64,000 nt of DNA from Candidatus Zixiibacteriota bacterium (GTDB lineage Bacteria > Zixibacteria > MSB-5A5 > WJJR01 > JAJRUJ01): positions 1 through 64,000 of the forward strand of contig JAGVQM010000036.1 in assembly GCA_020051695.1 (NCBI GenBank), given 5' to 3'. Shown here one piece after another: positions 1 to 64,000 of this stretch (the stretch's first letter is position 1; each line of letters opens with the position of its first letter). The notes below the pieces were generated by a model that was not told the DNA's origin, did not search any database, and was given only the letters and a program-made list of their open reading frames with translations. Made by a program: the position numbers and the translations under genes.

Positions 1-156
1 CAATTGGATGGCCGTGTGTATCCCGACGGTTGGAACTGTCCGTACGATCTGGGAGATTTGAACTGTGATGGCCAGATCACCCCGGTGGACCTCCAATATC
101 TGGTCAGGTACGTTTATAAGAGCCAGGATTTCATTTGTGAACCGTGCACGTGGTAG
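1..156 (+). CDS. C-terminal fragment of a secreted dockerin-repeat protein
   Basis: An open frame runs from the window edge to TAG at 154-156 and gives 51 residues; the 5' part lies outside the window. The fragment contains a calcium-loop motif DLNCDGQITPVD, which has the D-x-N-x-D-G...D spacing of a dockerin/EF-hand loop. A helix with VDLQYLVRYVY follows, and the protein ends in CEPCTW. The same architecture, with a Cys at loop position 4 and a terminal C-x-P-C-x-x, ends the M28 and M23 peptidases of this window. It is therefore probably the anchoring tail of another extracellular protein. The catalytic or structural part cannot be known from here. Confidence 0.75.
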   Translation, partial: QLDGRVYPDGWNCPYDLGDLNCDGQITPVDLQYLVRYVYKSQDFICEPCTW

Positions 157-208
157 CCGCCTGCGCCGGGGATTGCCGGCCTGTCGATGAAGTCAAGCCG
201 GGGAAATA

Positions 209-721
209 TTAATCCAAAAACAAGTAGCGCCGCCAGCGGTCATCGTCGGCGCCGGCAAAATGGCGGATGTAAGTCAGGTGGTCCGGGCGTTTGGGGGTGC
301 TCAGCAGTTGCATCCCCGCTTCCTCGGGGGTGCGGTCGCCTTTTCTATTATTGCATCTCAGACACGCGCAGATCAGGTTTTCCCAGGAGTCCTTACCACC
401 CCTTTTTTTAGGGACCACATGGTCGACCGTCATTGCCGCGGAGGTGCTGCCGCAATACTGGCAGCGGCGGTTGTCGCGTTTGATGATATTCTTGCGTGAA
501 AGCAGCACGCGCTTGTTCGGCCGCTGGACATACCAGCCCAGCCGGACCACCGACGGCGCCGGGAAAACCTGGCGGACCGAGTGGATTTTTTTCCCGTCAA
601 AACGCTCAATCAACTCCGCCTTACCCAGATACATCATCACGACGGCGCGTTTAATCGAACAAATGGAGAGCGGTTCGTAGTTTTGATTGAGCACCAGCAC
701 ATGTCCGGACAGCGCACCCAT
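209..721 (-). CDS. HNH endonuclease family protein
   Basis: This 170-residue protein has an N-terminal VLVLNQNYEPL segment and a C-terminal HNH module. Zinc-binding pairs CQYC (about 87-90) and CLRC (120-123) flank the DH pair (100-101) and the N-N-x-K segment (124-127). The family is common in diverse bacteria as a solitary HNH nuclease of unknown target, so any restriction or repair role is only inferred. The start at 721 has an AGGAG eight bases upstream. A TTGACA/TATGTT promoter at 746-774 lies just before it. An in-frame ATG at 793 would place that promoter inside the gene, so the longer version is unlikely. It is transcribed away from the GNAT gene. Confidence 0.85.
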   Translation of the reverse strand: MGALSGHVLVLNQNYEPLSICSIKRAVVMMYLGKAELIERFDGKKIHSVRQVFPAPSVVRLGWYVQRPNKRVLLSRKNIIKRDNRRCQYCGSTSAAMTVDHVVPKKRGGKDSWENLICACLRCNNRKGDRTPEEAGMQLLSTPKRPDHLTYIRHFAGADDDRWRRYLFLD

Positions 722-745
722 CGGCCCAACTCCTGTTGAAAAACG

Positions 746-774
746 AACATACAGTACGTCCGAAAACTTGTCAA
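746..774 (-). promoter_or_regulatory. Sigma-70-type promoter of the HNH gene
   Basis: On the minus strand a perfect TTGACA (774-769) is followed by 17 bases and TATGTT (751-746). The predicted transcript start is near 739, leaving an 18-base leader that contains AGGAG before the ATG at 721. Spacing and match are close to consensus. Assigned by reading only. Confidence 0.65.
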
Positions 775-849
775 TGACAATCCTACCTGACATCCGCCGT
801 CAAAATAGGCCTGCAGAGGGCAATTCGATCATTATTTGGGCGAAAACGC

Positions 850-877
850 TTGCCAATTTTCAAAAATAATATATGAT
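850..877 (+). promoter_or_regulatory. Sigma-70-type promoter upstream of the GNAT gene
   Basis: TTGCCA at 850-855, a 16-base AT-rich spacer and TATGAT at 872-877. Transcription would start near 884 and give a leader of about 107 bases, which contains a 16-bp GC palindrome at 897-912. Confidence 0.55.
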
Positions 878-896
878 TTGGAAAGGCCATGCCGGA

Positions 897-912
897 CGCG
901 TCGCGCGACGCG
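897..912. repeat. Perfect 16-bp palindrome in the GNAT 5' leader
   Basis: CGCGTCGCGCGACGCG equals its own reverse complement. It lies about 13 bases after the predicted transcript start of the GNAT gene, where a repressor dimer could bind or a 5' hairpin could form. No similar copy was noticed elsewhere in the window. Confidence 0.6.
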
Positions 913-991
913 GATTAAAGACACTCAACAGGGGTGATTACGTCCACGGGGGGGCGGCGTCGGTGAGACACAGGTAGCCAAGAGTTTGGGT

Positions 992-1927
992 ATGTCTGGA
1001 CAGCAAACAGCGGAAGTCATGGAAAGCACGGTGGGACAATTGCGTGAAGCCGATTTGCTTGAGGCCGGGCGGCTGATGTATCGCTCGATGAATTATTTCC
1101 GCAAACGGGCCGGCATGCCGCAAGAGACCGCGCGCCTGCGCCGCCCGGTACCGCTACTGGAGCATATCTACAACCAGAGTCCGGGGTTAAGCTGGGGCGC
1201 ATACCATAATGGCAAGCTGGTGGGCTTTTTGGCGAGTCATATCCGCGACCTGCAATGGTATATCGCATATATCTTTGTGGACCCGCTATATCACGACCAG
1301 GGCCTCGGCCGGCAATTGGTGGAAGCCGGGCTCGAAGAAGCCCGGCGCCGCGACATGCGGTTCTTATCGGGGTGCACTTTTTCCTATAATACCCGGGCCA
1401 TCGGTTTGTTGTCGCATTGCGGTCTGTATCCCCGCAAGAATATTATGCGCCTGCAGCGTCCCGCGCGGTGCAAACTGGCATTGCCGCCCCGGACCACAAC
1501 GGTCGAAAGCGAGGCAATTTCAAATGTCGAGACGGTTGCCGAATTGAACCGGCTTGATTGCGAAGTGCGCGGCGCAAACCGCAGTGTCGATCACTGTTAC
1601 TGGCTGGCCGACAATAATTATAAGGGATATATTTTTACTGCCGGGGGCCGCACGGCCGGGTATGCGTATATCACTTTGGACGGCCACATCGGTCCGGTTT
1701 TGGCCGCGCGGGATACTTTCCTGACTGATATCCTGAACCATTGCCTGCATGAACTCGTGCAGTTCCATGACGGGGAAATCGATGTCTGGATCAATGGGAA
1801 AAATTTCGGCGGCCTGCGCCTGCTTCTGGAAACCGGATTTAGGTACGGAGAAATCGCCGTACTGATGACCAACCGCATATTCTGCGATTTGCGCCGCTAC
1901 CTGCCGCATTCAATGGCGGTGTTTTAG
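992..1927 (+). CDS. Tandem GNAT-fold N-acetyltransferase
   Basis: This is a 311-residue protein. The first GNAT domain spans about residues 10-150 and carries the acetyl-CoA-binding segment VDPLYHDQGLGRQL near 96-110. The second half (about 165-311) has the LDCEVRG...DH, GYAYITLDG and IGPV features of the degenerate second GNAT domain found in Eis/YobR-like two-domain acetyltransferases. These transfer acetyl groups to amines, but the substrate is not predictable. ATG 992 is used because the in-frame codon at 986 is TTG; ATG 1019 is an alternative, and no start has a strong Shine-Dalgarno. The gene is single, with its own promoter and a hairpin terminator after it. Confidence 0.85.
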   Translation: MSGQQTAEVMESTVGQLREADLLEAGRLMYRSMNYFRKRAGMPQETARLRRPVPLLEHIYNQSPGLSWGAYHNGKLVGFLASHIRDLQWYIAYIFVDPLYHDQGLGRQLVEAGLEEARRRDMRFLSGCTFSYNTRAIGLLSHCGLYPRKNIMRLQRPARCKLALPPRTTTVESEAISNVETVAELNRLDCEVRGANRSVDHCYWLADNNYKGYIFTAGGRTAGYAYITLDGHIGPVLAARDTFLTDILNHCLHELVQFHDGEIDVWINGKNFGGLRLLLETGFRYGEIAVLMTNRIFCDLRRYLPHSMAVF

Positions 1928-1962
1928 TCTGCCAGAGAGCATCCCTGCACGAAACCATTTAT

Positions 1963-1987
1963 CGGCCGGACTCCGGCCGACATTTTC
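1963..1987 (+). terminator. Rho-independent terminator between convergent genes
   Basis: A 7-bp GC stem (CGGCCGG, 1963-1969, with CCGGCCG, 1973-1979) and a 3-base loop are followed by ACATTTTC. It lies between the convergent GNAT and DUF554 genes. The T-run is short, so efficiency is uncertain and the hairpin may serve both strands. Confidence 0.5.
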
Positions 1988-2012
1988 AATTTACTTGTTG
2001 CGGGGACTGGAT

Positions 2013-2687
2013 TTAGAAAAAATACGCCAGCGCCATAATCATGGCCAGCGCAGGCAGAAAATTGGCCACAGGAATTTGTTTAATCCCCAGCAGCCGCAAG
2101 GCCAGGCCCAGAATAAGGATGCCGCCCACTGCGGTCATTGGCTGCAATACACCTGGTTCCATCGCAAATTGCATGTGCGCACCCAGCAACGTCAGCCCGC
2201 CCTGGACAATCAGCACGGTCAGGAAGGAAAACAAAACCCCGGCGCCGAGACTAGAGGCCAACGCCAACGCCGCGAAGCCGTCCATAATGGCCTTGGTTAC
2301 CAGCAACGTCGAATCGCCCTTGAGACCATCCTCCAGTGAACCGACCACGGTCATTGGACCGACACAGAACAACAACGACGCGGTGACAAACCCCAGCACG
2401 AACTGCGGTGCGCGGGACCGTGTCCGCCGCCGCAACCATTCGGCAAGCCGTTCAATGCGTTCCTCAAGCCGCAATAACTCACCACAGACTGCGCCGCCCA
2501 CGACGGAGATGACAATTAACAGGGGCTTTTGTCCATTAACGACCATCGTCACGCCGATCCACATTGTGATCAACCCCAGGGCGGTCAGGACGATGGATTT
2601 GAGCCGCTCGGGCAGGCGTTCCCCGACAACCAGTCCCAAACCGGCGCCGACAACGACTGTCGCGGTATTAACGAGAGTACCTACCAT
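2013..2687 (-). CDS. DUF554 family membrane protein
   Basis: This 224-residue protein is built of about seven hydrophobic helices. It starts with GTLVNTATVVVGAGLG, the typical beginning of DUF554 (YdfK/YqgA type) inner-membrane proteins, and contains the family segments FCVGPMTVVGSLEDGL and KAIMDGFAALALASSLG. Family length is about 220-240. The function is unknown; a transport role has been suggested from topology only. The start at 2687 is preferred over 2702 because the family begins right before GTLVNT. It lies 32 bases after the lipoprotein gene and may be the last gene of the amino-acid catabolism run. Confidence 0.85.
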   Translation of the reverse strand: MVGTLVNTATVVVGAGLGLVVGERLPERLKSIVLTALGLITMWIGVTMVVNGQKPLLIVISVVGGAVCGELLRLEERIERLAEWLRRRTRSRAPQFVLGFVTASLLFCVGPMTVVGSLEDGLKGDSTLLVTKAIMDGFAALALASSLGAGVLFSFLTVLIVQGGLTLLGAHMQFAMEPGVLQPMTAVGGILILGLALRLLGIKQIPVANFLPALAMIMALAYFF

Positions 2688-2719
2688 GCATCTGGCTGCC
2701 AATCGAACCGCCGCGCAGC

Positions 2720-3160
2720 TTACTTAGGCAGTTGACGGCTGATCTCGAACAGCCGGCGACGAGCTTCCCGGGCCCCGGCGGTATCCCCGGTGCGCATCTT
2801 CAGCGATGAATTTTGATTGAGGATGTCGGCCATCAGTATCAGATAAAATGACCGAAATTCGGACGCCGCCGGCATTTGACTCCAGCGCTGTTCGGCATCG
2901 ATGAACAGCGAATCCAGGGCAATGACGGCGGCAAGGGTATCGCGTTTTTCGGCCAATGCCGCCCGCACGCCCTCCAACCGCGCCGTAAACTCCCGTCCCG
3001 CCGCTTGTTCCTCGGGCGTGCCCTTTAAATCAAGCGATGTGCTTTCCGGCTGGGCTTGTTCAGCCGGTTTTTGATACTTTTCGATGTCACCACACGCGAG
3101 CACACCCCAAGCCGTGATCGCCAAAATCAATCCAACAAGCCATTGGTTCGTCTTTAGCAT
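2720..3160 (-). CDS. Small predicted lipoprotein, helical, unknown function
   Basis: This 146-residue protein has a basic start (MLKTNQ), a hydrophobic segment and a lipobox VLAC with the Cys at about residue 23. That predicts cleavage by signal peptidase II and a lipid anchor. A polar, Gln/Pro/Glu-rich linker follows, then mostly charged helical sequence (about 48-146) with TPR-like character but no repeat I can assign. No known family was recognised. It starts 21 bases after the tryptophanase gene, so it is probably co-transcribed with it. A periplasmic function linked to tryptophan catabolism is only a positional guess. Confidence 0.7.
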   Translation of the reverse strand: MLKTNQWLVGLILAITAWGVLACGDIEKYQKPAEQAQPESTSLDLKGTPEEQAAGREFTARLEGVRAALAEKRDTLAAVIALDSLFIDAEQRWSQMPAASEFRSFYLILMADILNQNSSLKMRTGDTAGAREARRRLFEISRQLPK

Positions 3161-3181
3161 GGTCTAGCCCGTCTCCCGCGC

Positions 3182-4603
3182 CTAGTGCGTTACCGCTCCC
3201 TGCTCGGCGGGAGCCACGGGGGCCAGCCGCGCCGTAAAATGCCGGAGATATTTTGACTGATAAATCAATTCATACCCGGTATTCCGCTCGGGATGTTGCC
3301 TTATCGTGCCCAGGACATTGACCACGTACCGCAGGTGCGATTCGGTATAGACCCGGCGGGGTATGGCCAGCCGCACCAGCTCATACGGCGCCGGGCGGAA
3401 ACTCCCGGTCTTGGGGTCGATCGAACCAAACATCAACGAGCCGATTTCGACCGCACGGATGCCGCCCTCACGATACAACTCGACAACCAGGGCATGCCCG
3501 GGGAACTGCTCGCGGGGAATATGCGGAAAAACCGAACAGGCATCGATAAACACGGCGTGGCCGCCGGTGGGCTGGACGATTTGGATACCCGATTCGCAGA
3601 TTTGTTCGCCGAGCCAGCGGACCTGGGCCGTGCGGAACCGCAAATATTCCTCGTCGGTGACTTCTTCCAACCCGCGGGCGACAGCTTCGAGGTCCCGTCC
3701 CGCCAGACCGCCATAAGTCCGGTAGCCCTCGATTAAAATCAGAAGTTCGGTCAGCTTCCCGGAAAGGTCATCGTCATTAACCGCCAGGAAACCACCCATA
3801 TTCGCCAAACCGTCCTTTTTGGCCGACATCAGTGTGCCGTCGCCCTGCGCAAACATCTCCCGGGCGATGTCGCGCACCGGGACGTTGGCATAGCCGCTTT
3901 CCCGCTGTTGAATGAAATACGCATTCTCGGCAAACCGGGCCGAATCAAAATAGAACGGCACACGGTATGAACGGCAAATCTCGCGCGCTGCTTTGATATT
4001 GGCCATCGACACGGGTTGCCCGCCGGCGGCGTTGTTGGTCACCGTCATGATGCAGGCCTTGACCTGCCGCGGATGTTCGGCCAAGAAAACGCGTAATGCG
4101 TCAAGGTCAATATTGCCCTTGAAGGGATAGTCCGACTGCAGGTCTTTGGCTTCCGGGGTCAAAAAATCCACCGCGATCCCGCCCTTATGCTGCACGTTGG
4201 CCCGCGTGGTATCAAAGTGGGTGTTGGATACAATATAATCACCATGTTCCAAAATAGTGGAGAACAACAAGTTTTCCGCCACGCGGCCCTGATGGACCGG
4301 GATAATATGTTTATATCCGGTCAGCGAACGGGCAACCTCGACAAAATGTTCATAGTTACGGCAGCCGGCGTATGCTTCGTCGCCGATCATCAATCCCGCC
4401 CACTGGCGGTCCGACATGGCCGATGTCCCGCTATCGGTCAACAAATCGATATACACATCGCGCGAGACCAGCTCAAAGATGTTGTACCCGGCCTGTTTAA
4501 GACGGTCTTCCCGCTCGAGACGGGGCAATAAGCTGATCGGTTCGATGGACTTAATGCGATATGGTTCCGGCGGCATTTTCATCTTCGGCCCCTCGTCTGT
4601 CAT
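3182..4603 (-). CDS. tnaA: Tryptophanase (PLP-dependent beta-eliminating lyase)
   Basis: This 473-residue protein aligns by eye along its whole length with tryptophanase and tyrosine phenol-lyase. The PLP lysine lies in SAKKD (Lys263) and the ring-binding Asp220 in YFDSARFAENAYFI. PVHQGR is near 102-107. The segment GIRAVEIGS matches tryptophanases; tyrosine phenol-lyases carry GVRSMERG, with the substrate-binding Arg, so tryptophanase is favoured. It would split L-tryptophan to indole, pyruvate and ammonia in the cytosol. No Shine-Dalgarno precedes the ATG, and a promoter ends a few bases upstream. No TnaC-like leader peptide fits in the 68-base gap. Neighbours also degrade amino acids. Confidence 0.88.
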   Translation of the reverse strand: MTDEGPKMKMPPEPYRIKSIEPISLLPRLEREDRLKQAGYNIFELVSRDVYIDLLTDSGTSAMSDRQWAGLMIGDEAYAGCRNYEHFVEVARSLTGYKHIIPVHQGRVAENLLFSTILEHGDYIVSNTHFDTTRANVQHKGGIAVDFLTPEAKDLQSDYPFKGNIDLDALRVFLAEHPRQVKACIMTVTNNAAGGQPVSMANIKAAREICRSYRVPFYFDSARFAENAYFIQQRESGYANVPVRDIAREMFAQGDGTLMSAKKDGLANMGGFLAVNDDDLSGKLTELLILIEGYRTYGGLAGRDLEAVARGLEEVTDEEYLRFRTAQVRWLGEQICESGIQIVQPTGGHAVFIDACSVFPHIPREQFPGHALVVELYREGGIRAVEIGSLMFGSIDPKTGSFRPAPYELVRLAIPRRVYTESHLRYVVNVLGTIRQHPERNTGYELIYQSKYLRHFTARLAPVAPAEQGAVTH

Positions 4604-4617
4604 GTGATTAGGTCATA

Positions 4618-4646
4618 TATACAAATAACGAGTGTGTGATGTCCAA
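4618..4646 (-). promoter_or_regulatory. Putative tnaA promoter with a very short leader
   Basis: On the minus strand TTGGAC (4646-4641), 17 bases, then TGTATA (4623-4618), overlapping an alternative TATATA. The ATG follows about 14 bases after the -10 box, so the leader would be only some 5-8 bases and lack a Shine-Dalgarno. This allows tnaA to be expressed apart from the upstream asparaginase gene. Confidence 0.45.
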
Positions 4647-4671
4647 TATTCTTCACGCCGGACGACACGGC

Positions 4672-5679
4672 TCAGGCCAACCTCACCGCCGGGAGGATCC
4701 GCCCGGTGATAATTTTACGGTGATTGGTCAAAAACGGCCGGGCATGGGCCTGCAGGGCATCGACTTCTGCGTCGGTGAGTACATCCAGTTGGCGCAGGAT
4801 TGCCGTCACCGCCACCCCCAACGCCCGTGAGCCGCCATCGGCCACTTTGACCGTCACTCCCCAGCCGCGATCGGTCAGCGCCACACATTCGACGGCCTCT
4901 CCCCCGACTTTGCAGACGAGCCGGTCTCCGGCGGTTTCGGCCAGCGCCAAATCGAAACGGCCGATCCCCGACACGTAGGCCGGTTCAGCGCGCATGGCCG
5001 CAGCAATTGTTTTCATAGCCGAGGATGATGAATCATCAAGCCCGCGATATTGCGCAAGCCGGGCGAAGGACTTGGCCAACAGATTGATCGGCAGGGCAAA
5101 GTTGGGCAGACTGCACCCATCAATCCCCACCCCCAACTGCTGCTCCGGCGTTCCCGAGACCGCTAAGACCGTCCGGCGGATTTCCCGTTGGGCAGGATGA
5201 TCGATATCGAAGTACCCGACGACCGGCGCGGCCAGCAGGCGGCACAAAGCCAGGATGCCGCTGTGTTTCCCCGAGCAGTTGTTGTACAGTTGATTAAACC
5301 GTTTTCCCGGCGGAGGTTCAGTGCCGGTTAAACGATAGATGTATGGGACGTGGACACCGCAATTCAAATCCGATTCGCTGCAGCCGACCGCGGCCAAAAT
5401 TTCCGTGGCCGCTTGAACGTGCCGGTCTTCCCCGTTATGCGAGCCGCACATGATGGCAACATGACGCGGCGCAAGGCCGAATTTTTCAACCGCGCCGCGA
5501 GTGATGGTCGGCAGGGCTTGAAACGGCTTCAATGACGAACGAGAATAAGTGATGGTTTGGGGATTACCCACCGCTGCAATGAGTTTGCCGTCGGCATCGA
5601 CAATTGCCGCGGCCCCCAAGTGCTCGGATTCAACGGAACGGCCGCGGAAGACTCTGGCGATTACTTCATAATCGGACAA
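4672..5679 (-). CDS. Asparaginase (asparaginase II / PF06089 family)
   Basis: This 335-residue protein hydrolyses L-asparagine to aspartate and ammonia in the family sense. It has the family hallmarks: VFRGRSVESEHLGAAAIVDADG at the N terminus (residues about 9-30), SLKPFQALP, CGSHNGE, NNCSGKHSGILALC and GIDGCSLPNFALP. The open frame extends upstream to 5856 inside the aminotransferase gene, but homology begins only near LSDYEVIARV. TTG 5679 has GAGG nine bases upstream and begins 23 bases after the aminotransferase stop, giving the family's usual 330-340 residues. It is probably in an operon with the aminotransferase, in a cluster for amino-acid breakdown. Confidence 0.87.
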   Translation of the reverse strand: MSDYEVIARVFRGRSVESEHLGAAAIVDADGKLIAAVGNPQTITYSRSSLKPFQALPTITRGAVEKFGLAPRHVAIMCGSHNGEDRHVQAATEILAAVGCSESDLNCGVHVPYIYRLTGTEPPPGKRFNQLYNNCSGKHSGILALCRLLAAPVVGYFDIDHPAQREIRRTVLAVSGTPEQQLGVGIDGCSLPNFALPINLLAKSFARLAQYRGLDDSSSSAMKTIAAAMRAEPAYVSGIGRFDLALAETAGDRLVCKVGGEAVECVALTDRGWGVTVKVADGGSRALGVAVTAILRQLDVLTDAEVDALQAHARPFLTNHRKIITGRILPAVRLA

Positions 5680-5702
5680 GGACTTGGACCTCGCGACCCG
5701 AC

Positions 5703-7055
5703 CTAACGGGCTTTCTGCTGTTTTTCGATGGTCGTGAGCGCACGTTCGAAAATTTCCAATGCTTTTTGGCACATGCGGCGGTCGACGACCAACGGCGGCA
5801 CCAGCCGGATGGCGTTCGGGCCGCAGGTCAACAGCATCAAACCCTGCCGAAAACATTCCATCATGACCGCCTGGGAGATATCCCCGGCCCGCTCCTTCGT
5901 CTTTTTATCCCGGACGAATTCAACACCGATCATCAAACCCAGACCACGGACATCGCCGACCGACCAGTGCTGTTTCTGGATTTTCTTTAATTCGCGCAGG
6001 AGAAACGCGCCTTGTTCGGCCGCATTTTCCACCAGCCCGTTTTTCAGCAATTTGACTGTGGCCAGCGCGGCAGCGCAGCAGACAGGATTGCCGCCGAAGG
6101 TGCTGGAATGAACCCCCGGGGGCCAGTCCATCAATTTTTGTGACGCAATACATGCGCCCAGCGGCATGCCCGAACTGAGCGCCTTGGCCAGACAAATAAT
6201 ATCGGGTTGGACATCCCAATGCTCGATGGCAAACATTTTCCCCGTCCGACCCATCCCCGACTGCACTTCATCGACAATCAACAGGATCCCGTATTTTTTG
6301 CACAACGCCGACAAGCCGGGGAAAAAGTCCGGCGGGGGGACGATATAGCCGCCCTCGCCCTGTACCGGTTCGACAACAATCGCTGCGACGTCAGCGGCGG
6401 GCGCCACCCGTCCCAGGATTTCATCCTCGATGAATCGCAGATATGCCGCGGCGGTGTTCTTCCGGCCGGGAGTATTAAAATGGTCGCGATACAGATTGGG
6501 GTAAGGGACGTGTGTGACCTCACTCATCATCGGTGAGAAATGCTGCCGCTGATTGGCTTTCGAACAGGTCAGCGCCAGCGCGCCCATTGTCCGCCCGTGA
6601 AAACCGCCGATAAAGGCGATAAACCGGGAGCGGCGCGTTTTATACCGCGCAAGTTTAATGGCACATTCCACCGTTTCGGCGCCGGAATTGGTGAAAAACA
6701 CGCGGCACTTTCCGGCAATCGGCGCCAACTCGGAGAGTTCCCTGGCCAGGGCGCCGACCAGCCCGTGATAGAAATCCGCCGTGGAAATGTGAATCGCCTT
6801 GCCGGCTTGCTGCCTGATCGCCTCGACGACCTTGGGGTGACAATTGCCCGTGCCGCAGACCGCGATCCCGGCGTGGAAATCGATAAAACAATTGCCGTCA
6901 ACATCCCAAACCAGCGCCCCGTCGGCGTGGTCCAAAACCACCGGATGGATACGGGTGTATGAGGGCGAAATGTAAGTTTTGTCGAGATCGATCAATTTCT
7001 TACTCTGGGGACCGGGCAGTGGGGTTTTAATCTTCGGATATTCGAGCAATGTCAC
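5703..7055 (-). CDS. Class III aminotransferase (acetylornithine/4-aminobutyrate aminotransferase type)
   Basis: This 450-residue PLP enzyme has NSGAETVECAIKLAR (about 123-137), GFHGRTMGAL (151-160), VVEPVQGEGG (227-236), the PLP-contacting VDEVQSGMGRTG (261-272) and the PLP lysine in CLAKALSSG (Lys291). The extended N terminus and overall pattern resemble the acetylornithine/GABA/lysine aminotransferase family found in archaea and anaerobes. Substrate choice cannot be fixed by eye. GTG 7055 is the start because AGGAGGT lies just before it; the longer frame to 7103 has no such signal. It is first in the run aminotransferase-asparaginase-tnaA. Confidence 0.88.
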   Translation of the reverse strand: MTLLEYPKIKTPLPGPQSKKLIDLDKTYISPSYTRIHPVVLDHADGALVWDVDGNCFIDFHAGIAVCGTGNCHPKVVEAIRQQAGKAIHISTADFYHGLVGALARELSELAPIAGKCRVFFTNSGAETVECAIKLARYKTRRSRFIAFIGGFHGRTMGALALTCSKANQRQHFSPMMSEVTHVPYPNLYRDHFNTPGRKNTAAAYLRFIEDEILGRVAPAADVAAIVVEPVQGEGGYIVPPPDFFPGLSALCKKYGILLIVDEVQSGMGRTGKMFAIEHWDVQPDIICLAKALSSGMPLGACIASQKLMDWPPGVHSSTFGGNPVCCAAALATVKLLKNGLVENAAEQGAFLLRELKKIQKQHWSVGDVRGLGLMIGVEFVRDKKTKERAGDISQAVMMECFRQGLMLLTCGPNAIRLVPPLVVDRRMCQKALEIFERALTTIEKQQKAR

Positions 7056-7275
7056 GGCGCACCTCCTGTTTTCCGCGCTGCGAGACCGGCATGGAACAAC
7101 CAATACTAAAAAACAGGGCCGGCCGGAGGAAAGTCAACTGGCAAGCAGTAATTGTGACAGCCGCGGGATACGCAAAAACGGGCCTTTTTGACGTAGACCG
7201 ATGCGAAAAGTAACGGCGCCGAACTGCCGAAACATAGATAAGGGTGGCGGGACCCACCTGGAAAGATATGGACCA

Positions 7276-7992
7276 ATGAATTCACCGGCGGGTAATGAGG
7301 TCAATTCCGGCATCCTGCGACAGGTAATGCCCTTCGACTGGTCGACTCCGCCCGGAAAGGCGGTGTTGTGGCAACGGGATATGTCGCGCAGGGTCATTCT
7401 CTGCCCGTTGCCGGAACCGCAGGTGGTTGCCGGGATTGACGTGGCGTATTCCGCCGGGGGCACAAACGGTTACGCCGCCGCGGTCGTGATGACCCTGCCC
7501 AAGTTGAAAATAGTGGAAACCCAGTCTGAAAAATTTGAAATACGATACCCCTACCGGCCCGGATTGCTGGCGATGCGGGAAGGTCCCGTGACTGCGGCGG
7601 TGTTAAAGAAGCTTACCCGGCGGCCGGATGTGATTATTTTTGACGGGGCGGGTATCGCCCACCCCCGGCGTTTCGGCATCGCTTCGCACTTTGGGGTGTT
7701 GTTCGATATTCCCACAATCGGATGCGCCAAAACCGCTTTGCTTTCCGTCGTGGGCGAACTGGGCCCAAAACGCGGAGATTTCGCGCCGATTTTGCTTGAA
7801 GCGGAAGTGCTGGGCGCTGCATTGTGCACGCGGCCCGGGGTCCAGCCCGTCCATGTCTCGCCCGGCCATCGAGTCGACCTGGCCTGCACTATCGATCTGG
7901 TCCTGGCCACCACGACAAAATACCGCCTGCCCGAACCGATCCGGCAAGCCCATCGGCTGGCCAATTCCCTGCGTGCCAAAGACCGGCAATAA
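7276..7992 (+). CDS. nfi: Endonuclease V (deoxyinosine 3' endonuclease)
   Basis: This 238-residue protein would cleave the second phosphodiester bond 3' to deoxyinosine and start repair of deaminated adenine. Family motifs are in order: AGIDVAYS with metal ligand Asp55, PYRPGLLAMRE with Glu102 (wedge PYRPG), FDGAGIAHPRRFGIASHFG with Asp123 and His129/138, PTIGCAK, and GHRVDLACTIDLV. Length is near the usual 220-240. The start is ambiguous: ATG 7276 (GGAAAG 11 bases upstream) is used, and ATG 7327 or 7201 are possible. It is divergent from the aminotransferase gene and converges with the GAF sensor gene over a 13-base gap. Confidence 0.9.
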   Translation: MNSPAGNEVNSGILRQVMPFDWSTPPGKAVLWQRDMSRRVILCPLPEPQVVAGIDVAYSAGGTNGYAAAVVMTLPKLKIVETQSEKFEIRYPYRPGLLAMREGPVTAAVLKKLTRRPDVIIFDGAGIAHPRRFGIASHFGVLFDIPTIGCAKTALLSVVGELGPKRGDFAPILLEAEVLGAALCTRPGVQPVHVSPGHRVDLACTIDLVLATTTKYRLPEPIRQAHRLANSLRAKDRQ

Positions 7993-8005
7993 CAGGCGTG
8001 CGCAT

Positions 8006-10768
8006 CTAGGCCTGAATGTATTCGGGTTCGAGCGCGCCGCGCAAATCCTCAATACGGAACGGGGTAACCAGCGCAGTGTCGCACCATGGGGCACGAGGAG
8101 TTTCCGTATGTCGTGCTTTCGGCTCACCGACCGCAACAATGCGAATATCCCGCCGGAGCTCTCTGGCCTGCGTTGCGAATTTTTCCGCTCCGGCAAGACC
8201 CTGTCCGGCAATGATAAAATCAAAACCGCCGCGTTCAAATAACCGCAACCCCTGCTCGGCGGAGACAGCCGCCTGCGCGCGATACCCCAGGACATCAAGC
8301 ATGCCCAGCAACAAATCGCGGATCAATTCCTCTTCGTCGACAACCAGTACTCCCGTCTCCATATGCACTGGTTCCGGCGCATCGCGCCTTTCCCGAGGCG
8401 TGAAACTGAGCAACAGTTTGCGCGGGGCGTCGCTGCCGTTGATGATCCGCAATCTGGCATCCCACAGTTCGAGTGTTTCACGGATAGACTGTTTGAACGG
8501 GACGGCGGCCGCCGGCTGGCCATTCTGATCATCGGCGCGAAAATCAATTGCCGATCCACGATCGAAAACGACGGAAATCCGGTCACGATCAAGCAGCGCG
8601 TTGATCCGTAGTTCAGGCCGCGCCAAGATACCATCGGCGAAATTCGCCAATCCCCAATCAAAAATTTCATTAAGCACAACGGGATTGACGATCGGAATAT
8701 TGCCGTCGGCGACAGGAAAATCGATCCGCCCCGGACGAACATGTTCCCCCTGCGCGGAGATCCAATTGGTTATCGCGCGGTCGATAGTCATCGTCGAGGG
8801 GGGCTGCGGAAGATCATCGCCGTGCCGGAGAGCAACCGTCTCGGGTTCGTCGGCAACCGGCGGAGGATTTTCGAAGTGATGATGAACTTCCCCTGGTTGA
8901 TCTGCTACACTATAGTCGGCAGCGTGAAAATCTTCGCGGATGAGGACGACATCCACAAGCCGGACGAGGGTCTTGAACAGCCGCATCTCGCGTTCGTCCG
9001 GCTCGGCGGCATCCCGGTGATGATAGATACTTAACCAGCCCCGATTATGTGTGACCGAGGGAATCGGGAAACGCCAAGCCCGCCAGCCGGCCCCGAAATC
9101 AGGCCACGTTTCACTCAGGGTTCCCGTTCCCTTATAATCCACACGGACCAGCCCCCCCAAATGGGCATTTGTTTCCAAGTCATCGGCCGCAGACGCAGAC
9201 AATAATTCACTAGAAGAATGATAAATTGCCGGGACATCGGCGCCGAAGGCCAGCCGCAAATGATAAACCGGGCGGACACCCGGTAATGATTGCCAGTACG
9301 CCGCCCGCTTCCCCGCCGGCAAGACCTTCGCCAGCAAACCGGGCAGGTCTTCGGCCCGGGAGTAAAGAGCATCGTCCAACAGCCGGTTCAAGTCGAGGAT
9401 TTCCTCCGGGAAGGGGCCTTTTTCCTCGGCACCAGCATCATCTGCGCGCCTGTTTAGGAGGACAATACTAGTCAGTTCAATCAGCAACTGCACCGCCTGG
9501 TCCCACCAGACGGGCGGCCGCTCAAGGCGCGGAATGAACAGCACTGCGTTATATGGAGCAGCAGCATCCGCGCAGATGACGGGGATCATGCGATATTCCG
9601 GCGAATTCGATGGCCCATCCTCTTCCGGCGGTGTGTAGGCCGTTTTCTGTCTGGTTGCGACCGCCTGCGCTGCCGCCTTCCGAAAACCATTACTGCCCAA
9701 AAACATCATATTGGATTCGCCGGCAGTCAAAGCCAGTGGTTCCCAGCGTTTATCCTCGGGCAGATACCTTCCGCAGCCGATAAACTCGCCGATTTTCGAC
9801 CCCAGTTCGGCCACGGCACTCTGCAATTTGTGCTCCGGCCGGGTCTCGGCGGACCACTGCGCTATCCAGGCGAAAAATTCTCTCTCGTTTTCCCGGACCT
9901 GCTGCCGTGAACGGCGTTCATTGCGCAAAGTCCGGGACACGCGGACTTCGGAAATGACGGTTGCCAGGAAAGCCACGGCTGAGCCGATCAACTTGCTGTC
10001 GGTGGGGGAGATAATTCCTTTCAAATGTGAACCGCACATGAGCACGCCCAGGGGTTTGCGCTCCTGCAACGGTCCATGCCCACCAATAAGTGTACAGGTG
10101 AAAATTGTGGCATAACCGCCCATTGGCTCGGCCAGTTCGGGGAAGAACCGCCGGATCGTGGCGGCGTCGGATATTTCCCGTGGCGATGCCTCACCGGCAG
10201 CACGTGAAAAGCCGGAATGTGTTGCCGAGACACATTCAAGCGTTTGTTGCAATGATAATGCGAAACCACTCGCCGATGCGAGGATATATTCCTTACCAGA
10301 GGGATGCAAAAGCCAGATGCCGCCGGCGTCGGCGCCGATTTTTCTGATGATTTCTTTCAACGAGAAATTCAAAATTTCCAGAAACGAGTACGGCCCCTGC
10401 GTGGCATCTCGGATTGAATCAAACAAATCAAAGGCCTCCTGCCGCACCGCCAGCTCGTCTTTTTCACGCACCGCCAGAGCCATCCGCTGCATGCCGCCAT
10501 GCAGCACCAGCCCCAAACCCAACGAGGCGCCCAAACCAAGGACCAACCAGTCAAGCGGCCAGCCCAGAACCTCCTGCCAGCGCCGCAGTTCGGCAAACTC
10601 AAAAAGCACGCTCGCCAAGGACCCAATGAATAGAGCTGCCAATCCCAGATAAACTTTTCTCCAGCCGATAAACCCGAGCGACCAATAGCGTTCATGGACT
10701 CGGAAAGCCAGAAAAAACAAGCCACCGGAAATAATCAGAGGAACTAGTTTGCAGTACAATGTGGACAT
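8006..10768 (-). CDS. Membrane-anchored GAF sensor with degenerate kinase and receiver domains
   Basis: This 920-residue protein has three N-terminal membrane helices (about 8-26, 38-56, 72-90). A long cytosolic part reads as two or three GAF-like domains (about 110-640). A region near 690-800 resembles a histidine-kinase ATPase domain (NPVVLNEIFDWGLANFADG) but lacks clear N and G boxes. The C-terminal 803-920 is receiver-like: it keeps the acidic pair DEE (811-813), but the phospho-acceptor Asp is Gly855, the conserved Lys is Thr902 and the Thr/Ser position is Gly881. So it looks like a hybrid kinase whose phosphotransfer chemistry is lost. GGAGGGG precedes ATG 10768. The partner is unknown. 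Confidence 0.72.
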   Translation of the reverse strand: MSTLYCKLVPLIISGGLFFLAFRVHERYWSLGFIGWRKVYLGLAALFIGSLASVLFEFAELRRWQEVLGWPLDWLVLGLGASLGLGLVLHGGMQRMALAVREKDELAVRQEAFDLFDSIRDATQGPYSFLEILNFSLKEIIRKIGADAGGIWLLHPSGKEYILASASGFALSLQQTLECVSATHSGFSRAAGEASPREISDAATIRRFFPELAEPMGGYATIFTCTLIGGHGPLQERKPLGVLMCGSHLKGIISPTDSKLIGSAVAFLATVISEVRVSRTLRNERRSRQQVRENEREFFAWIAQWSAETRPEHKLQSAVAELGSKIGEFIGCGRYLPEDKRWEPLALTAGESNMMFLGSNGFRKAAAQAVATRQKTAYTPPEEDGPSNSPEYRMIPVICADAAAPYNAVLFIPRLERPPVWWDQAVQLLIELTSIVLLNRRADDAGAEEKGPFPEEILDLNRLLDDALYSRAEDLPGLLAKVLPAGKRAAYWQSLPGVRPVYHLRLAFGADVPAIYHSSSELLSASAADDLETNAHLGGLVRVDYKGTGTLSETWPDFGAGWRAWRFPIPSVTHNRGWLSIYHHRDAAEPDEREMRLFKTLVRLVDVVLIREDFHAADYSVADQPGEVHHHFENPPPVADEPETVALRHGDDLPQPPSTMTIDRAITNWISAQGEHVRPGRIDFPVADGNIPIVNPVVLNEIFDWGLANFADGILARPELRINALLDRDRISVVFDRGSAIDFRADDQNGQPAAAVPFKQSIRETLELWDARLRIINGSDAPRKLLLSFTPRERRDAPEPVHMETGVLVVDEEELIRDLLLGMLDVLGYRAQAAVSAEQGLRLFERGGFDFIIAGQGLAGAEKFATQARELRRDIRIVAVGEPKARHTETPRAPWCDTALVTPFRIEDLRGALEPEYIQA

Positions 10769-10795
10769 TTATGCGCCCCTCCAACGGCGGGTAAC

Positions 10796-10814
10796 CACCC
10801 GAAACATTCGGGTG
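10796..10814 (-). other. Hairpin at the 5' end of the GAF-sensor mRNA
   Basis: CACCCGA (10796-10802) and TCGGGTG (10808-10814) form a 7-bp stem with a 5-base loop. The promoter at 10823-10850 predicts a transcript start at about 10816, so the hairpin would sit at the extreme 5' end of the mRNA. It could protect the RNA from 5'-end decay. Alternatively the inverted repeat could be an operator. Confidence 0.45.
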
Positions 10815-10822
10815 CCACGGTC

Positions 10823-10850
10823 ATGTTAGGCGGGCACAGGTAGTTGTCAA
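10823..10850 (-). promoter_or_regulatory. Sigma-70-type promoter of the GAF-sensor gene
   Basis: Minus strand: perfect TTGACA (10850-10845), 16-base spacer, TAACAT (10828-10823). The leader to ATG 10768 is about 48 bases and includes GGAGGGG. Confidence 0.6.
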
Positions 10851-10998
10851 GGACAAATGCAGCAAGGATCCCGAAATCTGTCGGCGCTATCCAACGAAAA
10901 GAGGCAACCCGGCATGGCCGCCAACGTATATTGTACAAATTGCGTTCATGCCGACCCGGCGGAGAACCGGGGAAAGTAGTCGACCGCAGGAGGAAAAA

Positions 10999-11214
10999 GT
11001 GAGCCACCAGCATTGTGGAGCCGGGAGCAGGGGCGGCTCGATCATCGGCGGGACAATCATGATTGTCATCGGCGGGTTCTTTTTAATGGTCAACATGGGT
11101 TGGTTGCCATTTCTGCGGGAGAGCTGGCCGGTATTATTAATCATCGTCGGGGCGGTATTGTTGGTCGGCGGCATGCGAAAATCCAGCCCACGGCAAGAAG
11201 AACCGGCTCCGTGA
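10999..11214 (+). CDS. Small two-helix membrane protein (LiaI/DUF5668-like)
   Basis: This 71-residue protein has a short polar start and two hydrophobic helices (about 14-31 and 42-60) joined by NMGWLPFLRESWPVLLI. That arrangement is typical of the LiaI-LiaF-like/DUF5668 transmembrane region, often linked to envelope-stress systems. GTG 10999 is chosen because AGGAGG lies five bases upstream; the longer frame to 10948 has none. Its stop overlaps the GTG of the next gene (GTGA), so the two are translationally coupled. No stress-response regulator is next to it, so the role is open. Confidence 0.75.
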   Translation: MSHQHCGAGSRGGSIIGGTIMIVIGGFFLMVNMGWLPFLRESWPVLLIIVGAVLLVGGMRKSSPRQEEPAP

Positions 11215-11924
11215 GTGCAGTATCAGGGAAAACAACCCCAGGAACCAAACGGCTCAACTTCGACGAGTGGATCTTTCTGGGGTTTTTGCTGCTTGTCTGG
11301 CCCGGGGTTTCCTGGGCCTTGTTTCCTTCAGGTGAAAAAACCCTGGACTTTCTGGGGCAGGCGGACCGGTCGGCAGTTTATCTGCAATCGATTGCCGTCA
11401 CTACTGCTGTCTTTTTTCTGCTCGCCGTCATTTTGCGTTTTCGTAGTAAGGAATTTGCCGGGCTGGGATATCGGCATTTCCCACCGGCCGATATCGGCGT
11501 CGGGGTACTGTTATTGATTGCGGCCAATTCAGTTTTGTTAATTTTGTCAGCCGCGTTTCCTTCTTTGCAACCCGGTCCCCATGATTTCATGACTGCACTC
11601 CTTCCCCGGACCGCCGGCGAACAATGGTTGTGGCTGGCTGTGTCGGCGGTCGCGGCCATCGGCGAGGAATCCTTGTTTCGCGGATTCGTCATGACTCGTG
11701 TCCGGCGTTGCTGCGGGGGTTGGGCTCCGGCCCTGCTGTTATCGAGTATCGGTTTCGGGCTGGCCCATGTGTATCAAGGTTGGCCCGGGGTCATCTTGAC
11801 CGGGATGTACGGCGCAATTTTCGGTCTGGTAGTCATCCGGCGGGGTAGCATATGGCCCTGCCTAATTGCGCATTTCCTGCAGGACGCGCTGGCGATTGTT
11901 CCCCTCGACCTTCCCACCTGGTGA
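11211..11924 (+). CDS. CPBP family intramembrane metalloprotease
   Basis: This 237-residue polytopic membrane protein shows the CPBP (Abi/CAAX protease-like) motifs: EESLFRGFV in the third quarter, then GFGLAHVYQG, then HFLQDAL, which together supply the Glu, Arg and His residues of the proposed metal site. Family members process prenylated or small membrane peptides, or act in bacteriocin immunity. GTG 11211 overlaps the previous stop, so it is coupled to the small LiaI-like protein, which may be a partner or substrate. The frame extends upstream inside that gene, but without a better start. It converges with the M28 peptidase gene eight bases further on. Confidence 0.82.
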   Translation: MSAVSGKTTPGTKRLNFDEWIFLGFLLLVWPGVSWALFPSGEKTLDFLGQADRSAVYLQSIAVTTAVFFLLAVILRFRSKEFAGLGYRHFPPADIGVGVLLLIAANSVLLILSAAFPSLQPGPHDFMTALLPRTAGEQWLWLAVSAVAAIGEESLFRGFVMTRVRRCCGGWAPALLLSSIGFGLAHVYQGWPGVILTGMYGAIFGLVVIRRGSIWPCLIAHFLQDALAIVPLDLPTW

Positions 11925-11932
11925 ACCGCGTT

Positions 11933-14281
11933 TTACATTGAACACGGATCACAGGGCAGCGGGCCCAGCATCTTGTATACCAGATTAACCAGAAAGGTCA
12001 CATCCAGCGGGGTGGTAATTGCCGAGCAATCGACATCGCCCGCTTCCACCGGGCACACCGGGGGCTGGACCCGCGCATCCAGACTTTTGTAGACAAAATT
12101 GGCCAGAAAACTCACATCAACCGGATTGATGCTGCCGTCACCGTTGATGTCGCCCCAGACACCGCAATCACATTCGGAACAGCTGTAATACGTGACGGAA
12201 AAATCATCAACCGCCGCTTCCACTACCGAACCGCTGCCCAGGTCGGAGGCGGAAAAACGCACCTTCATGTGATTGGTCAACGGCAGATAATCGGCGGCCC
12301 AGAAAGTAACTTCATGCCAGCCGCCGGAAGCACGTTCGACCGGACCGGCGGATTCCACCGTGGTCCAGTTTTGCCCATTGTCATTGGACAGCGATGCAAC
12401 AAAGACATCATTGAACGGGTCATCGCCGAAATTATTCGAATACCAGAAGGCATAATGAATTTCCGCATCGCCGACAGTCAGGTCGAACGTAGGCGAAATC
12501 AAAAAAGTCGTGCCACCGTCGACGTCCGAATTCCCCGCCACGTTGTCGGTCAGGTAGCAGCTCCCGGAACCGTCGAAGTCGGTCGGCGGGTCGCCCCGCA
12601 CCCCGCCGCCCGCGGGTACTCCCCTTTCCCACGGGCCGTCGGTAACGTAACCGGAAACGATCCAACCGGTACTTGTTTCAAATTCATCGGCGAAAACCGG
12701 CGCCATGTCTGTGGCGATCTTCACCCGGAAGGGGTCGTCCGGTCCCGGATCAGTTATAAAGCCGTTGGTGCTTTCCTCCGCGCTGAGATAGTAGACCAGC
12801 TGATTATCACAGCCGACGGCGGGTAAAGCGGCCTCGTACACATTGCCGGAGATTTCCGTTAACGGCACGGCAGTATAGTCGCCGCCGTTCACGGCATAAA
12901 ACAATTGCCCCGAGCCGTGGACCATCGCCCCGCCCCACGCCGCGGTCAGTTCGACGGGGAATGATTCGACAACATTCGGCCCGATGATTTCGGGTACGCC
13001 GGCCGGGTAGGTGAAAATGATTGTCGGCTGGGGCACAGCCAGGACATTCACCTGGTAAGCCGTGGCCAGGGAGGCCTTGACCATGTTGGTCATATAGTCA
13101 TAATCGACATAGGTCGTGCTGTCGCGATACGTATGGTAGACGCTCGAAAAAATGTTTTCCGCGACGAACGTGACAGGATAACCCTTCTGGGAAAAAGGCC
13201 AATGGTCCGAGCCGACGCTATTGCCCTCCAGGACCCCGACCAATCCGACCAACGAATCGGCAAGGGCTTGCCATAATTCGGAAAACGTGACATCCGGGCC
13301 ATGATACAACGAGGCCATCACCGTGTTTTCATAATGGCCGATCATGTCCATGTTGAGCATATAGATGATACTGTCTCCGCGCGCCGCCGCCTCATCGGCA
13401 TAATGATACGAGCCGTATAACCCCTGTTCTTCGGCGGCGAACAGGATGAAAATAAACGTCATTTCAGTTTCGACATCCTGCAGCACTCTGGCGATTTCCA
13501 GCACGCCGGCGGTCCCAGTGCCGTTGTCGTCCGCGCCCGGCGAAGTCGAGACCGCGTCGTAGTGTGCCCCGATAACAATTTGTTGGTTGGGCCAGGTGGA
13601 TCCGACTTTGTAGGCGATAACGTTCTGGCTTTCGCCGAGACTGGTCTGGAAATTGTCGAAAACGACCGAATCGTACTCGAATTCGGCGAATTTTCCGGCG
13701 ATCCAGTCGCGGGCGGCATAAATCGAATCGGTCGCAGTATACCGGCGAAAAAACGCCTGCAACCGTTCCAGATACGATTCGAGTGAATCGCGTTCGACCC
13801 CGGCGATCAGTGTAGCCAGATCGGCAGCCGTTGTGACAGCGGATTCCCGTAATTGCGGCGCCTCAGCAAACTCAATCGCCGGCCGGCTCCGGTTAACGGG
13901 AATCAACTGATGTGATTCCAGATCGGCCGCGGACTCGGTCTGATCGACTCGATAAAGCCGCAGGTTGTCCTGCTCAAACACCAGCGGGAATAAACCAACA
14001 TTTGCCCGGTCGAGGCGGCCATCGAAGGCCAGGTCTCCAGTGCTCACTTCGGAGATAATCAAGGCCCATTTCAATTGGGTCAACAGCAGCCGTCTCGCTG
14101 CGGCTTCGTCTGCCAGCACAAGGTAACCGTCAGTCAGCCGGACCAGCGGTTCGACCCCGACAGCACGCAGACGTTGTGTATCGGCGGCGTCGCGGACTCG
14201 GACTTTATACAAATCATCGGCCTCGGCCATTGCAACCCAGCACAGACATATGGCGAGGACAGGAATCACGCGTTTCAACAT
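11933..14281 (-). CDS. Secreted M28 zinc aminopeptidase with C-terminal dockerin pair
   Basis: This 782-residue protein starts with a signal peptide (residues 1-20). After a pro-region, the M28 peptidase domain (about 185-420) shows all metal and catalytic residues: H240 in GAHYDAV, D252 in GADDNGTG, E284/E285 in AAEEQGLYG, D312 in NMDMIG and H383 in YHTYRDST. Next come an Ig-like region and a jelly-roll/MAM-like domain (about 565-700). The end holds two dockerin-type loops (GDINGDGSINPVD, GDVDCSAITTPLD) and the terminus CDPCSM. It should release N-terminal amino acids outside the cell while bound to a surface partner. ATG 14281 follows GGAG; the frame upstream to 14425 lacks signal-peptide logic. 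Confidence 0.88.
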   Translation of the reverse strand: MLKRVIPVLAICLCWVAMAEADDLYKVRVRDAADTQRLRAVGVEPLVRLTDGYLVLADEAAARRLLLTQLKWALIISEVSTGDLAFDGRLDRANVGLFPLVFEQDNLRLYRVDQTESAADLESHQLIPVNRSRPAIEFAEAPQLRESAVTTAADLATLIAGVERDSLESYLERLQAFFRRYTATDSIYAARDWIAGKFAEFEYDSVVFDNFQTSLGESQNVIAYKVGSTWPNQQIVIGAHYDAVSTSPGADDNGTGTAGVLEIARVLQDVETEMTFIFILFAAEEQGLYGSYHYADEAAARGDSIIYMLNMDMIGHYENTVMASLYHGPDVTFSELWQALADSLVGLVGVLEGNSVGSDHWPFSQKGYPVTFVAENIFSSVYHTYRDSTTYVDYDYMTNMVKASLATAYQVNVLAVPQPTIIFTYPAGVPEIIGPNVVESFPVELTAAWGGAMVHGSGQLFYAVNGGDYTAVPLTEISGNVYEAALPAVGCDNQLVYYLSAEESTNGFITDPGPDDPFRVKIATDMAPVFADEFETSTGWIVSGYVTDGPWERGVPAGGGVRGDPPTDFDGSGSCYLTDNVAGNSDVDGGTTFLISPTFDLTVGDAEIHYAFWYSNNFGDDPFNDVFVASLSNDNGQNWTTVESAGPVERASGGWHEVTFWAADYLPLTNHMKVRFSASDLGSGSVVEAAVDDFSVTYYSCSECDCGVWGDINGDGSINPVDVSFLANFVYKSLDARVQPPVCPVEAGDVDCSAITTPLDVTFLVNLVYKMLGPLPCDPCSM

Positions 14282-14351
14282 GTTGTCTCCGGCTTTGGTA
14301 TATTTCGGCAATTGCCTCAGGAAGCACCATTTCAATATTTGTTCGAACCTG

Positions 14352-15653
14352 TCAGAGACCACACGGATCGCACGGTCCCGTACCGAATGAGCGGTACACG
14401 TAATTGACGTAAAACGCAACATCAACCGGCGTCACCTGGGCACTGCAATCCCAATCGCCGTTGTCCAGCGGGCAGTTCGGCAGCGGGAGACGCGAGTCCA
14501 GCGAGCGGTAGACATAGTTGACGATGATTGTGACATCCAGAGGGTTCAATGATCCGCTGGCATCCAAATCGCAGAAACCATCACACAAGCAGGGCGGCAC
14601 ATTCTCGATAAAAACCTGCATCGAATCCATGCTGATATTGTCGGTCAGCTCCAGGTCATCCCGGTCGTAGGCGTACACGCGCACCCAATAAGGACCATTA
14701 TCAAAGTCCGTGGTCCGCCAGCAGCCGGCGGTATCGGAGGCCTCGATGACACTGTCGCCGTCGGTATTGGTGATAATAAAGTAATAATCTCGGTTGTCGT
14801 AATCGCCTTCGGTATTATAGTAGGCATCATCCTGGTAAGTCACCCCGACATTCTGCTCATAAAATAATTCCCCGGTAAACGTTAGTGCAGGGATGATCCC
14901 CGTACTCATCGTGTCATTATAAATTTCGTAGGCCAGCGCATATGGCGCCAGGCGCCAGAGTGGTTCGTTTTGTACATCATCGACCCGCGCGATAATATCG
15001 ACATCGCCGGAGATCACTGCACCGTGGTCGAAATAATCGTGCGTCCCATTCCGGCAAAACGCGAACAGGTACTCCCCCGAGCAGTGCCGAATAATCGGCG
15101 GGGTTAGGTCGACAATGCCCGCCAACTCGTCCAGCGGATTGGCGATAAAGTCCCAGTCGGCATTCCAGTACTGACCACTGCTGCGGATTTTAACAAAATG
15201 GATATGGTGGAAATCCGCAGTCGGCCAGTAGACGATGTCGCCCAGATAATCACCCTCCTCAACATAGTCGCCCGGCGCCACGGTGATCGATGACTGATCG
15301 AGGTGGGCATACAGCCAGCCATCGCATTCTCCGCTGCCGGGCGCATCGCCCATAGCCACACGCCAGTGCAAATCCGCCGAAATAGTCAGTACAGCTTTGA
15401 CCCAGCCCGAGCGGACGGCGTACACCCGCTCACCCCAGTCGGTTAAAATATCCAGCCCCGGATGGAGGTATGAATCGACCGCCGGGTTGCCGCCGTAAAA
15501 TTGGTATTCGCCATATGAATTACCAATTCGATGAGTGGGTGAAGTCCGCTCAAGCGGCCACGGAATAGCAAATAACTTGCTGTTACACAACAATAACAGT
15601 ACAGATATTGAAATTACCACTTTAATAATATTCCACTGATTTTTCAATTCCAT
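14352..15653 (-). CDS. Secreted M23 (LytM-type) metallopeptidase with C-terminal dockerin pair
   Basis: This 433-residue protein has a signal segment (about 10-29). The M23 zinc site reads H64 and D68 in HPGLDI, H117 in YAHLD and the H-x-H pair 150-152 in HHIHFVK. M23 enzymes cut peptidoglycan cross-bridges or other glycine-rich peptides. The middle has beta-rich Asp/Tyr-rich sequence. The end has two dockerin-type repeats (CDLDASGSLNPLD, GDWDCSAQVTPVD) and the terminus CDPCGL, as in the adjacent M28 gene. GGAGG directly abuts ATG 15653, so the in-frame TTG at 15647, six bases from GGAGG, may be the real start. It lies 70 bases before the M28 gene on the same strand. Confidence 0.86.
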   Translation of the reverse strand: MELKNQWNIIKVVISISVLLLLCNSKLFAIPWPLERTSPTHRIGNSYGEYQFYGGNPAVDSYLHPGLDILTDWGERVYAVRSGWVKAVLTISADLHWRVAMGDAPGSGECDGWLYAHLDQSSITVAPGDYVEEGDYLGDIVYWPTADFHHIHFVKIRSSGQYWNADWDFIANPLDELAGIVDLTPPIIRHCSGEYLFAFCRNGTHDYFDHGAVISGDVDIIARVDDVQNEPLWRLAPYALAYEIYNDTMSTGIIPALTFTGELFYEQNVGVTYQDDAYYNTEGDYDNRDYYFIITNTDGDSVIEASDTAGCWRTTDFDNGPYWVRVYAYDRDDLELTDNISMDSMQVFIENVPPCLCDGFCDLDASGSLNPLDVTIIVNYVYRSLDSRLPLPNCPLDNGDWDCSAQVTPVDVAFYVNYVYRSFGTGPCDPCGL

Positions 15654-15686
15654 CCTCCAAAGGGCAATAGTTCACCCATTTTCTCA

Positions 15687-15714
15687 AATATACCTTATAT
15701 CTAATGATCGGCAA
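15687..15714 (-). promoter_or_regulatory. Promoter of the M23-dockerin gene
   Basis: Minus strand: TTGCCG (15714-15709), 16 bases, TATATT (15692-15687). Transcript start is about 15680, with a leader of about 27 bases that contains GGAGG. It could serve both dockerin peptidase genes. Confidence 0.5.
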
Positions 15715-15769
15715 CTGATTTCGTTGTCTTCTTCAACCGCAGTTTTGGCAAGTCCATTACGGTCAACGA

Positions 15770-15799
15770 CAAAAAATCGGGGGAGCAACGGCTCCCCCG
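15770..15799 (-). terminator. Rho-independent terminator of the cmk-plsC-rpsA operon
   Basis: On the minus strand a 9-bp stem CGGGGGAGC/GCTCCCCCG (15799-15791 with 15786-15778) with a CGTT loop is followed by A and six T (15776-15771). It starts about 37 bases after the rpsA stop. A textbook terminator. Confidence 0.88.
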
Positions 15800-15835
15800 G
15801 TGAGAAATCAACGTATGTTGATGTCGGGATTGAAC

Positions 15836-17968
15836 TTAGTTGATTTTATCCCGTTCTGCTTCGTCCGCGCCGTCCGACAGCAAATCATTGTTGGCTGGAT
15901 CTGCCTCAGATGTTACCGAAGAACCTGCGGACATCGGCCCGTCTTCCCCGCTGTCATTGTCCACCTGCTCATCTCCGGCGAGATCTTCCGACTTGGCCTG
16001 CGCGGCATCAGCCGGTTTGGACGCGCCGACAGCTTCGGCAATGGAAACGATCCTCGTGGGATGGTCGGCCAGGAATTTATCGAGTTCTGAACGCTCTTTG
16101 TCGCGATAATAAGCGTCAATCGATAAAACGATCCGCTTGTTGGTGGGATCGAACTCGATAATTTTCAAGTTGATCACTTCGCCCACGGTGAAAGCGTCTT
16201 CCGGTTTTTCCAGATCGCGCTTAGCGAGCTGATTGAGCGGGACAAATCCCTCTACTTCACCCTCAAGTTCGACCACGCACCCACGGTCCAACAGCCGGAT
16301 GATCTTGCCGGTCATTTCCTTACCCGCGCGGAAGCGTTCGTGGAATGTCGGCCACGGGTCGGCAATGATCTGTTTGTGCCCCAGAGAAATCTTGCGGTTT
16401 TCCGCATCGATGGCCAGGACCACGACGGTCACTTTGTCGTTTTTCTTGAGGATTTCGGACGGGTGCTGGATGCGCCGGGTCCACGACAGGTCGGAAATAT
16501 GCACCAGCCCGTCGATGCCCTCCTCCAGTTCGACAAAGGCGCCGAAGGCGGTGATATTGCGCACCCGGCCCTCATGGCGCGAACCGAGCGGATATTTGCC
16601 CTCAACGGTCGACCACGGGTCCGGTTCGAGCTGTTTGATCCCCAGCGAGATTTTCTGATGTTCCTTGTCGATGTTCAGGACAATGGCCTCGACCTGGTCA
16701 CCGATCTGCACAAATTTCGAGGGATGACGGACATGCTGCCGCCAGGACATCTCCGAGACGTGGATGAGTCCCTCGACACCCTTTTCGAGCTCGACAAATG
16801 CGCCGTAATCGGTAATCGAGACAATCTTGCCCTTGACCCGTGTCTCAATGGGATACTTTTCTTCGATATTGTCCCACGGGTAGGGGGACAGTTGTTTCAA
16901 GCCCAGCGAAATGCGGCTGGTCTTGGCGTCATAATCGAGGACTTTGACTTGGATGGTGTCGCCGATGGCCACTAGTTCCGATGGATGACGGATGCGGCCC
17001 CACGACATATCGGTAATATGCAAAAGCCCGTCGACCCCACCGAGGTCGATAAATACACCGAAATCGGTGATATTTTTGACCACTCCCTCGCGGACCTGGC
17101 CGAGTTCAATTTCGGCGAGCAATTGCGTGCGCAGATGGTCACGCTCTTCCTCCAGGACGACGCGGCGGGAGACCACGATGTTGCGACGAGACTTATTGAG
17201 CTTGATGATTTTGATCGGCATCGTCTGGCCGATGAGCGAATCGAAATCAGGTACCTGCCGCAGGGCGATCTGCGAACCGGGCAAAAAGGCCTCAACCCCG
17301 AACAGATCGACCACCATCCCGCCTTTGATCCGCTTGACCAGCTTGCCGTCAACCAGCACCCCCTGCTCGAAGGCCTCACGAATATGGTCCCACACGCGCA
17401 GGAAATCGGCTTTCTGCTTGGACAAAATCAACTGGCCGTTCTGGTCTTCGACCGCGTCGAGGAAAACCTCGACCTCCTCGCCGACGGCGATATTGAGCGG
17501 CTGCGGGAACTCATCAAGGGGGATGACGCCTTCGGATTTGAAACCCACGTCGACGATGACCACATCGCGAGTGACTCCCATGACCCGGCCCTTGACGATT
17601 TCGCCCTCTTTGATGTCGCCCATGGTGGATTCGTAAATTTCCATCAGTTTGGCGAACTCATCAGGGGAATACTCATCATCATCCAGATCGGGTGCGTAAA
17701 TTTCTTCCGGTGCGGTCCCGCTGACCGGTGGCACGGTGCCGTCGCCCACGCGTTCGGCGCGCCTGATGGACTTGGACTTGCGAACAACGTCCCTTTTCAG
17801 GTCGGTCGTCCGGACCTCCTGAGTTTTTTTCCGACGTTTGCCGGTCTGGTTGTCTTTGCCCCGTGAGGTACCCTTCGTGCTGCCTGCTGAAGTGAGATCA
17901 CCTCCCGTCGTAGTGGAATTGACGGCCGCATCGGCGACCGGTGTTTCATTGGTTTGAGGTTCAGACAC
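15836..17968 (-). CDS. rpsA: Ribosomal protein S1 with extended termini
   Basis: This 710-residue protein has six S1 OB-fold repeats starting near residues 121, 205, 291, 378, 465 and 552. Repeats 3-5 are the best conserved (ITDFGVFIDLGGVDGLLHITDMSW and similar). S1 binds mRNA and helps the 30S subunit load structured or weak Shine-Dalgarno messages. It is longer than the usual 560 or so residues: a basic then acidic N-terminal extension of about 115 residues (RKDNQTGKRRKKTQ-like, low complexity) and an acidic, Ala/Ser-rich C-terminal tail of about 85. It is last in cmk-plsC-rpsA, a common bacterial order, 21 bases after plsC, and ends at a strong terminator. Confidence 0.95.
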   Translation of the reverse strand: MSEPQTNETPVADAAVNSTTTGGDLTSAGSTKGTSRGKDNQTGKRRKKTQEVRTTDLKRDVVRKSKSIRRAERVGDGTVPPVSGTAPEEIYAPDLDDDEYSPDEFAKLMEIYESTMGDIKEGEIVKGRVMGVTRDVVIVDVGFKSEGVIPLDEFPQPLNIAVGEEVEVFLDAVEDQNGQLILSKQKADFLRVWDHIREAFEQGVLVDGKLVKRIKGGMVVDLFGVEAFLPGSQIALRQVPDFDSLIGQTMPIKIIKLNKSRRNIVVSRRVVLEEERDHLRTQLLAEIELGQVREGVVKNITDFGVFIDLGGVDGLLHITDMSWGRIRHPSELVAIGDTIQVKVLDYDAKTSRISLGLKQLSPYPWDNIEEKYPIETRVKGKIVSITDYGAFVELEKGVEGLIHVSEMSWRQHVRHPSKFVQIGDQVEAIVLNIDKEHQKISLGIKQLEPDPWSTVEGKYPLGSRHEGRVRNITAFGAFVELEEGIDGLVHISDLSWTRRIQHPSEILKKNDKVTVVVLAIDAENRKISLGHKQIIADPWPTFHERFRAGKEMTGKIIRLLDRGCVVELEGEVEGFVPLNQLAKRDLEKPEDAFTVGEVINLKIIEFDPTNKRIVLSIDAYYRDKERSELDKFLADHPTRIVSIAEAVGASKPADAAQAKSEDLAGDEQVDNDSGEDGPMSAGSSVTSEADPANNDLLSDGADEAERDKIN

Positions 17969-17989
17969 TAGTGTGTTCCTCCCTTTCTA

Positions 17990-18691
17990 TCAGATTTGCC
18001 CCATCGGGCATGTAGTCGAATTGTCGACTTCGTTTCCCCGTGGCTTGACTGCCATACCCTGCCCGGTAGAAAACGTGGCGCCTGCGGCGCCGGATTGCAA
18101 GATACGAATTCTGTCCATGATTTCATCGGCAATTTTTTGGTAACCCGCTTTATCTTTGGGAACTTTTGCCATCCATTCCGCCGATACCGGCGGGCCAAAA
18201 TGCACGGAAATGTGATATTCCCGCCGCAGGGTAAACGGCCAGCGTCCGGTATTACGAATAAACGCGGGGACCGCATCAACGCCGGTCAGCCGGGCCAGGA
18301 AACCGACGCCCAGTTTGGCACTCCCCAGTTTGCCGGTGCGCGACCGTGTCCCTTCGGGGAAAAAAACCATCGGCCGCCCGGTTTTCAGCGTTTGCACCAT
18401 GCTGTTGACCGTATCGCGCCCCAGGCGGGTACGGTTCACCGGCACCGCGCCGACCGCGCGCAACACCGACGATAACACCGGGTATTTGAAAAGTTCCTTT
18501 TTGGCCAGATAGCCGATCTCCCGCGAAAATGTAGAGCCGATCAGCGGCGGGTCCAAAAGCGAACAATGGTTGGCGCAAATCAAATAAGCGCCGGTAGTTG
18601 GAAGACATTCCCGGCCGTAGACCCGGACTCCCCCTGTCACCCGGAACAACACGCGATACAGCGAATGGCCGGCGCGATACAACAGGTTCAC
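17990..18691 (-). CDS. plsC: 1-acyl-sn-glycerol-3-phosphate acyltransferase
   Basis: This 233-residue protein would acylate lysophosphatidic acid to phosphatidic acid at the inner membrane. The acyltransferase motifs are ordered: NHCSLLDPP (block I, NHxxxxD, near 41), the VNR region, FPEGTRSRTG (block III, near 115) and VPAFIRNTG (block IV). The last 35 or so residues are not conserved in the family. It overlaps cmk by four bases (ATGA), which indicates translational coupling. It is followed by rpsA. Confidence 0.92.
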   Translation of the reverse strand: MNLLYRAGHSLYRVLFRVTGGVRVYGRECLPTTGAYLICANHCSLLDPPLIGSTFSREIGYLAKKELFKYPVLSSVLRAVGAVPVNRTRLGRDTVNSMVQTLKTGRPMVFFPEGTRSRTGKLGSAKLGVGFLARLTGVDAVPAFIRNTGRWPFTLRREYHISVHFGPPVSAEWMAKVPKDKAGYQKIADEIMDRIRILQSGAAGATFSTGQGMAVKPRGNEVDNSTTCPMGQI

Positions 18692-19410
18692 TGCCGCCCT
18701 CCGGACGTTGTTGCCGGACTCATCCGGGTTTTGCAGACTTTCAAGACGGCCTCGACTGCTTCTTCGATATTCAATTCTGTAGTATCCACAACAATGGCAT
18801 CGGGCGCCTTGGCCAACGGCCCGATCGATCGCCCGGAGTCCTGCCGGTCACGTTCGGCCATTTTTTCAAGCTGTTCTTCCACCGACGTGGCAATGCCATT
18901 TCGCATGTATTCCAAAAAACGCCGTTCCGCCCTCGTCCGAGGGTCGGCGACCAGAAATATTTTCACATGAGCGCGAGGAGCGACGATCGTTCCGGTATCC
19001 CGGCCCTCGAGGACCACACTCCCCCGGGCAATTCGCTGTTGTTGCAGGGCAACCATAAACTCGCGGACCCTGGGCCGCAAGGCTACCGCCGAGGATGCCG
19101 CCGTGATTTCCTCGTTGCGAATATCCTCGGAAATATCCCGGCTGCCGTCATGCACAACGGTGCGGGTGCCGTCATAATGAAAAGTCATATTCCAGTTGTT
19201 GCGCATGTATTCGAAATCATCGAGCTTGTCGGGATCCAATTTTTCCTCGCGCATGACCCAGGCCACGGCCCGGTACATCGCGCCGGTGTCCAGGTACTCA
19301 AAACCCAGCCGTTCGGCGATTTTGCGGGCAATGGTGGACTTGCCCGAACCCGCCGGCCCGTCGATCGCAATGACCTTCCCGGCATAGATTTTAAGTTTGC
19401 CCGCGCTCAT
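18688..19410 (-). CDS. cmk: Cytidylate kinase
   Basis: This 240-residue protein phosphorylates CMP/dCMP with ATP. It has the P-loop GPAGSGKSTIARKIAERLG (about 18-36), the CMP-binding YLDTGAMYRAVAW, and the LEGRDTGTIVAPRAHVKIFLVAD and RAERR elements of the family. Length is normal (220-240). It is first in cmk-plsC-rpsA. No Shine-Dalgarno precedes the ATG. The predicted promoter -10 box, inside a perfect 14-bp palindrome, lies ten bases upstream, so the mRNA would be leaderless or nearly so. Confidence 0.95.
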   Translation of the reverse strand: MSAGKLKIYAGKVIAIDGPAGSGKSTIARKIAERLGFEYLDTGAMYRAVAWVMREEKLDPDKLDDFEYMRNNWNMTFHYDGTRTVVHDGSRDISEDIRNEEITAASSAVALRPRVREFMVALQQQRIARGSVVLEGRDTGTIVAPRAHVKIFLVADPRTRAERRFLEYMRNGIATSVEEQLEKMAERDRQDSGRSIGPLAKAPDAIVVDTTELNIEEAVEAVLKVCKTRMSPATTSGGRQ

Positions 19411-19416
19411 ACAAAC

Positions 19417-19430
19417 TAGTTATATAACTA
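19417..19430. repeat. 14-bp palindrome overlapping the cmk -10 box
   Basis: TAGTTATATAACTA is a perfect palindrome six bases upstream of the cmk ATG. It contains the predicted -10 box, so it could be an operator for a dimeric repressor controlling the operon. It could also be a chance result of an AT-rich promoter. Confidence 0.6.
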
Positions 19431-19449
19431 AATGATTTCACTTTGGCAA
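19421..19449 (-). promoter_or_regulatory. Promoter of the cmk-plsC-rpsA operon
   Basis: Minus strand: TTGCCA (19449-19444), 17 bases, TATATA (19426-19421). The start site is predicted at about 19413-19415, within five bases of the cmk ATG at 19410. Confidence 0.55.
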
Positions 19450-19472
19450 ACCCTAAATTACAGGAGGATCAA

Positions 19473-20279
19473 TTAGTTATGACCGTCAGTTGAAGCCGGT
19501 CCGGCCCGGAAATTGGTGACCCGCTCCAGAAATTTGGGGTGGTCGAAAAATTCCAGTTGGCAGCGGCGTTCGCTGCGCAACGCGGTATCCCGATCGAGAT
19601 GGGCCGCAGCATAGACCATCTGCTTGTAGCGCACGGAGATATCCGGAGCGAAACGGGCAATTTCCCCGGCAAATTCGTGCACTTTTTTGGCTAACTGCTC
19701 ATCGGGGCATATCGCGTTGACCAGCCCAATGCGGCAGGCCTCATCGGCCGAAAACAGCCGTGCCGTGCAAAACATTTCGAGCGCGCGGGCCGGGCCCACC
19801 AATCTGGTAAGCAGCCAGGTGCCGCCCCAATCCGGCCCCATGCCGATCTTGGCAAACGGCATCCCCAGCACTGCCGAAGCGGCGGCAACACGCAGATCGC
19901 AGGCCAGCGCCAGAATCAAACCGCCGCCAACCGCCGCGCCGTTAATTTGTGCAATGAGCGGTTTCGGAGATGCTTGAAACCGGCGCACCAGTTCGGTGCC
20001 TTCCTCGAGAATCCGGCAAAAACCATCTCGGTCGCCGGTTTGTTTGAGTTGGGCCAGATGGTCGATATCTCCCCCGGCGCAAAAACCCCGGCCCTCTCCG
20101 GTCAGGATGATGACCCGGACTTCCGAATGAGATTCCAATTCATCAAAACCCGTCAGCAGATCGGCGCGCATCCGGGAGGTCAGCGCGTTGAGTTTTTCGG
20201 GTCGATTAAACCGAAGCGTGCCGCACATGCCGGAACGCTCGGCAATGATATGTTGCCCGGTGAATATGCGCTCGTTCAA
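19473..20279 (-). CDS. Enoyl-CoA hydratase/isomerase family protein, PaaG-like
   Basis: This 268-residue crotonase-fold enzyme has oxyanion-hole segments GEGRGFCAGGDID (about 62-74) and INGAAVGGGLILALACD (about 112-128). The two catalytic Glu of true hydratases (GGGCEL and QPE positions) are replaced by Ile and Phe. The segment KIGMGPDWGGTWLLTRLVG keeps the Asp of PaaG-type isomerases (PDxGGTWLLPR). A CoA-ester isomerase is therefore more likely than a hydratase; the substrate is unknown. It overlaps the upstream SDR gene by four bases (ATGA), so the two act together, perhaps on an acyl-CoA. Confidence 0.82.
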   Translation of the reverse strand: MNERIFTGQHIIAERSGMCGTLRFNRPEKLNALTSRMRADLLTGFDELESHSEVRVIILTGEGRGFCAGGDIDHLAQLKQTGDRDGFCRILEEGTELVRRFQASPKPLIAQINGAAVGGGLILALACDLRVAAASAVLGMPFAKIGMGPDWGGTWLLTRLVGPARALEMFCTARLFSADEACRIGLVNAICPDEQLAKKVHEFAGEIARFAPDISVRYKQMVYAAAHLDRDTALRSERRCQLEFFDHPKFLERVTNFRAGPASTDGHN

Positions 20280-21031
20280 AGTCCGTGACCTCCGGAGACT
20301 TTGAGATGCGTGCCGGTGATGTATTCCGATTCCGGCCGGAGCAAAAACAACATCGCGTTGATGATATCCTCGTGGCGACCCAGCCGCCCGAAGGGGATTT
20401 CTGTTTTAAGTGTTTTGGGTTTTTCGACCGAATTCACATTGATCCCCGGCGAAACAACGTTGACCGTAATTTTATGCCGGGCGAGGTCTTTAGCCAGTGA
20501 CAGGGAAAACGTGATCATCGCCTGCTTGGCGCAATGGTAGGCGGCCACCCGCGGGTTGGCTTGCAGCCGTTCGGCGTAGACATACCCGATATTGATGATC
20601 CGGCCGTTTTTGCGCTTGCGCATCAGTTGCGCCGCACGCAACGAGCACTCCACTACCGAATAATAATTGGATTCGGTCATCCGGCGGACATCAGCGGGGG
20701 TCAGGCGATTGAATTCCTTGCGCAAATAATCGCCGACATTATTGACCAGCACGTCCAGTTTCCCGTAATCGGCGGCCAGATGGGCAAAAAGGCGCTGCAC
20801 ATCAGCCGGCTGGGAAACATCCGCGCGCACAGTGACAGCCCGTCCTCCGGCTTCGCGAATTTGCCGTACGGTTAAGTCGGCCGGCTGTTTACGCCGCCGG
20901 TAATTGACCAGAACTTCATATCCCGCCTGGCCCAAAGCCACGGCAATCGCCCGCCCGATACCGACATTGCCCCCCGTGACCAGCGCTACCGGCGGGGCAG
21001 CAGCGACATTTTTTATTGTGCGTTTGACCAT
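20276..21031 (-). CDS. SDR family oxidoreductase with atypical catalytic Ser position
   Basis: This 251-residue Rossmann-fold protein has TGGNVGIGRAIA (NAD(P)-binding, about 19-30), the LVNNVGD motif (about 94-100), the YHCAK active-site pair and PGINVNS. It resembles FabG-type 3-oxoacyl reductases. The residue 13 before the catalytic Tyr, normally Ser, reads Tyr in NIGYVYAERL, so activity may be altered. The start has GAGGGG upstream and a good promoter at 21061-21089. It is first of the SDR-crotonase pair. Confidence 0.83.
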   Translation of the reverse strand: MVKRTIKNVAAAPPVALVTGGNVGIGRAIAVALGQAGYEVLVNYRRRKQPADLTVRQIREAGGRAVTVRADVSQPADVQRLFAHLAADYGKLDVLVNNVGDYLRKEFNRLTPADVRRMTESNYYSVVECSLRAAQLMRKRKNGRIINIGYVYAERLQANPRVAAYHCAKQAMITFSLSLAKDLARHKITVNVVSPGINVNSVEKPKTLKTEIPFGRLGRHEDIINAMLFLLRPESEYITGTHLKVSGGHGL

Positions 21032-21060
21032 AGCCGGCCCCTCACTACCTACCGCGGCGC

Positions 21061-21089
21061 AACATAGCGCATGGTCTTGCCACGGTCAA
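21061..21089 (-). promoter_or_regulatory. Promoter of the SDR/crotonase operon
   Basis: Minus strand: TTGACC (21089-21084), 17 bases, TATGTT (21066-21061). Predicted leader is about 22 bases and contains GAGGGG before the ATG. Confidence 0.6.
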
Positions 21090-21124
21090 TCAAATCCATA
21101 CGAACATTTTACGCAATTATGTGT

Positions 21125-21130
21125 TATAAT
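21125..21130 (+). promoter_or_regulatory. TATAAT box five bases before the cohesin-like gene
   Basis: A perfect TATAAT at 21125-21130 is followed by TAGGC and the ATG at 21136. No convincing -35 box is visible 16-18 bases upstream. If used, the transcript would start at or next to the A of the ATG. Confidence 0.4.
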
Positions 21131-21135
21131 TAGGC

Positions 21136-22944
21136 ATGAGCAAGCACCGGGCGCAAATGGACCTCCGACATGGATTCCTGCTCATCGTGGTCTTGCCGGC
21201 GGCACTGATATGTTTGTTTAATACTGCATTTGCTGATGGCGACACCTTGCAGGTCGTCAGTACAGCGATTGAGCCGGGCGATACCGGTTCAGTGTTTATT
21301 TACATTGCCAATTCCGAGGATCTCGGCGGTTATACCATTCGTCTTGAATTCGATCCGACATGGATCAGCCCGGTCAGGAAGACCCCCGGCAATTCCGTCA
21401 TTGAGTCTGAACAGATTCGCGGTAATTTTTCCGTGTTTACCTTCAATGAAAGATCGCCGGGGGTAATCACCGGGGCCGCCGTGCCGTTTTCTTCCTCAGA
21501 GTCACTGTATCCCGGCCGAAGCGTCGCAATAAAACTATTATTCGAGGCCCGATATGATGCGCCAATTGGTTCGGTCGTCAGTCTCGTGTTCGCCAGCGAC
21601 CCGGAAGAACCTGATGCCCACAACTTGTTTTCCGAATTGAACGGGCTGTATGTGATTTACCCTGAACTGGTATCCGGCACGGTGACGATTGGTCAGACCT
21701 CTGTCTTGCGGGTATTTTGCCCGCAAGACTTGCAGGTAAATTGTGGCGACCCCACGAATCCTTTTTACACCGGTGAGGCGTATGCCAATGAGCAATCGGC
21801 CGAAATCACGTACTCCGACGACCAAGTGCCGGGATCATGTACGGGCGAGTTAACGATAACGCGCACATGGACTGCGGTTTTAGGAACAGCGGAGAAAAGT
21901 TGCACACAATTAATTGCGGTTGTTGATCATACGCCGCCGGAGCTTTCCTGTCCGGAGGATTTCACGATAGGTTTTGGCGAATCGTACGAGCCAAATGTGA
22001 CCGGATTCGCGTTTGCGGAAGACAATTGTGGCGATATTCCGGTAATTTCTCATGTCGATGATGAAATACCCGGCCACGGATTGATTAATAGGACTATTAT
22101 TCGCACATGGCAAGCCGTCGATGTTTGCGGAAACATTGCGGAATGTACCCAGCCAATTACCGAACTTGCCTATAATGTTGAATTCGCGATTTATTGCTCC
22201 GATGATATAACAATCTCATGTGATCAATCGACTGATCCTGAAAATACAGGCCGGGCGACTGCCGCGTATACGCAGTCGCTGGTAACATACTCCGACATCA
22301 CTATTGATGGCTCCTGTCCGAATGAATTTCGTATCAGACGTTTGTGGACGGCATCGTTGGATGGCACTGAAGATTCTTGCACTCAGATAATTTCAGTTGT
22401 AGATAATGATGCCCCGACAATTACCTGTCCTCCGCCCGCTCAGGCTGTTTCAGTGGACGACGCCATCCCGAGCAATACTGGTTACCCTGAAGTAACTGAC
22501 AATTGTAATGAGTCCGTACAGGTCACTTTCGAAGATCAGGTAGATACTACGACCGCTGATAGCAATTGGACGATAACCCGCACCTGGATCGCCACGGACC
22601 ATTGCGGTAACACGTCGAGTTGCGCTCAGCAAATTAACAAGGGTACCGGCGACGGTTTGGAATCCGTCGGGTACGGCCCCAATCCATTCTACAGCGGGGA
22701 CGGACGGGAAACTTGCTTTACAATAACCCTGCCGCAACCCGGCCCGCTGAGTATCTCGATGTTTGATGTCGTCGGCCGCAGGATGAAAACTATCGCGCTA
22801 GACAACGGCGCCGCCGGGACAAATCAAATGTGCTGGGACGGCCGCGACGCCGATGGGCATTTTGTGCCATCCGGGGTTTATCTTTGTCTCCTGGAGTATG
22901 GCGGGAAATCAGAGACAATAAAACTCGCAGTGATCCGGCAATAA
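21136..22944 (+). CDS. Secreted protein: cohesin-like domain, Cys-paired Ig-like repeats, FlgD/T9SS-like C terminus
   Basis: This 602-residue protein has a signal peptide (about 12-33). Residues about 35-190 read as a cohesin-type beta-sandwich: EPGDTGSVFIYIANSEDLGG, then LEFDPTWISP, and a closing GTVTIG. Four repeats of about 80-85 residues follow (about 193-505). They alternate TxTRTWxAxDxCGNxxxC and PPxxxCPxD features, like HYR-type Ig domains with conserved Cys. The C-terminal 95 residues (YGPNPF...GRRMK...WDGRDADG...GVYLC) resemble FlgD Ig-like or T9SS sorting domains. It could be a surface receptor for the dockerin proteins of this window. ATG 21136 lacks a Shine-Dalgarno; ATG 21157 is an alternative. 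Confidence 0.75.
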   Translation: MSKHRAQMDLRHGFLLIVVLPAALICLFNTAFADGDTLQVVSTAIEPGDTGSVFIYIANSEDLGGYTIRLEFDPTWISPVRKTPGNSVIESEQIRGNFSVFTFNERSPGVITGAAVPFSSSESLYPGRSVAIKLLFEARYDAPIGSVVSLVFASDPEEPDAHNLFSELNGLYVIYPELVSGTVTIGQTSVLRVFCPQDLQVNCGDPTNPFYTGEAYANEQSAEITYSDDQVPGSCTGELTITRTWTAVLGTAEKSCTQLIAVVDHTPPELSCPEDFTIGFGESYEPNVTGFAFAEDNCGDIPVISHVDDEIPGHGLINRTIIRTWQAVDVCGNIAECTQPITELAYNVEFAIYCSDDITISCDQSTDPENTGRATAAYTQSLVTYSDITIDGSCPNEFRIRRLWTASLDGTEDSCTQIISVVDNDAPTITCPPPAQAVSVDDAIPSNTGYPEVTDNCNESVQVTFEDQVDTTTADSNWTITRTWIATDHCGNTSSCAQQINKGTGDGLESVGYGPNPFYSGDGRETCFTITLPQPGPLSISMFDVVGRRMKTIALDNGAAGTNQMCWDGRDADGHFVPSGVYLCLLEYGGKSETIKLAVIRQ

Positions 22945-22947
22945 TCG

Positions 22948-23334
22948 CTACAGCGGCTGACGGCCCTTGAAGCCCTCGTTGAGCTCATGCCAGAAGGCGA
23001 TATCTTTCTCACCTTTTTTCCAGCATAAGAATACCTCACGGCCGGCGCGCACATGGGGGAAATCAATCAGTCCGGCATCGATGTCCTTGATCTGCACACC
23101 CAATTCGTTGATCTGCTGCAAATATTTGGCGACAACCGCCGAACGTTCAAGAATTTCGGTACTTTTTTCACCGCCGCCGTTACCCCCGGCGGCGTTATGG
23201 ATCGCCTCGGCCCGCACGGCAATATGTCCCAATCCCGTCTGGGCTTCTTTAATCCGGTCCAACAGCGCAGTGAGCGTCGGAATCAATTTGGCGGCCTGAT
23301 CGACGGTGAAATATTTATTAAATTTTGGAGTCAC
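22948..23334 (-). CDS. DUF2203 family protein
   Basis: This 128-residue soluble protein begins FTVDQAAKLIPTLTALL and ends LIDFPHVRAGREVFLCWKKGE, then WHELNEGFKGRQPL, which are the signature N- and C-terminal segments of DUF2203. The middle is a helical hairpin. The function is unknown. GTG 23334, with GGGGG eight bases upstream, gives the family's usual 120-130 residues; the longer frame to 23400 overlaps the upstream gene. It follows the GlcD-like gene by 62 bases and converges with the cohesin-like gene over three bases. Confidence 0.85.
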   Translation of the reverse strand: MTPKFNKYFTVDQAAKLIPTLTALLDRIKEAQTGLGHIAVRAEAIHNAAGGNGGGEKSTEILERSAVVAKYLQQINELGVQIKDIDAGLIDFPHVRAGREVFLCWKKGEKDIAFWHELNEGFKGRQPL

Positions 23335-23396
23335 CCGTTGTCCCCCTTTGTGCCGATCTCCATATCGGCGACACAATCGAACACATCTGACGTACG

Positions 23397-24806
23397 TCAT
23401 TCATCCGGCAACAATTTGCCGGGATTCAGGATCCCCCGCGGATCGAAGACATCTTTGATTTTCCGCATCAGCCGCAGCTCTTCCGGCTTCAAGGCCAGCG
23501 GCAGATAGCGTTTTTGCACCCAGCCGATACCATGTTCGCCGGAGATCGTCCCGCCCAGTTCGACTACTTGTTGAAACAGCTCGGTAATTGCCGACGGCAA
23601 TTTGTTTTCCCATTCATCATCGGTTAAATCTTTTTTCAGAATGTTGACATGGATGTTGCCGTCGCCCGCATGGCCGTATGAAATCGTGGTCAGTTGATAC
23701 CGTTTGGAAATCTCGCCGATCAACCGCACCAGCTTCGGCAACTGCGCGCGGGGGACAACTGTATCTTCTTCTTTGTACGGGCAGATCGATTTGACCGCCT
23801 CCCCCACCCCGCGCCGCAGCGCCCAGATTTCATCCTGCCGGGCCTTGTTCTCGGCAATAAGCACGTCCAGCGCCCCGCATTCGGTGCACACTTCGGCGAT
23901 TTTTTCACACTGGTCTTCCAGCAGCCGTTCGTCATTGCCGTCAACCTCCAACAGCAACTGCGCCGCGGCATCCGCGTGCGGATATGACTTTTCGAATTTG
24001 TCCTCGGCGGCTTTGATCGCCGCCCGTTCCATAAATTCCGCGGCGCAGGGGACGATCCGGGCAAAAAAGATTTTCGTGAGGGCCACCGCCGCCTGCTCCA
24101 GATCACCGAACGGCACCAACAGCGTCTTGCGGTATTGCGGGTTGGGGATCAGCTTGAGGATGATTTCGGTGATGATCGCCAGGGTGCCTTCGGAGCCGAC
24201 CAAAAGCTGGGTCAGGTTATACCCGGTGACATTCTTCAACAACTTTCCGCCGGTGGTAATTATTTCACCGTCCGGCAGCACGGCGGTCATGCCGAGAACA
24301 TAATCTTTGGTTACGCCGTATTTTAACGCGCGCGGGCCCCCGGAATTTTCGGCGAGGTTCCCCCCGATAAAACACGAACCCCGGCTGGCCGGGTCGGGCG
24401 GATAAAACAAGCCGACTTCCTCCACCGCCTCCTGCAATGTCTGCGTAACCACTCCCGGTTGCACGACAACCATCAAATTATCTCGGTCGATCTCGATGAT
24501 CTTATTCAGTTTTTCCACCGAGAGGCACACTCCGCCAAACACCGGCAGCGCTCCGCCGGATAAACCCGTACCGCCGCCTCGCGGAGTGACCGGCAGATTG
24601 CGTTCGCAACAGTACTTCATGACTGCGGCAACCTGTTCTGTGGTGCGGGGTTTGACAATAACTTCGGGCGGGTAATTCAGGTCTTCCGTTTCGTCCGACC
24701 CATAAATTTTCAGTTCGTCGATATCACAAATTACATCGTCATTCCCGCAAATCCGGCGGAGATACACCAGATCATCGACAGTCAATGTGGCAAAGGGAGG
24801 CGGCAT
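23397..24806 (-). CDS. FAD-linked 2-hydroxyacid oxidase (GlcD/D-lactate dehydrogenase type)
   Basis: This 469-residue flavoprotein has an FAD-binding PCMH domain (about 40-220) with VTPRGGGTGLSGGALP, DPASRGSCFIGGNLAENSGG and KNVTGYNLTQLLVGSEGTL. The C-terminal FAD-oxidase domain has YGHAGDGNIHVNI and SGEHGIGWVQKRYLPL. The family oxidises glycolate, D-lactate or other 2-hydroxyacids and passes electrons to an acceptor chain. GlcE and GlcF partners are not adjacent, so a single-subunit D-lactate dehydrogenase-like role is possible. It starts six bases after the DUF1648 stop without a Shine-Dalgarno, suggesting coupling. Confidence 0.87.
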   Translation of the reverse strand: MPPPFATLTVDDLVYLRRICGNDDVICDIDELKIYGSDETEDLNYPPEVIVKPRTTEQVAAVMKYCCERNLPVTPRGGGTGLSGGALPVFGGVCLSVEKLNKIIEIDRDNLMVVVQPGVVTQTLQEAVEEVGLFYPPDPASRGSCFIGGNLAENSGGPRALKYGVTKDYVLGMTAVLPDGEIITTGGKLLKNVTGYNLTQLLVGSEGTLAIITEIILKLIPNPQYRKTLLVPFGDLEQAAVALTKIFFARIVPCAAEFMERAAIKAAEDKFEKSYPHADAAAQLLLEVDGNDERLLEDQCEKIAEVCTECGALDVLIAENKARQDEIWALRRGVGEAVKSICPYKEEDTVVPRAQLPKLVRLIGEISKRYQLTTISYGHAGDGNIHVNILKKDLTDDEWENKLPSAITELFQQVVELGGTISGEHGIGWVQKRYLPLALKPEELRLMRKIKDVFDPRGILNPGKLLPDE

Positions 24807-24812
24807 CGCGGC

Positions 24813-25397
24813 TCAGGCATTTCCGCTTTCGGAGAGGGCGCCGGAGAGTTTAAGCTGGTGCTCGACGGTCTCGACAACGCGGGAGATTTTAACCAGATAG
24901 ATAATCAGCACCACCGGCATCAGGGCAGTCGGTCCGAGTACACCGATGGCGAAAAAACTCATGCCGCCTGAAGCCGAATTAACCACGGTCATTTGTATCG
25001 ACAGCAACAGGATATCGACCAAAACGGCCACGACCATCATCATTTCAATCAGCTTTTCATATACCGGCGCCCGGCGCCATTCCGGCCAGCGGTTGACCTG
25101 TTCTTTTTGCGGATAATTAAAAAAACGCGGGAACCTGAGCAACAATAACAGCAACGATCCTACGATAATCGCTACAGCCGGAACGATCCAATATTCAAGC
25201 CCGCCTTTGTCGGCCCAGCGGTCGACATCGCCGGTAAAATTAATATGTGCCGCGTATCTATCCGGAAGTGAAGCATAACTGAAGATTGAGTATCCCGCGA
25301 TGCCCAGCATCAGCAGCAGGTGGAGATTGATCAACGCCCGGGGTTTTCTCATGGCGGTCATCCACGTTATCAGTAACCGGCACACGCCCGCCCACAT
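24813..25397 (-). CDS. DUF1648-type membrane protein
   Basis: This protein of about 194 residues has four to five predicted helices. The segment SLPDRYAAHINFTGDVDRWADKGG matches the DUF1648 signature (LP..iP.HFn..G..d.w..k). These are small membrane proteins of unknown function, some linked to immunity or envelope homeostasis. Three tandem ATG codons (25403, 25400, 25397) follow GGGGTGA; 25397 gives the best spacing. An inner ATG at 25352 is also possible. It is directly upstream of the GlcD-like gene. Confidence 0.75.
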   Translation of the reverse strand: MWAGVCRLLITWMTAMRKPRALINLHLLLMLGIAGYSIFSYASLPDRYAAHINFTGDVDRWADKGGLEYWIVPAVAIIVGSLLLLLLRFPRFFNYPQKEQVNRWPEWRRAPVYEKLIEMMMVVAVLVDILLLSIQMTVVNSASGGMSFFAIGVLGPTALMPVVLIIYLVKISRVVETVEHQLKLSGALSESGNA

Positions 25398-25478
25398 CAT
25401 CATTCACCCCACGAAAGCAATATAGCACTATACTTAGCGGATTTCAATGAAATTCGAACGCGGAAAACAAATTCTCGG

Positions 25479-25898
25479 TTATTCGCCCATAATTTGGATC
25501 ACCACCGAGCGCTCCCGGGGCCGGTTATCGAAATCGAGGAACACGACTTGCTGCCAGGTACCCAGATGCGGCCGCCCCTCGGAAAACGACACGACAAATG
25601 ACGTCCCGATCAACGACGAGCGCAAATGTGAAAACCCGTTGCCGTCCCCCCAGGTGGCGTCGTGGTGATACCCCTTGCGCGGCACCAGCTTCTCCATTAG
25701 TTCCGGGATGTCCCGGCGCAATCCCGGTTCAAATTCCATGGTGGTGATCCCCGCAGTGGAGCCGGTGGTACAAACGGTAATCATCCCCGCATTTAACCTG
25801 GATTCGGCAAGCGCCTCAGCCAGCCGCCCCGACAAATCGACAATCTCGCCGTCCCCCCGGGTTGAAAATATTATTTTATGCGTGTGAATCACCGTCAT
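25479..25898 (-). CDS. YjbQ/UPF0047 family protein
   Basis: This 139-residue protein has MITVCTTGSTAGITTMEFEPG, HHDATWGDGNGFSHLRSSLIGTS and GTWQQVVFLDFDNRPRERSVVIQI, the complete signature of the YjbQ (UPF0047) family. The His and Asp residues form a small metal or phosphate site. Members have been reported to give weak thiamine-phosphate synthase activity, but the main role is unsettled. ATG 25898 has GGGGGAGGG just upstream; the frame beyond it lies in the acyl-CoA ligase gene. The two genes overlap by 23 bases and are co-transcribed. Confidence 0.9.
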   Translation of the reverse strand: MTVIHTHKIIFSTRGDGEIVDLSGRLAEALAESRLNAGMITVCTTGSTAGITTMEFEPGLRRDIPELMEKLVPRKGYHHDATWGDGNGFSHLRSSLIGTSFVVSFSEGRPHLGTWQQVVFLDFDNRPRERSVVIQIMGE

Positions 25899-27615
25899 GG
25901 CCCTCCCCCGCGGAATCGAGCGGGAACTGTTCTTCCTTGGTACGGGCAAACAGGAAGCGCTTGATTTTTTTGGTCGAGGTTTTCTCGAACTCGCTTTCCT
26001 GCACACTGATGTCGGTCGGGCGTTTATAATCGGCCAGACGCGAACAGATGCTCTGGACCTCGGCGACCAACATCTCCTCGATCCTTTCCCGGGACAGCCG
26101 GCCGAATTCGGTTTCCAGATATTCCATGTCCGGCACCACCGCGCAACCGATCCGCTCGCGGGTCTCCCCCGGTTTGGTTTCGCCGTAAACCAGCGCCTCC
26201 AAAATCAGCGGGCTTTCGGCGAGGACCATTTCGATTTCCTCGGGGTAGACATTTTTCCCGGCAGCGGTGACGATCATATTTTTGGCGCGTCCGGTGATTT
26301 GAAAATGCCCGTCATTATTCCGCCGGCCCAGGTCGCCGGTCAACAGCCAGCCATCGGCAAACAGGGCTGCTGTCTCTTTGGGCCGGTTGTAGTACCCGGG
26401 AGTCACCATCTCCCCGCGCGCGGCGATCTCCCCCACACCCTCGCGATTGGGGTTGATGATTTTCATTTCGACCCCCGGCAGCGGCGGGCCGACGGTATCA
26501 TACTTGTAACCCTGCGGCGGATTGACCGACAATACGGGCGACGTTTCGGTCAGCCCATACCCCTGCAGAATAGGCAGGCCCAGGATGTCCATAAATTCGC
26601 TGACATCCGGCGGCAGCGGCGCCGCCCCGGACACCACCAGCCGCAGGTGGCCCAGGTTTGCTTTCTGGCGCAGTGAGCGAAACAGCAGCACCCCCAGATT
26701 GAGCCTGAACTGTTTTTTGCCGGCCAAGGACAGGCGGTAGAGCACCTCAAAGACCCTGCGCCGGACAGGTGGCTGCTTATTAATGCCTCGCCTGATCGCA
26801 TTGGCCAGCTTCTCGAATAACAGTGGTACTCCCAGCATGATCGTCGCCTGGGAATTCTGCAAATCCTGCAGGAGTTCGCGCGATTTCAAGCCACGCGCAT
26901 AGGCCACCGAACATCCCAGGCATAACGGGTTGAGCAAGCCGGCTGTCGACTCAAATGTATGATGAATCGGTAACACCGACAAGAAGCGATCCTCGGCATC
27001 AAACAAGCGCAACCGATGAATGGCTTCGACATCGGCCGCCAGGTTACGATGGGTTAAAATCACGCCTTTTGGTGCAGAAGTCGTGCCCGAGGTAAACACC
27101 AGCGCGGCGGTCTGGCCGCCGGTGATCTCCGGCCAGGTCGGAGGATGGTCGGCAGTCAGTTCTGCAGGGATCCGGGATAACAAGTCCGGCCGGTCTTCAG
27201 TATTAACAACCAGCCAGTGCGGGGGAACCGCTTGCTCCGGGCATTCCTCACGCAGGTCGGCATTATATGCCGAGGAAATGTACATGGCCCGCGGCCGCGC
27301 CTCGGCCAGTACGGCCGCCCATTCGTGCGGTTTCTGCAGGTTATCCAGCGGGACCGCGATTGCGCCGGAGCGGAGAATCCCCAGATAGGACAGCGCCCAC
27401 GTCGCTCGGTCGGTCAGCAGGATGCCCACCCGGTCGCCCGGTGAAATGCCGCGCCGCAGCAGCCCTCCGGCGATCCGCCCGGCCATCTGCCAAACCTCGC
27501 CGTACGATGCAAAAGAAAATTTCTCCCCGTCGGTAACACCCAGGGCCGCCCGGTCGGGGTATTCCCGAACCCGTCGTTCGATCAGATGTACTGCGCTACC
27601 GGCACCATCGGTCAC
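25876..27615 (-). CDS. Long-chain acyl-CoA synthetase (AMP-forming)
   Basis: This 579-residue adenylate-forming enzyme activates fatty acids to acyl-CoA via acyl-AMP. It has the P-loop-like motif LVFTSGTTSAPKGVILTHRN (about 168-187), YGLTETSPVLS (about 345-355), GWLLTGDLGRRNNDGHFQITGRAKNMIV (hinge region, about 415-442) and the lysine-bearing C-terminal KKIKRF. GTG 27615 follows GGGGGAGG. Its 3' end overlaps yjbQ by 23 bases. The nearby crotonase/SDR genes also use CoA esters, though in another operon. Confidence 0.9.
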   Translation of the reverse strand: MTDGAGSAVHLIERRVREYPDRAALGVTDGEKFSFASYGEVWQMAGRIAGGLLRRGISPGDRVGILLTDRATWALSYLGILRSGAIAVPLDNLQKPHEWAAVLAEARPRAMYISSAYNADLREECPEQAVPPHWLVVNTEDRPDLLSRIPAELTADHPPTWPEITGGQTAALVFTSGTTSAPKGVILTHRNLAADVEAIHRLRLFDAEDRFLSVLPIHHTFESTAGLLNPLCLGCSVAYARGLKSRELLQDLQNSQATIMLGVPLLFEKLANAIRRGINKQPPVRRRVFEVLYRLSLAGKKQFRLNLGVLLFRSLRQKANLGHLRLVVSGAAPLPPDVSEFMDILGLPILQGYGLTETSPVLSVNPPQGYKYDTVGPPLPGVEMKIINPNREGVGEIAARGEMVTPGYYNRPKETAALFADGWLLTGDLGRRNNDGHFQITGRAKNMIVTAAGKNVYPEEIEMVLAESPLILEALVYGETKPGETRERIGCAVVPDMEYLETEFGRLSRERIEEMLVAEVQSICSRLADYKRPTDISVQESEFEKTSTKKIKRFLFARTKEEQFPLDSAGEGHDGDSHA

Positions 27616-27709
27616 TGACGCCTCCCCCTGCGATCAGGTTTGCCGTAGTATACCCTTGGATGGAGCGGCGGGCAATGCGGAAGGTTTATTTTGCTGCGAA
27701 AAGTCGGAA

Positions 27710-29047
27710 TCAGCCGGGGGTGACGGGTGCTCGTTCCGCCAGAGTCTCATCCAACAGCTTCTTAATCCGTTCGCGGATTTGAACATCGACATCGAGAATA
27801 TTGCTACGTTCGTGGTAGGAAACGACGCTGTAAGCGGGAATAGATTTCAATTCGTCCAGGATGGCGGTGATATTAATCACTGAATTCTGGATCGCTTTCA
27901 TCGCCGCAGCAATCCGCCCGTTGCAGTCACCGGCCGTTCCCCGCTGCAGGGCCATTTCCACAAGTTGCGCGTGGCCCATGATTGTCGTCGTGGCATTGTT
28001 GATATAATGAGAAAATGTGGCCGAGACCACGCGCATGACCTCGGCGGCGATTTTGTCCCGTTCAAGCTGCACTTCATCCTGCACCGAACCCCGCCGATTG
28101 AGCAGCAATCCCTCGACTTCGAGGAACAATTCAAATATGCGGTTGTTGGCCTCGACCAGCACTTCGACCGGTGCACCGATGTCGATTTCCAGATAACCGG
28201 CGATCGAGACCAGGTTGGCGGTGACCCAGGCATCGACTTCCTGCAGGTCCTTGACGGTCAGACCCAGCGTGGCGGCGATTTTGTATTTGCAGTCAAAGGA
28301 ATCTTTGTCGCTTGGCGCGGCGGGTTCCAGCTGATGACGACTCATCAGGTCAGCCAGGGCCACCAGCAGGGTCAGTTTGTCCAACCGGTTGAGCTCCCGG
28401 CCTTGTGCGGCCACATGATGATGCCGTACCGCGTCGATCAGAACTTCCGGCAATCCCCATTCGGTGAACAGGTACGCGGCGGCATCGGCATGGTTCAAAG
28501 TCAGTTTTTTATCTTCTGCCGCGACGATGCCCTCAGTCTGCGCGCACGTATTCCACAGTGTTTCATAATCTTCGGGGAAAACACCAGCCAGGACGATCAG
28601 CCCCAGGTCGTGGATGAGACCGGCGACAAAGGCCTCCTCCTGCACCGGATAATTAGCGCGGGCGGCAAAAAGCTGGGCGTATGCGGCGGTCTCGAGAGAA
28701 TGCCGCCAAAACCGTTTGAGTTCACGACCGAAAAAACCGCTATGATCGGAAAACGAGTCGCATACCGCAGTCGACAGGGCCAGACTCTTAACCGCCCGGA
28801 AACCCAGCAAGAGCACGGCCTGGTTGACCGTGGCTACTCGCCGGGTTTGCCCGTAGACAGCAGAATTGGCGAGCTTGAGCAATCTGGTAGTCAGGGTCGG
28901 ATCGCGCAGCACGATCCGTGTCAGATCACCGGCACTGGAATCCTCCGAACCGGCAATTTTGAGAATTTCAACCAGCGTTTGCGGCAACGAATACAATTTC
29001 CATGTTGCACGCAGTTTGGCATATATAGAGTTAGAATCCGAAGCCAT
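27710..29047 (-). CDS. HDOD domain signalling protein with C-terminal kinase dimerisation-like helices
   Basis: This 445-residue protein has an HDOD domain (about 15-240) with RLLKLANSAVYG, the retained HD in LIHDLGL (146-147) and the RHHH segment near 208-211. A linker follows, then helices at about 325-405 that read FSHYINNATTTIMGHAQLVEM. These look like the HisKA dimerisation helix (SHEINNPLT... type) with His347 at the phospho-acceptor position. No ATPase domain follows. HDOD proteins assemble signalling complexes that link to c-di-GMP, chemotaxis or cell cycle. The kinase-like tail could accept phosphate from a separate kinase or only dimerise. It is a single gene. Confidence 0.78.
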   Translation of the reverse strand: MASDSNSIYAKLRATWKLYSLPQTLVEILKIAGSEDSSAGDLTRIVLRDPTLTTRLLKLANSAVYGQTRRVATVNQAVLLLGFRAVKSLALSTAVCDSFSDHSGFFGRELKRFWRHSLETAAYAQLFAARANYPVQEEAFVAGLIHDLGLIVLAGVFPEDYETLWNTCAQTEGIVAAEDKKLTLNHADAAAYLFTEWGLPEVLIDAVRHHHVAAQGRELNRLDKLTLLVALADLMSRHQLEPAAPSDKDSFDCKYKIAATLGLTVKDLQEVDAWVTANLVSIAGYLEIDIGAPVEVLVEANNRIFELFLEVEGLLLNRRGSVQDEVQLERDKIAAEVMRVVSATFSHYINNATTTIMGHAQLVEMALQRGTAGDCNGRIAAAMKAIQNSVINITAILDELKSIPAYSVVSYHERSNILDVDVQIRERIKKLLDETLAERAPVTPG

Positions 29048-29173
29048 ATGGGTTCCAATTCATTCTAAATCGCGTTGTCGGTTTGCGCAGAGGTGCCGCG
29101 CCGTTTTCTTCTATTGTATCGGCGAAAACACGCTCAAACTGCAGTAAAAGTGAACCACCGGCCAATAAACAGC

Positions 29174-30283
29174 TTAGGGGATTCCGGCGAGTAACCGGTC
29201 AGCCGCTGAGGGCAAGGCAAAGCGCGCCAAAAAATCCTCTCGGGCGGCTTGACCCAACCGGCCCCGCAGATCCGGGTCATTGATCAACCGAGCCAGCGCC
29301 AGGACAAACTCATGAGAATCGCCCGGTTGGGCCAGCAACCCATTTTTGCTGTCAGTGATTATATCCGGTGTCCCCCCGCCCGTTATCCCGAGGACCGGCA
29401 ACCCGGCGGCCATGGCTTCGATGGTGTTTAGTCCGAAGGCCTCTTTGGGGGAAGGATTGGCAAAAATATCGCAGGCCGCCAGCCACTCAAAAACCGACTC
29501 GACAAAGCCGGGCATGATAACCCGGCCGGCCAGCGGGGAGTCGGTAACACGTCGCGCCAGCGCAGCGGCAAATGACTGTTCGGCGGCCGACGCCTCACCG
29601 AGCAGTGCCAGGTAAATCTGGGGATGTGTCCCGGCCAAGTCCGCGAATGCCTCTAACAATTCTTGATGCCCTTTGCCGGGTGTCAGACGTGCGACATAGC
29701 CAATTAAAATGTCCTGTTCAGTGAGTCGGTACTCCGCTCGGATGCGGCGCCGTGAATCGGGCCGCATTTTTTGTCGGTACTCGGCAACGCCGGGATGCCA
29801 CACCTGTATTCGCTCCGCAGGGAGCGGATAGGCCTCGCGGCACCGTTCGGCGATATATGATGAAACCCCAAGGACCAGATCGACCCGCCGATATACCCAG
29901 CGATGGAAGATATCCTTCTTCGGTTTTCCCGGTCCGACATGTTTCACCAGCACCAACCGGACGTTTTTGGCCCCCAACAGCACTAGGCGTAACAGGAACA
30001 AATCATGCGAATAATGCGAAATGACCAGCGAGGGGCGCCTATTCGTCAGTTCTCGCCGCAAATGCCGCAAGGTCGTGCCATCAAGCATCCCGGCGAATGG
30101 CAGCGCGGTAATCCCCGGCCGCCCATGATGCCGTTCGGCAATAGCCGAGCCCTCGGCGCAAAACAGCCGTGTATTCAGCTTGCGCGTCATGAATTCCAGA
30201 TGCAAATCGACCGGCAGGGATTCTCGGCCGCCCCAGGACTTGGAGGAGGTGACCTGCCAGATTGTAAGTACGGCGGGGGGCAT
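29174..30283 (-). CDS. Glycosyltransferase family 4
   Basis: This 369-residue GT-B enzyme has an N-terminal acceptor domain (SSKSWGGRESLPVDLH) and a C-terminal donor domain with YVARLTPGKGHQELLEAF (about 190-207) and the E-x7-E motif EAFGLNTIEAMAAGLPVLG followed by GGTPDII. It would transfer a sugar from a nucleotide donor, probably in envelope polysaccharide or lipid glycan synthesis; the acceptor is unknown. ATG 30283 is used because the frame's first codon at 30310 is TTG. It is 33 bases after the YprB-like gene, in the same operon. Confidence 0.87.
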   Translation of the reverse strand: MPPAVLTIWQVTSSKSWGGRESLPVDLHLEFMTRKLNTRLFCAEGSAIAERHHGRPGITALPFAGMLDGTTLRHLRRELTNRRPSLVISHYSHDLFLLRLVLLGAKNVRLVLVKHVGPGKPKKDIFHRWVYRRVDLVLGVSSYIAERCREAYPLPAERIQVWHPGVAEYRQKMRPDSRRRIRAEYRLTEQDILIGYVARLTPGKGHQELLEAFADLAGTHPQIYLALLGEASAAEQSFAAALARRVTDSPLAGRVIMPGFVESVFEWLAACDIFANPSPKEAFGLNTIEAMAAGLPVLGITGGGTPDIITDSKNGLLAQPGDSHEFVLALARLINDPDLRGRLGQAAREDFLARFALPSAADRLLAGIP

Positions 30284-30316
30284 GAACTCGTCTATCCTGC
30301 ACCGGCGCAATTATCG

Positions 30317-31576
30317 TTATTCGGGCGTTTCAGTTGCGTGCAATTTATGTTGAAGGCGGGCGCGGCGATGATACAAGCCGGGCAAATCGCGTCCAGCTTG
30401 TTCTCCGGCGCCAAAAGCCAACTCGCGTTCGGCCAGGGCAATCGCGCGCTCGGTGAATTTCAGGGCCTGCCGGTATTCGCGGCGGCGGTGTTCGTGGTGT
30501 TTGGCCAGTTCTTCCAGTGCCGGGATACTATCCGCTTCGGGATGCCGAGCCAGCGTCAGATAATGCGGACAAGCCCGTTCGAATTGGCCGTGGCGTTTGT
30601 AAACCGCTGCGCGCAGGCGATGGTACTCCACTTCCAATGCCCGCCCCAGGGCGAAAGTCTCCGCATCAGCAAGACATACCTCGGCCTGCTCCAGTTCCCG
30701 TCGGCGATATAAATAGCGGGCCAGCGACAGAACGTCCTCGGGATAGCATAACCGCTCCGGAAATGCCGGGTCAAACACGTGCCATAAAAATGCCGCGTAC
30801 ATCGCCAGCGAAAGTACATCCACGCGATTATGCTCGAAAACCCGGTGCAACCGTGGAGAATGGCCGGTCTGCAGGTATTCGAAATACACGGCAGGCACTT
30901 CGGAACCGGGCAGGTCTTCGAGGCGGGCGATTTTCAGAATATGTTCTTCCAGGTTTCCCAGCGAACAATCACCAATCCGGCGGCGGAACAACACACGCGT
31001 CGGGACCAGCAAATCAACGTGTTTGAAGCGGTCCCACTCCAGCGCCATTCGCCAGAAACGAAAACGCGTTTCCAACAGCGGCAGATCGAAACACTTGCCG
31101 TTATAGGTCCACAGGACCTCGACACCAGCCAGCGACTGCTCGATGGCCTCCAACAAACCCTGCTCGTCGGCGGGATCGGACAGAAAAAATTGCCGGATAA
31201 AAAAGCCGCCTTTGACCGGCCGGCCGACCGCGACCAAAAACGCCAGCGTGCCCGCGCCCCCCGAAAGCCCGGTCGTTTCGCAATCGACAAACGCCCAATC
31301 CTGCGGCCGACTGCCGGCCGCCGCTGCCAAAAATGGCGGGAGTGCGGCGGGCAAACAGGATGCCGGCCCCCAATCGGCAGCGTAAGCGCCGAATGGCTCG
31401 CCCGCCGGGTGCATCGTATCCTTACAAAGGATACTGCCCCCGGAAAATTCGAGCCGGACGATCCCCTCCAGACCAATATCAATGGCTGCCGACTCTTTTT
31501 GTTCCTGAGTCTGTTGCTGAATCGAAGAGACCAACTGTTGGTAGCGGGCCAGGCGGTCGGCAAGGGATAATTTCAC
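30317..31576 (-). CDS. YprB-like DEDD ribonuclease H-fold exonuclease with TPR-like tail
   Basis: This 419-residue protein has a DEDD exonuclease fold (about 90-270) with D98 and E100 in VDCETTGLSGG, an Asp in TYNGKCFDLPLL, and the third motif HNRVDVLSLAMY. The C-terminal 140 residues are paired helices of TPR type. B. subtilis YprB has the same plan and is an uncharacterised putative 3' exonuclease. It starts three bases after the HEAT-repeat gene and is followed by the GT4 gene. Confidence 0.82.
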   Translation of the reverse strand: MKLSLADRLARYQQLVSSIQQQTQEQKESAAIDIGLEGIVRLEFSGGSILCKDTMHPAGEPFGAYAADWGPASCLPAALPPFLAAAAGSRPQDWAFVDCETTGLSGGAGTLAFLVAVGRPVKGGFFIRQFFLSDPADEQGLLEAIEQSLAGVEVLWTYNGKCFDLPLLETRFRFWRMALEWDRFKHVDLLVPTRVLFRRRIGDCSLGNLEEHILKIARLEDLPGSEVPAVYFEYLQTGHSPRLHRVFEHNRVDVLSLAMYAAFLWHVFDPAFPERLCYPEDVLSLARYLYRRRELEQAEVCLADAETFALGRALEVEYHRLRAAVYKRHGQFERACPHYLTLARHPEADSIPALEELAKHHEHRRREYRQALKFTERAIALAERELAFGAGEQAGRDLPGLYHRRARLQHKLHATETPE

Positions 31577-31579
31577 GAC

Positions 31580-32605
31580 TTATTCTCCCTGGTCCGCACG
31601 CGCCAGCGCCGCGCGCAGCCGCGCCCGCTCGAACAAACTGCGGGATTTGGTGCTTTCATCAAGACGCTGCAATGCACGGCGAGCCCCGTCGGTCCCCAGC
31701 TCGCCCAGCGCGTCGATAGCGTAACCCCGGATCAGCGGGGCGGGAGATTCGAGAAAAAGCAGCAAGTGCTTTTCGGCTTGCTCGTCTTTGGTTTTGCCCA
31801 AAGTCTCAATGACCATTCCGACCGCAATCCCGGAATAAGATCCCGCCGCGAGGGCGATTTCGTCAAGGGGAACCGGATCGAGTTTGAGGAGTGCCTCGGA
31901 GGCGGCTTTTCGCACGCCGAAATACTGATCGTTCAGATGAACAATCAACGCCTCGGTTGCACGAGAATCGCCAATCAACCCCAGCGCAACGGCCGAAGAT
32001 TTGCGGACATCATCGACCGGGTCACCCGCTAGCGTCAAAACCAAATTCGGTACGGCACGGGGATCGGAGATTCGGCCCAACGCCGCAGCAAATTGGGAGC
32101 GCACCGGATATTTTTCGTGCCGCAGCAACGGCAAACAGGCCGCCGTGGCAGCTGTATCTTTGATTTGTTCCAAACACCGGCCGACATTGAGCAACACGTA
32201 TTGATTATCACTATCGAGGTAGCTCACCAGTGAATCTGTGGCAAGGCTGCCCAGGGCGCGAAAAATATCGGAAATCGCCCACCGTTCGCGCGCATCGCGG
32301 GTTGTGAGTTTGGCGCACATGCGGGGCAGGGCCTTGGCCCCCAACGCCGCGATGGAATCTTTGGAAGGTTGGACCATATTGCGAAACATTACTTCACCGG
32401 AAGATGCTTGGATAAACAAGCGGTCGACCAAAGAATCGGCTTGAATTTGCGACAAATGGGGGTCGTACACGATGGTCATCGAATCTATATCAGAACAATA
32501 TGCATCACAAGGGATTATCGCCGACATCGCGAGAGCGGCTATAAGTGTAAATAATCGCGAAACCACGATTACACAATGCCCTTCAATAGGATATGTATTT
32601 ATCAT
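31580..32605 (-). CDS. Exported HEAT-repeat protein
   Basis: This 341-residue protein has a signal-type hydrophobic segment (about 12-36, ending IPCDAYCS). HEAT/PBS-lyase-like repeats of about 30 residues follow: LPLLRHEKYPVRSQFAAALGRI, LAGDPVDDVRKSSAVALGLIGD, LNDQYFGVRKAASEALLKL, ESPAPLIRGYAIDALGELG. They build a helical scaffold for protein binding, probably periplasmic. No catalytic motif is visible. It is first of the HEAT-YprB-GT4 operon, and a promoter at 32645-32672 lies in the end of the upstream solenoid gene. The Shine-Dalgarno is weak, so the exact start is uncertain. Confidence 0.78.
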   Translation of the reverse strand: MINTYPIEGHCVIVVSRLFTLIAALAMSAIIPCDAYCSDIDSMTIVYDPHLSQIQADSLVDRLFIQASSGEVMFRNMVQPSKDSIAALGAKALPRMCAKLTTRDARERWAISDIFRALGSLATDSLVSYLDSDNQYVLLNVGRCLEQIKDTAATAACLPLLRHEKYPVRSQFAAALGRISDPRAVPNLVLTLAGDPVDDVRKSSAVALGLIGDSRATEALIVHLNDQYFGVRKAASEALLKLDPVPLDEIALAAGSYSGIAVGMVIETLGKTKDEQAEKHLLLFLESPAPLIRGYAIDALGELGTDGARRALQRLDESTKSRSLFERARLRAALARADQGE

Positions 32606-32644
32606 ATGATTATTCTTTAGTGTACTCCAATATTTTCATTACAT

Positions 32645-32672
32645 ATGATACAGTTAACGGACTGTTTTTCAA
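32645..32672 (-). promoter_or_regulatory. Promoter of the HEAT-YprB-GT4 operon
   Basis: Minus strand: TTGAAA (32672-32667), 16 bases, TATCAT (32650-32645). Predicted start about 32638, giving a leader of about 33 AT-rich bases. Confidence 0.5.
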
Positions 32673-32674
32673 AA

Positions 32675-34675
32675 TCACTTCTCCCCAGTTTTCGGGACAG
32701 AATTTTCATCGACACCGACCCCCCATTTGGAATCGATGATCCAGATATCATCATCGCGACCGTTACCGTCATAACGATCCTGACCCCGAAGATCGAGGAA
32801 TACTCCAATGGAGCCGAAGTCATTGCGCGGATTGCCATATCCCTGAGTGTTGGCGGCACGCTTCACATAATATCGATCATCTCCCCCGCCATCGGTTAAA
32901 ATGCCCGTGCCATTGGCTGACCCTGCCCCCTGCGACAGGTCCCAGGAGATGTACGTATCGTTTCCCGCCAATTCCAATATCCAGCCGGTGGAGCGGTCGT
33001 GCCCGCAACCCTGCATCAACCCCTTCCCGAAATAGACATCATCCCCGCGTTTATCATAGAGAATGCCCGCCGCCATGTGTGCGGCGGAACCCTGACCATA
33101 TTGAAAACAATTGTAACTGTCGTTGCCGCTGCCGTCGTACAATCCGCCATAAGCCCACCAGAAAGCAGCACCCTGGGCGAAAATATCGGCGGCATACACA
33201 TCATTGCCCGCGCCGTCCAAAAGCCAGCCCACACCACCGGAGAAATCGGGGCGGATCCCGTAGGAAAACCCCTGGGACAGCGAGATATAATGATCCTCGT
33301 AACGCAGGATGTCTTTATATTTCCCGCCGGCAAAGTACGAATCATTTCCTGCCCGGTCGGCGAGCAACCCCACCCCGGCGGTGAAACCGAAACCCTGCGA
33401 ATATAACGCCGAGGAGTATTGGTCGGTCCCGGCATGGTCGTACAGGAAGCCGTAGCCGAACCCGCCCGCGCCCTGGGAGTACGTATCCGAGATATAGACA
33501 TCATTCCCGGCCATGTCGATGAGCATCCCCGCGCCGAAAAAGCCGCACCCCAATGAGAAATTCCCCGCGCGGTAGGTATCGTCCCCCTCGCGGTCATAGA
33601 GCAACCCCAGCCCGAAAAAGCCGCAGGCCAGAGCATAGCCTTCGGGCGCGGCATAGATATCATTTCCGCCAAGGTCGTAGATTATTTGGCTCTCCCCCGC
33701 CGCACAGGGGTCGAGTTCGTAGTTGTCATCACCGCCGGGGTCGAAGATGAACAGGTACTGCCCCGTATAATGGTCATTACCGTTGCTCCCCAGGGCAATG
33801 CGGCCCCGGGGTAAATCCAATTCCAGCCCTTTGCCAACCTGCGGTGAGTCTTGCTTATGTGCAGTGGAATCCGGCAATTTCTCCGGGAGTCTGCGTGCCA
33901 GCATGATTTGTTCTCGGCCGGACGCAAACGAATGGGCAATTCTCTCGCGCCAGTTCACCTTATACGAAATGCCGGAGAAACGTTCGGCGATCTGTTCCGA
34001 TACTTTCTGCAGGCTGTCAATCTTCTCCGGGGGATAAAACTCCGCGTTCGGATCCTCGATTAGCAGTTGGGGCAACGTGTCGATTAGAAAGGATGCGTTC
34101 TCCACGTTGCGATCGGTAATAATACTAATCGGCGCCCCCTGTAACCCCGCGCATTCTGCGACAAAGGAATAGAGAAGTCGGCAGCCATCGGGGTTGACTC
34201 GAAGCCATGCGGGTAACGCCGTATCCGCTTGCGGCAGTATCGTCAAAACAGCAGACATACACTCTTCGTCGGATAAAAAAACGCGAAAGAAATTATCAAA
34301 ATAATCCTGACCGTTTCGATTGAAGGCGCGCTCAATTGCATTAAAAGCCCCGGCAAAACCGCCGGAGGGTCGATCTTCCCCGGCGCCAAAAACTCTCTGC
34401 GCCGCCGCATCCAGCACCACCGCCATGGTTGTCGGTTTGAGCATCACTTGATTGACAAGATCCAACCGAAACGAGTCGAGATCGACGTAGTCGGTCCGCA
34501 ATGACAAATCGGATTCAGTGAGTTTGATATACGACAATGCGGTGTCGATCTCAGCCAAGACAGCAGGCAATGCCGCCCTCGAGGAATCCTGAGCGTACGT
34601 GTATGGCGCCGCCAGGCAAAGCAGAATGATAAACCCACACCGGTGGAATAGCCGGCCGGCCTGTTTACTCTTCAT
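32675..34675 (-). CDS. Exported RTX-like solenoid protein with 27-residue repeats
   Basis: This 666-residue protein has a signal peptide (about 1-28, ending PYTYAQ). Residues 30-290 are a mixed domain I do not recognise. The rest (about 300-645) has twelve repeats marked by GGDDNY, GGNDIY, EGDDTY, AGNDVY and similar, mostly 26-27 residues apart. The unit is about xGNDxY-(5)-SQGxG-(3)-GxGxLxD, that is three nonapeptide-like turns. GxDxY is the half-site of calcium-binding RTX nonapeptides, so a calcium-stabilised beta-roll is likely. There is no Cys ladder or enzyme motif. ATG 34675 is used; a TTG at 34684 would overlap the predicted -10 box. Confidence 0.75.
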   Translation of the reverse strand: MKSKQAGRLFHRCGFIILLCLAAPYTYAQDSSRAALPAVLAEIDTALSYIKLTESDLSLRTDYVDLDSFRLDLVNQVMLKPTTMAVVLDAAAQRVFGAGEDRPSGGFAGAFNAIERAFNRNGQDYFDNFFRVFLSDEECMSAVLTILPQADTALPAWLRVNPDGCRLLYSFVAECAGLQGAPISIITDRNVENASFLIDTLPQLLIEDPNAEFYPPEKIDSLQKVSEQIAERFSGISYKVNWRERIAHSFASGREQIMLARRLPEKLPDSTAHKQDSPQVGKGLELDLPRGRIALGSNGNDHYTGQYLFIFDPGGDDNYELDPCAAGESQIIYDLGGNDIYAAPEGYALACGFFGLGLLYDREGDDTYRAGNFSLGCGFFGAGMLIDMAGNDVYISDTYSQGAGGFGYGFLYDHAGTDQYSSALYSQGFGFTAGVGLLADRAGNDSYFAGGKYKDILRYEDHYISLSQGFSYGIRPDFSGGVGWLLDGAGNDVYAADIFAQGAAFWWAYGGLYDGSGNDSYNCFQYGQGSAAHMAAGILYDKRGDDVYFGKGLMQGCGHDRSTGWILELAGNDTYISWDLSQGAGSANGTGILTDGGGDDRYYVKRAANTQGYGNPRNDFGSIGVFLDLRGQDRYDGNGRDDDIWIIDSKWGVGVDENSVPKTGEK

Positions 34676-34681
34676 ACAGGC

Positions 34682-34710
34682 CAATTAGCGGCATTTGACA
34701 GGCGAGTCAA
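34682..34710 (-). promoter_or_regulatory. Promoter abutting the RTX-like gene (leaderless candidate)
   Basis: Minus strand: TTGACT (34710-34705), 17 bases, TAATTG (34687-34682), then only six bases to ATG 34675. No Shine-Dalgarno is present, so transcription may begin at the ATG itself. Confidence 0.45.
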
Positions 34711-34764
34711 TCAATTTTCCAAAAGCAGCACCAGACAAAGACACCGACCACTATCCGGGGATAA

Positions 34765-35175
34765 TCATGGAGTAATTTTGACCAGAATATCCCTGACCTC
34801 GGCCAGACGAAAGGGCTTGCGCAGGACGGTCAGGACACCCAAAGCGACAATTTTTTCCGGATCGACATATTCCCCGACCGCGGTAATGAAAACAATTGGC
34901 ACTTTTGCATCGTATTGTCGGATTTTCTGTGCCACCTGCCAGCCGGTCATCTCCGGCATCCCCAGATCGGAAATGACCAGATCGGCCGGCCGGTCGCGGA
35001 ATTCGCTGATCGCCTGCTTGCCGTCCTCGAACGTCCGCACCCGATGCCCTTCCAGATCGAGGATTTCTTCGAACATCAGCAGGACTTCAGGGTTGTCATC
35101 GACAACGATAATGTCCAGGATTTTCGGCACGGCGTTCCCCGGCTCTCGCCCCCAAGTCCCTGTGGCTGCGTCCAT
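34765..35175 (-). CDS. Single-domain response regulator
   Basis: This 136-residue protein is one receiver domain with every functional residue present: acidic pair D26-D27 (VVDDNPE), phospho-acceptor D70 (VISDLGMPEMTG), T98 (FITAVGE) and K120 (RKPF). There is no output domain, as in CheY/Spo0F-type relays. The ATG overlaps the stop of the GAF-sensor gene (TAATG), so the pair is translationally coupled. The sensor lacks a phospho-donating His, so the kinase must come from elsewhere. An internal GTG (VPKILDI) is an alternative start. Confidence 0.88.
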   Translation of the reverse strand: MDAATGTWGREPGNAVPKILDIIVVDDNPEVLLMFEEILDLEGHRVRTFEDGKQAISEFRDRPADLVISDLGMPEMTGWQVAQKIRQYDAKVPIVFITAVGEYVDPEKIVALGVLTVLRKPFRLAEVRDILVKITP

Positions 35176-37115
35176 TAAACCGCCTGGGTTTCGGCAAATT
35201 CCCTGATGCGTTCCGTGGCACGTTCGATGTTCGATAAATACTGCTCCAGCCCGGGATCGGCCGCATCCGGGCGCTGACGAATCAGTTCCACTGATCCGTT
35301 CAACATAATCAGTGGCGCAGCCAGCGCCGGTTTGATGCGATTTTTGAGGATATCCTCCGATGGAGCAGTCAGGACCGACGACAGCCGCGGCGCAACGCAA
35401 TTTAAAAAAGTGCGGTCGGCCTCACCCAGACGACGACGCGCCGGGTGACGCATTTCGGTGACCGACAATACACCATGCATTTTGTCCCGCTGTCCAAATG
35501 GAACTATGATTCCAGTCCGAAATCGACCCAAACCGGTCAATTCACTTTCCGGGTTTGACATCGCGCAGGCCGAGATATCCTGGTTGAGCATCCGTGGAAG
35601 GCGATCCTCAACGGCCCGGCGATATAAAGTCAGTTTGCCGGCAGGAATGCTCTGTCCGGTCAACTCCCGCCCTGCGCCGGGTCGGCAGGAGGAGGACAAA
35701 GTCAGGAAAAACTGACGATCTACCGGATCGAAGTGATAAAACCGGACTGCGGTAACGGCCAGCACCTCCCGCAGCAAAGCCGGCAACTCGTCGCGCAAAC
35801 CGTTCGATGGATGCTCCAGCTGATCGAGCAGGTCCAGATAACGGGCATTACGCCGGGCAACAAGCTCCTCGTCCCGGGAGTGCAGCCATTGGGCGAACAC
35901 GTTTGCTGCGCCTGCCAGTCGCACAAATGTGATATCGTCGTATTGCTCCGGCTGGAGATGGGCCAGTGTCAGGGCGGCGTGTAAACGATTCTGGCCTAAC
36001 AATGGCATGACCAGCCGCGAACGCAGGCCACGGCAGGCCTCAAAAACCGCTTCGGGACGCGGCGCAGCATTCAAATCAATATCATACGTCATGCGGCGCA
36101 TCCAATCCGCAGTCCGTGCGTGCCGGCCTGCCGCCGGAATTATCGGGAATTGCCAGTTCGTCAGTTCTTCACCGGCCAACTCCGCGCTCCAACGCACCTC
36201 ATCGCCACTTGTCGGATCCAGACGGGCCAACGAGATGAAATCGACCGGACAGATATTTTTCACCAACCGGACGGTCCGCTCCAGACCCTGCCGCACCCGG
36301 CGGCAGTTTTTCAACTCGCAACCTAATGCCTCGGAGACTCGCTCCCGAACGAGGTAAACCGCGCCGACGGCATCGGCCAAAAATGATCTGGCGACAAGAG
36401 ATATAACCTCCTGGACGATGGCAGGATCCGGCAAGCACGGGTCATCACTCGCGCCGCCCTCATGATACAATCCAATTAACGCCAACGTCTTACGGTTTGA
36501 CGTTACCGGGATCGCCCACCAGTAACTTTCCGAAGTCGGCATGGTCGGGTACGGGGTGCATACTCGTCGTACCGGAATCCGGCAGGCGCGGCCCTCAGTG
36601 AGGCAAGCATGAAAAATGGAGTCGCCAATGGTGCCGTCAGCCGGCAAGTTGTCATTGTTCGGGTCGCCGCCCAGCGTGGCGACCGCCTCGAGTCGATTTC
36701 GACGGTGTGAAATGACGCTGACAAACCCGCGTCCGGCGTGATACTCTCTCGCCAGGATAACCAGGCAGGATTCAAGCAATTCGTTAAATGTCCTGGCTGT
36801 GGCCCCTGCGCGATGCAAGGACAACCAGGTGTTTTCCGGTTTATGGCCGATGGATTTCTTGCGGAGGCGAGGGCGGGACATAAGCCGCCATCCCAGCAGG
36901 GCCGAAAGGAAAATGCCGCAGCCGACTACCATTGCATATAATGGGGCCTGATTCAGCCAAATCGGCGGTTGCATTGTTATCGGCCAGTTTCCGGCAAAAC
37001 AAATTTTCGGCAAAAGGAGTATGGCCGCCATCAGGCCGACTGCGGCGGTTTTTCGGGAAACGCGGAACGGCATTGATTTGGCCGCCGAGAATTCTCTATC
37101 GTTTTTAACGCTCAT
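35175..37115 (-). CDS. Membrane-bound multi-GAF sensor with truncated, His-less kinase helix
   Basis: This 646-residue protein has two membrane segments (about 24-42 and 58-76) and then three GAF-like domains (about 100-250, 260-410, 430-575). A final helical pair (585-645) reads LKNRIKPALAAPLIMLNGSV, followed by a heptad-type helix. This aligns with the HisKA dimerisation domain, but Pro stands where the phospho-His should be, and the ATPase domain is absent. GGGAG precedes ATG 37115. The architecture parallels the 920-residue GAF sensor at 8-10.8 kb. It probably senses a ligand or redox state and modulates the coupled response regulator or another kinase. Confidence 0.75.
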   Translation of the reverse strand: MSVKNDREFSAAKSMPFRVSRKTAAVGLMAAILLLPKICFAGNWPITMQPPIWLNQAPLYAMVVGCGIFLSALLGWRLMSRPRLRKKSIGHKPENTWLSLHRAGATARTFNELLESCLVILAREYHAGRGFVSVISHRRNRLEAVATLGGDPNNDNLPADGTIGDSIFHACLTEGRACRIPVRRVCTPYPTMPTSESYWWAIPVTSNRKTLALIGLYHEGGASDDPCLPDPAIVQEVISLVARSFLADAVGAVYLVRERVSEALGCELKNCRRVRQGLERTVRLVKNICPVDFISLARLDPTSGDEVRWSAELAGEELTNWQFPIIPAAGRHARTADWMRRMTYDIDLNAAPRPEAVFEACRGLRSRLVMPLLGQNRLHAALTLAHLQPEQYDDITFVRLAGAANVFAQWLHSRDEELVARRNARYLDLLDQLEHPSNGLRDELPALLREVLAVTAVRFYHFDPVDRQFFLTLSSSCRPGAGRELTGQSIPAGKLTLYRRAVEDRLPRMLNQDISACAMSNPESELTGLGRFRTGIIVPFGQRDKMHGVLSVTEMRHPARRRLGEADRTFLNCVAPRLSSVLTAPSEDILKNRIKPALAAPLIMLNGSVELIRQRPDAADPGLEQYLSNIERATERIREFAETQAV

Positions 37116-37408
37116 CAGTCGATTCTCCCGGCTTGCTGCCTGTTTTCGGGTGATCAGGCCTCTATTAACCTATCGGACAATGGGCCGGGTTCATGACCGG
37201 CCGACGCCGTTTTGTGCCGGTATTTCATTCTCGGATGGCCGGTTGCACGGGCGGAAAATTTTGGGAATATTTGGCCGTGCCGGTGGTAGAGAAAATGTCA
37301 AAACGGAGGAAATGTACTTGAGCCAAGTCCATTTTTCCTGTTTCTTTTTGCGCCGAAATGTGGCATAATGGCCGAATGATTTGCAAATAAATGCAGGGAG
37401 GATAGCGA

Positions 37409-40400
37409 ATGCGCAGTACGAGCAAGTTGGTAGGGAGCGTGGTGTTGGCGGTGGGCCTGCTGGGCGGGCTGGCGTTGTTGATGGCCGGCTGCGGGGACGT
37501 TATAAAAGTTCAGAATAATCCACCGTCTCTGGCGAGTATCGGGGCCAAAGTAGTGACCGAGGGCGAAACGCTGAGTTTCAGCGTCTCTGCCACCGACGCG
37601 GAGAGTAACCCGATTGTTTTCAGCATGATAGATCAACCGGCCAACTCCCAGCTGATCGACAATGGGGATGGTACCGGTGAATTCACCTTTCGCCCGAATT
37701 ATTCGCAGAACGGCGTAATCCACACGACGTTTGTCGCCTCCGACGGCAAAACCGAAACTTCGGAAACGATTGACATAACCATCACCGACCAGGCGTTCAC
37801 TCACCACGGCGGCCTGATTACCGCGAATGAAACCTGGACCGCGGCGAACAATCCGCATCTGGTCTCCAGTGATATCGATGTCGCGGGCGGCGCAGTGCTC
37901 ACGATCGGCAACGGCTGCCAGGTGTACTTCGCCGACGGCAAGCGGATCCGCGTCGGTTACGCCGGTCCCGGGGGGTTGAAGGCCGACGGGACGACTTTCA
38001 CGTCAGTTTCGGATACTCCGACCCGCGGCATCTGGGACGGCCTTGGGTTTGCCGCCCAGACCGATGAAGCTTCTTATCTAGACAATTGTACGATCGAATA
38101 CGGCGGCGGCAATGGTTTCGGGAATATTTTCGTTACTGACGGCGCAGTGTCCATTACTGATTGCACAATTGAGAATTCTTCCACCGACGGCGTGTATTTT
38201 CTCGGTGCCGGACATGCCACCAGTTTCACCGGCAATGTGATTACCGATAACGCCGGGTATCCGGTCACCGTCCCGTGCAACTATCTGGGCGGACTACAGG
38301 GATCGAGTTTAATCGGCAACGAAAAGGACACAGTCATTGTCGGCGGGACATCGGTCACCGCCAGCGCTTCCTGGGACACCCTGGGCGTGCCGTTTCTCTT
38401 TCTGCAAAAGTTCACCATTAACAACGGTGCGACGATCACGCTTGTTCCGGGGCTGACATTGTGCTTTAACTCGAAGGCAGGTATTATCGTTGGGGCCGGT
38501 TCGGCCGGGACGCTGATCGCCGACGGCACGGAAAAGCAGATTCTGTTCACGAGTACTGCCCCGTCGCCCGCGGCCGGGGAATGGGACGGCTTGTACTTTG
38601 ATCAATTCGCCGGGGCGTCGTGCCTGCTGGCCAACTGCCTGATCGAATTCGCCGGCGAGACGCAGGCGGGCGCGGTGTACGTGGCCGACGCAGCGATTGC
38701 GATGAACGGTTGCACCATCCGCCATAGCGGCGGTTACGGAGTGTACCTCACGGGTGACGGCCGCTTCTCTTCATTCGAAAACAACACCCTCACCGCGAAC
38801 ACGACCTTGCCGATCCGGATTGGCGGCAATTATGCCGGTGATTTGAACACCAACAACTCGTATACCGGCAACACGACCGACCATGTCGAAATCGCCGCTG
38901 ACGTCGTCGACCGGGTAACGACCTGGCCCAACCTCGGCTTGCCGTATTATGTCTCCGGCAGTGTCGATGTCGAAAATGGCGGCGTGCTGACTATTGCGCC
39001 TGATGTCAATGCCATATTCGCAACCGAGGGCGGACTGGCCGTGGGCACCAACGGTCCCGGCACGTTAATCGCGGACGGCAGCACCGGGCAGATTGCGATG
39101 CGTTCGACAAGTGAGACGACGTATTGGCGGGGGATTCGGTTCCTGGCCAACGCCACCGCCCAATGCCTGGTGGACAGTTGCCTGCTGGACCATGCGGGGA
39201 TTAAACAGCAGCCGCCATATCGGGGCTGTATCAACCTGACGGACTGCCAGGTAAGCATCCGCTATTGCACACTACAAAACGGCGGCAACAGGGGGATAGC
39301 TTTTGTCGGCACGGCGTATCCCCTCAGCATGGAAGGTAATATAATTACCGGAAACGCTGATGTCCCGGTCTCGGTTGATTGTGACTATGTCGGGTACATT
39401 CCCTCAGAAAACGATTTTTCCGGCAACGCGGTGGACGCCTTTTTATTGAGTGGGACACAAATCACAAAGTCCACAACATGGGAAAACCCCGGTATCCCCT
39501 ACATCATTTCGGACACGATCTCCGTCAAATCCGGTGTTCAGCTGACGATTGGCCCCGGTTTGGAGCTGCGCTTTCAGTCGGCAAAGAAACTGGCCGTTGA
39601 CCAGGGTGCAACGCTGATCGCCGACGGTTCGACCGCTCAGATCAAATTCGTCATTGATCCGGCGTCATCCGGTAATTGGGAGGGATTACAATTCCGTGCC
39701 GGTGCGTCCTCGGCATCGATGTTGAAATCCTGCCTGATCCAGGATGGCGGCAACCAGCGCGATTATGATGCGTCCCGAAGCCGTTTCCCCGGTTGTGTGT
39801 ATATCGATGACTGCCATATCTGTATTCAGGACTGCACGATCAGCGGGAGTAAAAAATACGGCATCTTCTTCAGAGGCAACGGCTATGCCGATTGTTTTAC
39901 CGGCAACGTTTTTGTCGATAACGACGGCCCGTCCATCCGCGTCGAACCGGCAGGTGCAGGCAAGTTGGATGCGGCCAACACATTCACCAGCAATGCCGAC
40001 GACATGGTCGAGATCGGCGGCGATCTGACCAACGCCAATCGGCTGGGGATCCTCTCGGCGTCAGCGACGTGGTATGATCTCGGGATTCCCTATTACGTTC
40101 AGGACAGCATCCGTGTACAGGGTACCAATGTCGTGCTGACCATCGAAGCGGGAGCGACATTCCGTACCGTCCGGCCGATGAATATCGGGGTATGCTGTGG
40201 CGCTTCGATCTTGTGTAACGGCACATCGACCAACCCGATCACCTTCGGCGCCACCACTTCGAGCAGCAACTGGGGCAAATTCCATCTGAGCGGAGCGGCG
40301 AACGACAACTCGGTCCTCAACTATTGTATCTTCGACCGGGCCGGCCGTGACCAAACCTGCGGGGTCGAGATCAACAACTGCTCTCCCGCGATCACGAATT

Positions 40401-40516
40401 GTACATTCTCGAACACATACAACCGGGTGTGCGCCTTGTGCCTTGTAGGTACGGCGAACCCGTTCCTCGACAACAACACCTTCACCAACAATGCCGGGGG
40501 CGATCAGTGTCCATAA
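37409..40516 (+). CDS. Large beta-helix lipoprotein with modular repeats
   Basis: This 1035-residue protein has a signal peptide with lipobox LMAGC (Cys at about 28). A cadherin/Ig-like domain follows (about 38-130; TEGETLSFSVSATDAESNPI). The rest is right-handed parallel beta-helix sequence in about five modules of some 190 residues, each opening with a [D/N]-[L/P]-G-x-P-[Y/F] segment, then LTIxPGxxLxF, LIADGTxxxIxF, CxIExGG and SFxxNxxTxN. Such helices occur in polysaccharide lyases and in surface adhesins. No catalytic residues stand out, so a structural or binding role is favoured. AGGGAGG precedes the ATG, and a terminator follows the gene. Confidence 0.82.
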   Translation: MRSTSKLVGSVVLAVGLLGGLALLMAGCGDVIKVQNNPPSLASIGAKVVTEGETLSFSVSATDAESNPIVFSMIDQPANSQLIDNGDGTGEFTFRPNYSQNGVIHTTFVASDGKTETSETIDITITDQAFTHHGGLITANETWTAANNPHLVSSDIDVAGGAVLTIGNGCQVYFADGKRIRVGYAGPGGLKADGTTFTSVSDTPTRGIWDGLGFAAQTDEASYLDNCTIEYGGGNGFGNIFVTDGAVSITDCTIENSSTDGVYFLGAGHATSFTGNVITDNAGYPVTVPCNYLGGLQGSSLIGNEKDTVIVGGTSVTASASWDTLGVPFLFLQKFTINNGATITLVPGLTLCFNSKAGIIVGAGSAGTLIADGTEKQILFTSTAPSPAAGEWDGLYFDQFAGASCLLANCLIEFAGETQAGAVYVADAAIAMNGCTIRHSGGYGVYLTGDGRFSSFENNTLTANTTLPIRIGGNYAGDLNTNNSYTGNTTDHVEIAADVVDRVTTWPNLGLPYYVSGSVDVENGGVLTIAPDVNAIFATEGGLAVGTNGPGTLIADGSTGQIAMRSTSETTYWRGIRFLANATAQCLVDSCLLDHAGIKQQPPYRGCINLTDCQVSIRYCTLQNGGNRGIAFVGTAYPLSMEGNIITGNADVPVSVDCDYVGYIPSENDFSGNAVDAFLLSGTQITKSTTWENPGIPYIISDTISVKSGVQLTIGPGLELRFQSAKKLAVDQGATLIADGSTAQIKFVIDPASSGNWEGLQFRAGASSASMLKSCLIQDGGNQRDYDASRSRFPGCVYIDDCHICIQDCTISGSKKYGIFFRGNGYADCFTGNVFVDNDGPSIRVEPAGAGKLDAANTFTSNADDMVEIGGDLTNANRLGILSASATWYDLGIPYYVQDSIRVQGTNVVLTIEAGATFRTVRPMNIGVCCGASILCNGTSTNPITFGATTSSSNWGKFHLSGAANDNSVLNYCIFDRAGRDQTCGVEINNCSPAITNCTFSNTYNRVCALCLVGTANPFLDNNTFTNNAGGDQCP

Positions 40517-40559
40517 AGGCGCGAGGTTGACGGTATCAACCCTGCGGCCATGATATACG

Positions 40560-40595
40560 GTGGGCGCCTGAAAAAGCGGGCGCCCACTTGCTTTT
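40560..40595 (+). terminator. Terminator after the beta-helix gene
   Basis: A 9-bp stem GTGGGCGCC (40560-40568) with GGCGCCCAC (40579-40587) around a ten-base A-rich loop, followed by TTGCTTTT. It lies 44 bases after the stop codon. Confidence 0.7.
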
Positions 40596-40752
40596 GGGCC
40601 TTCCGGGTCTGCGCGTAAACCGCTGGAATACAGCAGGAACGTGCTCACCCCCAGTCAGTTGTCAATATTCGAATCCACGGTCGAATTCGCTTGAATCTCC
40701 GGGCCAAAATGAATAATGTGGTTGTTTGCGTGCGTGCGACAAATACCGGGGT

Positions 40753-40781
40753 TTGACTCTGGGTCGACGCCCCGATATCTC
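40753..40781 (+). promoter_or_regulatory. Candidate promoter of the suc operon
   Basis: TTGACT (40753-40758), 17 bases, TATCTC (40776-40781). The -10 match is only half of consensus. Leader to ATG 40831 would be about 43 bases with AGGAG five bases before the ATG. Confidence 0.35.
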
Positions 40782-40830
40782 GCCCACCGGGAGTGCATAA
40801 TTGATTGTCCGAATAAACTGAGGAGTGTTC

Positions 40831-41994
40831 ATGAAGATTCACGAATACCAAGCACGCGAGATCTTCCGCGCCTACGGCATGCCGGTCCCGCCGGGAGATG
40901 TTTGCGCTACTGCCGATGAGGTCAAGCAGGCGGCGGCCCGGATCGGCAAACCTGTGGTGATCAAAGCCCAGGTCCACGTCGGCGGCCGGGGCAAAGCCGG
41001 CGGCGTAAAAATCGCCAAGACACCCGCCGAGGCCTGGGATGTCGGCAAAAAAATCCTCGGCATGGATATCAAAGGCCTCACCGTTAAGAAAGTGCTGGTC
41101 GCACAGGCAGTCGATATCGCCTCCGAGGCATATATCGGCGTGATTGTTGACCGTCAGGCCAAAGGGGTGACGCTGATGGCCTCTGCCGCGGGGGGGGTCG
41201 ATATTGAGGAAGTCGCGCGGGAAACCCCGGAAAAGATCGTGAAACTTACGGTCGATCCCTTGCTGGGCATCAACATGTTCCAGGCCCGGCAACTGGCATA
41301 TGCCATATACTCTGATACCAAGATCGCCGGGCAGGCGGCCAAAGTCCTCGTCCAACTGTACAAGGCCTTCTGGGAAAACGACTGTTCGCTGGCTGAAGTC
41401 AATCCGCTGGTGGTCACGCCCGGCGGCGAGGTGTTGGCCATCGACGCCAAGATCAATATCGATGACAGCGCTTTGTACCGCCATCCGGACCTCGAGGCCC
41501 TGCGAGACCTGGACGCAGAGGTCCCCGAGGAAGTCGCGGCCCGCAACGCGGGGTTGTCGTTCGTCAAGCTTGATGGGAATATCGGCTGCTGCGTAAACGG
41601 GGCCGGGCTGGCGATGGCGACGATGGATCTGGTCAAGAAATTCGGCGGCGATCCGGCGAATTTCCTGGATATCGGCGGCTCATCCAATCCCGAAAAAGTC
41701 GTTACGGCAATGCGGATCATCACCAAAGACCCCAACGTCAAGGCGATCCTGTTTAATATTTTCGGTGGAATTACCCGCTGCGACGACGTCGCCAACGGGC
41801 TGAAAGCGGCCCTAGCCGAGTTCAAGCCCAAAGTGCCGATCACCGTGCGGCTGACCGGTACCAATGAAGCTGAAGGACGGAAAATCCTCGAATCGATCGG
41901 GATTAACGCGAAATCGCTGATGGTCGACGCCGTGCAGACCGCCATCGAATCGGCGGGGGTCAATCCGGTCGTGCCGTCGGAAACGCTGGTCTAA
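40831..41994 (+). CDS. sucC: Succinate-CoA ligase [ADP-forming] beta subunit
   Basis: This 387-residue protein has the ATP-grasp nucleotide-binding half (MKIHEYQAREIF..., VIKAQVHVGGRGKAGGVK, about 40-57) and the C-terminal CoA-ligase half with GGVDIEEVA, NPLVVTPGGEVLAIDAKI, LDIGGSSNPEKV and IFGGITRCDDVANG. With SucD it makes succinate, CoA and ATP from succinyl-CoA, the substrate-level phosphorylation of the TCA cycle. AGGAG is five bases before ATG 40831; an in-frame GTG at 40825 overlaps that site. It is first of sucC-sucD-ndk-larA-mdh. Confidence 0.96.
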   Translation: MKIHEYQAREIFRAYGMPVPPGDVCATADEVKQAAARIGKPVVIKAQVHVGGRGKAGGVKIAKTPAEAWDVGKKILGMDIKGLTVKKVLVAQAVDIASEAYIGVIVDRQAKGVTLMASAAGGVDIEEVARETPEKIVKLTVDPLLGINMFQARQLAYAIYSDTKIAGQAAKVLVQLYKAFWENDCSLAEVNPLVVTPGGEVLAIDAKINIDDSALYRHPDLEALRDLDAEVPEEVAARNAGLSFVKLDGNIGCCVNGAGLAMATMDLVKKFGGDPANFLDIGGSSNPEKVVTAMRIITKDPNVKAILFNIFGGITRCDDVANGLKAALAEFKPKVPITVRLTGTNEAEGRKILESIGINAKSLMVDAVQTAIESAGVNPVVPSETLV

Positions 41995-42039
41995 GCCCTG
42001 CGGCAACACGTAAGGTGCGGAAAACATACGGAGGAAAAG

Positions 42040-43134
42040 GTGAGCATTCTTATCGATAAAAAGACACGGGTCGTCGTCCAGGGCATCACCGGCCGCGACG
42101 GGTCGTTCCACACGCGCGAGATGGTGGCCTATGGCACAAAAGTTGTGGCGGGAGTCACACCGGGCAAAGGCGGCATGGATTTTGAGGGAATCCCCATTTT
42201 CAATACCGTCGCCGAGGCCGTGCAAAAAACCGGGGCCAACACCTCGGTCATTTATGTCCCCGTGGCCTTTGCCATCGACGCAATTTATGAAGCCGCAGAT
42301 GCCGGCTGCGAACTGGTGGTGTGCATCACCGAAGGTGTGCCGGTCGTGGACATGCTGAAGGTGTATCGGTATCTGAAAAACAAGGGCGTGCGGCTGGTCG
42401 GCCCGAACTGCCCCGGCCTGATCACCCCGGGGGTCTGTAAAGTGGGGATTATGCCCGGCCCGATTGTGAAAAAGGGCAATGTCGGCCTGATTTCCCGCTC
42501 CGGCACGCTGACCTATGAAGTGGTACACAACCTCACCCTGCGCGGGATCGGCCAGTCGACCTGCATCGGGATTGGCGGCGATCCGATTATCGGCACGAAT
42601 TTCATCGACTGCCTGCAAATGTTCCAAAATGACAAAGCCACCAGTGCGATTGTCTTAATCGGCGAAATCGGCGGGAACGATGAAGAGGAAGCCGCGCAAT
42701 TCATTAAAAAACACCTGACCAAGCCGGTGGTCGGTTTCATCGCCGGGCGTACTGCCCCTCCGGGCAAGCGGATGGGACATGCCGGTGCCATCATCGCCGG
42801 CGGTTCGGGCACTGCCGCTGAAAAAATCCGGGCTTTCCGCGCGGTGGGCGTGGAAGTGGCTGAAACCCCGGCGGAGGTTGCGGAAATCATCGAAGCTGAA
42901 TTGAAAAAGATTACCGGGAAAAAGACGGTGAAATCCACCGGGCCGAAAATCATCACCGTGCCCCAAAAACAGGCCGCCAAAGGCAAGACCGCACCGAAAG
43001 CGACTCCAAAAAAGAAAGCTGCGTGCGGGAAATCGACCATGAAAACAACACAAAAGACTGCGGCCCGAAAAAAAGCCACCGCCAAAAAACAACCGGCGGC
43101 AAAGAAAAAAACGGCGCCCAAAAAGAAAAAATAA
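42040..43134 (+). CDS. sucD: Succinate-CoA ligase alpha subunit with Lys-rich C-terminal tail
   Basis: This 364-residue protein is a canonical SucD (about 1-290): [15 protein letters not shown] CoA site, [25 protein letters not shown] and the phospho-histidine H247 in RMGHAGAII. Normal family members end near 290. This one continues for about 74 residues with 25 Lys, one Arg and no acidic residue (repeats of the PKKKA, AAKK and TAPK type), like histone H1 or HU-type tails. The tail is in the same frame with no gap, so it is not a frameshift artefact. GTG 42040 follows GGAGG. It is 45 bases after sucC and 13 before ndk. Confidence 0.95.
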
Positions 43135-43147
43135 TCAGGCAGAAGGC

Positions 43148-43573
43148 ATGGAACGGACCTTGCTCATTGTCAAACCCGACGCCACCGCCCGGAACCTGAT
43201 CGGCGAAATCGTACGCCGCGTCGAGTGTTCGGGCTTCACGGTGGAGCAAATCACCAAAACCCGGTTGGGGATGGAACAAGCCCGCCGCTTTTATGCAGTC
43301 CATGAGGGGAAGCCGTTTTTCGCGGGTTTGTGCAGTTATATGTGCTCCGGCCCGATTGTGCCGATGGTGCTGGCGAAAGAAAATGCCGTCTCCGATCTGC
43401 GCGCGCTGATCGGGGCGACCGATCCCCGCCGGGCGGCCTGCGGCACACTGCGCTATGACATCGGCGAGGACAACCAGCGGAATTCGGTCCATGCCTCCGA
43501 TGCACCGGAATCGGCGGAGATAGAAATCGCATTTTTCTTCGGCCGGGAACAACATGCCGCGCCGAGTCATTAA
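43148..43573 (+). CDS. ndk: Nucleoside diphosphate kinase
   Basis: This 141-residue protein begins ERTLLIVKPDATARNLIGEI, carries the catalytic His (about 115) in NSVHASDAPESAEIEIAFFF, and has the GATDPRRA and GTLRYDIG segments. It equalises nucleoside triphosphates through phospho-His. Being next to sucCD fits a role in converting the ATP or GTP formed there. Length is normal. Confidence 0.96.
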   Translation: MERTLLIVKPDATARNLIGEIVRRVECSGFTVEQITKTRLGMEQARRFYAVHEGKPFFAGLCSYMCSGPIVPMVLAKENAVSDLRALIGATDPRRAACGTLRYDIGEDNQRNSVHASDAPESAEIEIAFFFGREQHAAPSH

Positions 43574-43591
43574 ACGACCTGATCGGTTTTG

Positions 43592-44851
43592 ATGAAACTG
43601 GAAGTCCCTTTCGGCAATCGGTGCGAGACGGTGGTCTTTCCGTCCGGAGTCCGGCCGGATAGAATCGGCCGCACCGCGGGCAATTGTATCGATGAAATCG
43701 GCGCCATGTCGGTGGCCATTAAACGCCCGTTGGGTTGCCCCGTTTTGCCGGAGTTTTTGCGGGACGCGGATGAATTGTTGGTGGTGGTCAATGACGGCAC
43801 GCGGGCCACACCGACGGGACTGGTTCTTGAAACCATCTGCGCCCTGGTGCCGGCCCTGCCCCGCGTGAAAATTATCGTCGCCACCGGCTTGCATCGGGCG
43901 CCGACTGAGGACGAGTACCGGCACATCCTCGGCCGCATGTACGACCGCTTCCGCCCGGTTACATTTGCCCACGACGGCAACACGCTGGAAAAGCTGCAGT
44001 GGGTGAAAAACGGTAAGGGCCAGACCCTGATTAATCCGACCCTGGCCGAAGCCGGACATATCCTGGTGATCAACTCGGTGGAGCCGCATTTTTTTGCCGG
44101 ATTCACCGGGGGGCGCAAGTCGTTTCTGCCCGGACTGGCGGGGTATCCGAGTGTGGAAACCTCCCACGCCGGCGCGGTATCGGAAGCGGCTGCGCCGCTG
44201 AAGGTCGAGGGCAATCCGGTCCGCGAATTTATCACTGCCGGGACGGAATTTCTGGATCCGTCGAAGATCTTCGCCATTCAGCTTGTGCTGGATCGATTTG
44301 ACAAAATCGTCATGGCCGCGGCAGGTAATATCGATCAAGCGTTTACAGCCGCTTGCGCGGAAGCAGCAAAATTTTATACTATGCCGGTCAGTCGGCGGTA
44401 CGATATTGTCCTGGCGCAGGTTAGGCCGCCGCTGGATCTCAACCTGTACCAGACGGAAAAGGCATGGGAGCAGGCCAAATATGCCTTAAAACGCGGGGGT
44501 ATTCTGATTTGCGTCTCGGCCTGCACGCAGGGTATCGGTTCGACGTTTTATAAAAATCTGGGTGAGAAATATCCGGACCATACAGGGTGGCTGGGATTGG
44601 CCGATCGGCCGTACGAAATGGGACTGCACAAGCTGGTCCGGACCGCCAGGATGTGGGGACGCGGGGAATTGTGGCTGGTTTCGGAAATCGATGCCCCGTC
44701 CGCCCGCACCTTCCGGTACACGCCAAAGCCATCGGTACAGGCAGCCATAGACGATGCCTTCAGGATCAAGGGACATGAGGCCTCGGTACTGATTATCGAC
44801 GATGCCGCCCTGACCGTTCCGATTTTCGCAGAGCAAGGGAATTTCACATAA
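43592..44851 (+). CDS. LarA-like nickel-dependent lactate racemase family protein
   Basis: This 419-residue protein has VVVNDGTRATP (about 65-75), IIVATGLHRAPTEDE (about 94-108), FAHDG and the signature NSVEPHFFAGFTGGRKSFLPGLAG (about 151-174). That signature includes the lysine that bears the nickel-pincer cofactor in LarA, plus catalytic His residues. Known LarA homologues racemise or epimerise various 2-hydroxyacids. The cofactor genes larB, larC and larE are not in the window. It sits between ndk and mdh, which hints at a 2-hydroxyacid (malate or lactate) substrate. ATG 43592 is used; the preceding TTG also fits, and no Shine-Dalgarno is seen. Confidence 0.82.
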   Translation: MKLEVPFGNRCETVVFPSGVRPDRIGRTAGNCIDEIGAMSVAIKRPLGCPVLPEFLRDADELLVVVNDGTRATPTGLVLETICALVPALPRVKIIVATGLHRAPTEDEYRHILGRMYDRFRPVTFAHDGNTLEKLQWVKNGKGQTLINPTLAEAGHILVINSVEPHFFAGFTGGRKSFLPGLAGYPSVETSHAGAVSEAAAPLKVEGNPVREFITAGTEFLDPSKIFAIQLVLDRFDKIVMAAAGNIDQAFTAACAEAAKFYTMPVSRRYDIVLAQVRPPLDLNLYQTEKAWEQAKYALKRGGILICVSACTQGIGSTFYKNLGEKYPDHTGWLGLADRPYEMGLHKLVRTARMWGRGELWLVSEIDAPSARTFRYTPKPSVQAAIDDAFRIKGHEASVLIIDDAALTVPIFAEQGNFT

Positions 44852-44871
44852 TCATTCGGAGGGACTGTAGC

Positions 44872-45801
44872 ATGCGTAACAAAATTACTGTAGTCGGCGC
44901 CGGACATGTCGGCGAGACGACCGCCAGTTTTCTGGCCGAAGCCAACATGGGCAACATCGTCCTGATCGACGTGGTCCCGGATATGCCGCAGGGCAAAGGG
45001 CTGGACCAGTCACAGGCCGGCCCCGTGCGCGGGTATGACGTATTTGTGCAAGGTACCAACAACTATGCCGACACCAAAAATTCCGACCTGGTGATTATCA
45101 CCGCGGGGATGGCCCGCAAGCCGGGGATGTCCCGCGAGGACTTGTTCACCTCCAACCAGAAGATCATGGACGCGGTGCTGGACGGCATCCTGCCCCACAA
45201 CCCAAACACCAAGCTGCTGGTCGTGACCAATCCACTGGATATCATGACCTACCACGCCTTCAAGCGTTCCGGCTTCCCGGCCAACCGCGTGTTCGGCCAG
45301 GCCGGCATTCTGGATTCGACCCGTTTCCGCTGTTTCATCGCGATGGAACTGGGGGTGTCGATGCGCGACGTGCAGGCGATGGTGCTGGGCGGCCACGGCG
45401 ATACGATGGTGCCTCTCCCCGCCTATACGACGGTCGCCGGTATCCCGGTTACCGAGCTGATCAAGAAAGATCGGCTGGATCAAATCGTCGACCGCACGCG
45501 CAACGGCGGCGGCGAAATCGTCAAGCTGCTCAAGACCGGCTCGGCCTACTGGGCCCCGGCGGCGGCCACGGTGGAGATGGCCGATGCGGTCCTGAACGAC
45601 TGCAAGCGTGTCCTCCCCTGTTCGGCGTACATCAAGGGCCAGTATGGCATCGACGATATTTATATCGGTGTGCCGATCACCCTTGGCGCCAACGGCGTGG
45701 AAAAAATCTGGGAACTGAAGCTTTCCGCCGCCGACCTTAAGCTGCTGCAGGACTCAGCGGCCACCTACAAGGAACATTTAAAAATTCTGGGTTACAAGTA
45801 A
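44872..45801 (+). CDS. mdh: Malate dehydrogenase
   Basis: This 309-residue NAD-dependent enzyme has the Rossmann GAGHVGETTASFLAE (about 8-22), IDVVPDMPQGKGLD, the catalytic loop TAGMARKPGMSREDL with substrate-binding Arg residues, NPLDIMTYHAF, LDSTRFRCFIA and the catalytic His in LGGHGDTMVP. It is of the lactate-dehydrogenase-like MDH type (MMSRE in place of QEGE). It oxidises malate to oxaloacetate. GGAGGG precedes the ATG. It is last of the suc cluster, with a terminator 25 bases later. Confidence 0.95.
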   Translation: MRNKITVVGAGHVGETTASFLAEANMGNIVLIDVVPDMPQGKGLDQSQAGPVRGYDVFVQGTNNYADTKNSDLVIITAGMARKPGMSREDLFTSNQKIMDAVLDGILPHNPNTKLLVVTNPLDIMTYHAFKRSGFPANRVFGQAGILDSTRFRCFIAMELGVSMRDVQAMVLGGHGDTMVPLPAYTTVAGIPVTELIKKDRLDQIVDRTRNGGGEIVKLLKTGSAYWAPAAATVEMADAVLNDCKRVLPCSAYIKGQYGIDDIYIGVPITLGANGVEKIWELKLSAADLKLLQDSAATYKEHLKILGYK

Positions 45802-45825
45802 AACCCGAGTGGCGATATCCGGTGA

Positions 45826-45857
45826 GGATGCAGCACAAAGCTGCATCCCCACTTTTT
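45826..45857 (+). terminator. Terminator after mdh
   Basis: Nine-base stem GGATGCAGC (45826-45834) / GCTGCATCC (45840-45848), loop ACAAA, then CCAC and TTTTT. Ends the sucC-mdh transcription unit and separates icd. Confidence 0.85.
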
Positions 45858-45943
45858 CCGATCCGGCGAGGACAAACAACTCATGCAATGATTAGGAAAA
45901 CAGTCGCGCGAATACACATACGACAAAGAACAGGGCAATATAC

Positions 45944-45991
45944 CATACATCAGATTTTTCCGCGACGTGCCATTCCATGATCATACATCAG
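45944..45991. repeat. Two direct copies of CATACATCAG upstream of icd
   Basis: The 10-mer occurs at 45944-45953 and 45982-45991, 38 bases apart start to start, in the 186-base AT-rich gap between the mdh terminator and icd. It could be a regulator site; no clear promoter hexamers were found here. Confidence 0.45.
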
Positions 45992-46043
45992 CCAAATCAT
46001 TCATCTGCAAAATAAAAAAATCCAACATACACTGGAGGGCAGC

Positions 46044-47294
46044 ATGGCAGCGAAATTTAAAAAGATCACCCCGCCGAAAGACGGGATCCCGATCACCATT
46101 GCCGGCAACAAGCTGAAAGTCCCCAATAATCCAATTATCCCGGTCATCGAAGGTGACGGCATCGGGCGGGACATCATGAAAGCCACCCGCCGCGTCATCG
46201 ATGCCGCCGTGGAAAAAAGTTACAGCGGCAAGAAGAAGATCGCCTGGTGTGATATCTACGCCGGAGAAGCGGCAATGCCGGTGTATGGTGAAGTGCTGCC
46301 CGCCGAGACAATCAAAGCCATCAAAGAATATCTGGTGGCCCTGAAAGGCCCGCTGACCACGCCGATCGGCGGCGGATTTCGCAGTCTGAATGTGACCCTG
46401 CGCCAGGTGATGGACCTGTATGCGTGCGTCCGACCGGTCCGCTATTTCCCGGGTGTCCCGGCGCCGGTGACCCATCCGGAAAAAATGAATGTGATCATTT
46501 TCCGTGAAAACACCGAGGACGTCTATGCCGGCATTGAATGGCGCAAAGGCACCAAAGAAGCCAAACAGCTCATCAAATACATCAAGGATGAATTCGGGAT
46601 CAAGATCCGCACGGACTCGGGCATCGGCATCAAGCCGATATCCGTCACCGGGACACAGCGGCTGGTCCGCAAGGCCATCACCTATGCCATCACCCACAAT
46701 CGGCCGTCGGTCACCATCGTGCACAAAGGCAACATCATGAAATACACGGAGGGCGCTTTCCGCGACTGGGGCTACGAGCTGGCGAAAAAGGAATTCGGGG
46801 ACAAGACCATCACCGAGGACGAACTCTGGTCGAAACACAACGGCAAGGCCCCCAAGGGCAAAGTGATTATCAAAGACCGGATTGCCGATTCGATGCTGCA
46901 GCAGATCCTGACCCGCACCGACGAGTACGATGTCATCGCCACGCCGAACCTCAACGGCGATTACCTGTCGGACGCCTGCGCGGCGCAGGTCGGCGGGCTG
47001 GGGATGGCCCCCGGCGCGAACATGGGCGATTTTATCGGGCTGTTTGAGGCCACCCACGGGACGGCACCGAAATACGCCGACAAGGACATGGTTAACCCCG
47101 GGTCACTGATTCTCTCGGCAGTGATGATGCTGGAGTACCTGGGCTGGAAAGAAGCCGCCATTATGGTCGAGAAGGCCATCGAAAAGACCATCATCAACAA
47201 AACCGTAACTTATGATCTGGAACGGCAGATGCAGGGCGCCACAAAGGTCTCGACCTCGGAATACGGCAGCTGGATCATCAAGAATATGATTTGA
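46044..47294 (+). CDS. icd: Isocitrate dehydrogenase (NADP-dependent type)
   Basis: This 416-residue protein has [19 protein letters not shown] (about 28-46), [33 protein letters not shown] with the substrate Ser/Arg residues, and [16 protein letters not shown]. Later come the metal Asp residues in [19 protein letters not shown] and the cofactor segment [19 protein letters not shown], whose Lys/Tyr-type pattern resembles NADP enzymes. It decarboxylates isocitrate to 2-oxoglutarate. GGAGGG precedes ATG 46044. It stands alone after the mdh terminator and before efp. Confidence 0.95.
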
Positions 47295-47314
47295 ACCGCA
47301 GAATAACACAAAGT

Positions 47315-47370
47315 CCGGCTTGAATGTTCTGGCGCCGATACGTATGATATGAGGGAAAATATCAAGCCGG
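47315..47370 (+). other. Long-range inverted repeat in the efp leader
   Basis: CCGGCTTGA (47315-47323) can pair with TCAAGCCGG (47362-47370), a 9-bp stem closing a 38-base loop, 58 bases before the efp ATG. No T-run follows, so it is not a simple terminator. It may be a structured leader or chance. Confidence 0.35.
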
Positions 47371-47427
47371 CGGGATGCGCCGAACGGCGGCACCCGGGCT
47401 CGAACTGAAGGTGACACAGGTGAGCAG

Positions 47428-47985
47428 ATGATTTCGACATCACAATTTCGCAAGGGGCTGAAACTGAAAGTGGACGGTGAGTTGTGGGTCATCGTCGATT
47501 TTCAGAACGCCCGCACCGCCCAGCGGCGGGCCAAATACACCACCAGACTGAAAAACATCAAAACCGGTGCGGTCGTCGAGAAAATGTTTGCCTCGGGGGA
47601 AACCTTCGAGCAGCCGGATTTTGAAGAACGCAGGATGCAGTATATGTACACCGACGGTGAACACTGGCACTTCATGGACTCGGCGACCTATGACCAGTTT
47701 CGCCTGAACCGGGACCAGCTCGGTGGCGTCGAGGACTTCCTGATGGAAAACGAGGAATACAAAATCCTCTTTTTCGAGGGCGAACCGCTGGATGTGGATA
47801 TGCCTACCTCGGTCGTACTGGAGGTCATCGAGGCCGAACCGGCAGCCAAGGGCGACACGGTCTCCAACCTGACCAAGGGCGCCAAAGTGGCCACCGGCCT
47901 GGAAATCAAGGTCCCGGCGTTTATCAAAGTCGGTGACAGGGTCAAGATCGATACGCGCACCAAGGAGTATCTCGAACGGGTCTAG
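47428..47985 (+). CDS. efp: Elongation factor P
   Basis: This 185-residue protein has the three-domain EF-P plan: ISTSQFRKGLKLKVDGELWVI, the R/K loop KNIKTGAVVEKMF, and the C-terminal ATGLEIKVPAFIKVGDRVKIDTRTKEYLERV. It relieves ribosome stalling at polyproline. The loop that carries the modified residue reads FQNARTAQRRAKYTT, without the Lys-Pro-Gly-Lys-Gly pattern; Arg or other residues stand near the tip, so the modification route is unclear. GGTGAG precedes the ATG. A strong terminator follows. Confidence 0.94.
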   Translation: MISTSQFRKGLKLKVDGELWVIVDFQNARTAQRRAKYTTRLKNIKTGAVVEKMFASGETFEQPDFEERRMQYMYTDGEHWHFMDSATYDQFRLNRDQLGGVEDFLMENEEYKILFFEGEPLDVDMPTSVVLEVIEAEPAAKGDTVSNLTKGAKVATGLEIKVPAFIKVGDRVKIDTRTKEYLERV

Positions 47986-48015
47986 CATTAGGCACGTGAC
48001 AATTATCAACACACA

Positions 48016-48052
48016 CGGCCCCGCCGAAAAAATTGCCGGGGCCGTTTTTTTT
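48016..48052 (+). terminator. Terminator after efp
   Basis: Stem CGGCCCCG (48016-48023) / CGGGGCCG (48037-48044) followed by eight T (48045-48052). A strong Rho-independent terminator, 31 bases after the efp stop. Confidence 0.9.
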
Positions 48053-48090
48053 GTGCTTGGACGAGCGCGCAAAAAAACCTTGTTTCCCGC

Positions 48091-48843
48091 ATGAAAAAAA
48101 TCACGCGCAAAAACACTCCCTTTCCCCCGGGACCGGCGGCCACCGGCGAGTTGTTTGCCCCGGAAACGGCAGCCGATACGGAAACGGCAAAAATCGCTGC
48201 GCCCGCCGGCCGAATCGGCACCGATGAATCCGGCAAAGGCGATTATTTCGGCCCGTTGGTGGTGGCGGCAGTCTGGGCCAATTCAATGATCGAAGACAAA
48301 CTCCTCGGCTGGGGTGTCCGCGACTCCAAAAAACTCACCGACAAACGCGTAGTGGACCTGGCCGCGCAAATTATGGTGGAAATCCCACACGCCGTGGTGA
48401 TTATCGGACCGGAGAAGTACAACGAGTTGTATGCCAAGATCCGCAATCTGAACCGGCTGCTGGCCTGGGCGCACGCGCGGGCGATTGAAAACCTGCTGGA
48501 GGACGTCGCCTGTGACATGGTGATCGCCGACAAATTCGGCGACGAAAAATACATAAAAGACGCGCTGTTGCAAAAAGGCCGTGAGGTCACCCTGATCCAG
48601 CAGGTCCGTGCCGAATCCGACGCCGCGGTGGCGGCCGCGTCAGTTGTCGCCCGCGCCAATTTTTTAGAGCGGCTGGCCGTGTTGTCCAGGGCGGTCGGCG
48701 TGGAATTGCGCAAAGGCGCGTCGGATCTGGTCGATCAGGCAGGTGTGCAGGTTCTGCGGGCGGGTGGCGAGGACAAGCTGCGCGGAGTTGCCAAATGGCA
48801 CTTCAAAAATACGCAAAAGATCCTGCACTTGAACAAGCCCTGA
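48091..48843 (+). CDS. rnhC: Ribonuclease HIII-type, lacking the usual N-terminal domain
   Basis: This 250-residue protein has a type 2 RNase H core with GTDESGKGDYFGPLVVAAVW (catalytic Asp and Glu, about 42-61; the DESGKGDYFG form is specific to HIII), RDSKKLTD, MVIADKFGDEKY and VRAESDAAVAAASVVAR. It removes RNA from RNA/DNA hybrids. Typical RNase HIII is near 300 residues with an N-terminal TBP-like domain; here only about 40 low-complexity residues precede the core. No Shine-Dalgarno is seen. Its 3' end overlaps the next gene by 49 bases. Confidence 0.87.
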   Translation: MKKITRKNTPFPPGPAATGELFAPETAADTETAKIAAPAGRIGTDESGKGDYFGPLVVAAVWANSMIEDKLLGWGVRDSKKLTDKRVVDLAAQIMVEIPHAVVIIGPEKYNELYAKIRNLNRLLAWAHARAIENLLEDVACDMVIADKFGDEKYIKDALLQKGREVTLIQQVRAESDAAVAAASVVARANFLERLAVLSRAVGVELRKGASDLVDQAGVQVLRAGGEDKLRGVAKWHFKNTQKILHLNKP

Positions 48844-49658
48844 TCAAGCTCGCGGGCGACCACCGTTCCGGGGCCACCGCTGTGGCCCGCGCCGTGCTTC
48901 GGCTGGTCGAGAAAACCGTGGGAACAGCGGCAGAGCAGTCGGCCACGGAGCGGCAACAGCTCGTTGCCGCCATCTTCGCCCGCGTCATCGCCGCGCACCC
49001 GCAAATGGGGATCCTCTACTATCTTAACGAGATGTTCGGCAACCTCAGCACGCTCGATCCCTCGACGGTCAGAAAACTCATCCGCGAAACAGTCTCCGGC
49101 ATCAGGGAACAACAGTGTAATAATGCACTGGCCTTCGCCGCGCAGATTTCTCGCGGCGCGCGAATTATCACGGTATCGTCTTCCAGTGCCGTCGCCTGGG
49201 CGTTAATCCAGGCAGCGCCGAAAAAAATACAGGTCATCATCGCCGAATCCCGCCCCAAGAACGAAGGGCGGGCGCTGGCGCGGAAATTGCACGATCAGGG
49301 ACTGGCCGCAACACTCATCGTAGATGCCGCCCTGGGCCTGCTTGTCTCGGAATGTGATGTGGTGCTGGTGGGAGCCGATGCGGTAACGCCGGAATATTTC
49401 GTCAACAAAATCGGCACACTGGCGTTATGCCGGCTGGCCCGGGACAACGACACGCCCGTATTCGTGCTGAGCGACACCTACCGTCTGCTGAAAACAGACA
49501 CCCTTCCCCGCCGGCAGGTCAATCATCCGGCGCGTGAAGTTGTTGCCGGCGCGCAACCGTACGCCGTCGATAACCGTTACTTTGATTTTATTCCGTTGAA
49601 ACTGGCAGTCCGAATTATCTGCAACGGCAGGATACTGACCCCCGGCAGACTATTCTAA
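48795..49658 (+). CDS. IF-2B (eIF-2B alpha/MtnA superfamily) protein
   Basis: This 287-residue protein has an N-terminal helical domain (about 1-110) and a Rossmann-like C-terminal domain with IITVSSSSAVAWAL, IIAESRPKNEGRALARKL (about 150-167) and VLVGADAVTPEYFVNKIGTLAL (about 190-211). These define the eIF-2B/methylthioribose-1-phosphate isomerase/ribose-1,5-bisphosphate isomerase superfamily. The lack of the MtnA-specific Cys/Asp pattern makes a sugar-phosphate isomerase of unknown substrate the safest call. It overlaps rnhC by 49 bases and converges with the CCA gene, with a nine-base overlap. Confidence 0.8.
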   Translation: MALQKYAKDPALEQALIKLAGDHRSGATAVARAVLRLVEKTVGTAAEQSATERQQLVAAIFARVIAAHPQMGILYYLNEMFGNLSTLDPSTVRKLIRETVSGIREQQCNNALAFAAQISRGARIITVSSSSAVAWALIQAAPKKIQVIIAESRPKNEGRALARKLHDQGLAATLIVDAALGLLVSECDVVLVGADAVTPEYFVNKIGTLALCRLARDNDTPVFVLSDTYRLLKTDTLPRRQVNHPAREVVAGAQPYAVDNRYFDFIPLKLAVRIICNGRILTPGRLF

Positions 49659-51026
49659 ATCATACCGCGCATTAAATTCGGCGGCAAGGGAAAGCAACGA
49701 TTCCCGTGTATTCAGCGCAGGATCATCCAGGACCTGTTCCATCAGGTAATGGAGGATAGCGCCCAGCCGGGGGCCGGGCTGCAAATTGAGTTGGGCCATC
49801 AAAATGGCGCCGTCAACGGCCAGATCACTCAACCCGAACGGAGGTTTGCGTGCTAATTCATCGCGGATGCGCTGTTCCAGTTCATCGACATCCTCTGTCT
49901 TTCCACCCATACCCTGTGCAATGACATCCGCCCGCCGGAGGTTGAGCAAATCAAGAACCAGGTCCTGCCCCATGCGGCGAATCAGCCGGCGCATACCCTT
50001 GTCGGTTACCTCGGTGGTGAACATATGCCGGTCGACCAGCGCGACCACCCGGTCGATAAAATCGTTGGAGTACCGCAAACGTTTCAGGATTATTTTGGCC
50101 GTCCGCGCGCCTTTTTTCTCATGCCCATAAAACGTGGCCTTGTCGCCCTCGACCTGTTTGGCCTGGGGTTTGTTGATATCATGCAATAACGCCGCCCATT
50201 TCAAGTGCAGCGCACCGGGAGCTTCATCCACTGCACGCAGTGAATGTTCAAAAACATCGTAGGCATGGTATCCCCCGGGTTGATCGACCCCGGCGCAGAG
50301 GTCCAATTCCGGCAGGATCAATTTCAGCATCCCGACGGTATGCAGCAATCTCAAACCGACCGAGGGCTGCCGTGCTTTCAGCAGCAGTTTGTTCAGTTCC
50401 TCGGCAATCCGTTCGGCCGATACAGTTTCAATCAAGGCCGCGTGTTTGGCAATCGCCGCCAGTGTTTTCTCTTCGATGACAAATTCAAAGCGCGCGGCGA
50501 ACTGCACGGCGCGCAACATCCGAAGAGGGTCTTCCAGAAACGCCTGTTCGCTGATAAACCTGATCCGCTGAGCAGCCAGATCGTCCCGGCCGCCGGCAGG
50601 ATCGACGATTTCGCCGGTGACCACATTCCGGGCCAGGGCGTTGATGGTAAAATCCCGCCGCAGGAGGTCGTCCTCAACCGGGCAGGTATGGTCAAAATCG
50701 ACGGCGAAATCTGTATGCCCGACCCCGGTGGAATGTTCTTTGCGCGGCAGGGCGATATCATAAGTCACCGGCGCAGCATCCGCAGGATACGGCGGCGTGA
50801 ATTTGACCACACCAAATGATTTGCCCACCAAATCCACACGGCCATCTTTTTTCAACCCGGCAATCAGTTCCTCGAGGGGAATACCCGTGACCAGGTAATC
50901 GAAGTCTTTGCTTGGCTGAGCAATGCCGAGCAAGCGGTCCCGGACCTGGCCGCCGACCTCATAGACCTGCCCCCGCTCGCATAATTGTGTCAGCCAGTCG
51001 GGGCGAGTGTGGGGATTTGTTTTCAT
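49650..51026 (-). CDS. tRNA nucleotidyltransferase / poly(A) polymerase family with HD domain
   Basis: This 458-residue protein has the class II nucleotidyltransferase head VYEVGGQVRDRLLGIAQPSKDFDYLVTGIP (catalytic Asp pair, about 22-51), DDLLRRDFTINALA and the RFISEQAFLEDPLRMLRAVQFAARF RNA-binding/neck region. An HD domain follows with LLHDINKP and GHEKKGARTAKIIL. The HD fusion is typical of CCA-adding enzymes. It matures or repairs tRNA 3' ends. ATG 51026 lacks a Shine-Dalgarno; a -10-like TATTTT lies seven bases upstream, so it may be leaderless. The earlier TTG 51065 lies outside the predicted transcript. Confidence 0.88.
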   Translation of the reverse strand: MKTNPHTRPDWLTQLCERGQVYEVGGQVRDRLLGIAQPSKDFDYLVTGIPLEELIAGLKKDGRVDLVGKSFGVVKFTPPYPADAAPVTYDIALPRKEHSTGVGHTDFAVDFDHTCPVEDDLLRRDFTINALARNVVTGEIVDPAGGRDDLAAQRIRFISEQAFLEDPLRMLRAVQFAARFEFVIEEKTLAAIAKHAALIETVSAERIAEELNKLLLKARQPSVGLRLLHTVGMLKLILPELDLCAGVDQPGGYHAYDVFEHSLRAVDEAPGALHLKWAALLHDINKPQAKQVEGDKATFYGHEKKGARTAKIILKRLRYSNDFIDRVVALVDRHMFTTEVTDKGMRRLIRRMGQDLVLDLLNLRRADVIAQGMGGKTEDVDELEQRIRDELARKPPFGLSDLAVDGAILMAQLNLQPGPRLGAILHYLMEQVLDDPALNTRESLLSLAAEFNARYDLE

Positions 51027-51033
51027 CGGCGCA

Positions 51034-51061
51034 AAAATACGAAAAACGGCTGACGCGACAA
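51034..51061 (-). promoter_or_regulatory. Promoter abutting the nucleotidyltransferase gene (leaderless candidate)
   Basis: Minus strand: TTGTCG (51061-51056), 16 bases, TATTTT (51039-51034), then seven bases to the ATG at 51026. Confidence 0.4.
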
Positions 51062-51130
51062 GCAATTATCTGCCGGAAGGTGGGCAAGCCGGCATTACAA
51101 AACCCACCGCCCCTGCCCCGATGGAGGTTG

Positions 51131-52081
51131 TTAATCGGGCACGATCCGTGTGCCGGTTTTGCCGGCGATGGCTCCGGCGGCCTTATCGATCGAGGAAATC
51201 AGGACCTGCCGTCCCCCGCCCTCAATAAAATTGATCGCCGCTTCGATTTTCGGGCCCATCGAGCCCGCCGGAAAATGCCCCTGCGCCAGATAGTCCCGGG
51301 CGATGGAAACGGTTACTGTATCCAGAGACTGTTGTTCGGGTTTGCCGTAGTGCAGCGCAACGCGCTCGACATCGGTCAGGATGACCAGGAGCGAGGCGCC
51401 GATTTCCCGGGCGAGAACCGCCGAGGCGCGGTCTTTGTCGATCACCGCGTCCATTCCCTCATATGTGCCGTCGTCCTCGATATACACCGGGATACCGCCC
51501 CCGCCCGCCGCGATAACGATGTGCCCCTGATGGACCAGGGCTTTGATTGACTCCGCCTCGACGATTGACAACGGTTTCGGGGAGGGTACCACACGCCGCC
51601 AGCCCCGGTCGCCGTCGGGCTTGACCACCCAGTCGCGGTCGGTCCGGAATTTCAGTGCCTCTTCTTTGGTATAGAACTGCCCAATGAACTTGGTGGGATT
51701 ATTGACCGAGGGATCGTCGCGGCCGACGATGACCTGGGTAACGATGGTCAGCACCCGGCGGCGGATCTTTTCCCGATGCAGGCGGTTTTGCAGCGATTGT
51801 TCGATCATGTACCCCATGCCGCCTTCGGTATCGGCCACACAGATCCCCAACGGCAGGATCGGGGCTTTGCCGCGCGCGAGTTCCACGCGGAAGATGGCAT
51901 TGCCCACCTGCGGTCCGTTGCCGTGCGCTATTGCCAGATGGTAGCCGTCTTTCACCAGCGGGATAATGGCCGACAATGATTCCCGGGTATGGCTGAACTG
52001 GTTGGCGATGGTATCGGCCACGCCTTTGCGGGTGATGGCGTTGCCACCCAACGCCACCACCGCTATTTTATCGCTGTTCAT
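51131..52081 (-). CDS. arcC: Carbamate kinase
   Basis: This 316-residue protein has VVALGGNAITRKG (about 8-20), AIAHGNGPQVGNAIFR, TQVIVGRDDPSVNNPTKFIG, IAAGGGGIPVY and VIDKDRASAVLAREIGASLLVILTDVE, which are complete amino-acid-kinase and carbamate-kinase signatures. It transfers phosphate between carbamoyl phosphate and ADP, giving ATP plus carbamate in catabolism. The frame extends upstream inside the cPGS-like gene, but ATG 52081 fits the family start; the gap to the upstream gene is five bases. No arginine deiminase or carbamoyltransferase is nearby. Confidence 0.93.
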   Translation of the reverse strand: MNSDKIAVVALGGNAITRKGVADTIANQFSHTRESLSAIIPLVKDGYHLAIAHGNGPQVGNAIFRVELARGKAPILPLGICVADTEGGMGYMIEQSLQNRLHREKIRRRVLTIVTQVIVGRDDPSVNNPTKFIGQFYTKEEALKFRTDRDWVVKPDGDRGWRRVVPSPKPLSIVEAESIKALVHQGHIVIAAGGGGIPVYIEDDGTYEGMDAVIDKDRASAVLAREIGASLLVILTDVERVALHYGKPEQQSLDTVTVSIARDYLAQGHFPAGSMGPKIEAAINFIEGGGRQVLISSIDKAAGAIAGKTGTRIVPD

Positions 52082-52086
52082 TCCGG

Positions 52087-53412
52087 TCACTTCTTGCCTT
52101 TTTTGCCGATGCGGGCCAAAACGTCGGTCAGATCGGGCTTGCCGATTTCCTGCAACTCGTAGGTCACGCGGACCGACGGTTTTTTGATTTTGAGAATGCG
52201 CCGTAAATCGATGGGGGTGCCGATGACGACGGCATCGCACGGCACGGCATTGATCGTGGCTTCAAGGTCGGCCACCTGCTGATCGCCGTACCCCATGGCC
52301 GGGAGCAATCCTGCAATGTGCGAGTATTTTTCGAACGTAGCGGCAATCGTGCCTTTGGCGTACGGTTTTGGGTCGACAATTTCGGCGGCGCCGAAATTCC
52401 TGGCGGCCACAATTCCCGCACCATAGAGCATCTCGCCATGGGTCAGGGTGGGACCGTCCTCGATCACCAGCACGCGCTTGCCCTGGATGATGGACGGGTC
52501 TTCCACGGTTATCGGCGAGGCCGCCTCAATGACGAGCGCTCCGGGATTATAGTCGGTAACATTTTGCCGAACTTCCAAGACACCGTCCGGTGGTGCGGTC
52601 ATGACTTTGTTCAGGATTACGACATCGGCGAGACGCAGATTGGTTTCACCGGGGTAGTAACGCAGCTCATGGCCGGGACGGTGCGGGTCGGCCACCGTGA
52701 TATACAAATCGGCCTGATAGAACGACGTGTCGTTGTTGCCGCCGTCCCACACGATTACATCCGCCTCTTTTTCGGCCGCGGCGAGGATCATGCCGTAATC
52801 GACGCCGGCATAGACGATATTGCCCGCCATGATATGCGGTTCGTATTCCTCGCGCTCTTCGATCGTGCACTTGTGCAGGTCCAGATCGGCCAATTCGCCG
52901 AACCGCTGGCAGGCCTGTTTGGCCAGATTGCCGTAGGGCATGGGATGGCGGATGGCCGCGACTTTCAACCCCCGGTTGCGCAGGATTTCGCAGACGCGCC
53001 GGGTGGTCTGGCTTTTCCCGCTACCCGTCCGCACCGCGCAGACGGCCACGACCGGCTTTTTGGACTTGAGCATGGTCTGTTTGGGACCCAGCAGAATAAA
53101 ATCCGCGCCCATCTTCTGCACCCGCGAGGCCTGATGCATCACAAATTCGTGCTTTACGTCCGAGTAAGAAAATGCGACCAGGTCGACATCATGTTTAACA
53201 ATCAGTTTTTCCAGTTCTTCTTCGGGCTTGATCGGGATACCCTTGGAGTACAGCTTCCCCGCGAGCACCGCGGGATATTTGCGCCCGGCAATGTCCGGGA
53301 TCTGCGTGGCGGTAAATGCGACGACTTCATATGACCGGTTGTTGCGATAGACGCAATTGAAATTATGGAAATCGCGACCGGCCGCGCCCATGATTATCAC
53401 TTTCTTCGGCAT
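52087..53412 (-). CDS. P-loop protein of the cyclic 2,3-diphosphoglycerate synthetase-like family
   Basis: This 441-residue protein has an N-terminal Rossmann-like part (KKVIIMGAAGRDFHNFN, about 3-19) and a P-loop AVRTGSGKSQTTRRV (about 126-140). Downstream are VIVWDGGNNDTSFY, VILNKVMTAPPDGV (NK-x-D-like base-recognition area) and VLVIEDGPTLTHGEM. The family is named after archaeal cyclic 2,3-diphosphoglycerate synthetase (COG2403) but is widespread in anaerobic bacteria next to carbamate kinase and related nitrogen-catabolism genes. The bacterial reaction is not established here. ATG 53412 has GAGGAG eight bases upstream. It is co-transcribed with arcC. Confidence 0.8.
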   Translation of the reverse strand: MPKKVIIMGAAGRDFHNFNCVYRNNRSYEVVAFTATQIPDIAGRKYPAVLAGKLYSKGIPIKPEEELEKLIVKHDVDLVAFSYSDVKHEFVMHQASRVQKMGADFILLGPKQTMLKSKKPVVAVCAVRTGSGKSQTTRRVCEILRNRGLKVAAIRHPMPYGNLAKQACQRFGELADLDLHKCTIEEREEYEPHIMAGNIVYAGVDYGMILAAAEKEADVIVWDGGNNDTSFYQADLYITVADPHRPGHELRYYPGETNLRLADVVILNKVMTAPPDGVLEVRQNVTDYNPGALVIEAASPITVEDPSIIQGKRVLVIEDGPTLTHGEMLYGAGIVAARNFGAAEIVDPKPYAKGTIAATFEKYSHIAGLLPAMGYGDQQVADLEATINAVPCDAVVIGTPIDLRRILKIKKPSVRVTYELQEIGKPDLTDVLARIGKKGKK

Positions 53413-53478
53413 AGACAAGACTCCTCGGTTTGTTCGTCTTTTCAATTGACTCAGGCATGCGATGAGGTCTTGGCGCTA

Positions 53479-53507
53479 AATACAGGATGCCATCCAGATC
53501 AAATCAA
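53479..53507 (-). promoter_or_regulatory. Candidate promoter of the cPGS-like/arcC operon
   Basis: Minus strand: TTGATT (53507-53502), 17 bases, TGTATT (53484-53479). The leader to ATG 53412 would be about 60 bases. Confidence 0.4.
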
Positions 53508-53563
53508 TCAGCCGTTCAGTCGGCCTCACATTGTTTGCAAAATCGATCATCGCCACAACCACT

Positions 53564-53595
53564 ACTCCCGCCGGCCCGGACAGGACGGCGGGAGT
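53564..53595. other. Strong hairpin between aldehyde dehydrogenase and cPGS-like genes
   Basis: ACTCCCGCCG (53564-53573) pairs with CGGCGGGAGT (53586-53595), a 10-bp stem with a 12-base loop. There is no T-run on either side, so it is at best an mRNA 3'-end stabiliser or a Rho-assisted stop for the aldehyde dehydrogenase transcript. Confidence 0.5.
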
Positions 53596-53652
53596 CCTAT
53601 CATATCTTAACCCTCAAGGCGACCGGAGGCAACCTCAAAGGTATATGCTCAT

Positions 53653-55149
53653 TTACTGGTTGTCGATCTGGGCGCGTTGGATTGTGCCCGAAAAATCGAT
53701 ATACAGCGACTTCCATTCGGAAAACACATCGAGCGCGGCCACGCCGGCTTCCCGATGACCGTTACCCGTGACTTTGGTACCGCCGAATGGGAGGTGCACC
53801 TCCGCGCCGATGGTCGGCGCATTCACGTAAAAGATCCCGGTGTACACATCACGCATCGCGGCAAACGCCCGGTTGACATCCTGGGTATACACCGCCGCCG
53901 ACAAACCATAGGCCACATCGTTGCAGACTTCAATGGCCCGTTTCATACCGTTGACCGGAATGACCGACACCACCGGGCCGAAGATTTCCTCCTGAGCGAT
54001 GCGCATCTTGGGCGTAACATCGCCGAACACCGTCGGTTCATGGAAATACCCATACCGGTGCTGGCCCCTGGTCAGCGGTTTGCCACCGGCCAGCAGCCGG
54101 GCGCCATCTTCATTGCGGCCGATCTGGACATATTCCATAACTGTCTTCAACTGCGAGGCCGAAACTGACGGGCCCATCTCGACTTTTTCATCCAGTCCGT
54201 TGCCCACGCGCAGCGCTTTGACCCGCGGGAGAAAACGGTTGAGGAATTTCCGGTATACTTTTTTATCGATGATGATCCGCGAGGTAGCTGTACAGCGTTG
54301 ACCGGTAGTACCGAACGCACCCCACAGGCAGCCATCCACCGCCAGGTCGAGCTTGGCATCATCAAGGATCATAATGGCGTTCTTGCCGCCCATTTCCAGG
54401 TGGCAATGGCGGAAATCGGGCGCGCAGGCCTCGGAGACACGGCGGCCGATATCGGTCGAACCGGTGAAGGAAATCACTCTGACATCCGGGTGGGTAATCA
54501 GCGGTTCGCCGACTTCCGAGCCCGTCCCGGTCACCAGGTTCAGCACACCCGGAGGTAACCCGCATTCTTCGCAGATTTTCACAAAATTGACCGCCGACCA
54601 CGGCGTATACGTCGCCGGTTTAAGCACACAGGTGTTCCCCAGCACCAGCGCGGGCATAATTTTCCACGAGGCAATCGCCATCGGAAAATTCCATGGCGTA
54701 ATCATGCCGCATACACCAAGGGGCTGCCGGACCGACATCATGAATTTGTTCTGCAATTCCGAAGGAGTAGTCTGTCCGAATTGCCGCCGCCCCTCGCCGG
54801 CCATGTAGTAAGTCATATCGATGACTTCCTGCACATCCCCGCGAGTTTCGGCGATAATTTTGCCCATTTCCTGGGTCATTTGCCGGGCAAAAAGCTCCTT
54901 GTCGGCCACCATTCTGTCGGCGATGCGGAATAATATCTCGGCCCGTTTAGGCGCCGGGACCAGCCGCCAGGTCTTGAAGGCCCGTTTGGCGGCCGCCACG
55001 GCCGCATCGACGTCGGATTTGTCTGATTTCTGGAAACGGCCCAGATTGATGCGCGTATCTGCCGGATTGATATTATCGAAGGTCCGATGTGTATGGGACA
55101 CAACCCACTTGCCATCGATAAAATTTTTATGGGTCTGAACTCTGGCCAT
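53653..55149 (-). CDS. NAD(P)-dependent aldehyde dehydrogenase
   Basis: This 498-residue ALDH has [21 protein letters not shown] (cofactor region), [11 protein letters not shown], the catalytic Glu in [12 protein letters not shown] (about 254-265), the catalytic Cys in [12 protein letters not shown] (Cys about 291) and [11 protein letters not shown]. The C-terminal [26 protein letters not shown] resembles the ALDH branch that includes ketoglutarate/alpha-aminoadipic-semialdehyde and GucD-type enzymes. It oxidises an aldehyde to an acid; the substrate is undetermined. GAGG precedes the ATG. It lies 240 bases before the cPGS-like gene. Confidence 0.92.
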
Positions 55150-55318
55150 GTGTTTTCCTCGCTTACTTTTTTAGTTGCGGACTCCCACCCTTGATTTTTT
55201 AAGGACTCTAAATGTAGACCAGTATACGTTTTAAGTAAAGAGGTTTGTGTCAAAATCGGGATAATTTCTGCCGGTCACAAGCCGTAACCGCGGCGTACCC
55301 GGGGCCGCGCGTCATGGC

Positions 55319-56686
55319 TTATACTCGGTGCTGGAGCCAGTTCCGCCGCACAAAGTGATAATGAAACATGCCGGCCCCGAGCATGGCCGAAACGGTGAAC
55401 GACCACCAAACGCCCACCGGTCCGAAATCCAGGATTCGAGTCAGCAAGTATACACCGGGGACCTGGATGACCCACATATACGTGATCCCGACGCCCATCA
55501 GCGGCACGGTATCCCCCGCGCCGGTAAAAACGCCTTCGTAGATGATATACACGCCGATAAACGGCAGACTCATCGCCATGGTCCGGTAGAAAACAATCCC
55601 CAACTCCACTTCCGGCCCTGTCGAGAAGAAAACCCCGATCAGGGTCCGTGCAAAAATAAAGGTCAATGCGCCAAACAGAGCCATGACCCCCAAGCCCAGC
55701 GTGAGACCCTTTTTGGCAGTTTCCCAGGCCCGGTCGAGTTTCCCGGCCCCAATATTCTGGCCAATCAGCGCGCCTAAACCCAGTTCCAACCCCACGCAAA
55801 ACGTTATTCCTAGATGCAGAAATTGCATCCCGGCACCATAAACCGCCACGGCCGATGAGCCAAATACCGCCAGCATCGGCATGATTACCGAACGTCCCAA
55901 GGAGTCGGAAATAGAGGTGATCCCGGCGGGAATGCCGATTTTCATCATCTGCCACATAGTACGCAGATGCATGCGAGCCTGGGGCCGCAGATGAAACGAG
56001 ACATTACACCGTCCGGAGTAAAACAGGACTACGCCGAACACGAAGGTCAACGTATACGAAATCACCGAAGCGACGGCCGCACCGGCCACACCCAGTTCGG
56101 GAATAATCCACCAGCCGAAAATAAACAACGGATCGAGCGCCATATTCAACCCCGCCGACCCGATCATGACCGCCATCGCGGCATTGGGATGGCCAATCCC
56201 GCGCAGGGCGGTATAAATGGTCCAGCAGGAAAAATTGGCCCCTAACCCAATAAATAGGATCCGGCCGTAGGGAATGCACATTTGCGCGACCTCACCCCGC
56301 GCCCCCAGCAGGTGGATGATTTGCGGCGTGGCAATATATCCGGCAGTGCCGAAAATCAGCGCCAGGATCCATTTAAGCAGGATGGCCTCTTTGATGGCCA
56401 CTTCGGTGCGGGGCAGATCTTTTTCGCCATAACGGCGGGAAATGATCGAGACCGAGCCGGTCCCCGCAATCATATTCACCGAAGAGATGACCCAGTAATA
56501 CGCCCCGAAGAAAGTTATCGCGGCGACCGCTTCCGCCCCCAGCCGTGAAACCCAGAACATATCGGCGATATGATACAGATTCCCCGACATAAACCCGATT
56601 GCTGAAGGGAACCCCATACGCATAATCCCGCCGAGGACATTGCCTTCGGTGAAATCTCGGGCTGGTATTCGGGATTTGTCGGCCAT
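55319..56686 (-). CDS. MATE family multidrug/metabolite exporter
   Basis: This 455-residue polytopic protein has twelve predicted helices in two halves. Each half has MATE-type sequence: GFPSAIGFMSGNLYHIADMFWVSRLG near the start, ALRGIGHPNAAMAVMIGSAGLN, and in the second half IGIPAGITSISDSLGRSV and GLELGLGALIGQNIGAG. It exports organic cations or metabolites against Na+ or H+. The substrate is not predictable. It precedes the aldehyde dehydrogenase gene by 169 bases on the same strand. Confidence 0.92.
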   Translation of the reverse strand: MADKSRIPARDFTEGNVLGGIMRMGFPSAIGFMSGNLYHIADMFWVSRLGAEAVAAITFFGAYYWVISSVNMIAGTGSVSIISRRYGEKDLPRTEVAIKEAILLKWILALIFGTAGYIATPQIIHLLGARGEVAQMCIPYGRILFIGLGANFSCWTIYTALRGIGHPNAAMAVMIGSAGLNMALDPLFIFGWWIIPELGVAGAAVASVISYTLTFVFGVVLFYSGRCNVSFHLRPQARMHLRTMWQMMKIGIPAGITSISDSLGRSVIMPMLAVFGSSAVAVYGAGMQFLHLGITFCVGLELGLGALIGQNIGAGKLDRAWETAKKGLTLGLGVMALFGALTFIFARTLIGVFFSTGPEVELGIVFYRTMAMSLPFIGVYIIYEGVFTGAGDTVPLMGVGITYMWVIQVPGVYLLTRILDFGPVGVWWSFTVSAMLGAGMFHYHFVRRNWLQHRV

Positions 56687-56786
56687 AACCTGTTTGCAAA
56701 CAACAGCAAATATACATGAGTCCGCCCGCAGGGGAATATGGAATTATCGGCGGTCGGAAGATTTTTGACGGGGACGAAGGAGAAAA

Positions 56787-57557
56787 TTATCGGTCCAACG
56801 GGACGACGAGGCCGTCCTCGGCGGGCAACACTTCCCCGGAGAATCCGCCGGTCACCTCGCCGCCGGTGTCAAACCCCGGACAAATATGCAGCAGGACCAG
56901 CCGTCGAATCCGCCAGCTTTCAGCGCGGGCGTATAATTCCGGCAGGCGTATATGCGTGGATTCAACGAACAACGAGCGGCAACCGGCACAAAACTCCAAA
57001 TCGTCCAACGACCCGATATCCCCGGAATAGGCAAAACGCAGCGTTCGATAAACCATCTCGAACGAATAGCTCTCCCCCGTGTTTTCCACGCCGGCTGCCC
57101 ACGGTTGTCCGCGGTGAGCGGTCAGATGGGTATTCAGATGAGGTATAATCGATGCGCCGTTGCAGGGGATTGATTGATTATCCTTCAACCCGATAAACCG
57201 GACGGGAAAGCCGAAACGCTCCACAAACAGGTATTGCAACGCCAGGGCCGATCGAACGCCTGCCACCGCTTCGGCAGGGAGGTACACCGCCAACTCCCGC
57301 AGCCGCCGGGCCAAGTACAATTGTTGCAGGAAAAACGACAATCCACAGATGTGATCCGGATGGGTATGCGAAACAATGATGGTGTCGACTTCCTCATAAC
57401 GTTTGCCCGAGCGCAGGAATGAGCCGGTGACGCCATCGCCGCAGTCGAAGAGAATCGATGTCTCCGGTGTTTCCAGCAAATGGCCGGAGGACGCCCGATC
57501 AGGCGCGGCCTCTCCCCCGCCGGAACCGAGGATTGTCCAGGTCGCCGTGCGCGACAT
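56787..57557 (-). CDS. MBL-fold metal-dependent hydrolase (RNase Z-like)
   Basis: This 256-residue beta-lactamase-fold protein has the motif HTHPDHICGL (about 64-73), LFDCGDG, FAYSGDIGSLDDLEF (metal-bridging Asp) and the late LLHICPGFD (metal His). The layout is close to RNase Z and other phosphodiesterases of the fold, but the RNase Z exosite arm is absent. The substrate is unknown. ATG 57557 is preferred over TTG 57566 (AAGG spacing). It is five bases after the threonine aldolase gene, so it is in the same operon. Confidence 0.85.
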   Translation of the reverse strand: MSRTATWTILGSGGGEAAPDRASSGHLLETPETSILFDCGDGVTGSFLRSGKRYEEVDTIIVSHTHPDHICGLSFFLQQLYLARRLRELAVYLPAEAVAGVRSALALQYLFVERFGFPVRFIGLKDNQSIPCNGASIIPHLNTHLTAHRGQPWAAGVENTGESYSFEMVYRTLRFAYSGDIGSLDDLEFCAGCRSLFVESTHIRLPELYARAESWRIRRLVLLHICPGFDTGGEVTGGFSGEVLPAEDGLVVPLDR

Positions 57558-57562
57558 CGAAT

Positions 57563-58591
57563 TCAACCTTCAATAATGTCCGACAATATCTGCGCCGCCC
57601 GGACCATTTCATCTGCGGTAACATCCAAATGGGCCACCGCGCGCAAGCGCGTGGCGCCGAACGGCACCATCAAGATACCCGCCTCGCGCAGGGCGATCAG
57701 GACATCACCAACTTGTTTGCCGGTACCGGCAAGGTCCATCACAATGATATTCGTCGGGGGCGGATCAGGCACGAGGCGCAGGCCGTCAATGTGACGGACA
57801 CAGTCGGCAAAGGCGCGCGCCTTGAGATGATCATCGGCAAGCCGTGGCAAATGATGTTCCAGGGCATACAATCCGGCGGCCGCCAGGATGCCGACCTGCC
57901 GCATCCCACCACCGAACATTTTGCGCGTGCGCCGGGCCCGCCTGATAAATTCCCGCGTACCGACAATCAACGAACCAATCGGTGCGCCGAGGCCTTTGGA
58001 CAGGCAACACATCAATGAATCAGCGACCGCGGCATATTCGGCCAGGGACGCGCCGCTTGTCGCGACGGCGTTCCAAATCCTCGCACCGTCAAGATGCACG
58101 ACCAGACCACGCCGATGCGCCACCTCTGCCACCTCGCGCATCTGCTCCAGCGGGACAACGACACCGCCGCCCCGATTGTGCGTATTTTCCAGGCAGACGA
58201 TTCTGGTTTGCGGACAATGGATGTCATCCACGCGGATGGCTTCCGCAACTCGTGCGGCGGACATGACCGCGTTCGGACATTCAATCATCTGCAACTGCAA
58301 TCCCGAAAATGCGGCGGCGGTCCCCACTTCATAGCAGGCGATGTGTGATTCATAATCGAGGATTACCTCATTACCTGGTGCCCCCCAGGTATGCAGACAA
58401 ACCTGATTGCCCATGGTGCCCGAGGGCACAAATAACGCGGCTTCCTTGCCGAACAACTCGGCGACGCGGGTTTCGAGTTTTTGGACCGTCGGATCGCCTT
58501 CGAACACATCATCACCGACAAGCGCCTCGGCCATCGCCCGGCGCATGCCGGGTGTCGGCCGGGTCACTGTATCGGAACGGATATCGATCAT
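57563..58591 (-). CDS. ltaE: Low-specificity L-threonine aldolase
   Basis: This 342-residue PLP fold type I enzyme has IDIRSDTVTRPTPGMRRAM, GDDVFEGDPTVQKLE, FVPSGTMGNQV, HLDGARIWNA and the PLP lysine in CCLSKGLGAPIGS (about 199-211). It splits threonine or allo-threonine to glycine and acetaldehyde. Acetaldehyde could be taken up by the nearby aldehyde dehydrogenase, though this is inference. AGGAG lies seven bases before ATG 58591. It is 17 bases after the polyprenol-kinase-like gene. Confidence 0.92.
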   Translation of the reverse strand: MIDIRSDTVTRPTPGMRRAMAEALVGDDVFEGDPTVQKLETRVAELFGKEAALFVPSGTMGNQVCLHTWGAPGNEVILDYESHIACYEVGTAAAFSGLQLQMIECPNAVMSAARVAEAIRVDDIHCPQTRIVCLENTHNRGGGVVVPLEQMREVAEVAHRRGLVVHLDGARIWNAVATSGASLAEYAAVADSLMCCLSKGLGAPIGSLIVGTREFIRRARRTRKMFGGGMRQVGILAAAGLYALEHHLPRLADDHLKARAFADCVRHIDGLRLVPDPPPTNIIVMDLAGTGKQVGDVLIALREAGILMVPFGATRLRAVAHLDVTADEMVRAAQILSDIIEG

Positions 58592-58608
58592 GGTCCCACT
58601 CCTGTTTG

Positions 58609-59214
58609 TCACATGAACACTCCCGGCAGGTAGTGCAAAAAAGTTCCGGTTACCAGCGGCACCGACACATTGTCGTCAATCAACCCGGAGGTGGCCTCGA
58701 CCACCGTCGCCAAACATGCTGCAGCCAGTCCCCAGCCCAACGGCACGCCCGGGACGATAAAGGCCCATACCGCCGCACATACTAAAAACGCGATCGAACC
58801 CTCATACGATTTATGTCCAAAACGGTGCCGGCCCCAGCGCCGTCCCACCAGCGCCGCGGCCGTATCTCCAAGAATGATAAATCCCATCCCGGCGGCGGCA
58901 GCGGGCACATCAAACGCAATCCGGCAGAATAACCCCGCGAACAAAATGTAGGTGGCGCCCGTGAAATCACGCTCTTCCTGCGGCCGCAGCATCGGCCCAA
59001 ACAGGCGCCCGGTCCATGAATATGCCCGCAAGCGACAAAGCCGGATCACATCCAGCGTCAGCGAAACAAGCCAGGCGACAAGCAGCAAACCCACCACCCA
59101 CCAAAAGGAGGCCAGATAATACCCAAGCGGGATGACCAGCGCGAACAGATGAATCGCCTTGCGTTTCACCTCACCGGCGTACGAAAGCTGGGAGCTGACC
59201 GCGGGGGCGTTCAT
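58609..59214 (-). CDS. Diacylglycerol/polyprenol kinase family membrane protein
   Basis: This 201-residue protein has about six hydrophobic segments, with EVKRKAIHLFALVIPLGYY near the start and GDTAAALVGRRWGRHRFGHKSYEGS (about 118-142), the conserved CTP-transferase-like pocket of dolichol, phytol and farnesol kinases. It probably phosphorylates a polyprenol or other lipid alcohol, for cell-envelope lipid recycling or tocopherol-type metabolism. It overlaps the parvulin gene by four bases (ATGA), so it is translationally coupled. Confidence 0.85.
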   Translation of the reverse strand: MNAPAVSSQLSYAGEVKRKAIHLFALVIPLGYYLASFWWVVGLLLVAWLVSLTLDVIRLCRLRAYSWTGRLFGPMLRPQEERDFTGATYILFAGLFCRIAFDVPAAAAGMGFIILGDTAAALVGRRWGRHRFGHKSYEGSIAFLVCAAVWAFIVPGVPLGWGLAAACLATVVEATSGLIDDNVSVPLVTGTFLHYLPGVFM

Positions 59215-61004
59215 GGGCCGGGCCGGGCTCCGGGTTGATTCTGCGCAGCCGAATCGGCGGGGCTTGCCTCCGGCAAAGGAACAGCCGCGAGGGCTTCCGT
59301 GTCGATCTTGATTTCATGCCGCCCGAGCAATTGTTCGCGCCAGGCCTGGAACGCTTCAATCTTATGCCGCCGATTGAGCCGGGAACGGATATCCGTCCGG
59401 GCTTTTTCCAGGGGTGTCCCGGGTTTGAACTCCACTACGCGGATAAGATGATATCCCCATTCAGTCTGGACGGGCGCGGAGATTGCGCCTTCTTCGGTAC
59501 TCATCGCCGTAGAAAAAAACTGCGACGGCAGGTCGTCGGCAGCAATGAATCCCAAATCATAAGTGACTTCGGCCATTTCCGGGTCGCCCTGATAATACTC
59601 AAGCGCGACCTGGACGAAATCCGCCCCGGCGTCGATCCGCCGCTTCACCACCCACGCCGTATCGAGGTTGTCCAGGACAATATGCTGCACGTGTACGGGG
59701 CGTTCGGGGAGGAATTCGGCCAAATGTTCACGGTAATACTGCGCGATTTCTTCCTCGCTGGGTGTGTAGCGATCATCCGCGGCAGCAAGAATTCTACTCC
59801 GGCCTGTTTCGGTGAGATAATCCTGTTTGGCCTTCTGCAGCTCCGGACGATCGAGATAACCCAGATCGCGCATGGCCTTGAAAATCGAAAGCAGTTCATG
59901 CAACGATTCCAGCAGACGCCGCCTGTCGTTCCGGGAAAAATTTCGGGAGCCGTCCTCAGTCGTGAAAAAATGACTCTGTGTTCGGAATTCGCAGCCGAAC
60001 GTCGTATCGGCATGATTGGAAACAGCCATCGGCAGACCATCGGGCAGATCGTCAATGGGAAGATCCAGCGTAGTGTCAATTATGACCAGCTCTCCGGCGG
60101 CCACCACACTGTCTCGAAAATGACGGGTCCATGCATTCATCCGCTGGTTGCCGATATATTTGCCGACTTCCGTTTTCATCGCGGCATCCGGTTCAATAAC
60201 TGTGCCGGAATTGCGCCGGCCAATGATCCGTACAATATACAATGCACCATTGACCTCGAATGGCGGCATAGTGATCCCGACCGGAAAGGATGCCAGCGAA
60301 TCCAGCCAGCTATCGGCAGCCGTCGAATCAACGGTCTGCCACCCCAGCTGGCCGCCGTTTCCCCGCGAGCGGGCATCATTTGAATACCGCCGGGCCAGCG
60401 CATCCCAATCCTCTCCCCGCTTCAGCCGGCGATACAAATCGGCACTCAGGTCCTCCGCCGTCCAACCGTCATACTCCTCCGGCGGTTTTTTGCCGCCCTG
60501 GTCAACCAGCTCCAGATTGATCATGATCTGTTGCGGGTTGATCATCAGCCCCCGGACGGTGAATTGTTCGGGGTGTTCCTTCCAGTATGTCCGAACGTCG
60601 TTTTCCGTCACTGCCAGCCGCGGAGCAACGACTTCGTCGATGTACAGATTCGCGGCCAGCTGCATCAGGTTCTGCCGCAAAACCGTCCGAACCGTATAAT
60701 CGTTGGAAAAATCCATTTGTTCGGCTTCCAGCCGAACGGCCAGATCGGTCAACAATGTATCCAGGGCTTGTTGTTTGTAATAGTCGTTCTCCAATGCGGA
60801 AGCCGGTGCAAGTTTTTGGCGGCGCATCTCCTGTTGCAACTGCGCGACGGTAATCGGTCGATTATCGACCCGCGCCACGATCAGTTCGGATTCTGTTTGT
60901 TCGGCTGCCGCGTGGGGCGGGGCCCCACTGCCGAAAACCGACGCCAACAACATTGCGGACGCTGCCACAATCAGTAGCATATTAAACGCGGGCCTTTGCT
61001 GCAT
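59211..61004 (-). CDS. Exported peptidyl-prolyl isomerase with two parvulin domains
   Basis: This 597-residue protein has a signal peptide (about 8-34). The N-terminal chaperone helices include DNRPITVAQLQQEMRRQKL. A first parvulin-like domain (about 155-275) has YSNDARSRGNGGQLGWQTVDS, and a second (about 440-535) has HVQHIVLDNL and TYDLGFIAADDLPSQFFSTA. The plan matches SurA/PpiD-type periplasmic chaperones that fold outer-membrane proteins. A PorV-like barrel is encoded just upstream. GGAG precedes the ATG. It is followed with a four-base overlap by the polyprenol-kinase-like gene. Confidence 0.85.
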   Translation of the reverse strand: MQQRPAFNMLLIVAASAMLLASVFGSGAPPHAAAEQTESELIVARVDNRPITVAQLQQEMRRQKLAPASALENDYYKQQALDTLLTDLAVRLEAEQMDFSNDYTVRTVLRQNLMQLAANLYIDEVVAPRLAVTENDVRTYWKEHPEQFTVRGLMINPQQIMINLELVDQGGKKPPEEYDGWTAEDLSADLYRRLKRGEDWDALARRYSNDARSRGNGGQLGWQTVDSTAADSWLDSLASFPVGITMPPFEVNGALYIVRIIGRRNSGTVIEPDAAMKTEVGKYIGNQRMNAWTRHFRDSVVAAGELVIIDTTLDLPIDDLPDGLPMAVSNHADTTFGCEFRTQSHFFTTEDGSRNFSRNDRRRLLESLHELLSIFKAMRDLGYLDRPELQKAKQDYLTETGRSRILAAADDRYTPSEEEIAQYYREHLAEFLPERPVHVQHIVLDNLDTAWVVKRRIDAGADFVQVALEYYQGDPEMAEVTYDLGFIAADDLPSQFFSTAMSTEEGAISAPVQTEWGYHLIRVVEFKPGTPLEKARTDIRSRLNRRHKIEAFQAWREQLLGRHEIKIDTEALAAVPLPEASPADSAAQNQPGARPGP

Positions 61005-61144
61005 ATTCTCTCCGTATCCCTCTTCTTCGATATATCAAGGTATGAAACGCCGGTCAGGAAGGCAACTTGCAGAAAGCAGGTTATGCCGATCAATCTTGCA
61101 GCAAACATCAGTCAGAATACGGCAAGTTGTTCCTCGCGTTGATG

Positions 61145-62107
61145 TTAGAAGCGATAGCCCAGTGACACTCGATACGAGTTGTCCAATTTTTCATGATCCA
61201 GAAAGGCCAAATCGAGATCCCAACGCCATAATCGAACACCAGCGCCCGCCGTGAAATGGCCGACGTCCGAACCAAATCGGCCAAAGAATAAGTTGCGATA
61301 CCCCGCTTCCAACCCCAGATGAAAATCGGCCGACACCGATCCGGCGTACACCTGGCTCCCTCCGCGCCTGTTCTCAAAAAAAGTCTCCGCTTCGGCAGCA
61401 CAAGTAAAGATCCAGGCCCGGTATGGGTAATCCAGTTGCCCGCCCCAGGTCAGGTGCGGCATGATTGTCTCAGTGGTCCCGGTATTGTATGACAAATACG
61501 TCCCGGTAAAATCAGCGGCTTTGACTCCCACCGAAACCATGCTGGTCGGCTGCCAGCGAACCGCTGCATCCAGTCCCAGACCGTAAGCGCTTTCGGAAAC
61601 GATATTTCGATAGATGAATTTGCCGGTGATTCCCCAGGACCATGATGCCCCGGCGCGGCGCGCCAGACTCACTCCGGCCAGATAGTCGGCGTGATCGCGT
61701 GTTTCTAGGACATAAGGCCGATTGGTCAGTGAATCCAGCGCAGTCACGGCCACGCCGCCGCCGCCGAGATAATACAACATTACACCCAGGGCAAAGCGGG
61801 AACCTTCACGTCCCGGCCAGGCATAGGCGACAACATCATGGTTGATCAATGAACCGAACGTTTCGGCGTGCATGGCAATCAGGTGTGAGGATGTTATCCC
61901 GGCCAGTGCGGCGGGATTCCAGAAATTCGAAGCGGCATCACCGGGTGCCGCAACATAAGCCCCCCCACGGCCCAGCGCGCGCGCGCCAAGGCCCAGGGAG
62001 AACGGCTCGCCGGCGTACCTGGTCGCCAGCGCACTGCCGCCGAAGCAATGCGCCATGAAGATCACTGCGCCCGCAAGAAGCAGAACCCGCCGTATCCGGT
62101 TCAACAT
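61145..62107 (-). CDS. PorV/PorQ family outer-membrane beta-barrel protein
   Basis: This 320-residue protein has a signal peptide (about 1-28). It begins the mature part with AGEPFSLGLGARALGRGGAYVAAPGDAASNFWNPAALAG, the hallmark N terminus of PorV/PorQ (UPF0164) barrels. Alternating beta strands follow, ending in the aromatic-terminated SYRVSLGYRF. PorV is the outer-membrane shuttle of type IX secretion, and PorQ-like relatives occur across the FCB group. The cohesin-like protein with a T9SS-like C terminus would be a candidate client. ATG 62107 follows GGGAG; the frame to 62146 lacks a signal. Confidence 0.85.
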   Translation of the reverse strand: MLNRIRRVLLLAGAVIFMAHCFGGSALATRYAGEPFSLGLGARALGRGGAYVAAPGDAASNFWNPAALAGITSSHLIAMHAETFGSLINHDVVAYAWPGREGSRFALGVMLYYLGGGGVAVTALDSLTNRPYVLETRDHADYLAGVSLARRAGASWSWGITGKFIYRNIVSESAYGLGLDAAVRWQPTSMVSVGVKAADFTGTYLSYNTGTTETIMPHLTWGGQLDYPYRAWIFTCAAEAETFFENRRGGSQVYAGSVSADFHLGLEAGYRNLFFGRFGSDVGHFTAGAGVRLWRWDLDLAFLDHEKLDNSYRVSLGYRF

Positions 62108-62219
62108 TCGACTCCCGTCCCCCACCGTTATACACTGCTGCGGCAATATAATGCTCTCATTTCGTCAGGCCAGCAAAATGCGGAGCTTGGAGAATGCAGC
62201 AGATCGAAAACTCGAATGA

Positions 62220-62237
62220 CCGGGACCGGGACCGGGA
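62220..62237. repeat. Three tandem copies of CCGGGA
   Basis: A short perfect 6-bp tandem repeat (three units) lies in the 153-base gap between the TlpA-like gene stop and the PorV-like start. It is probably slippage-prone filler. Confidence 0.5.
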
Positions 62238-62260
62238 CAACTCCCGATCATCCGGCAAGG

Positions 62261-62857
62261 CTATTGATCCTGGACGGCCGCGTCGCCCTTTTCGGCCAGC
62301 AACAACTCGATGGCCGCCTCATAGATCTGACGTGGGCGAAATCCGGAATGCCGTTCAATAATTTCGCCCTTTTGATTAATCAGGAAGCTGACCGGTATGC
62401 CCTGAAAATTACCATATTTGGCGACAACATCCGCATCACCGATGAGAATGGGATAGGGAATCTTGAACGAATCGGCGAATTTTTCGATGACCGCGGCGCC
62501 GCCTTCGTCAAGGGCGATGCCGACGACAATGACGTTTTTGTCTTTATATTGTTCATATACTTTGATCAGGTGAGGGATCGCCATCCGGCACGGCGGGCAC
62601 CAGGTAGCCCAGAAATCTAGCAGGACAATCTCACCCCGATGATCGGAGAGCCGGAATGTGCCGCCTTCCAGGCGCGGGAGTTCAAAATCCGCGGCCAGGA
62701 CCGTTTCGACTTCCGTGATCGGCGGTGGAGTGTTGCGCTGGTCCCCGGCGCCCTGGGCGGTCTGCGAACCACCGTCACTGCCGCCGCTACAACCACCACC
62801 AAACGATAACAGAATCGCCAATATGCCATAACCAAGCACTTTACTTTTCGATATCAT
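62261..62857 (-). CDS. TlpA-like thioredoxin-fold lipoprotein
   Basis: This 198-residue protein has a signal with lipobox GGGC (Cys about 22), a Ser/Gly/Gln-rich linker and a TlpA/ResA-type thioredoxin fold: FELPRLEGGTFRLSDHRGEIVLLDFWATWCPPCRMAIPH (redox site WCPPC), then IVVGIALDEG, the cis-Pro segment GIPVSFLINQKGEI and HSGFRPRQ. It would reduce periplasmic disulfides, for example in cytochrome c maturation or repair. ATG 62857 follows GGGAGG by seven bases. The 123-base leader holds a structured element ending in a terminator-like T-run. Confidence 0.9.
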   Translation of the reverse strand: MISKSKVLGYGILAILLSFGGGCSGGSDGGSQTAQGAGDQRNTPPPITEVETVLAADFELPRLEGGTFRLSDHRGEIVLLDFWATWCPPCRMAIPHLIKVYEQYKDKNVIVVGIALDEGGAAVIEKFADSFKIPYPILIGDADVVAKYGNFQGIPVSFLINQKGEIIERHSGFRPRQIYEAAIELLLAEKGDAAVQDQ

Positions 62858-62880
62858 CTGTAAACCTCCCGAGAACACAT

Positions 62881-62956
62881 AAAAAAGCTACCGCTGCTCA
62901 ATTTATCCGAGAGGGGGGCAGGGAAACTCGGACAAAGTGCGGAAAACAACGGTAGC
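62881..62956 (-). promoter_or_regulatory. Structured 5' leader with terminator-like end before the TlpA-like gene
   Basis: On the minus strand GCTACCG (62956-62950) pairs with CGGTAGC (62893-62887) and is followed directly by six T (62886-62881). Inside, TCCGAG and CTCGGA form a second stem with a C-rich loop. The element lies between the predicted transcript start (about 62980) and the Shine-Dalgarno (GGGAGG) of the TlpA-like gene. It may be an attenuator or unrecognised riboswitch. I could not match it to a known class. It could alternatively be a simple readthrough terminator for the upstream thioredoxin gene. Confidence 0.55.
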
Positions 62957-62986
62957 CCTATTTTCTTCCCTTTTCGTTCCACTGGA

Positions 62987-63014
62987 ATTTTATCTGAAAT
63001 CGCGGAAAAGTCAA
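62987..63014 (-). promoter_or_regulatory. Promoter of the TlpA-like gene
   Basis: Minus strand: TTGACT (63014-63009), 16 bases, TAAAAT (62992-62987). Near-consensus. It places a 123-base leader before ATG 62857. Confidence 0.62.
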
Positions 63015-63150
63015 CTTTTTTTTAGCGCCAGGGCCAATTTACATGAAAATTTTTCGAACACCGCACAACCCCAAACTGCGCGCGGAATAATAAAAACACG
63101 GTAGATTACGGCATCACAACTGCCGCCAAATCAAGTTAAATCGTTGCACA

Positions 63151-63732
63151 TTATGGCTTTACTTGGCCACCGCCGTTTTTTCGTGTTTCCAGAAAATTGG
63201 CAAAGCTAACTCGTTCGTAGTGGTTGTCGCCGACATATTCGGCAATACTTAAAAATTCAGCAGCGGCTTTATAACCGGGGACGTTAAATAGGGCTTTCCC
63301 CTGTGGAGTAAGGAAAAAGTACGCGGGATAACCCCGGACACCGTACACATCACGTGATAGATTCTGTTCTGTAAGCTGGTGATCGCCATGGGTTACCGGA
63401 TTTGGTGATTCGGCATTCACCTTAATGGCAATCATTCTCTTGGAAATAAACTCCACAACTGCTTTATCTTGAAACGTCGAGTTGTCCATTTTTTTACACC
63501 AGCCGCACCAGTTGGTATAAAAATCAATGAGAATATGCTTATTCTCCTTTTTGGCCAGCGCCAAACCCTTGTCATAGGACAACCAGGTGATTTGCGCCGG
63601 TGCGGCCGGCTTGTTGGCCGGCGGCGCCGATTTCACCGAGTCAGCCTGGGCCCAGGCACATGGCAGCAGACCGGCAACTCCTCCCCCGAGCATGAAGCAG
63701 GTGCACACAGCAGTAACAAGAATCCTTTTCAT
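63151..63732 (-). CDS. Exported thioredoxin-like protein (thioredoxin_7/DUF255-like)
   Basis: This 193-residue protein has a signal peptide (about 1-29, ending CAWAQA), a Pro/Ala linker and a thioredoxin fold with the redox site in FYTNWCGWCKKMDNSTFQDKAVVEF (CGWC, about 74-77) and the cis-Pro segment RGYPAYFFLTPQG. Related proteins act as periplasmic disulfide reductases or DsbD-type partners. GAGGAG precedes the ATG. The second thioredoxin-fold gene next to it, with its own promoter, suggests a local redox module. Confidence 0.88.
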   Translation of the reverse strand: MKRILVTAVCTCFMLGGGVAGLLPCAWAQADSVKSAPPANKPAAPAQITWLSYDKGLALAKKENKHILIDFYTNWCGWCKKMDNSTFQDKAVVEFISKRMIAIKVNAESPNPVTHGDHQLTEQNLSRDVYGVRGYPAYFFLTPQGKALFNVPGYKAAAEFLSIAEYVGDNHYERVSFANFLETRKNGGGQVKP

Positions 63733-63781
63733 CGATCACTCCTCTGTCGGTCAGGACTTCACCGCCGGTATTCAGACGACC

Positions 63782-64000
63782 TCAGGCCCTCGTACAGTAC
63801 ACCGCCTCATGGCCCAAAAGTTCCCGCAAATCACTGACCAGCCGCCGGTCCGAGGCCACTCGCCGGTTCAACGCCCGCGCGCGAATCGTGCGACCGTCCT
63901 TGTGGTAATGGAAATACACAAACCCGCGGCCGTCAACAAATTTCTCCAAAACTCGTTCTATTTCATCCAGTACTTCAAGTGTCGCACTTTTCTCGTCCAG
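63782..64000 (-). CDS. C-terminal part of an unknown protein (truncated by window edge)
   Basis: The frame is open from the window edge to TGA at 63784-63782 and gives 72 residues, rich in Arg, Glu and Leu. It includes VYFHYHKDGRTIRARALNRRV and ends ELLGHEAVYCTRA. It lies 49 bases before the thioredoxin gene on the same strand, so it is probably co-transcribed. I do not recognise the family; the N-terminal part is missing. Confidence 0.55.
   Translation of the reverse strand: MDEKSATLEVLDEIERVLEKFVDGRGFVYFHYHKDGRTIRARALNRRVASDRRLVSDLRELLGHEAVYCTRA

Follow-up and report, generated by a model that had tools for sequence, protein, structure and literature searches.

Two neighbouring peptidase genes with similar C-terminal tails

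The window, meaning the whole stretch of 64,000 nucleotides analysed, contains two neighbouring peptidase genes on the minus strand. One of them (11,933–14,281) encodes a secreted metallopeptidase of the M28 family (PF04389, E = 2.9e-39) with an additional weak match to choice-of-anchor J. Its longest ORF (11,933–14,425, minus strand) is counted from the first possible TTG; the ATG at 14,281, which is followed by a good signal peptide (MLKRVIPVLAICLCWVAMAEA), is the likelier start. About 70 bp upstream of this start and on the same strand lies the gene for a secreted, LytM-type peptidase of the M23 family (14,352–15,653; PF01551, E = 1.4e-6), the translation of which shows HxxxD and HxH motifs. 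Both proteins end in a dockerin tail. The tail of the M28 peptidase (11,936–12,172, minus strand) comprises 79 aa with six cysteines and closes with GPLPCDPCSM, and that of the M23 peptidase (14,355–14,591, minus strand), which shares 51% identity with it (E = 7.8e-24), closes with GTGPCDPCGL.

The C-terminal half of a third tail, ending in CEPCTW, is found at 1–156 on the plus strand (translation QLDGRVYPDGWNCPYDLGDLNCDGQITPVDLQYLVRYVYKSQDFICEPCTW, up to the stop codon). It is cut by the start of its contig (C17), and a near-identical end opens contig C15. As the contig start holds just the second half of the tail, this is not a complete third protein. An earlier note on this DNA had counted three independent proteins with the tail: all three do end in this way, but the edge fragment cannot be counted as a complete one. 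The note had correctly placed a cysteine at position 4 of the loop (GDVDC, GDWDC and GDLNC).

The tail matches type I dockerins

The tail consists of two tandem F-hand calcium-binding loops (D-x-[DN]-x-[DS]...D), with a helix after each of them. When a profile of the tail was compared with the PDB, the best 26 matches were all dockerins or dockerin-bearing proteins, with 4fl4_A (E = 3.7e-8) spanning both F-hands. The M28 tail alone also matched 4fl4_A in a single-sequence phmmer search (E = 5.3e-5). The AF2 model of the tail (pLDDT 76) has two F-hand helices (23–35 and 61–73), and a Foldseek search with this model returned dockerins at all ranks from 1 to 32 (E < 0.4). Profile and predicted fold both agree with solved dockerins and identify the tail as a type I dockerin. 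The Pfam Dockerin_1 model scored 18.1 bits on the M28 protein against a cut-off of 22.9; a Pfam dockerin match at E < 1e-4 was obtained for 20 of 74 tail proteins, many tails being sub-threshold. Positions 10 and 11 of the tail loops are Pro-Leu/Val, which differs from clostridial type I dockerins and suggests that the binding face may differ as well.

In the genome, matches to the tail numbered 88 at E ≤ 1 and 86 at E ≤ 0.001 with the profile, and the stretches around these matches were read. About 80 proteins carry the tail, which is far commoner than the window alone could show. A narrow alignment of the tail found four Zixibacteria loci in the sequence collection.

Cohesin modules co-occur with the tails

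About 20 modules of the cohesin type, to which dockerins are known to bind, are encoded in the genome, many of them on putatively surface-anchored proteins. Seven exceed the PF00963 cut-off, and 18 were recovered by a lineage cohesin profile at E < 1e-4. Many of the carriers end in T9SS-type C-terminal domains and two resemble lipoproteins. One protein of 1818 aa combines four tandem cohesin modules with a T9SS-type C-terminal domain, and thus has the make-up of the multi-cohesin scaffoldin with cell anchor by which cellulosome-like multi-enzyme systems are recognised. Dockerins exceed cohesins by about 4–5 to 1, a ratio that was counted against docking. A 24,197-aa 'cohesin protein' in genome G040 proved to be a masked run of N and was discarded.

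The window itself contains a candidate partner (21,136–22,944, plus strand), a secreted protein with an N-terminal cohesin-like module, HYR domains and a T9SS-like (FlgD_ig) C-terminal domain (PF13860, E = 7.6e-7; PF23237, E = 9.9e-7; PF00963 sub-threshold at 17.2 bits). Its cohesin-like module (21,238–21,693, plus strand) matched the lineage cohesin profile with E = 1.2e-41, the module itself being inside that profile. The module scored 44 bits upon leave-one-out, 25 bits when its closest homologue was omitted too, and 11 bits against a profile of only seven classical modules. With the single sequence, a PDB search gave no match and the structure model (pLDDT 37) was unusable. We consider the module to be probably a cohesin that lies below the Pfam cut-off. 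The C-terminus of the protein (22,678–22,929, plus strand) resembles a T9SS type A sorting domain (TIGR04183, E = 5.6e-4; 21.6 bits against a cut-off of 23).

Among 58 relatives from the same class, tails and cohesins were both present in 52 genomes and both absent from six, and neither was ever found alone. The six tail-less genomes are confined to two families (f3 and f4), so that one or two losses may suffice to explain this co-occurrence, which could also mirror a general loss of the secretome. The tail might instead be a small domain that binds calcium and serves for stability or spacing, and the cohesin-like modules unrelated beta-sandwich domains, with no docking between them. Some of these modules do lie below the Pfam threshold, and for many EF-hand pairs in proteins secreted by bacteria no partner is known. 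However, the lineage cohesin profile matched almost only cohesins in the PDB (3l8q, E = 1.5e-8), one protein bears four tandem modules in front of a T9SS-type end, presence and absence agree in 58 of 58 genomes, and in tail-bearing genomes the numbers of tails and cohesins are correlated (Spearman 0.42, p = 0.002). We therefore regard a mere spacer as unlikely.

Peptidases are the largest catalytic group of the cargo

A signal peptide was found in 62 of the 71 tail proteins with complete 5′ ends. At least 19 of 74 tail proteins are peptidases (three M28, five S8, three C1, three C25, two M14, and M64, M6 and M23), which form the largest catalytic group, and the families listed include a single glycosidase (GH116). 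With one GH116 in 74 tail proteins, this is not the cargo of a plant-cell-wall cellulosome, which has dockerin-borne cellulases or hemicellulases and a cellulose-binding scaffoldin.

Many other cargos are non-catalytic, with TSP_3 repeats in 15 proteins, FG-GAP propellers in several and beta-helices in four. Such cargos would suit tails that do bind the cohesin carriers and yield a released or periplasmic complex, or a biofilm matrix, instead of a digestive assembly at the surface. Against this speak the prominence of peptidases and the T9SS-type domains of the cohesin carriers; in characterised systems, such domains anchor at the outer face, as established for Bacteroidetes. A released or matrix product thus appears quite improbable. 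The surface attachment of secreted peptidases that the earlier note had proposed gains indirect support from cohesins on carriers with T9SS-type domains or lipoprotein signals, and from the perfect co-occurrence of tails and cohesins.

Terminal cysteines are gained and lost with partners inside the tail

The terminus had been described as invariant. In the genome, the exact end C-[DE]-P-C-x-x is present in just 10 of 80 homologous tails; the ends vary from CDPC, CNPC, CDGC, CVQC and CDVC to one cysteine only or Cys-rich extensions. The feature that persists is either Cys-x-x-Cys or one cysteine at the end of the chain. C-x-x-C lies within the last seven residues of 37 of 80 tails, 55 have CxxC among their last 25 residues, and about 0.14 of 80 proteins would be expected to end in C-x-x-C-(0-3) by chance (Cys frequency of 2.07% in the window's open frames). 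The terminus is thus neither fixed nor due to chance. The earlier note had named homologous tails with variable termini as a refutation, and for the tag idea they are one.

Across 154 tails, cysteines appear and vanish in pairs. Couplings were found between positions 54 and 125 (p = 7e-25), 78 and 115 (p = 2e-13), 52 and 172 (116/0/21/17, p = 1.7e-12) and 139 and 168 (p = 1.5e-10), all p-values ignoring kinship among paralogues. The chosen pairing is the best of all 15 perfect matchings (46 discordances, compared with 58 in the second best), and in 13 of 13 two-Cys tails one cysteine is in loop 2 and the other within the last three residues. From this we infer bonds between the loop-2 Cys and the first Cys of the terminal CxxC, between the first N-terminal Cys and the last Cys, and between the second N-terminal Cys and the linker Cys. 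The bond from loop 2 to the post-helix segment can form only if this segment turns back and runs alongside the helix. The 'disulfide-locked' tail of the earlier note gains support from this pairwise gain and loss. Since each terminal Cys would pair within the tail, the terminus would supply one side of several disulfide staples and would not be a recognition tag.

A sorting or processing tag, through which a dedicated enzyme attaches the protein to the surface (compare sortases, exosortases, myxosortase and the T9SS sortase), would suit a terminal motif that recurs genome-wide on unrelated secreted cargos next to weak choice-of-anchor domains, but is very unlikely: the ends vary, every cysteine has a partner within the domain with which it is gained and lost, the motif lacks the hydrophobic stretch and basic cluster that follow sortase and exosortase motifs, sortases were found in 0 of 20 genomes searched, exosortases occur without tails and tails without exosortases, and SprA is present in 58 of 58 class relatives, tail-less genomes included. 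The 'enzymatically recognised tag' is accordingly abandoned. A direct passage of the tail through T9SS was also rejected, given SprA in tail-less genomes and a tail that occupies the C-terminal place of a T9SS domain.

A putative protein-degrading surface assembly

With about 80 dockerin tails and about 20 cohesins, many of the latter on putatively surface-anchored proteins, the tail probably serves as a plug that fits into a surface complex for digesting protein, and not as a new type of sorting tag. In our judgement there is a good probability that stapled type I dockerin tails plug secreted peptidases into surface cohesins, giving a cellulosome-like, protein-degrading assembly. The dockerin contains two calcium F-hands, and its loops and ends would be stapled by disulfides, with the bond between the first N-terminal Cys and the last Cys closing an N-C clasp. 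Present on about 80 proteins, almost all of which have Sec signals, the tails would plug into cohesins mostly on T9SS-type proteins, one with four cohesins, or on lipoproteins. Docking would hold peptidases and calcium-binding repeat proteins at the outer surface, where the staples probably keep the dockerin folded and protease-resistant at low calcium amid peptidases.

A wider proposal, which we make tentatively and hold to be somewhat short of probable, is that of a class-wide exocomplex of cohesins and dockerins in a diderm phylum, mainly proteolytic, with T9SS-exported scaffoldins and a dockerin that evolved into a disulfide-stapled module, from a minimal bond between loop 2 and the C-terminus to three, four or five bonds. 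If a stapled exocomplex exists, redox state and calcium would both control docking, and most genomes of this uncultured class would commit tens of secreted proteins, a number that matches large cellulosomes, to an assembly that digests protein at the surface. Many secreted proteins that lack annotation would thereby acquire a function, and dockerins with covalent stabilisation would become available to engineering. A testable question would also arise, namely how cargo with dockerins comes together with T9SS scaffolds beyond the outer membrane.

Comparison with known cohesin-dockerin systems

The Zixibacterium tail shares two F-hand loops, the pseudo-twofold repeat, the C-terminal place on secreted enzymes and the predicted fold with the type I dockerins (PF00404) of clostridial cellulosomes (4fl4, 1ohz, 2mte). 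In contrast to these, it has six or more cysteines with coupled gain and loss, a terminal CxxC and Pro-Leu/Val at positions 10 and 11, and its cargo is peptidases instead of glycosidases. Within the cellulosome of C. thermocellum, a single protein, the double-dockerin S8 protease Clo1313_0689 (8x39, 8x3a), has an intramolecular clasp, reviewed without mention of a disulfide; there, too, a protease is held on a cell-bound scaffoldin by its dockerin (PMC12484212). The Limousia mucinolysome, in the accessible part of its description, is a non-cellulose cohesin-dockerin multi-enzyme complex for which peptidases are mentioned, and differs in lineage, in its mucin substrate and in belonging to animal-gut anaerobes (PMC12997984). 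The cellulosome-like complex of Ca. Stygibacter (Cloacimonadota), as far as the accessible part of its description goes, has S8 and C25 peptidases that end in dockerins, and a scaffoldin in which tandem cohesins are combined with a T9SS C-terminal domain (PMC8542988). Dockerin peptidases, a T9SS-type multi-cohesin scaffoldin and an uncultured phylum are thus common to both, whereas a few such modules in Ca. Stygibacter compare with about 80 tails and about 20 cohesins in Zixibacterium, where the system is class-wide, almost no glycosidases were seen on tail proteins, and staples, not described in that part of the Ca. Stygibacter source, are predicted. Set beside these systems, the tails and their cohesins represent a new form of the cohesin-dockerin system, with predicted binding and predicted disulfides.

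Dockerin tails in the window and at contig ends

All three tails that the earlier note had placed in the window were found as it described them. The M28 peptidase is encoded on the minus strand (ORF 11933-14425, with a likely ATG start at 14281) and ends in GPLPCDPCSM. It is codirectional with the gene of the M23 peptidase (14352-15653, minus strand, ending in GTGPCDPCGL), from which it is separated by a gap of approximately 70 bp. Of the third tail, a plus-strand frame at 1-156 ending in FICEPCTW, only the second half is present, the rest being cut off by the start of contig C17, to which the window belongs. A near-identical tail end opens contig C15, and contigs C14 and C6 are broken within matching first halves of tails. 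Since these four contigs are cut within matching tail halves, the conserved tail genes break the assembly. Altogether, several contigs of this genome begin or finish inside near-identical dockerin-tail genes (window 1-156; C15:1, C14:1, C6:1, C2:1, the end of C34, C37:1 and the end of C19), and the breaks at these ends reflect recent duplicates of tail genes.

Abundance and termini of the tails

The genome that contains the window measures 3.53 Mb in 43 contigs and is 98.9% complete. Searching it gave 88 matches at E<=1 with the M28 tail as query and 86 at E<=0.001 with a profile from 36 tails. Reading the stretches around tail matches gave 80 distinct proteins terminated by a stop codon. A fixed C-[D/E]-P-C-x-x terminus had been proposed for these tails, but the genome-wide search contradicted this: the literal motif was present in 10 of the 80 proteins, and the other endings vary (CNPC, CDGC, CVQC, CEGC, DRCxGCP, a lone terminal Cys or a Cys-rich extension of the CNCxPYPxxCPxFP type). 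A C-x-x-C was found inside the last 7 residues of 37/80 proteins and inside the last 25 residues of 55/80; at the Cys frequency of the window (2.07%), a C-x-x-C-(0-3) terminus is expected by chance in about 0.14 of 80 proteins. Of the 71 tail proteins with a complete 5′ end, 62 have a signal peptide as judged by a simple heuristic.

The tail is a dockerin by homology, with putative disulfides

When the tail profile was compared with the PDB, the top matches were dockerins and dockerin-bearing proteins (4fl4_A, E=3.7e-8, with an alignment spanning both calcium loops), and the M28 tail as a single sequence matched the same entry (E=5.3e-5). The window's tails fall below the cut-off of Pfam Dockerin_1 (18.1 bits for the M28 protein, cut-off 22.9), but the model reaches E<1e-4 in 20 of 74 tail proteins. 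With an alignment of seven rows, AlphaFold2 gave a model of pLDDT 76 in which the two F-hand helices span residues 23-35 and 61-73, and in Foldseek searches of the PDB ranks 1 to 32 were dockerins without exception. By homology and predicted fold the tail is therefore classed as a dockerin, with putative cohesin binding.

Cysteine pairing was studied in 154 distinct aligned tails from this genome and its relatives. Five pairs of Cys columns were strongly coupled, with p-values that ignore the shared ancestry of the tails; the counts give tails with both Cys, the two discordant classes and tails with neither. The N-terminal CxC contributes two pairs: its second Cys is coupled to the linker Cys (112, 1 + 8, 33; p=7e-25) and its first to the final Cys (116, 0 + 21, 17; p=1.7e-12). 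The Cys at position 4 of loop 2 is coupled to the one that opens the terminal CxxC (122, 9 + 7, 16; p=1.5e-10), the Cys at position 4 of loop 1 to one located after helix 1 (11, 3 + 1, 139; p=2e-13), and within the C-terminal extension two Cys are coupled to each other (26, 1 + 5, 122; p=2e-23). Among the 15 possible pairings of the six common Cys, the fewest discordances (46, next best 58) were given by joining the first N-terminal Cys to the last, the second N-terminal Cys to that of the linker, and the loop-2 Cys to the first terminal one. All 13 two-Cys tails place one Cys in calcium loop 2 and the second 24-28 residues away, within the final three residues. In the simplest reading, the minimal staple would be a disulfide from loop 2 to the C-terminus; a second would close the N-C clasp, and further staples would have been added afterwards. 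These bonds are inferred from the column couplings, whose p-values take no account of shared ancestry.

Candidate cohesin partners

Seven cohesin modules of the genome exceed the Pfam cut-off. A lineage profile built from eleven modules matches almost nothing but cohesins in the PDB (3l8q, E=1.5e-8); in the genome it recovers 18 modules at E<1e-4, rising to 21 when the limit is E<=1. One of them lies in the window at 21238-21693, within a protein (21136-22944) that also carries HYR domains and a FlgD/T9SS-like C-terminus. This module scored 44 bits against the lineage profile without itself, 25 bits when its nearest homologue was also removed, 11 bits against a profile of only seven classical modules and 17.2 bits in Pfam; judged from sequence, it is probably a member of the cohesin family. 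A T9SS type A sorting domain was matched in nine cohesin carriers, including the window protein (slightly under the cut-off). A protein of 1818 aa on contig C20 has four cohesin modules and a T9SS-type domain at its end. Two short carriers (C25:245213 and C20:21709) have lipoprotein-type signals; the former, a lipoprotein-like single-cohesin protein (C25:245213-245626), is encoded about 2.3 kb upstream of the T9SS SprA gene (C25:247899-252803). The lineage profile recognised no cohesin in the tail proteins of this genome; in some proteins of relatives (stretches L159 and L160), tail and cohesin occur together.

Tail and cohesin co-occur across the class

Among 58 class members, own genome counted, 52 have the tail (6-107 copies each), and the same 52 have the lineage cohesin (1-23 copies each); neither occurs in the remaining six genomes, of families f3 and f4 (Fisher p=2.5e-8, a statistic that ignores phylogeny). 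In the 52 genomes with both, copy numbers are correlated (Spearman 0.42, p=0.002). Replacing the lineage profile by the broader Pfam cohesin model weakened the agreement with the tail distribution but left its direction unchanged. The named relatives recovered by sequence are Candidatus Zixiibacteriota.

Sortase PF04203 was absent from all 20 genomes searched, and exosortases are patchy and do not track the tail. The own genome has two exosortase-family proteins (C27:11358-12119 and C24:51308-51760), one of them full length (E=1.7e-72). SprA is present in 58/58 class members, so that the T9SS by itself does not account for the distribution of tail and cohesin. The f3/f4 relatives G009, G010, G018, G019, G025 and G032 have SprA and lack dockerin tails and lineage cohesins, which makes them a natural comparison for the contribution of the system.

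Cargo and comparison with known systems

Cargo was counted on 74 tail proteins from the 25 commonest families per half, so that all counts are lower bounds. Peptidases comprise at least three M28, five S8, three C1, three C25 and two M14, with M64, M6 and M23 also present. Thrombospondin type 3 repeats occur in at least 15 proteins, and the families listed include FG-GAP propellers, beta-helices and one GH116. The cargo is a peptidase-rich set and no cellulosome. One dockerin-tailed secreted protein is built of WD40 repeats (G000:C41:126387-126626; minus strand of the stretch read around it, L065:595-2049) and strongly matches beta-propeller families of eukaryotic type (WD40, E=8.5e-61). Another tail protein, in alignment A4, matches the model of the T9SS sortase PorU (E=1.1e-19), and a C25 peptidase is present among the same A4 proteins; the PorU-model match is likely gingipain-like.

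A search of the open-licence literature yielded no publication about Zixibacteria dockerins and nothing relevant on dockerin disulfides. For Ca. Stygibacter (Cloacimonadota), a complex resembling a cellulosome has been proposed, in which S8 and C25 peptidases bear dockerin tails and the scaffoldin is T9SS-anchored (PMC8542988). In C. thermocellum, a protease is attached to a cell-bound scaffoldin through a dockerin with an intramolecular clasp (PMC12484212), and a mucinolysome is described for Limousia (PMC12997984). The tails and cohesins of this lineage would thus represent a variant of a cohesin-dockerin system of an already known kind, with putative binding between the two.
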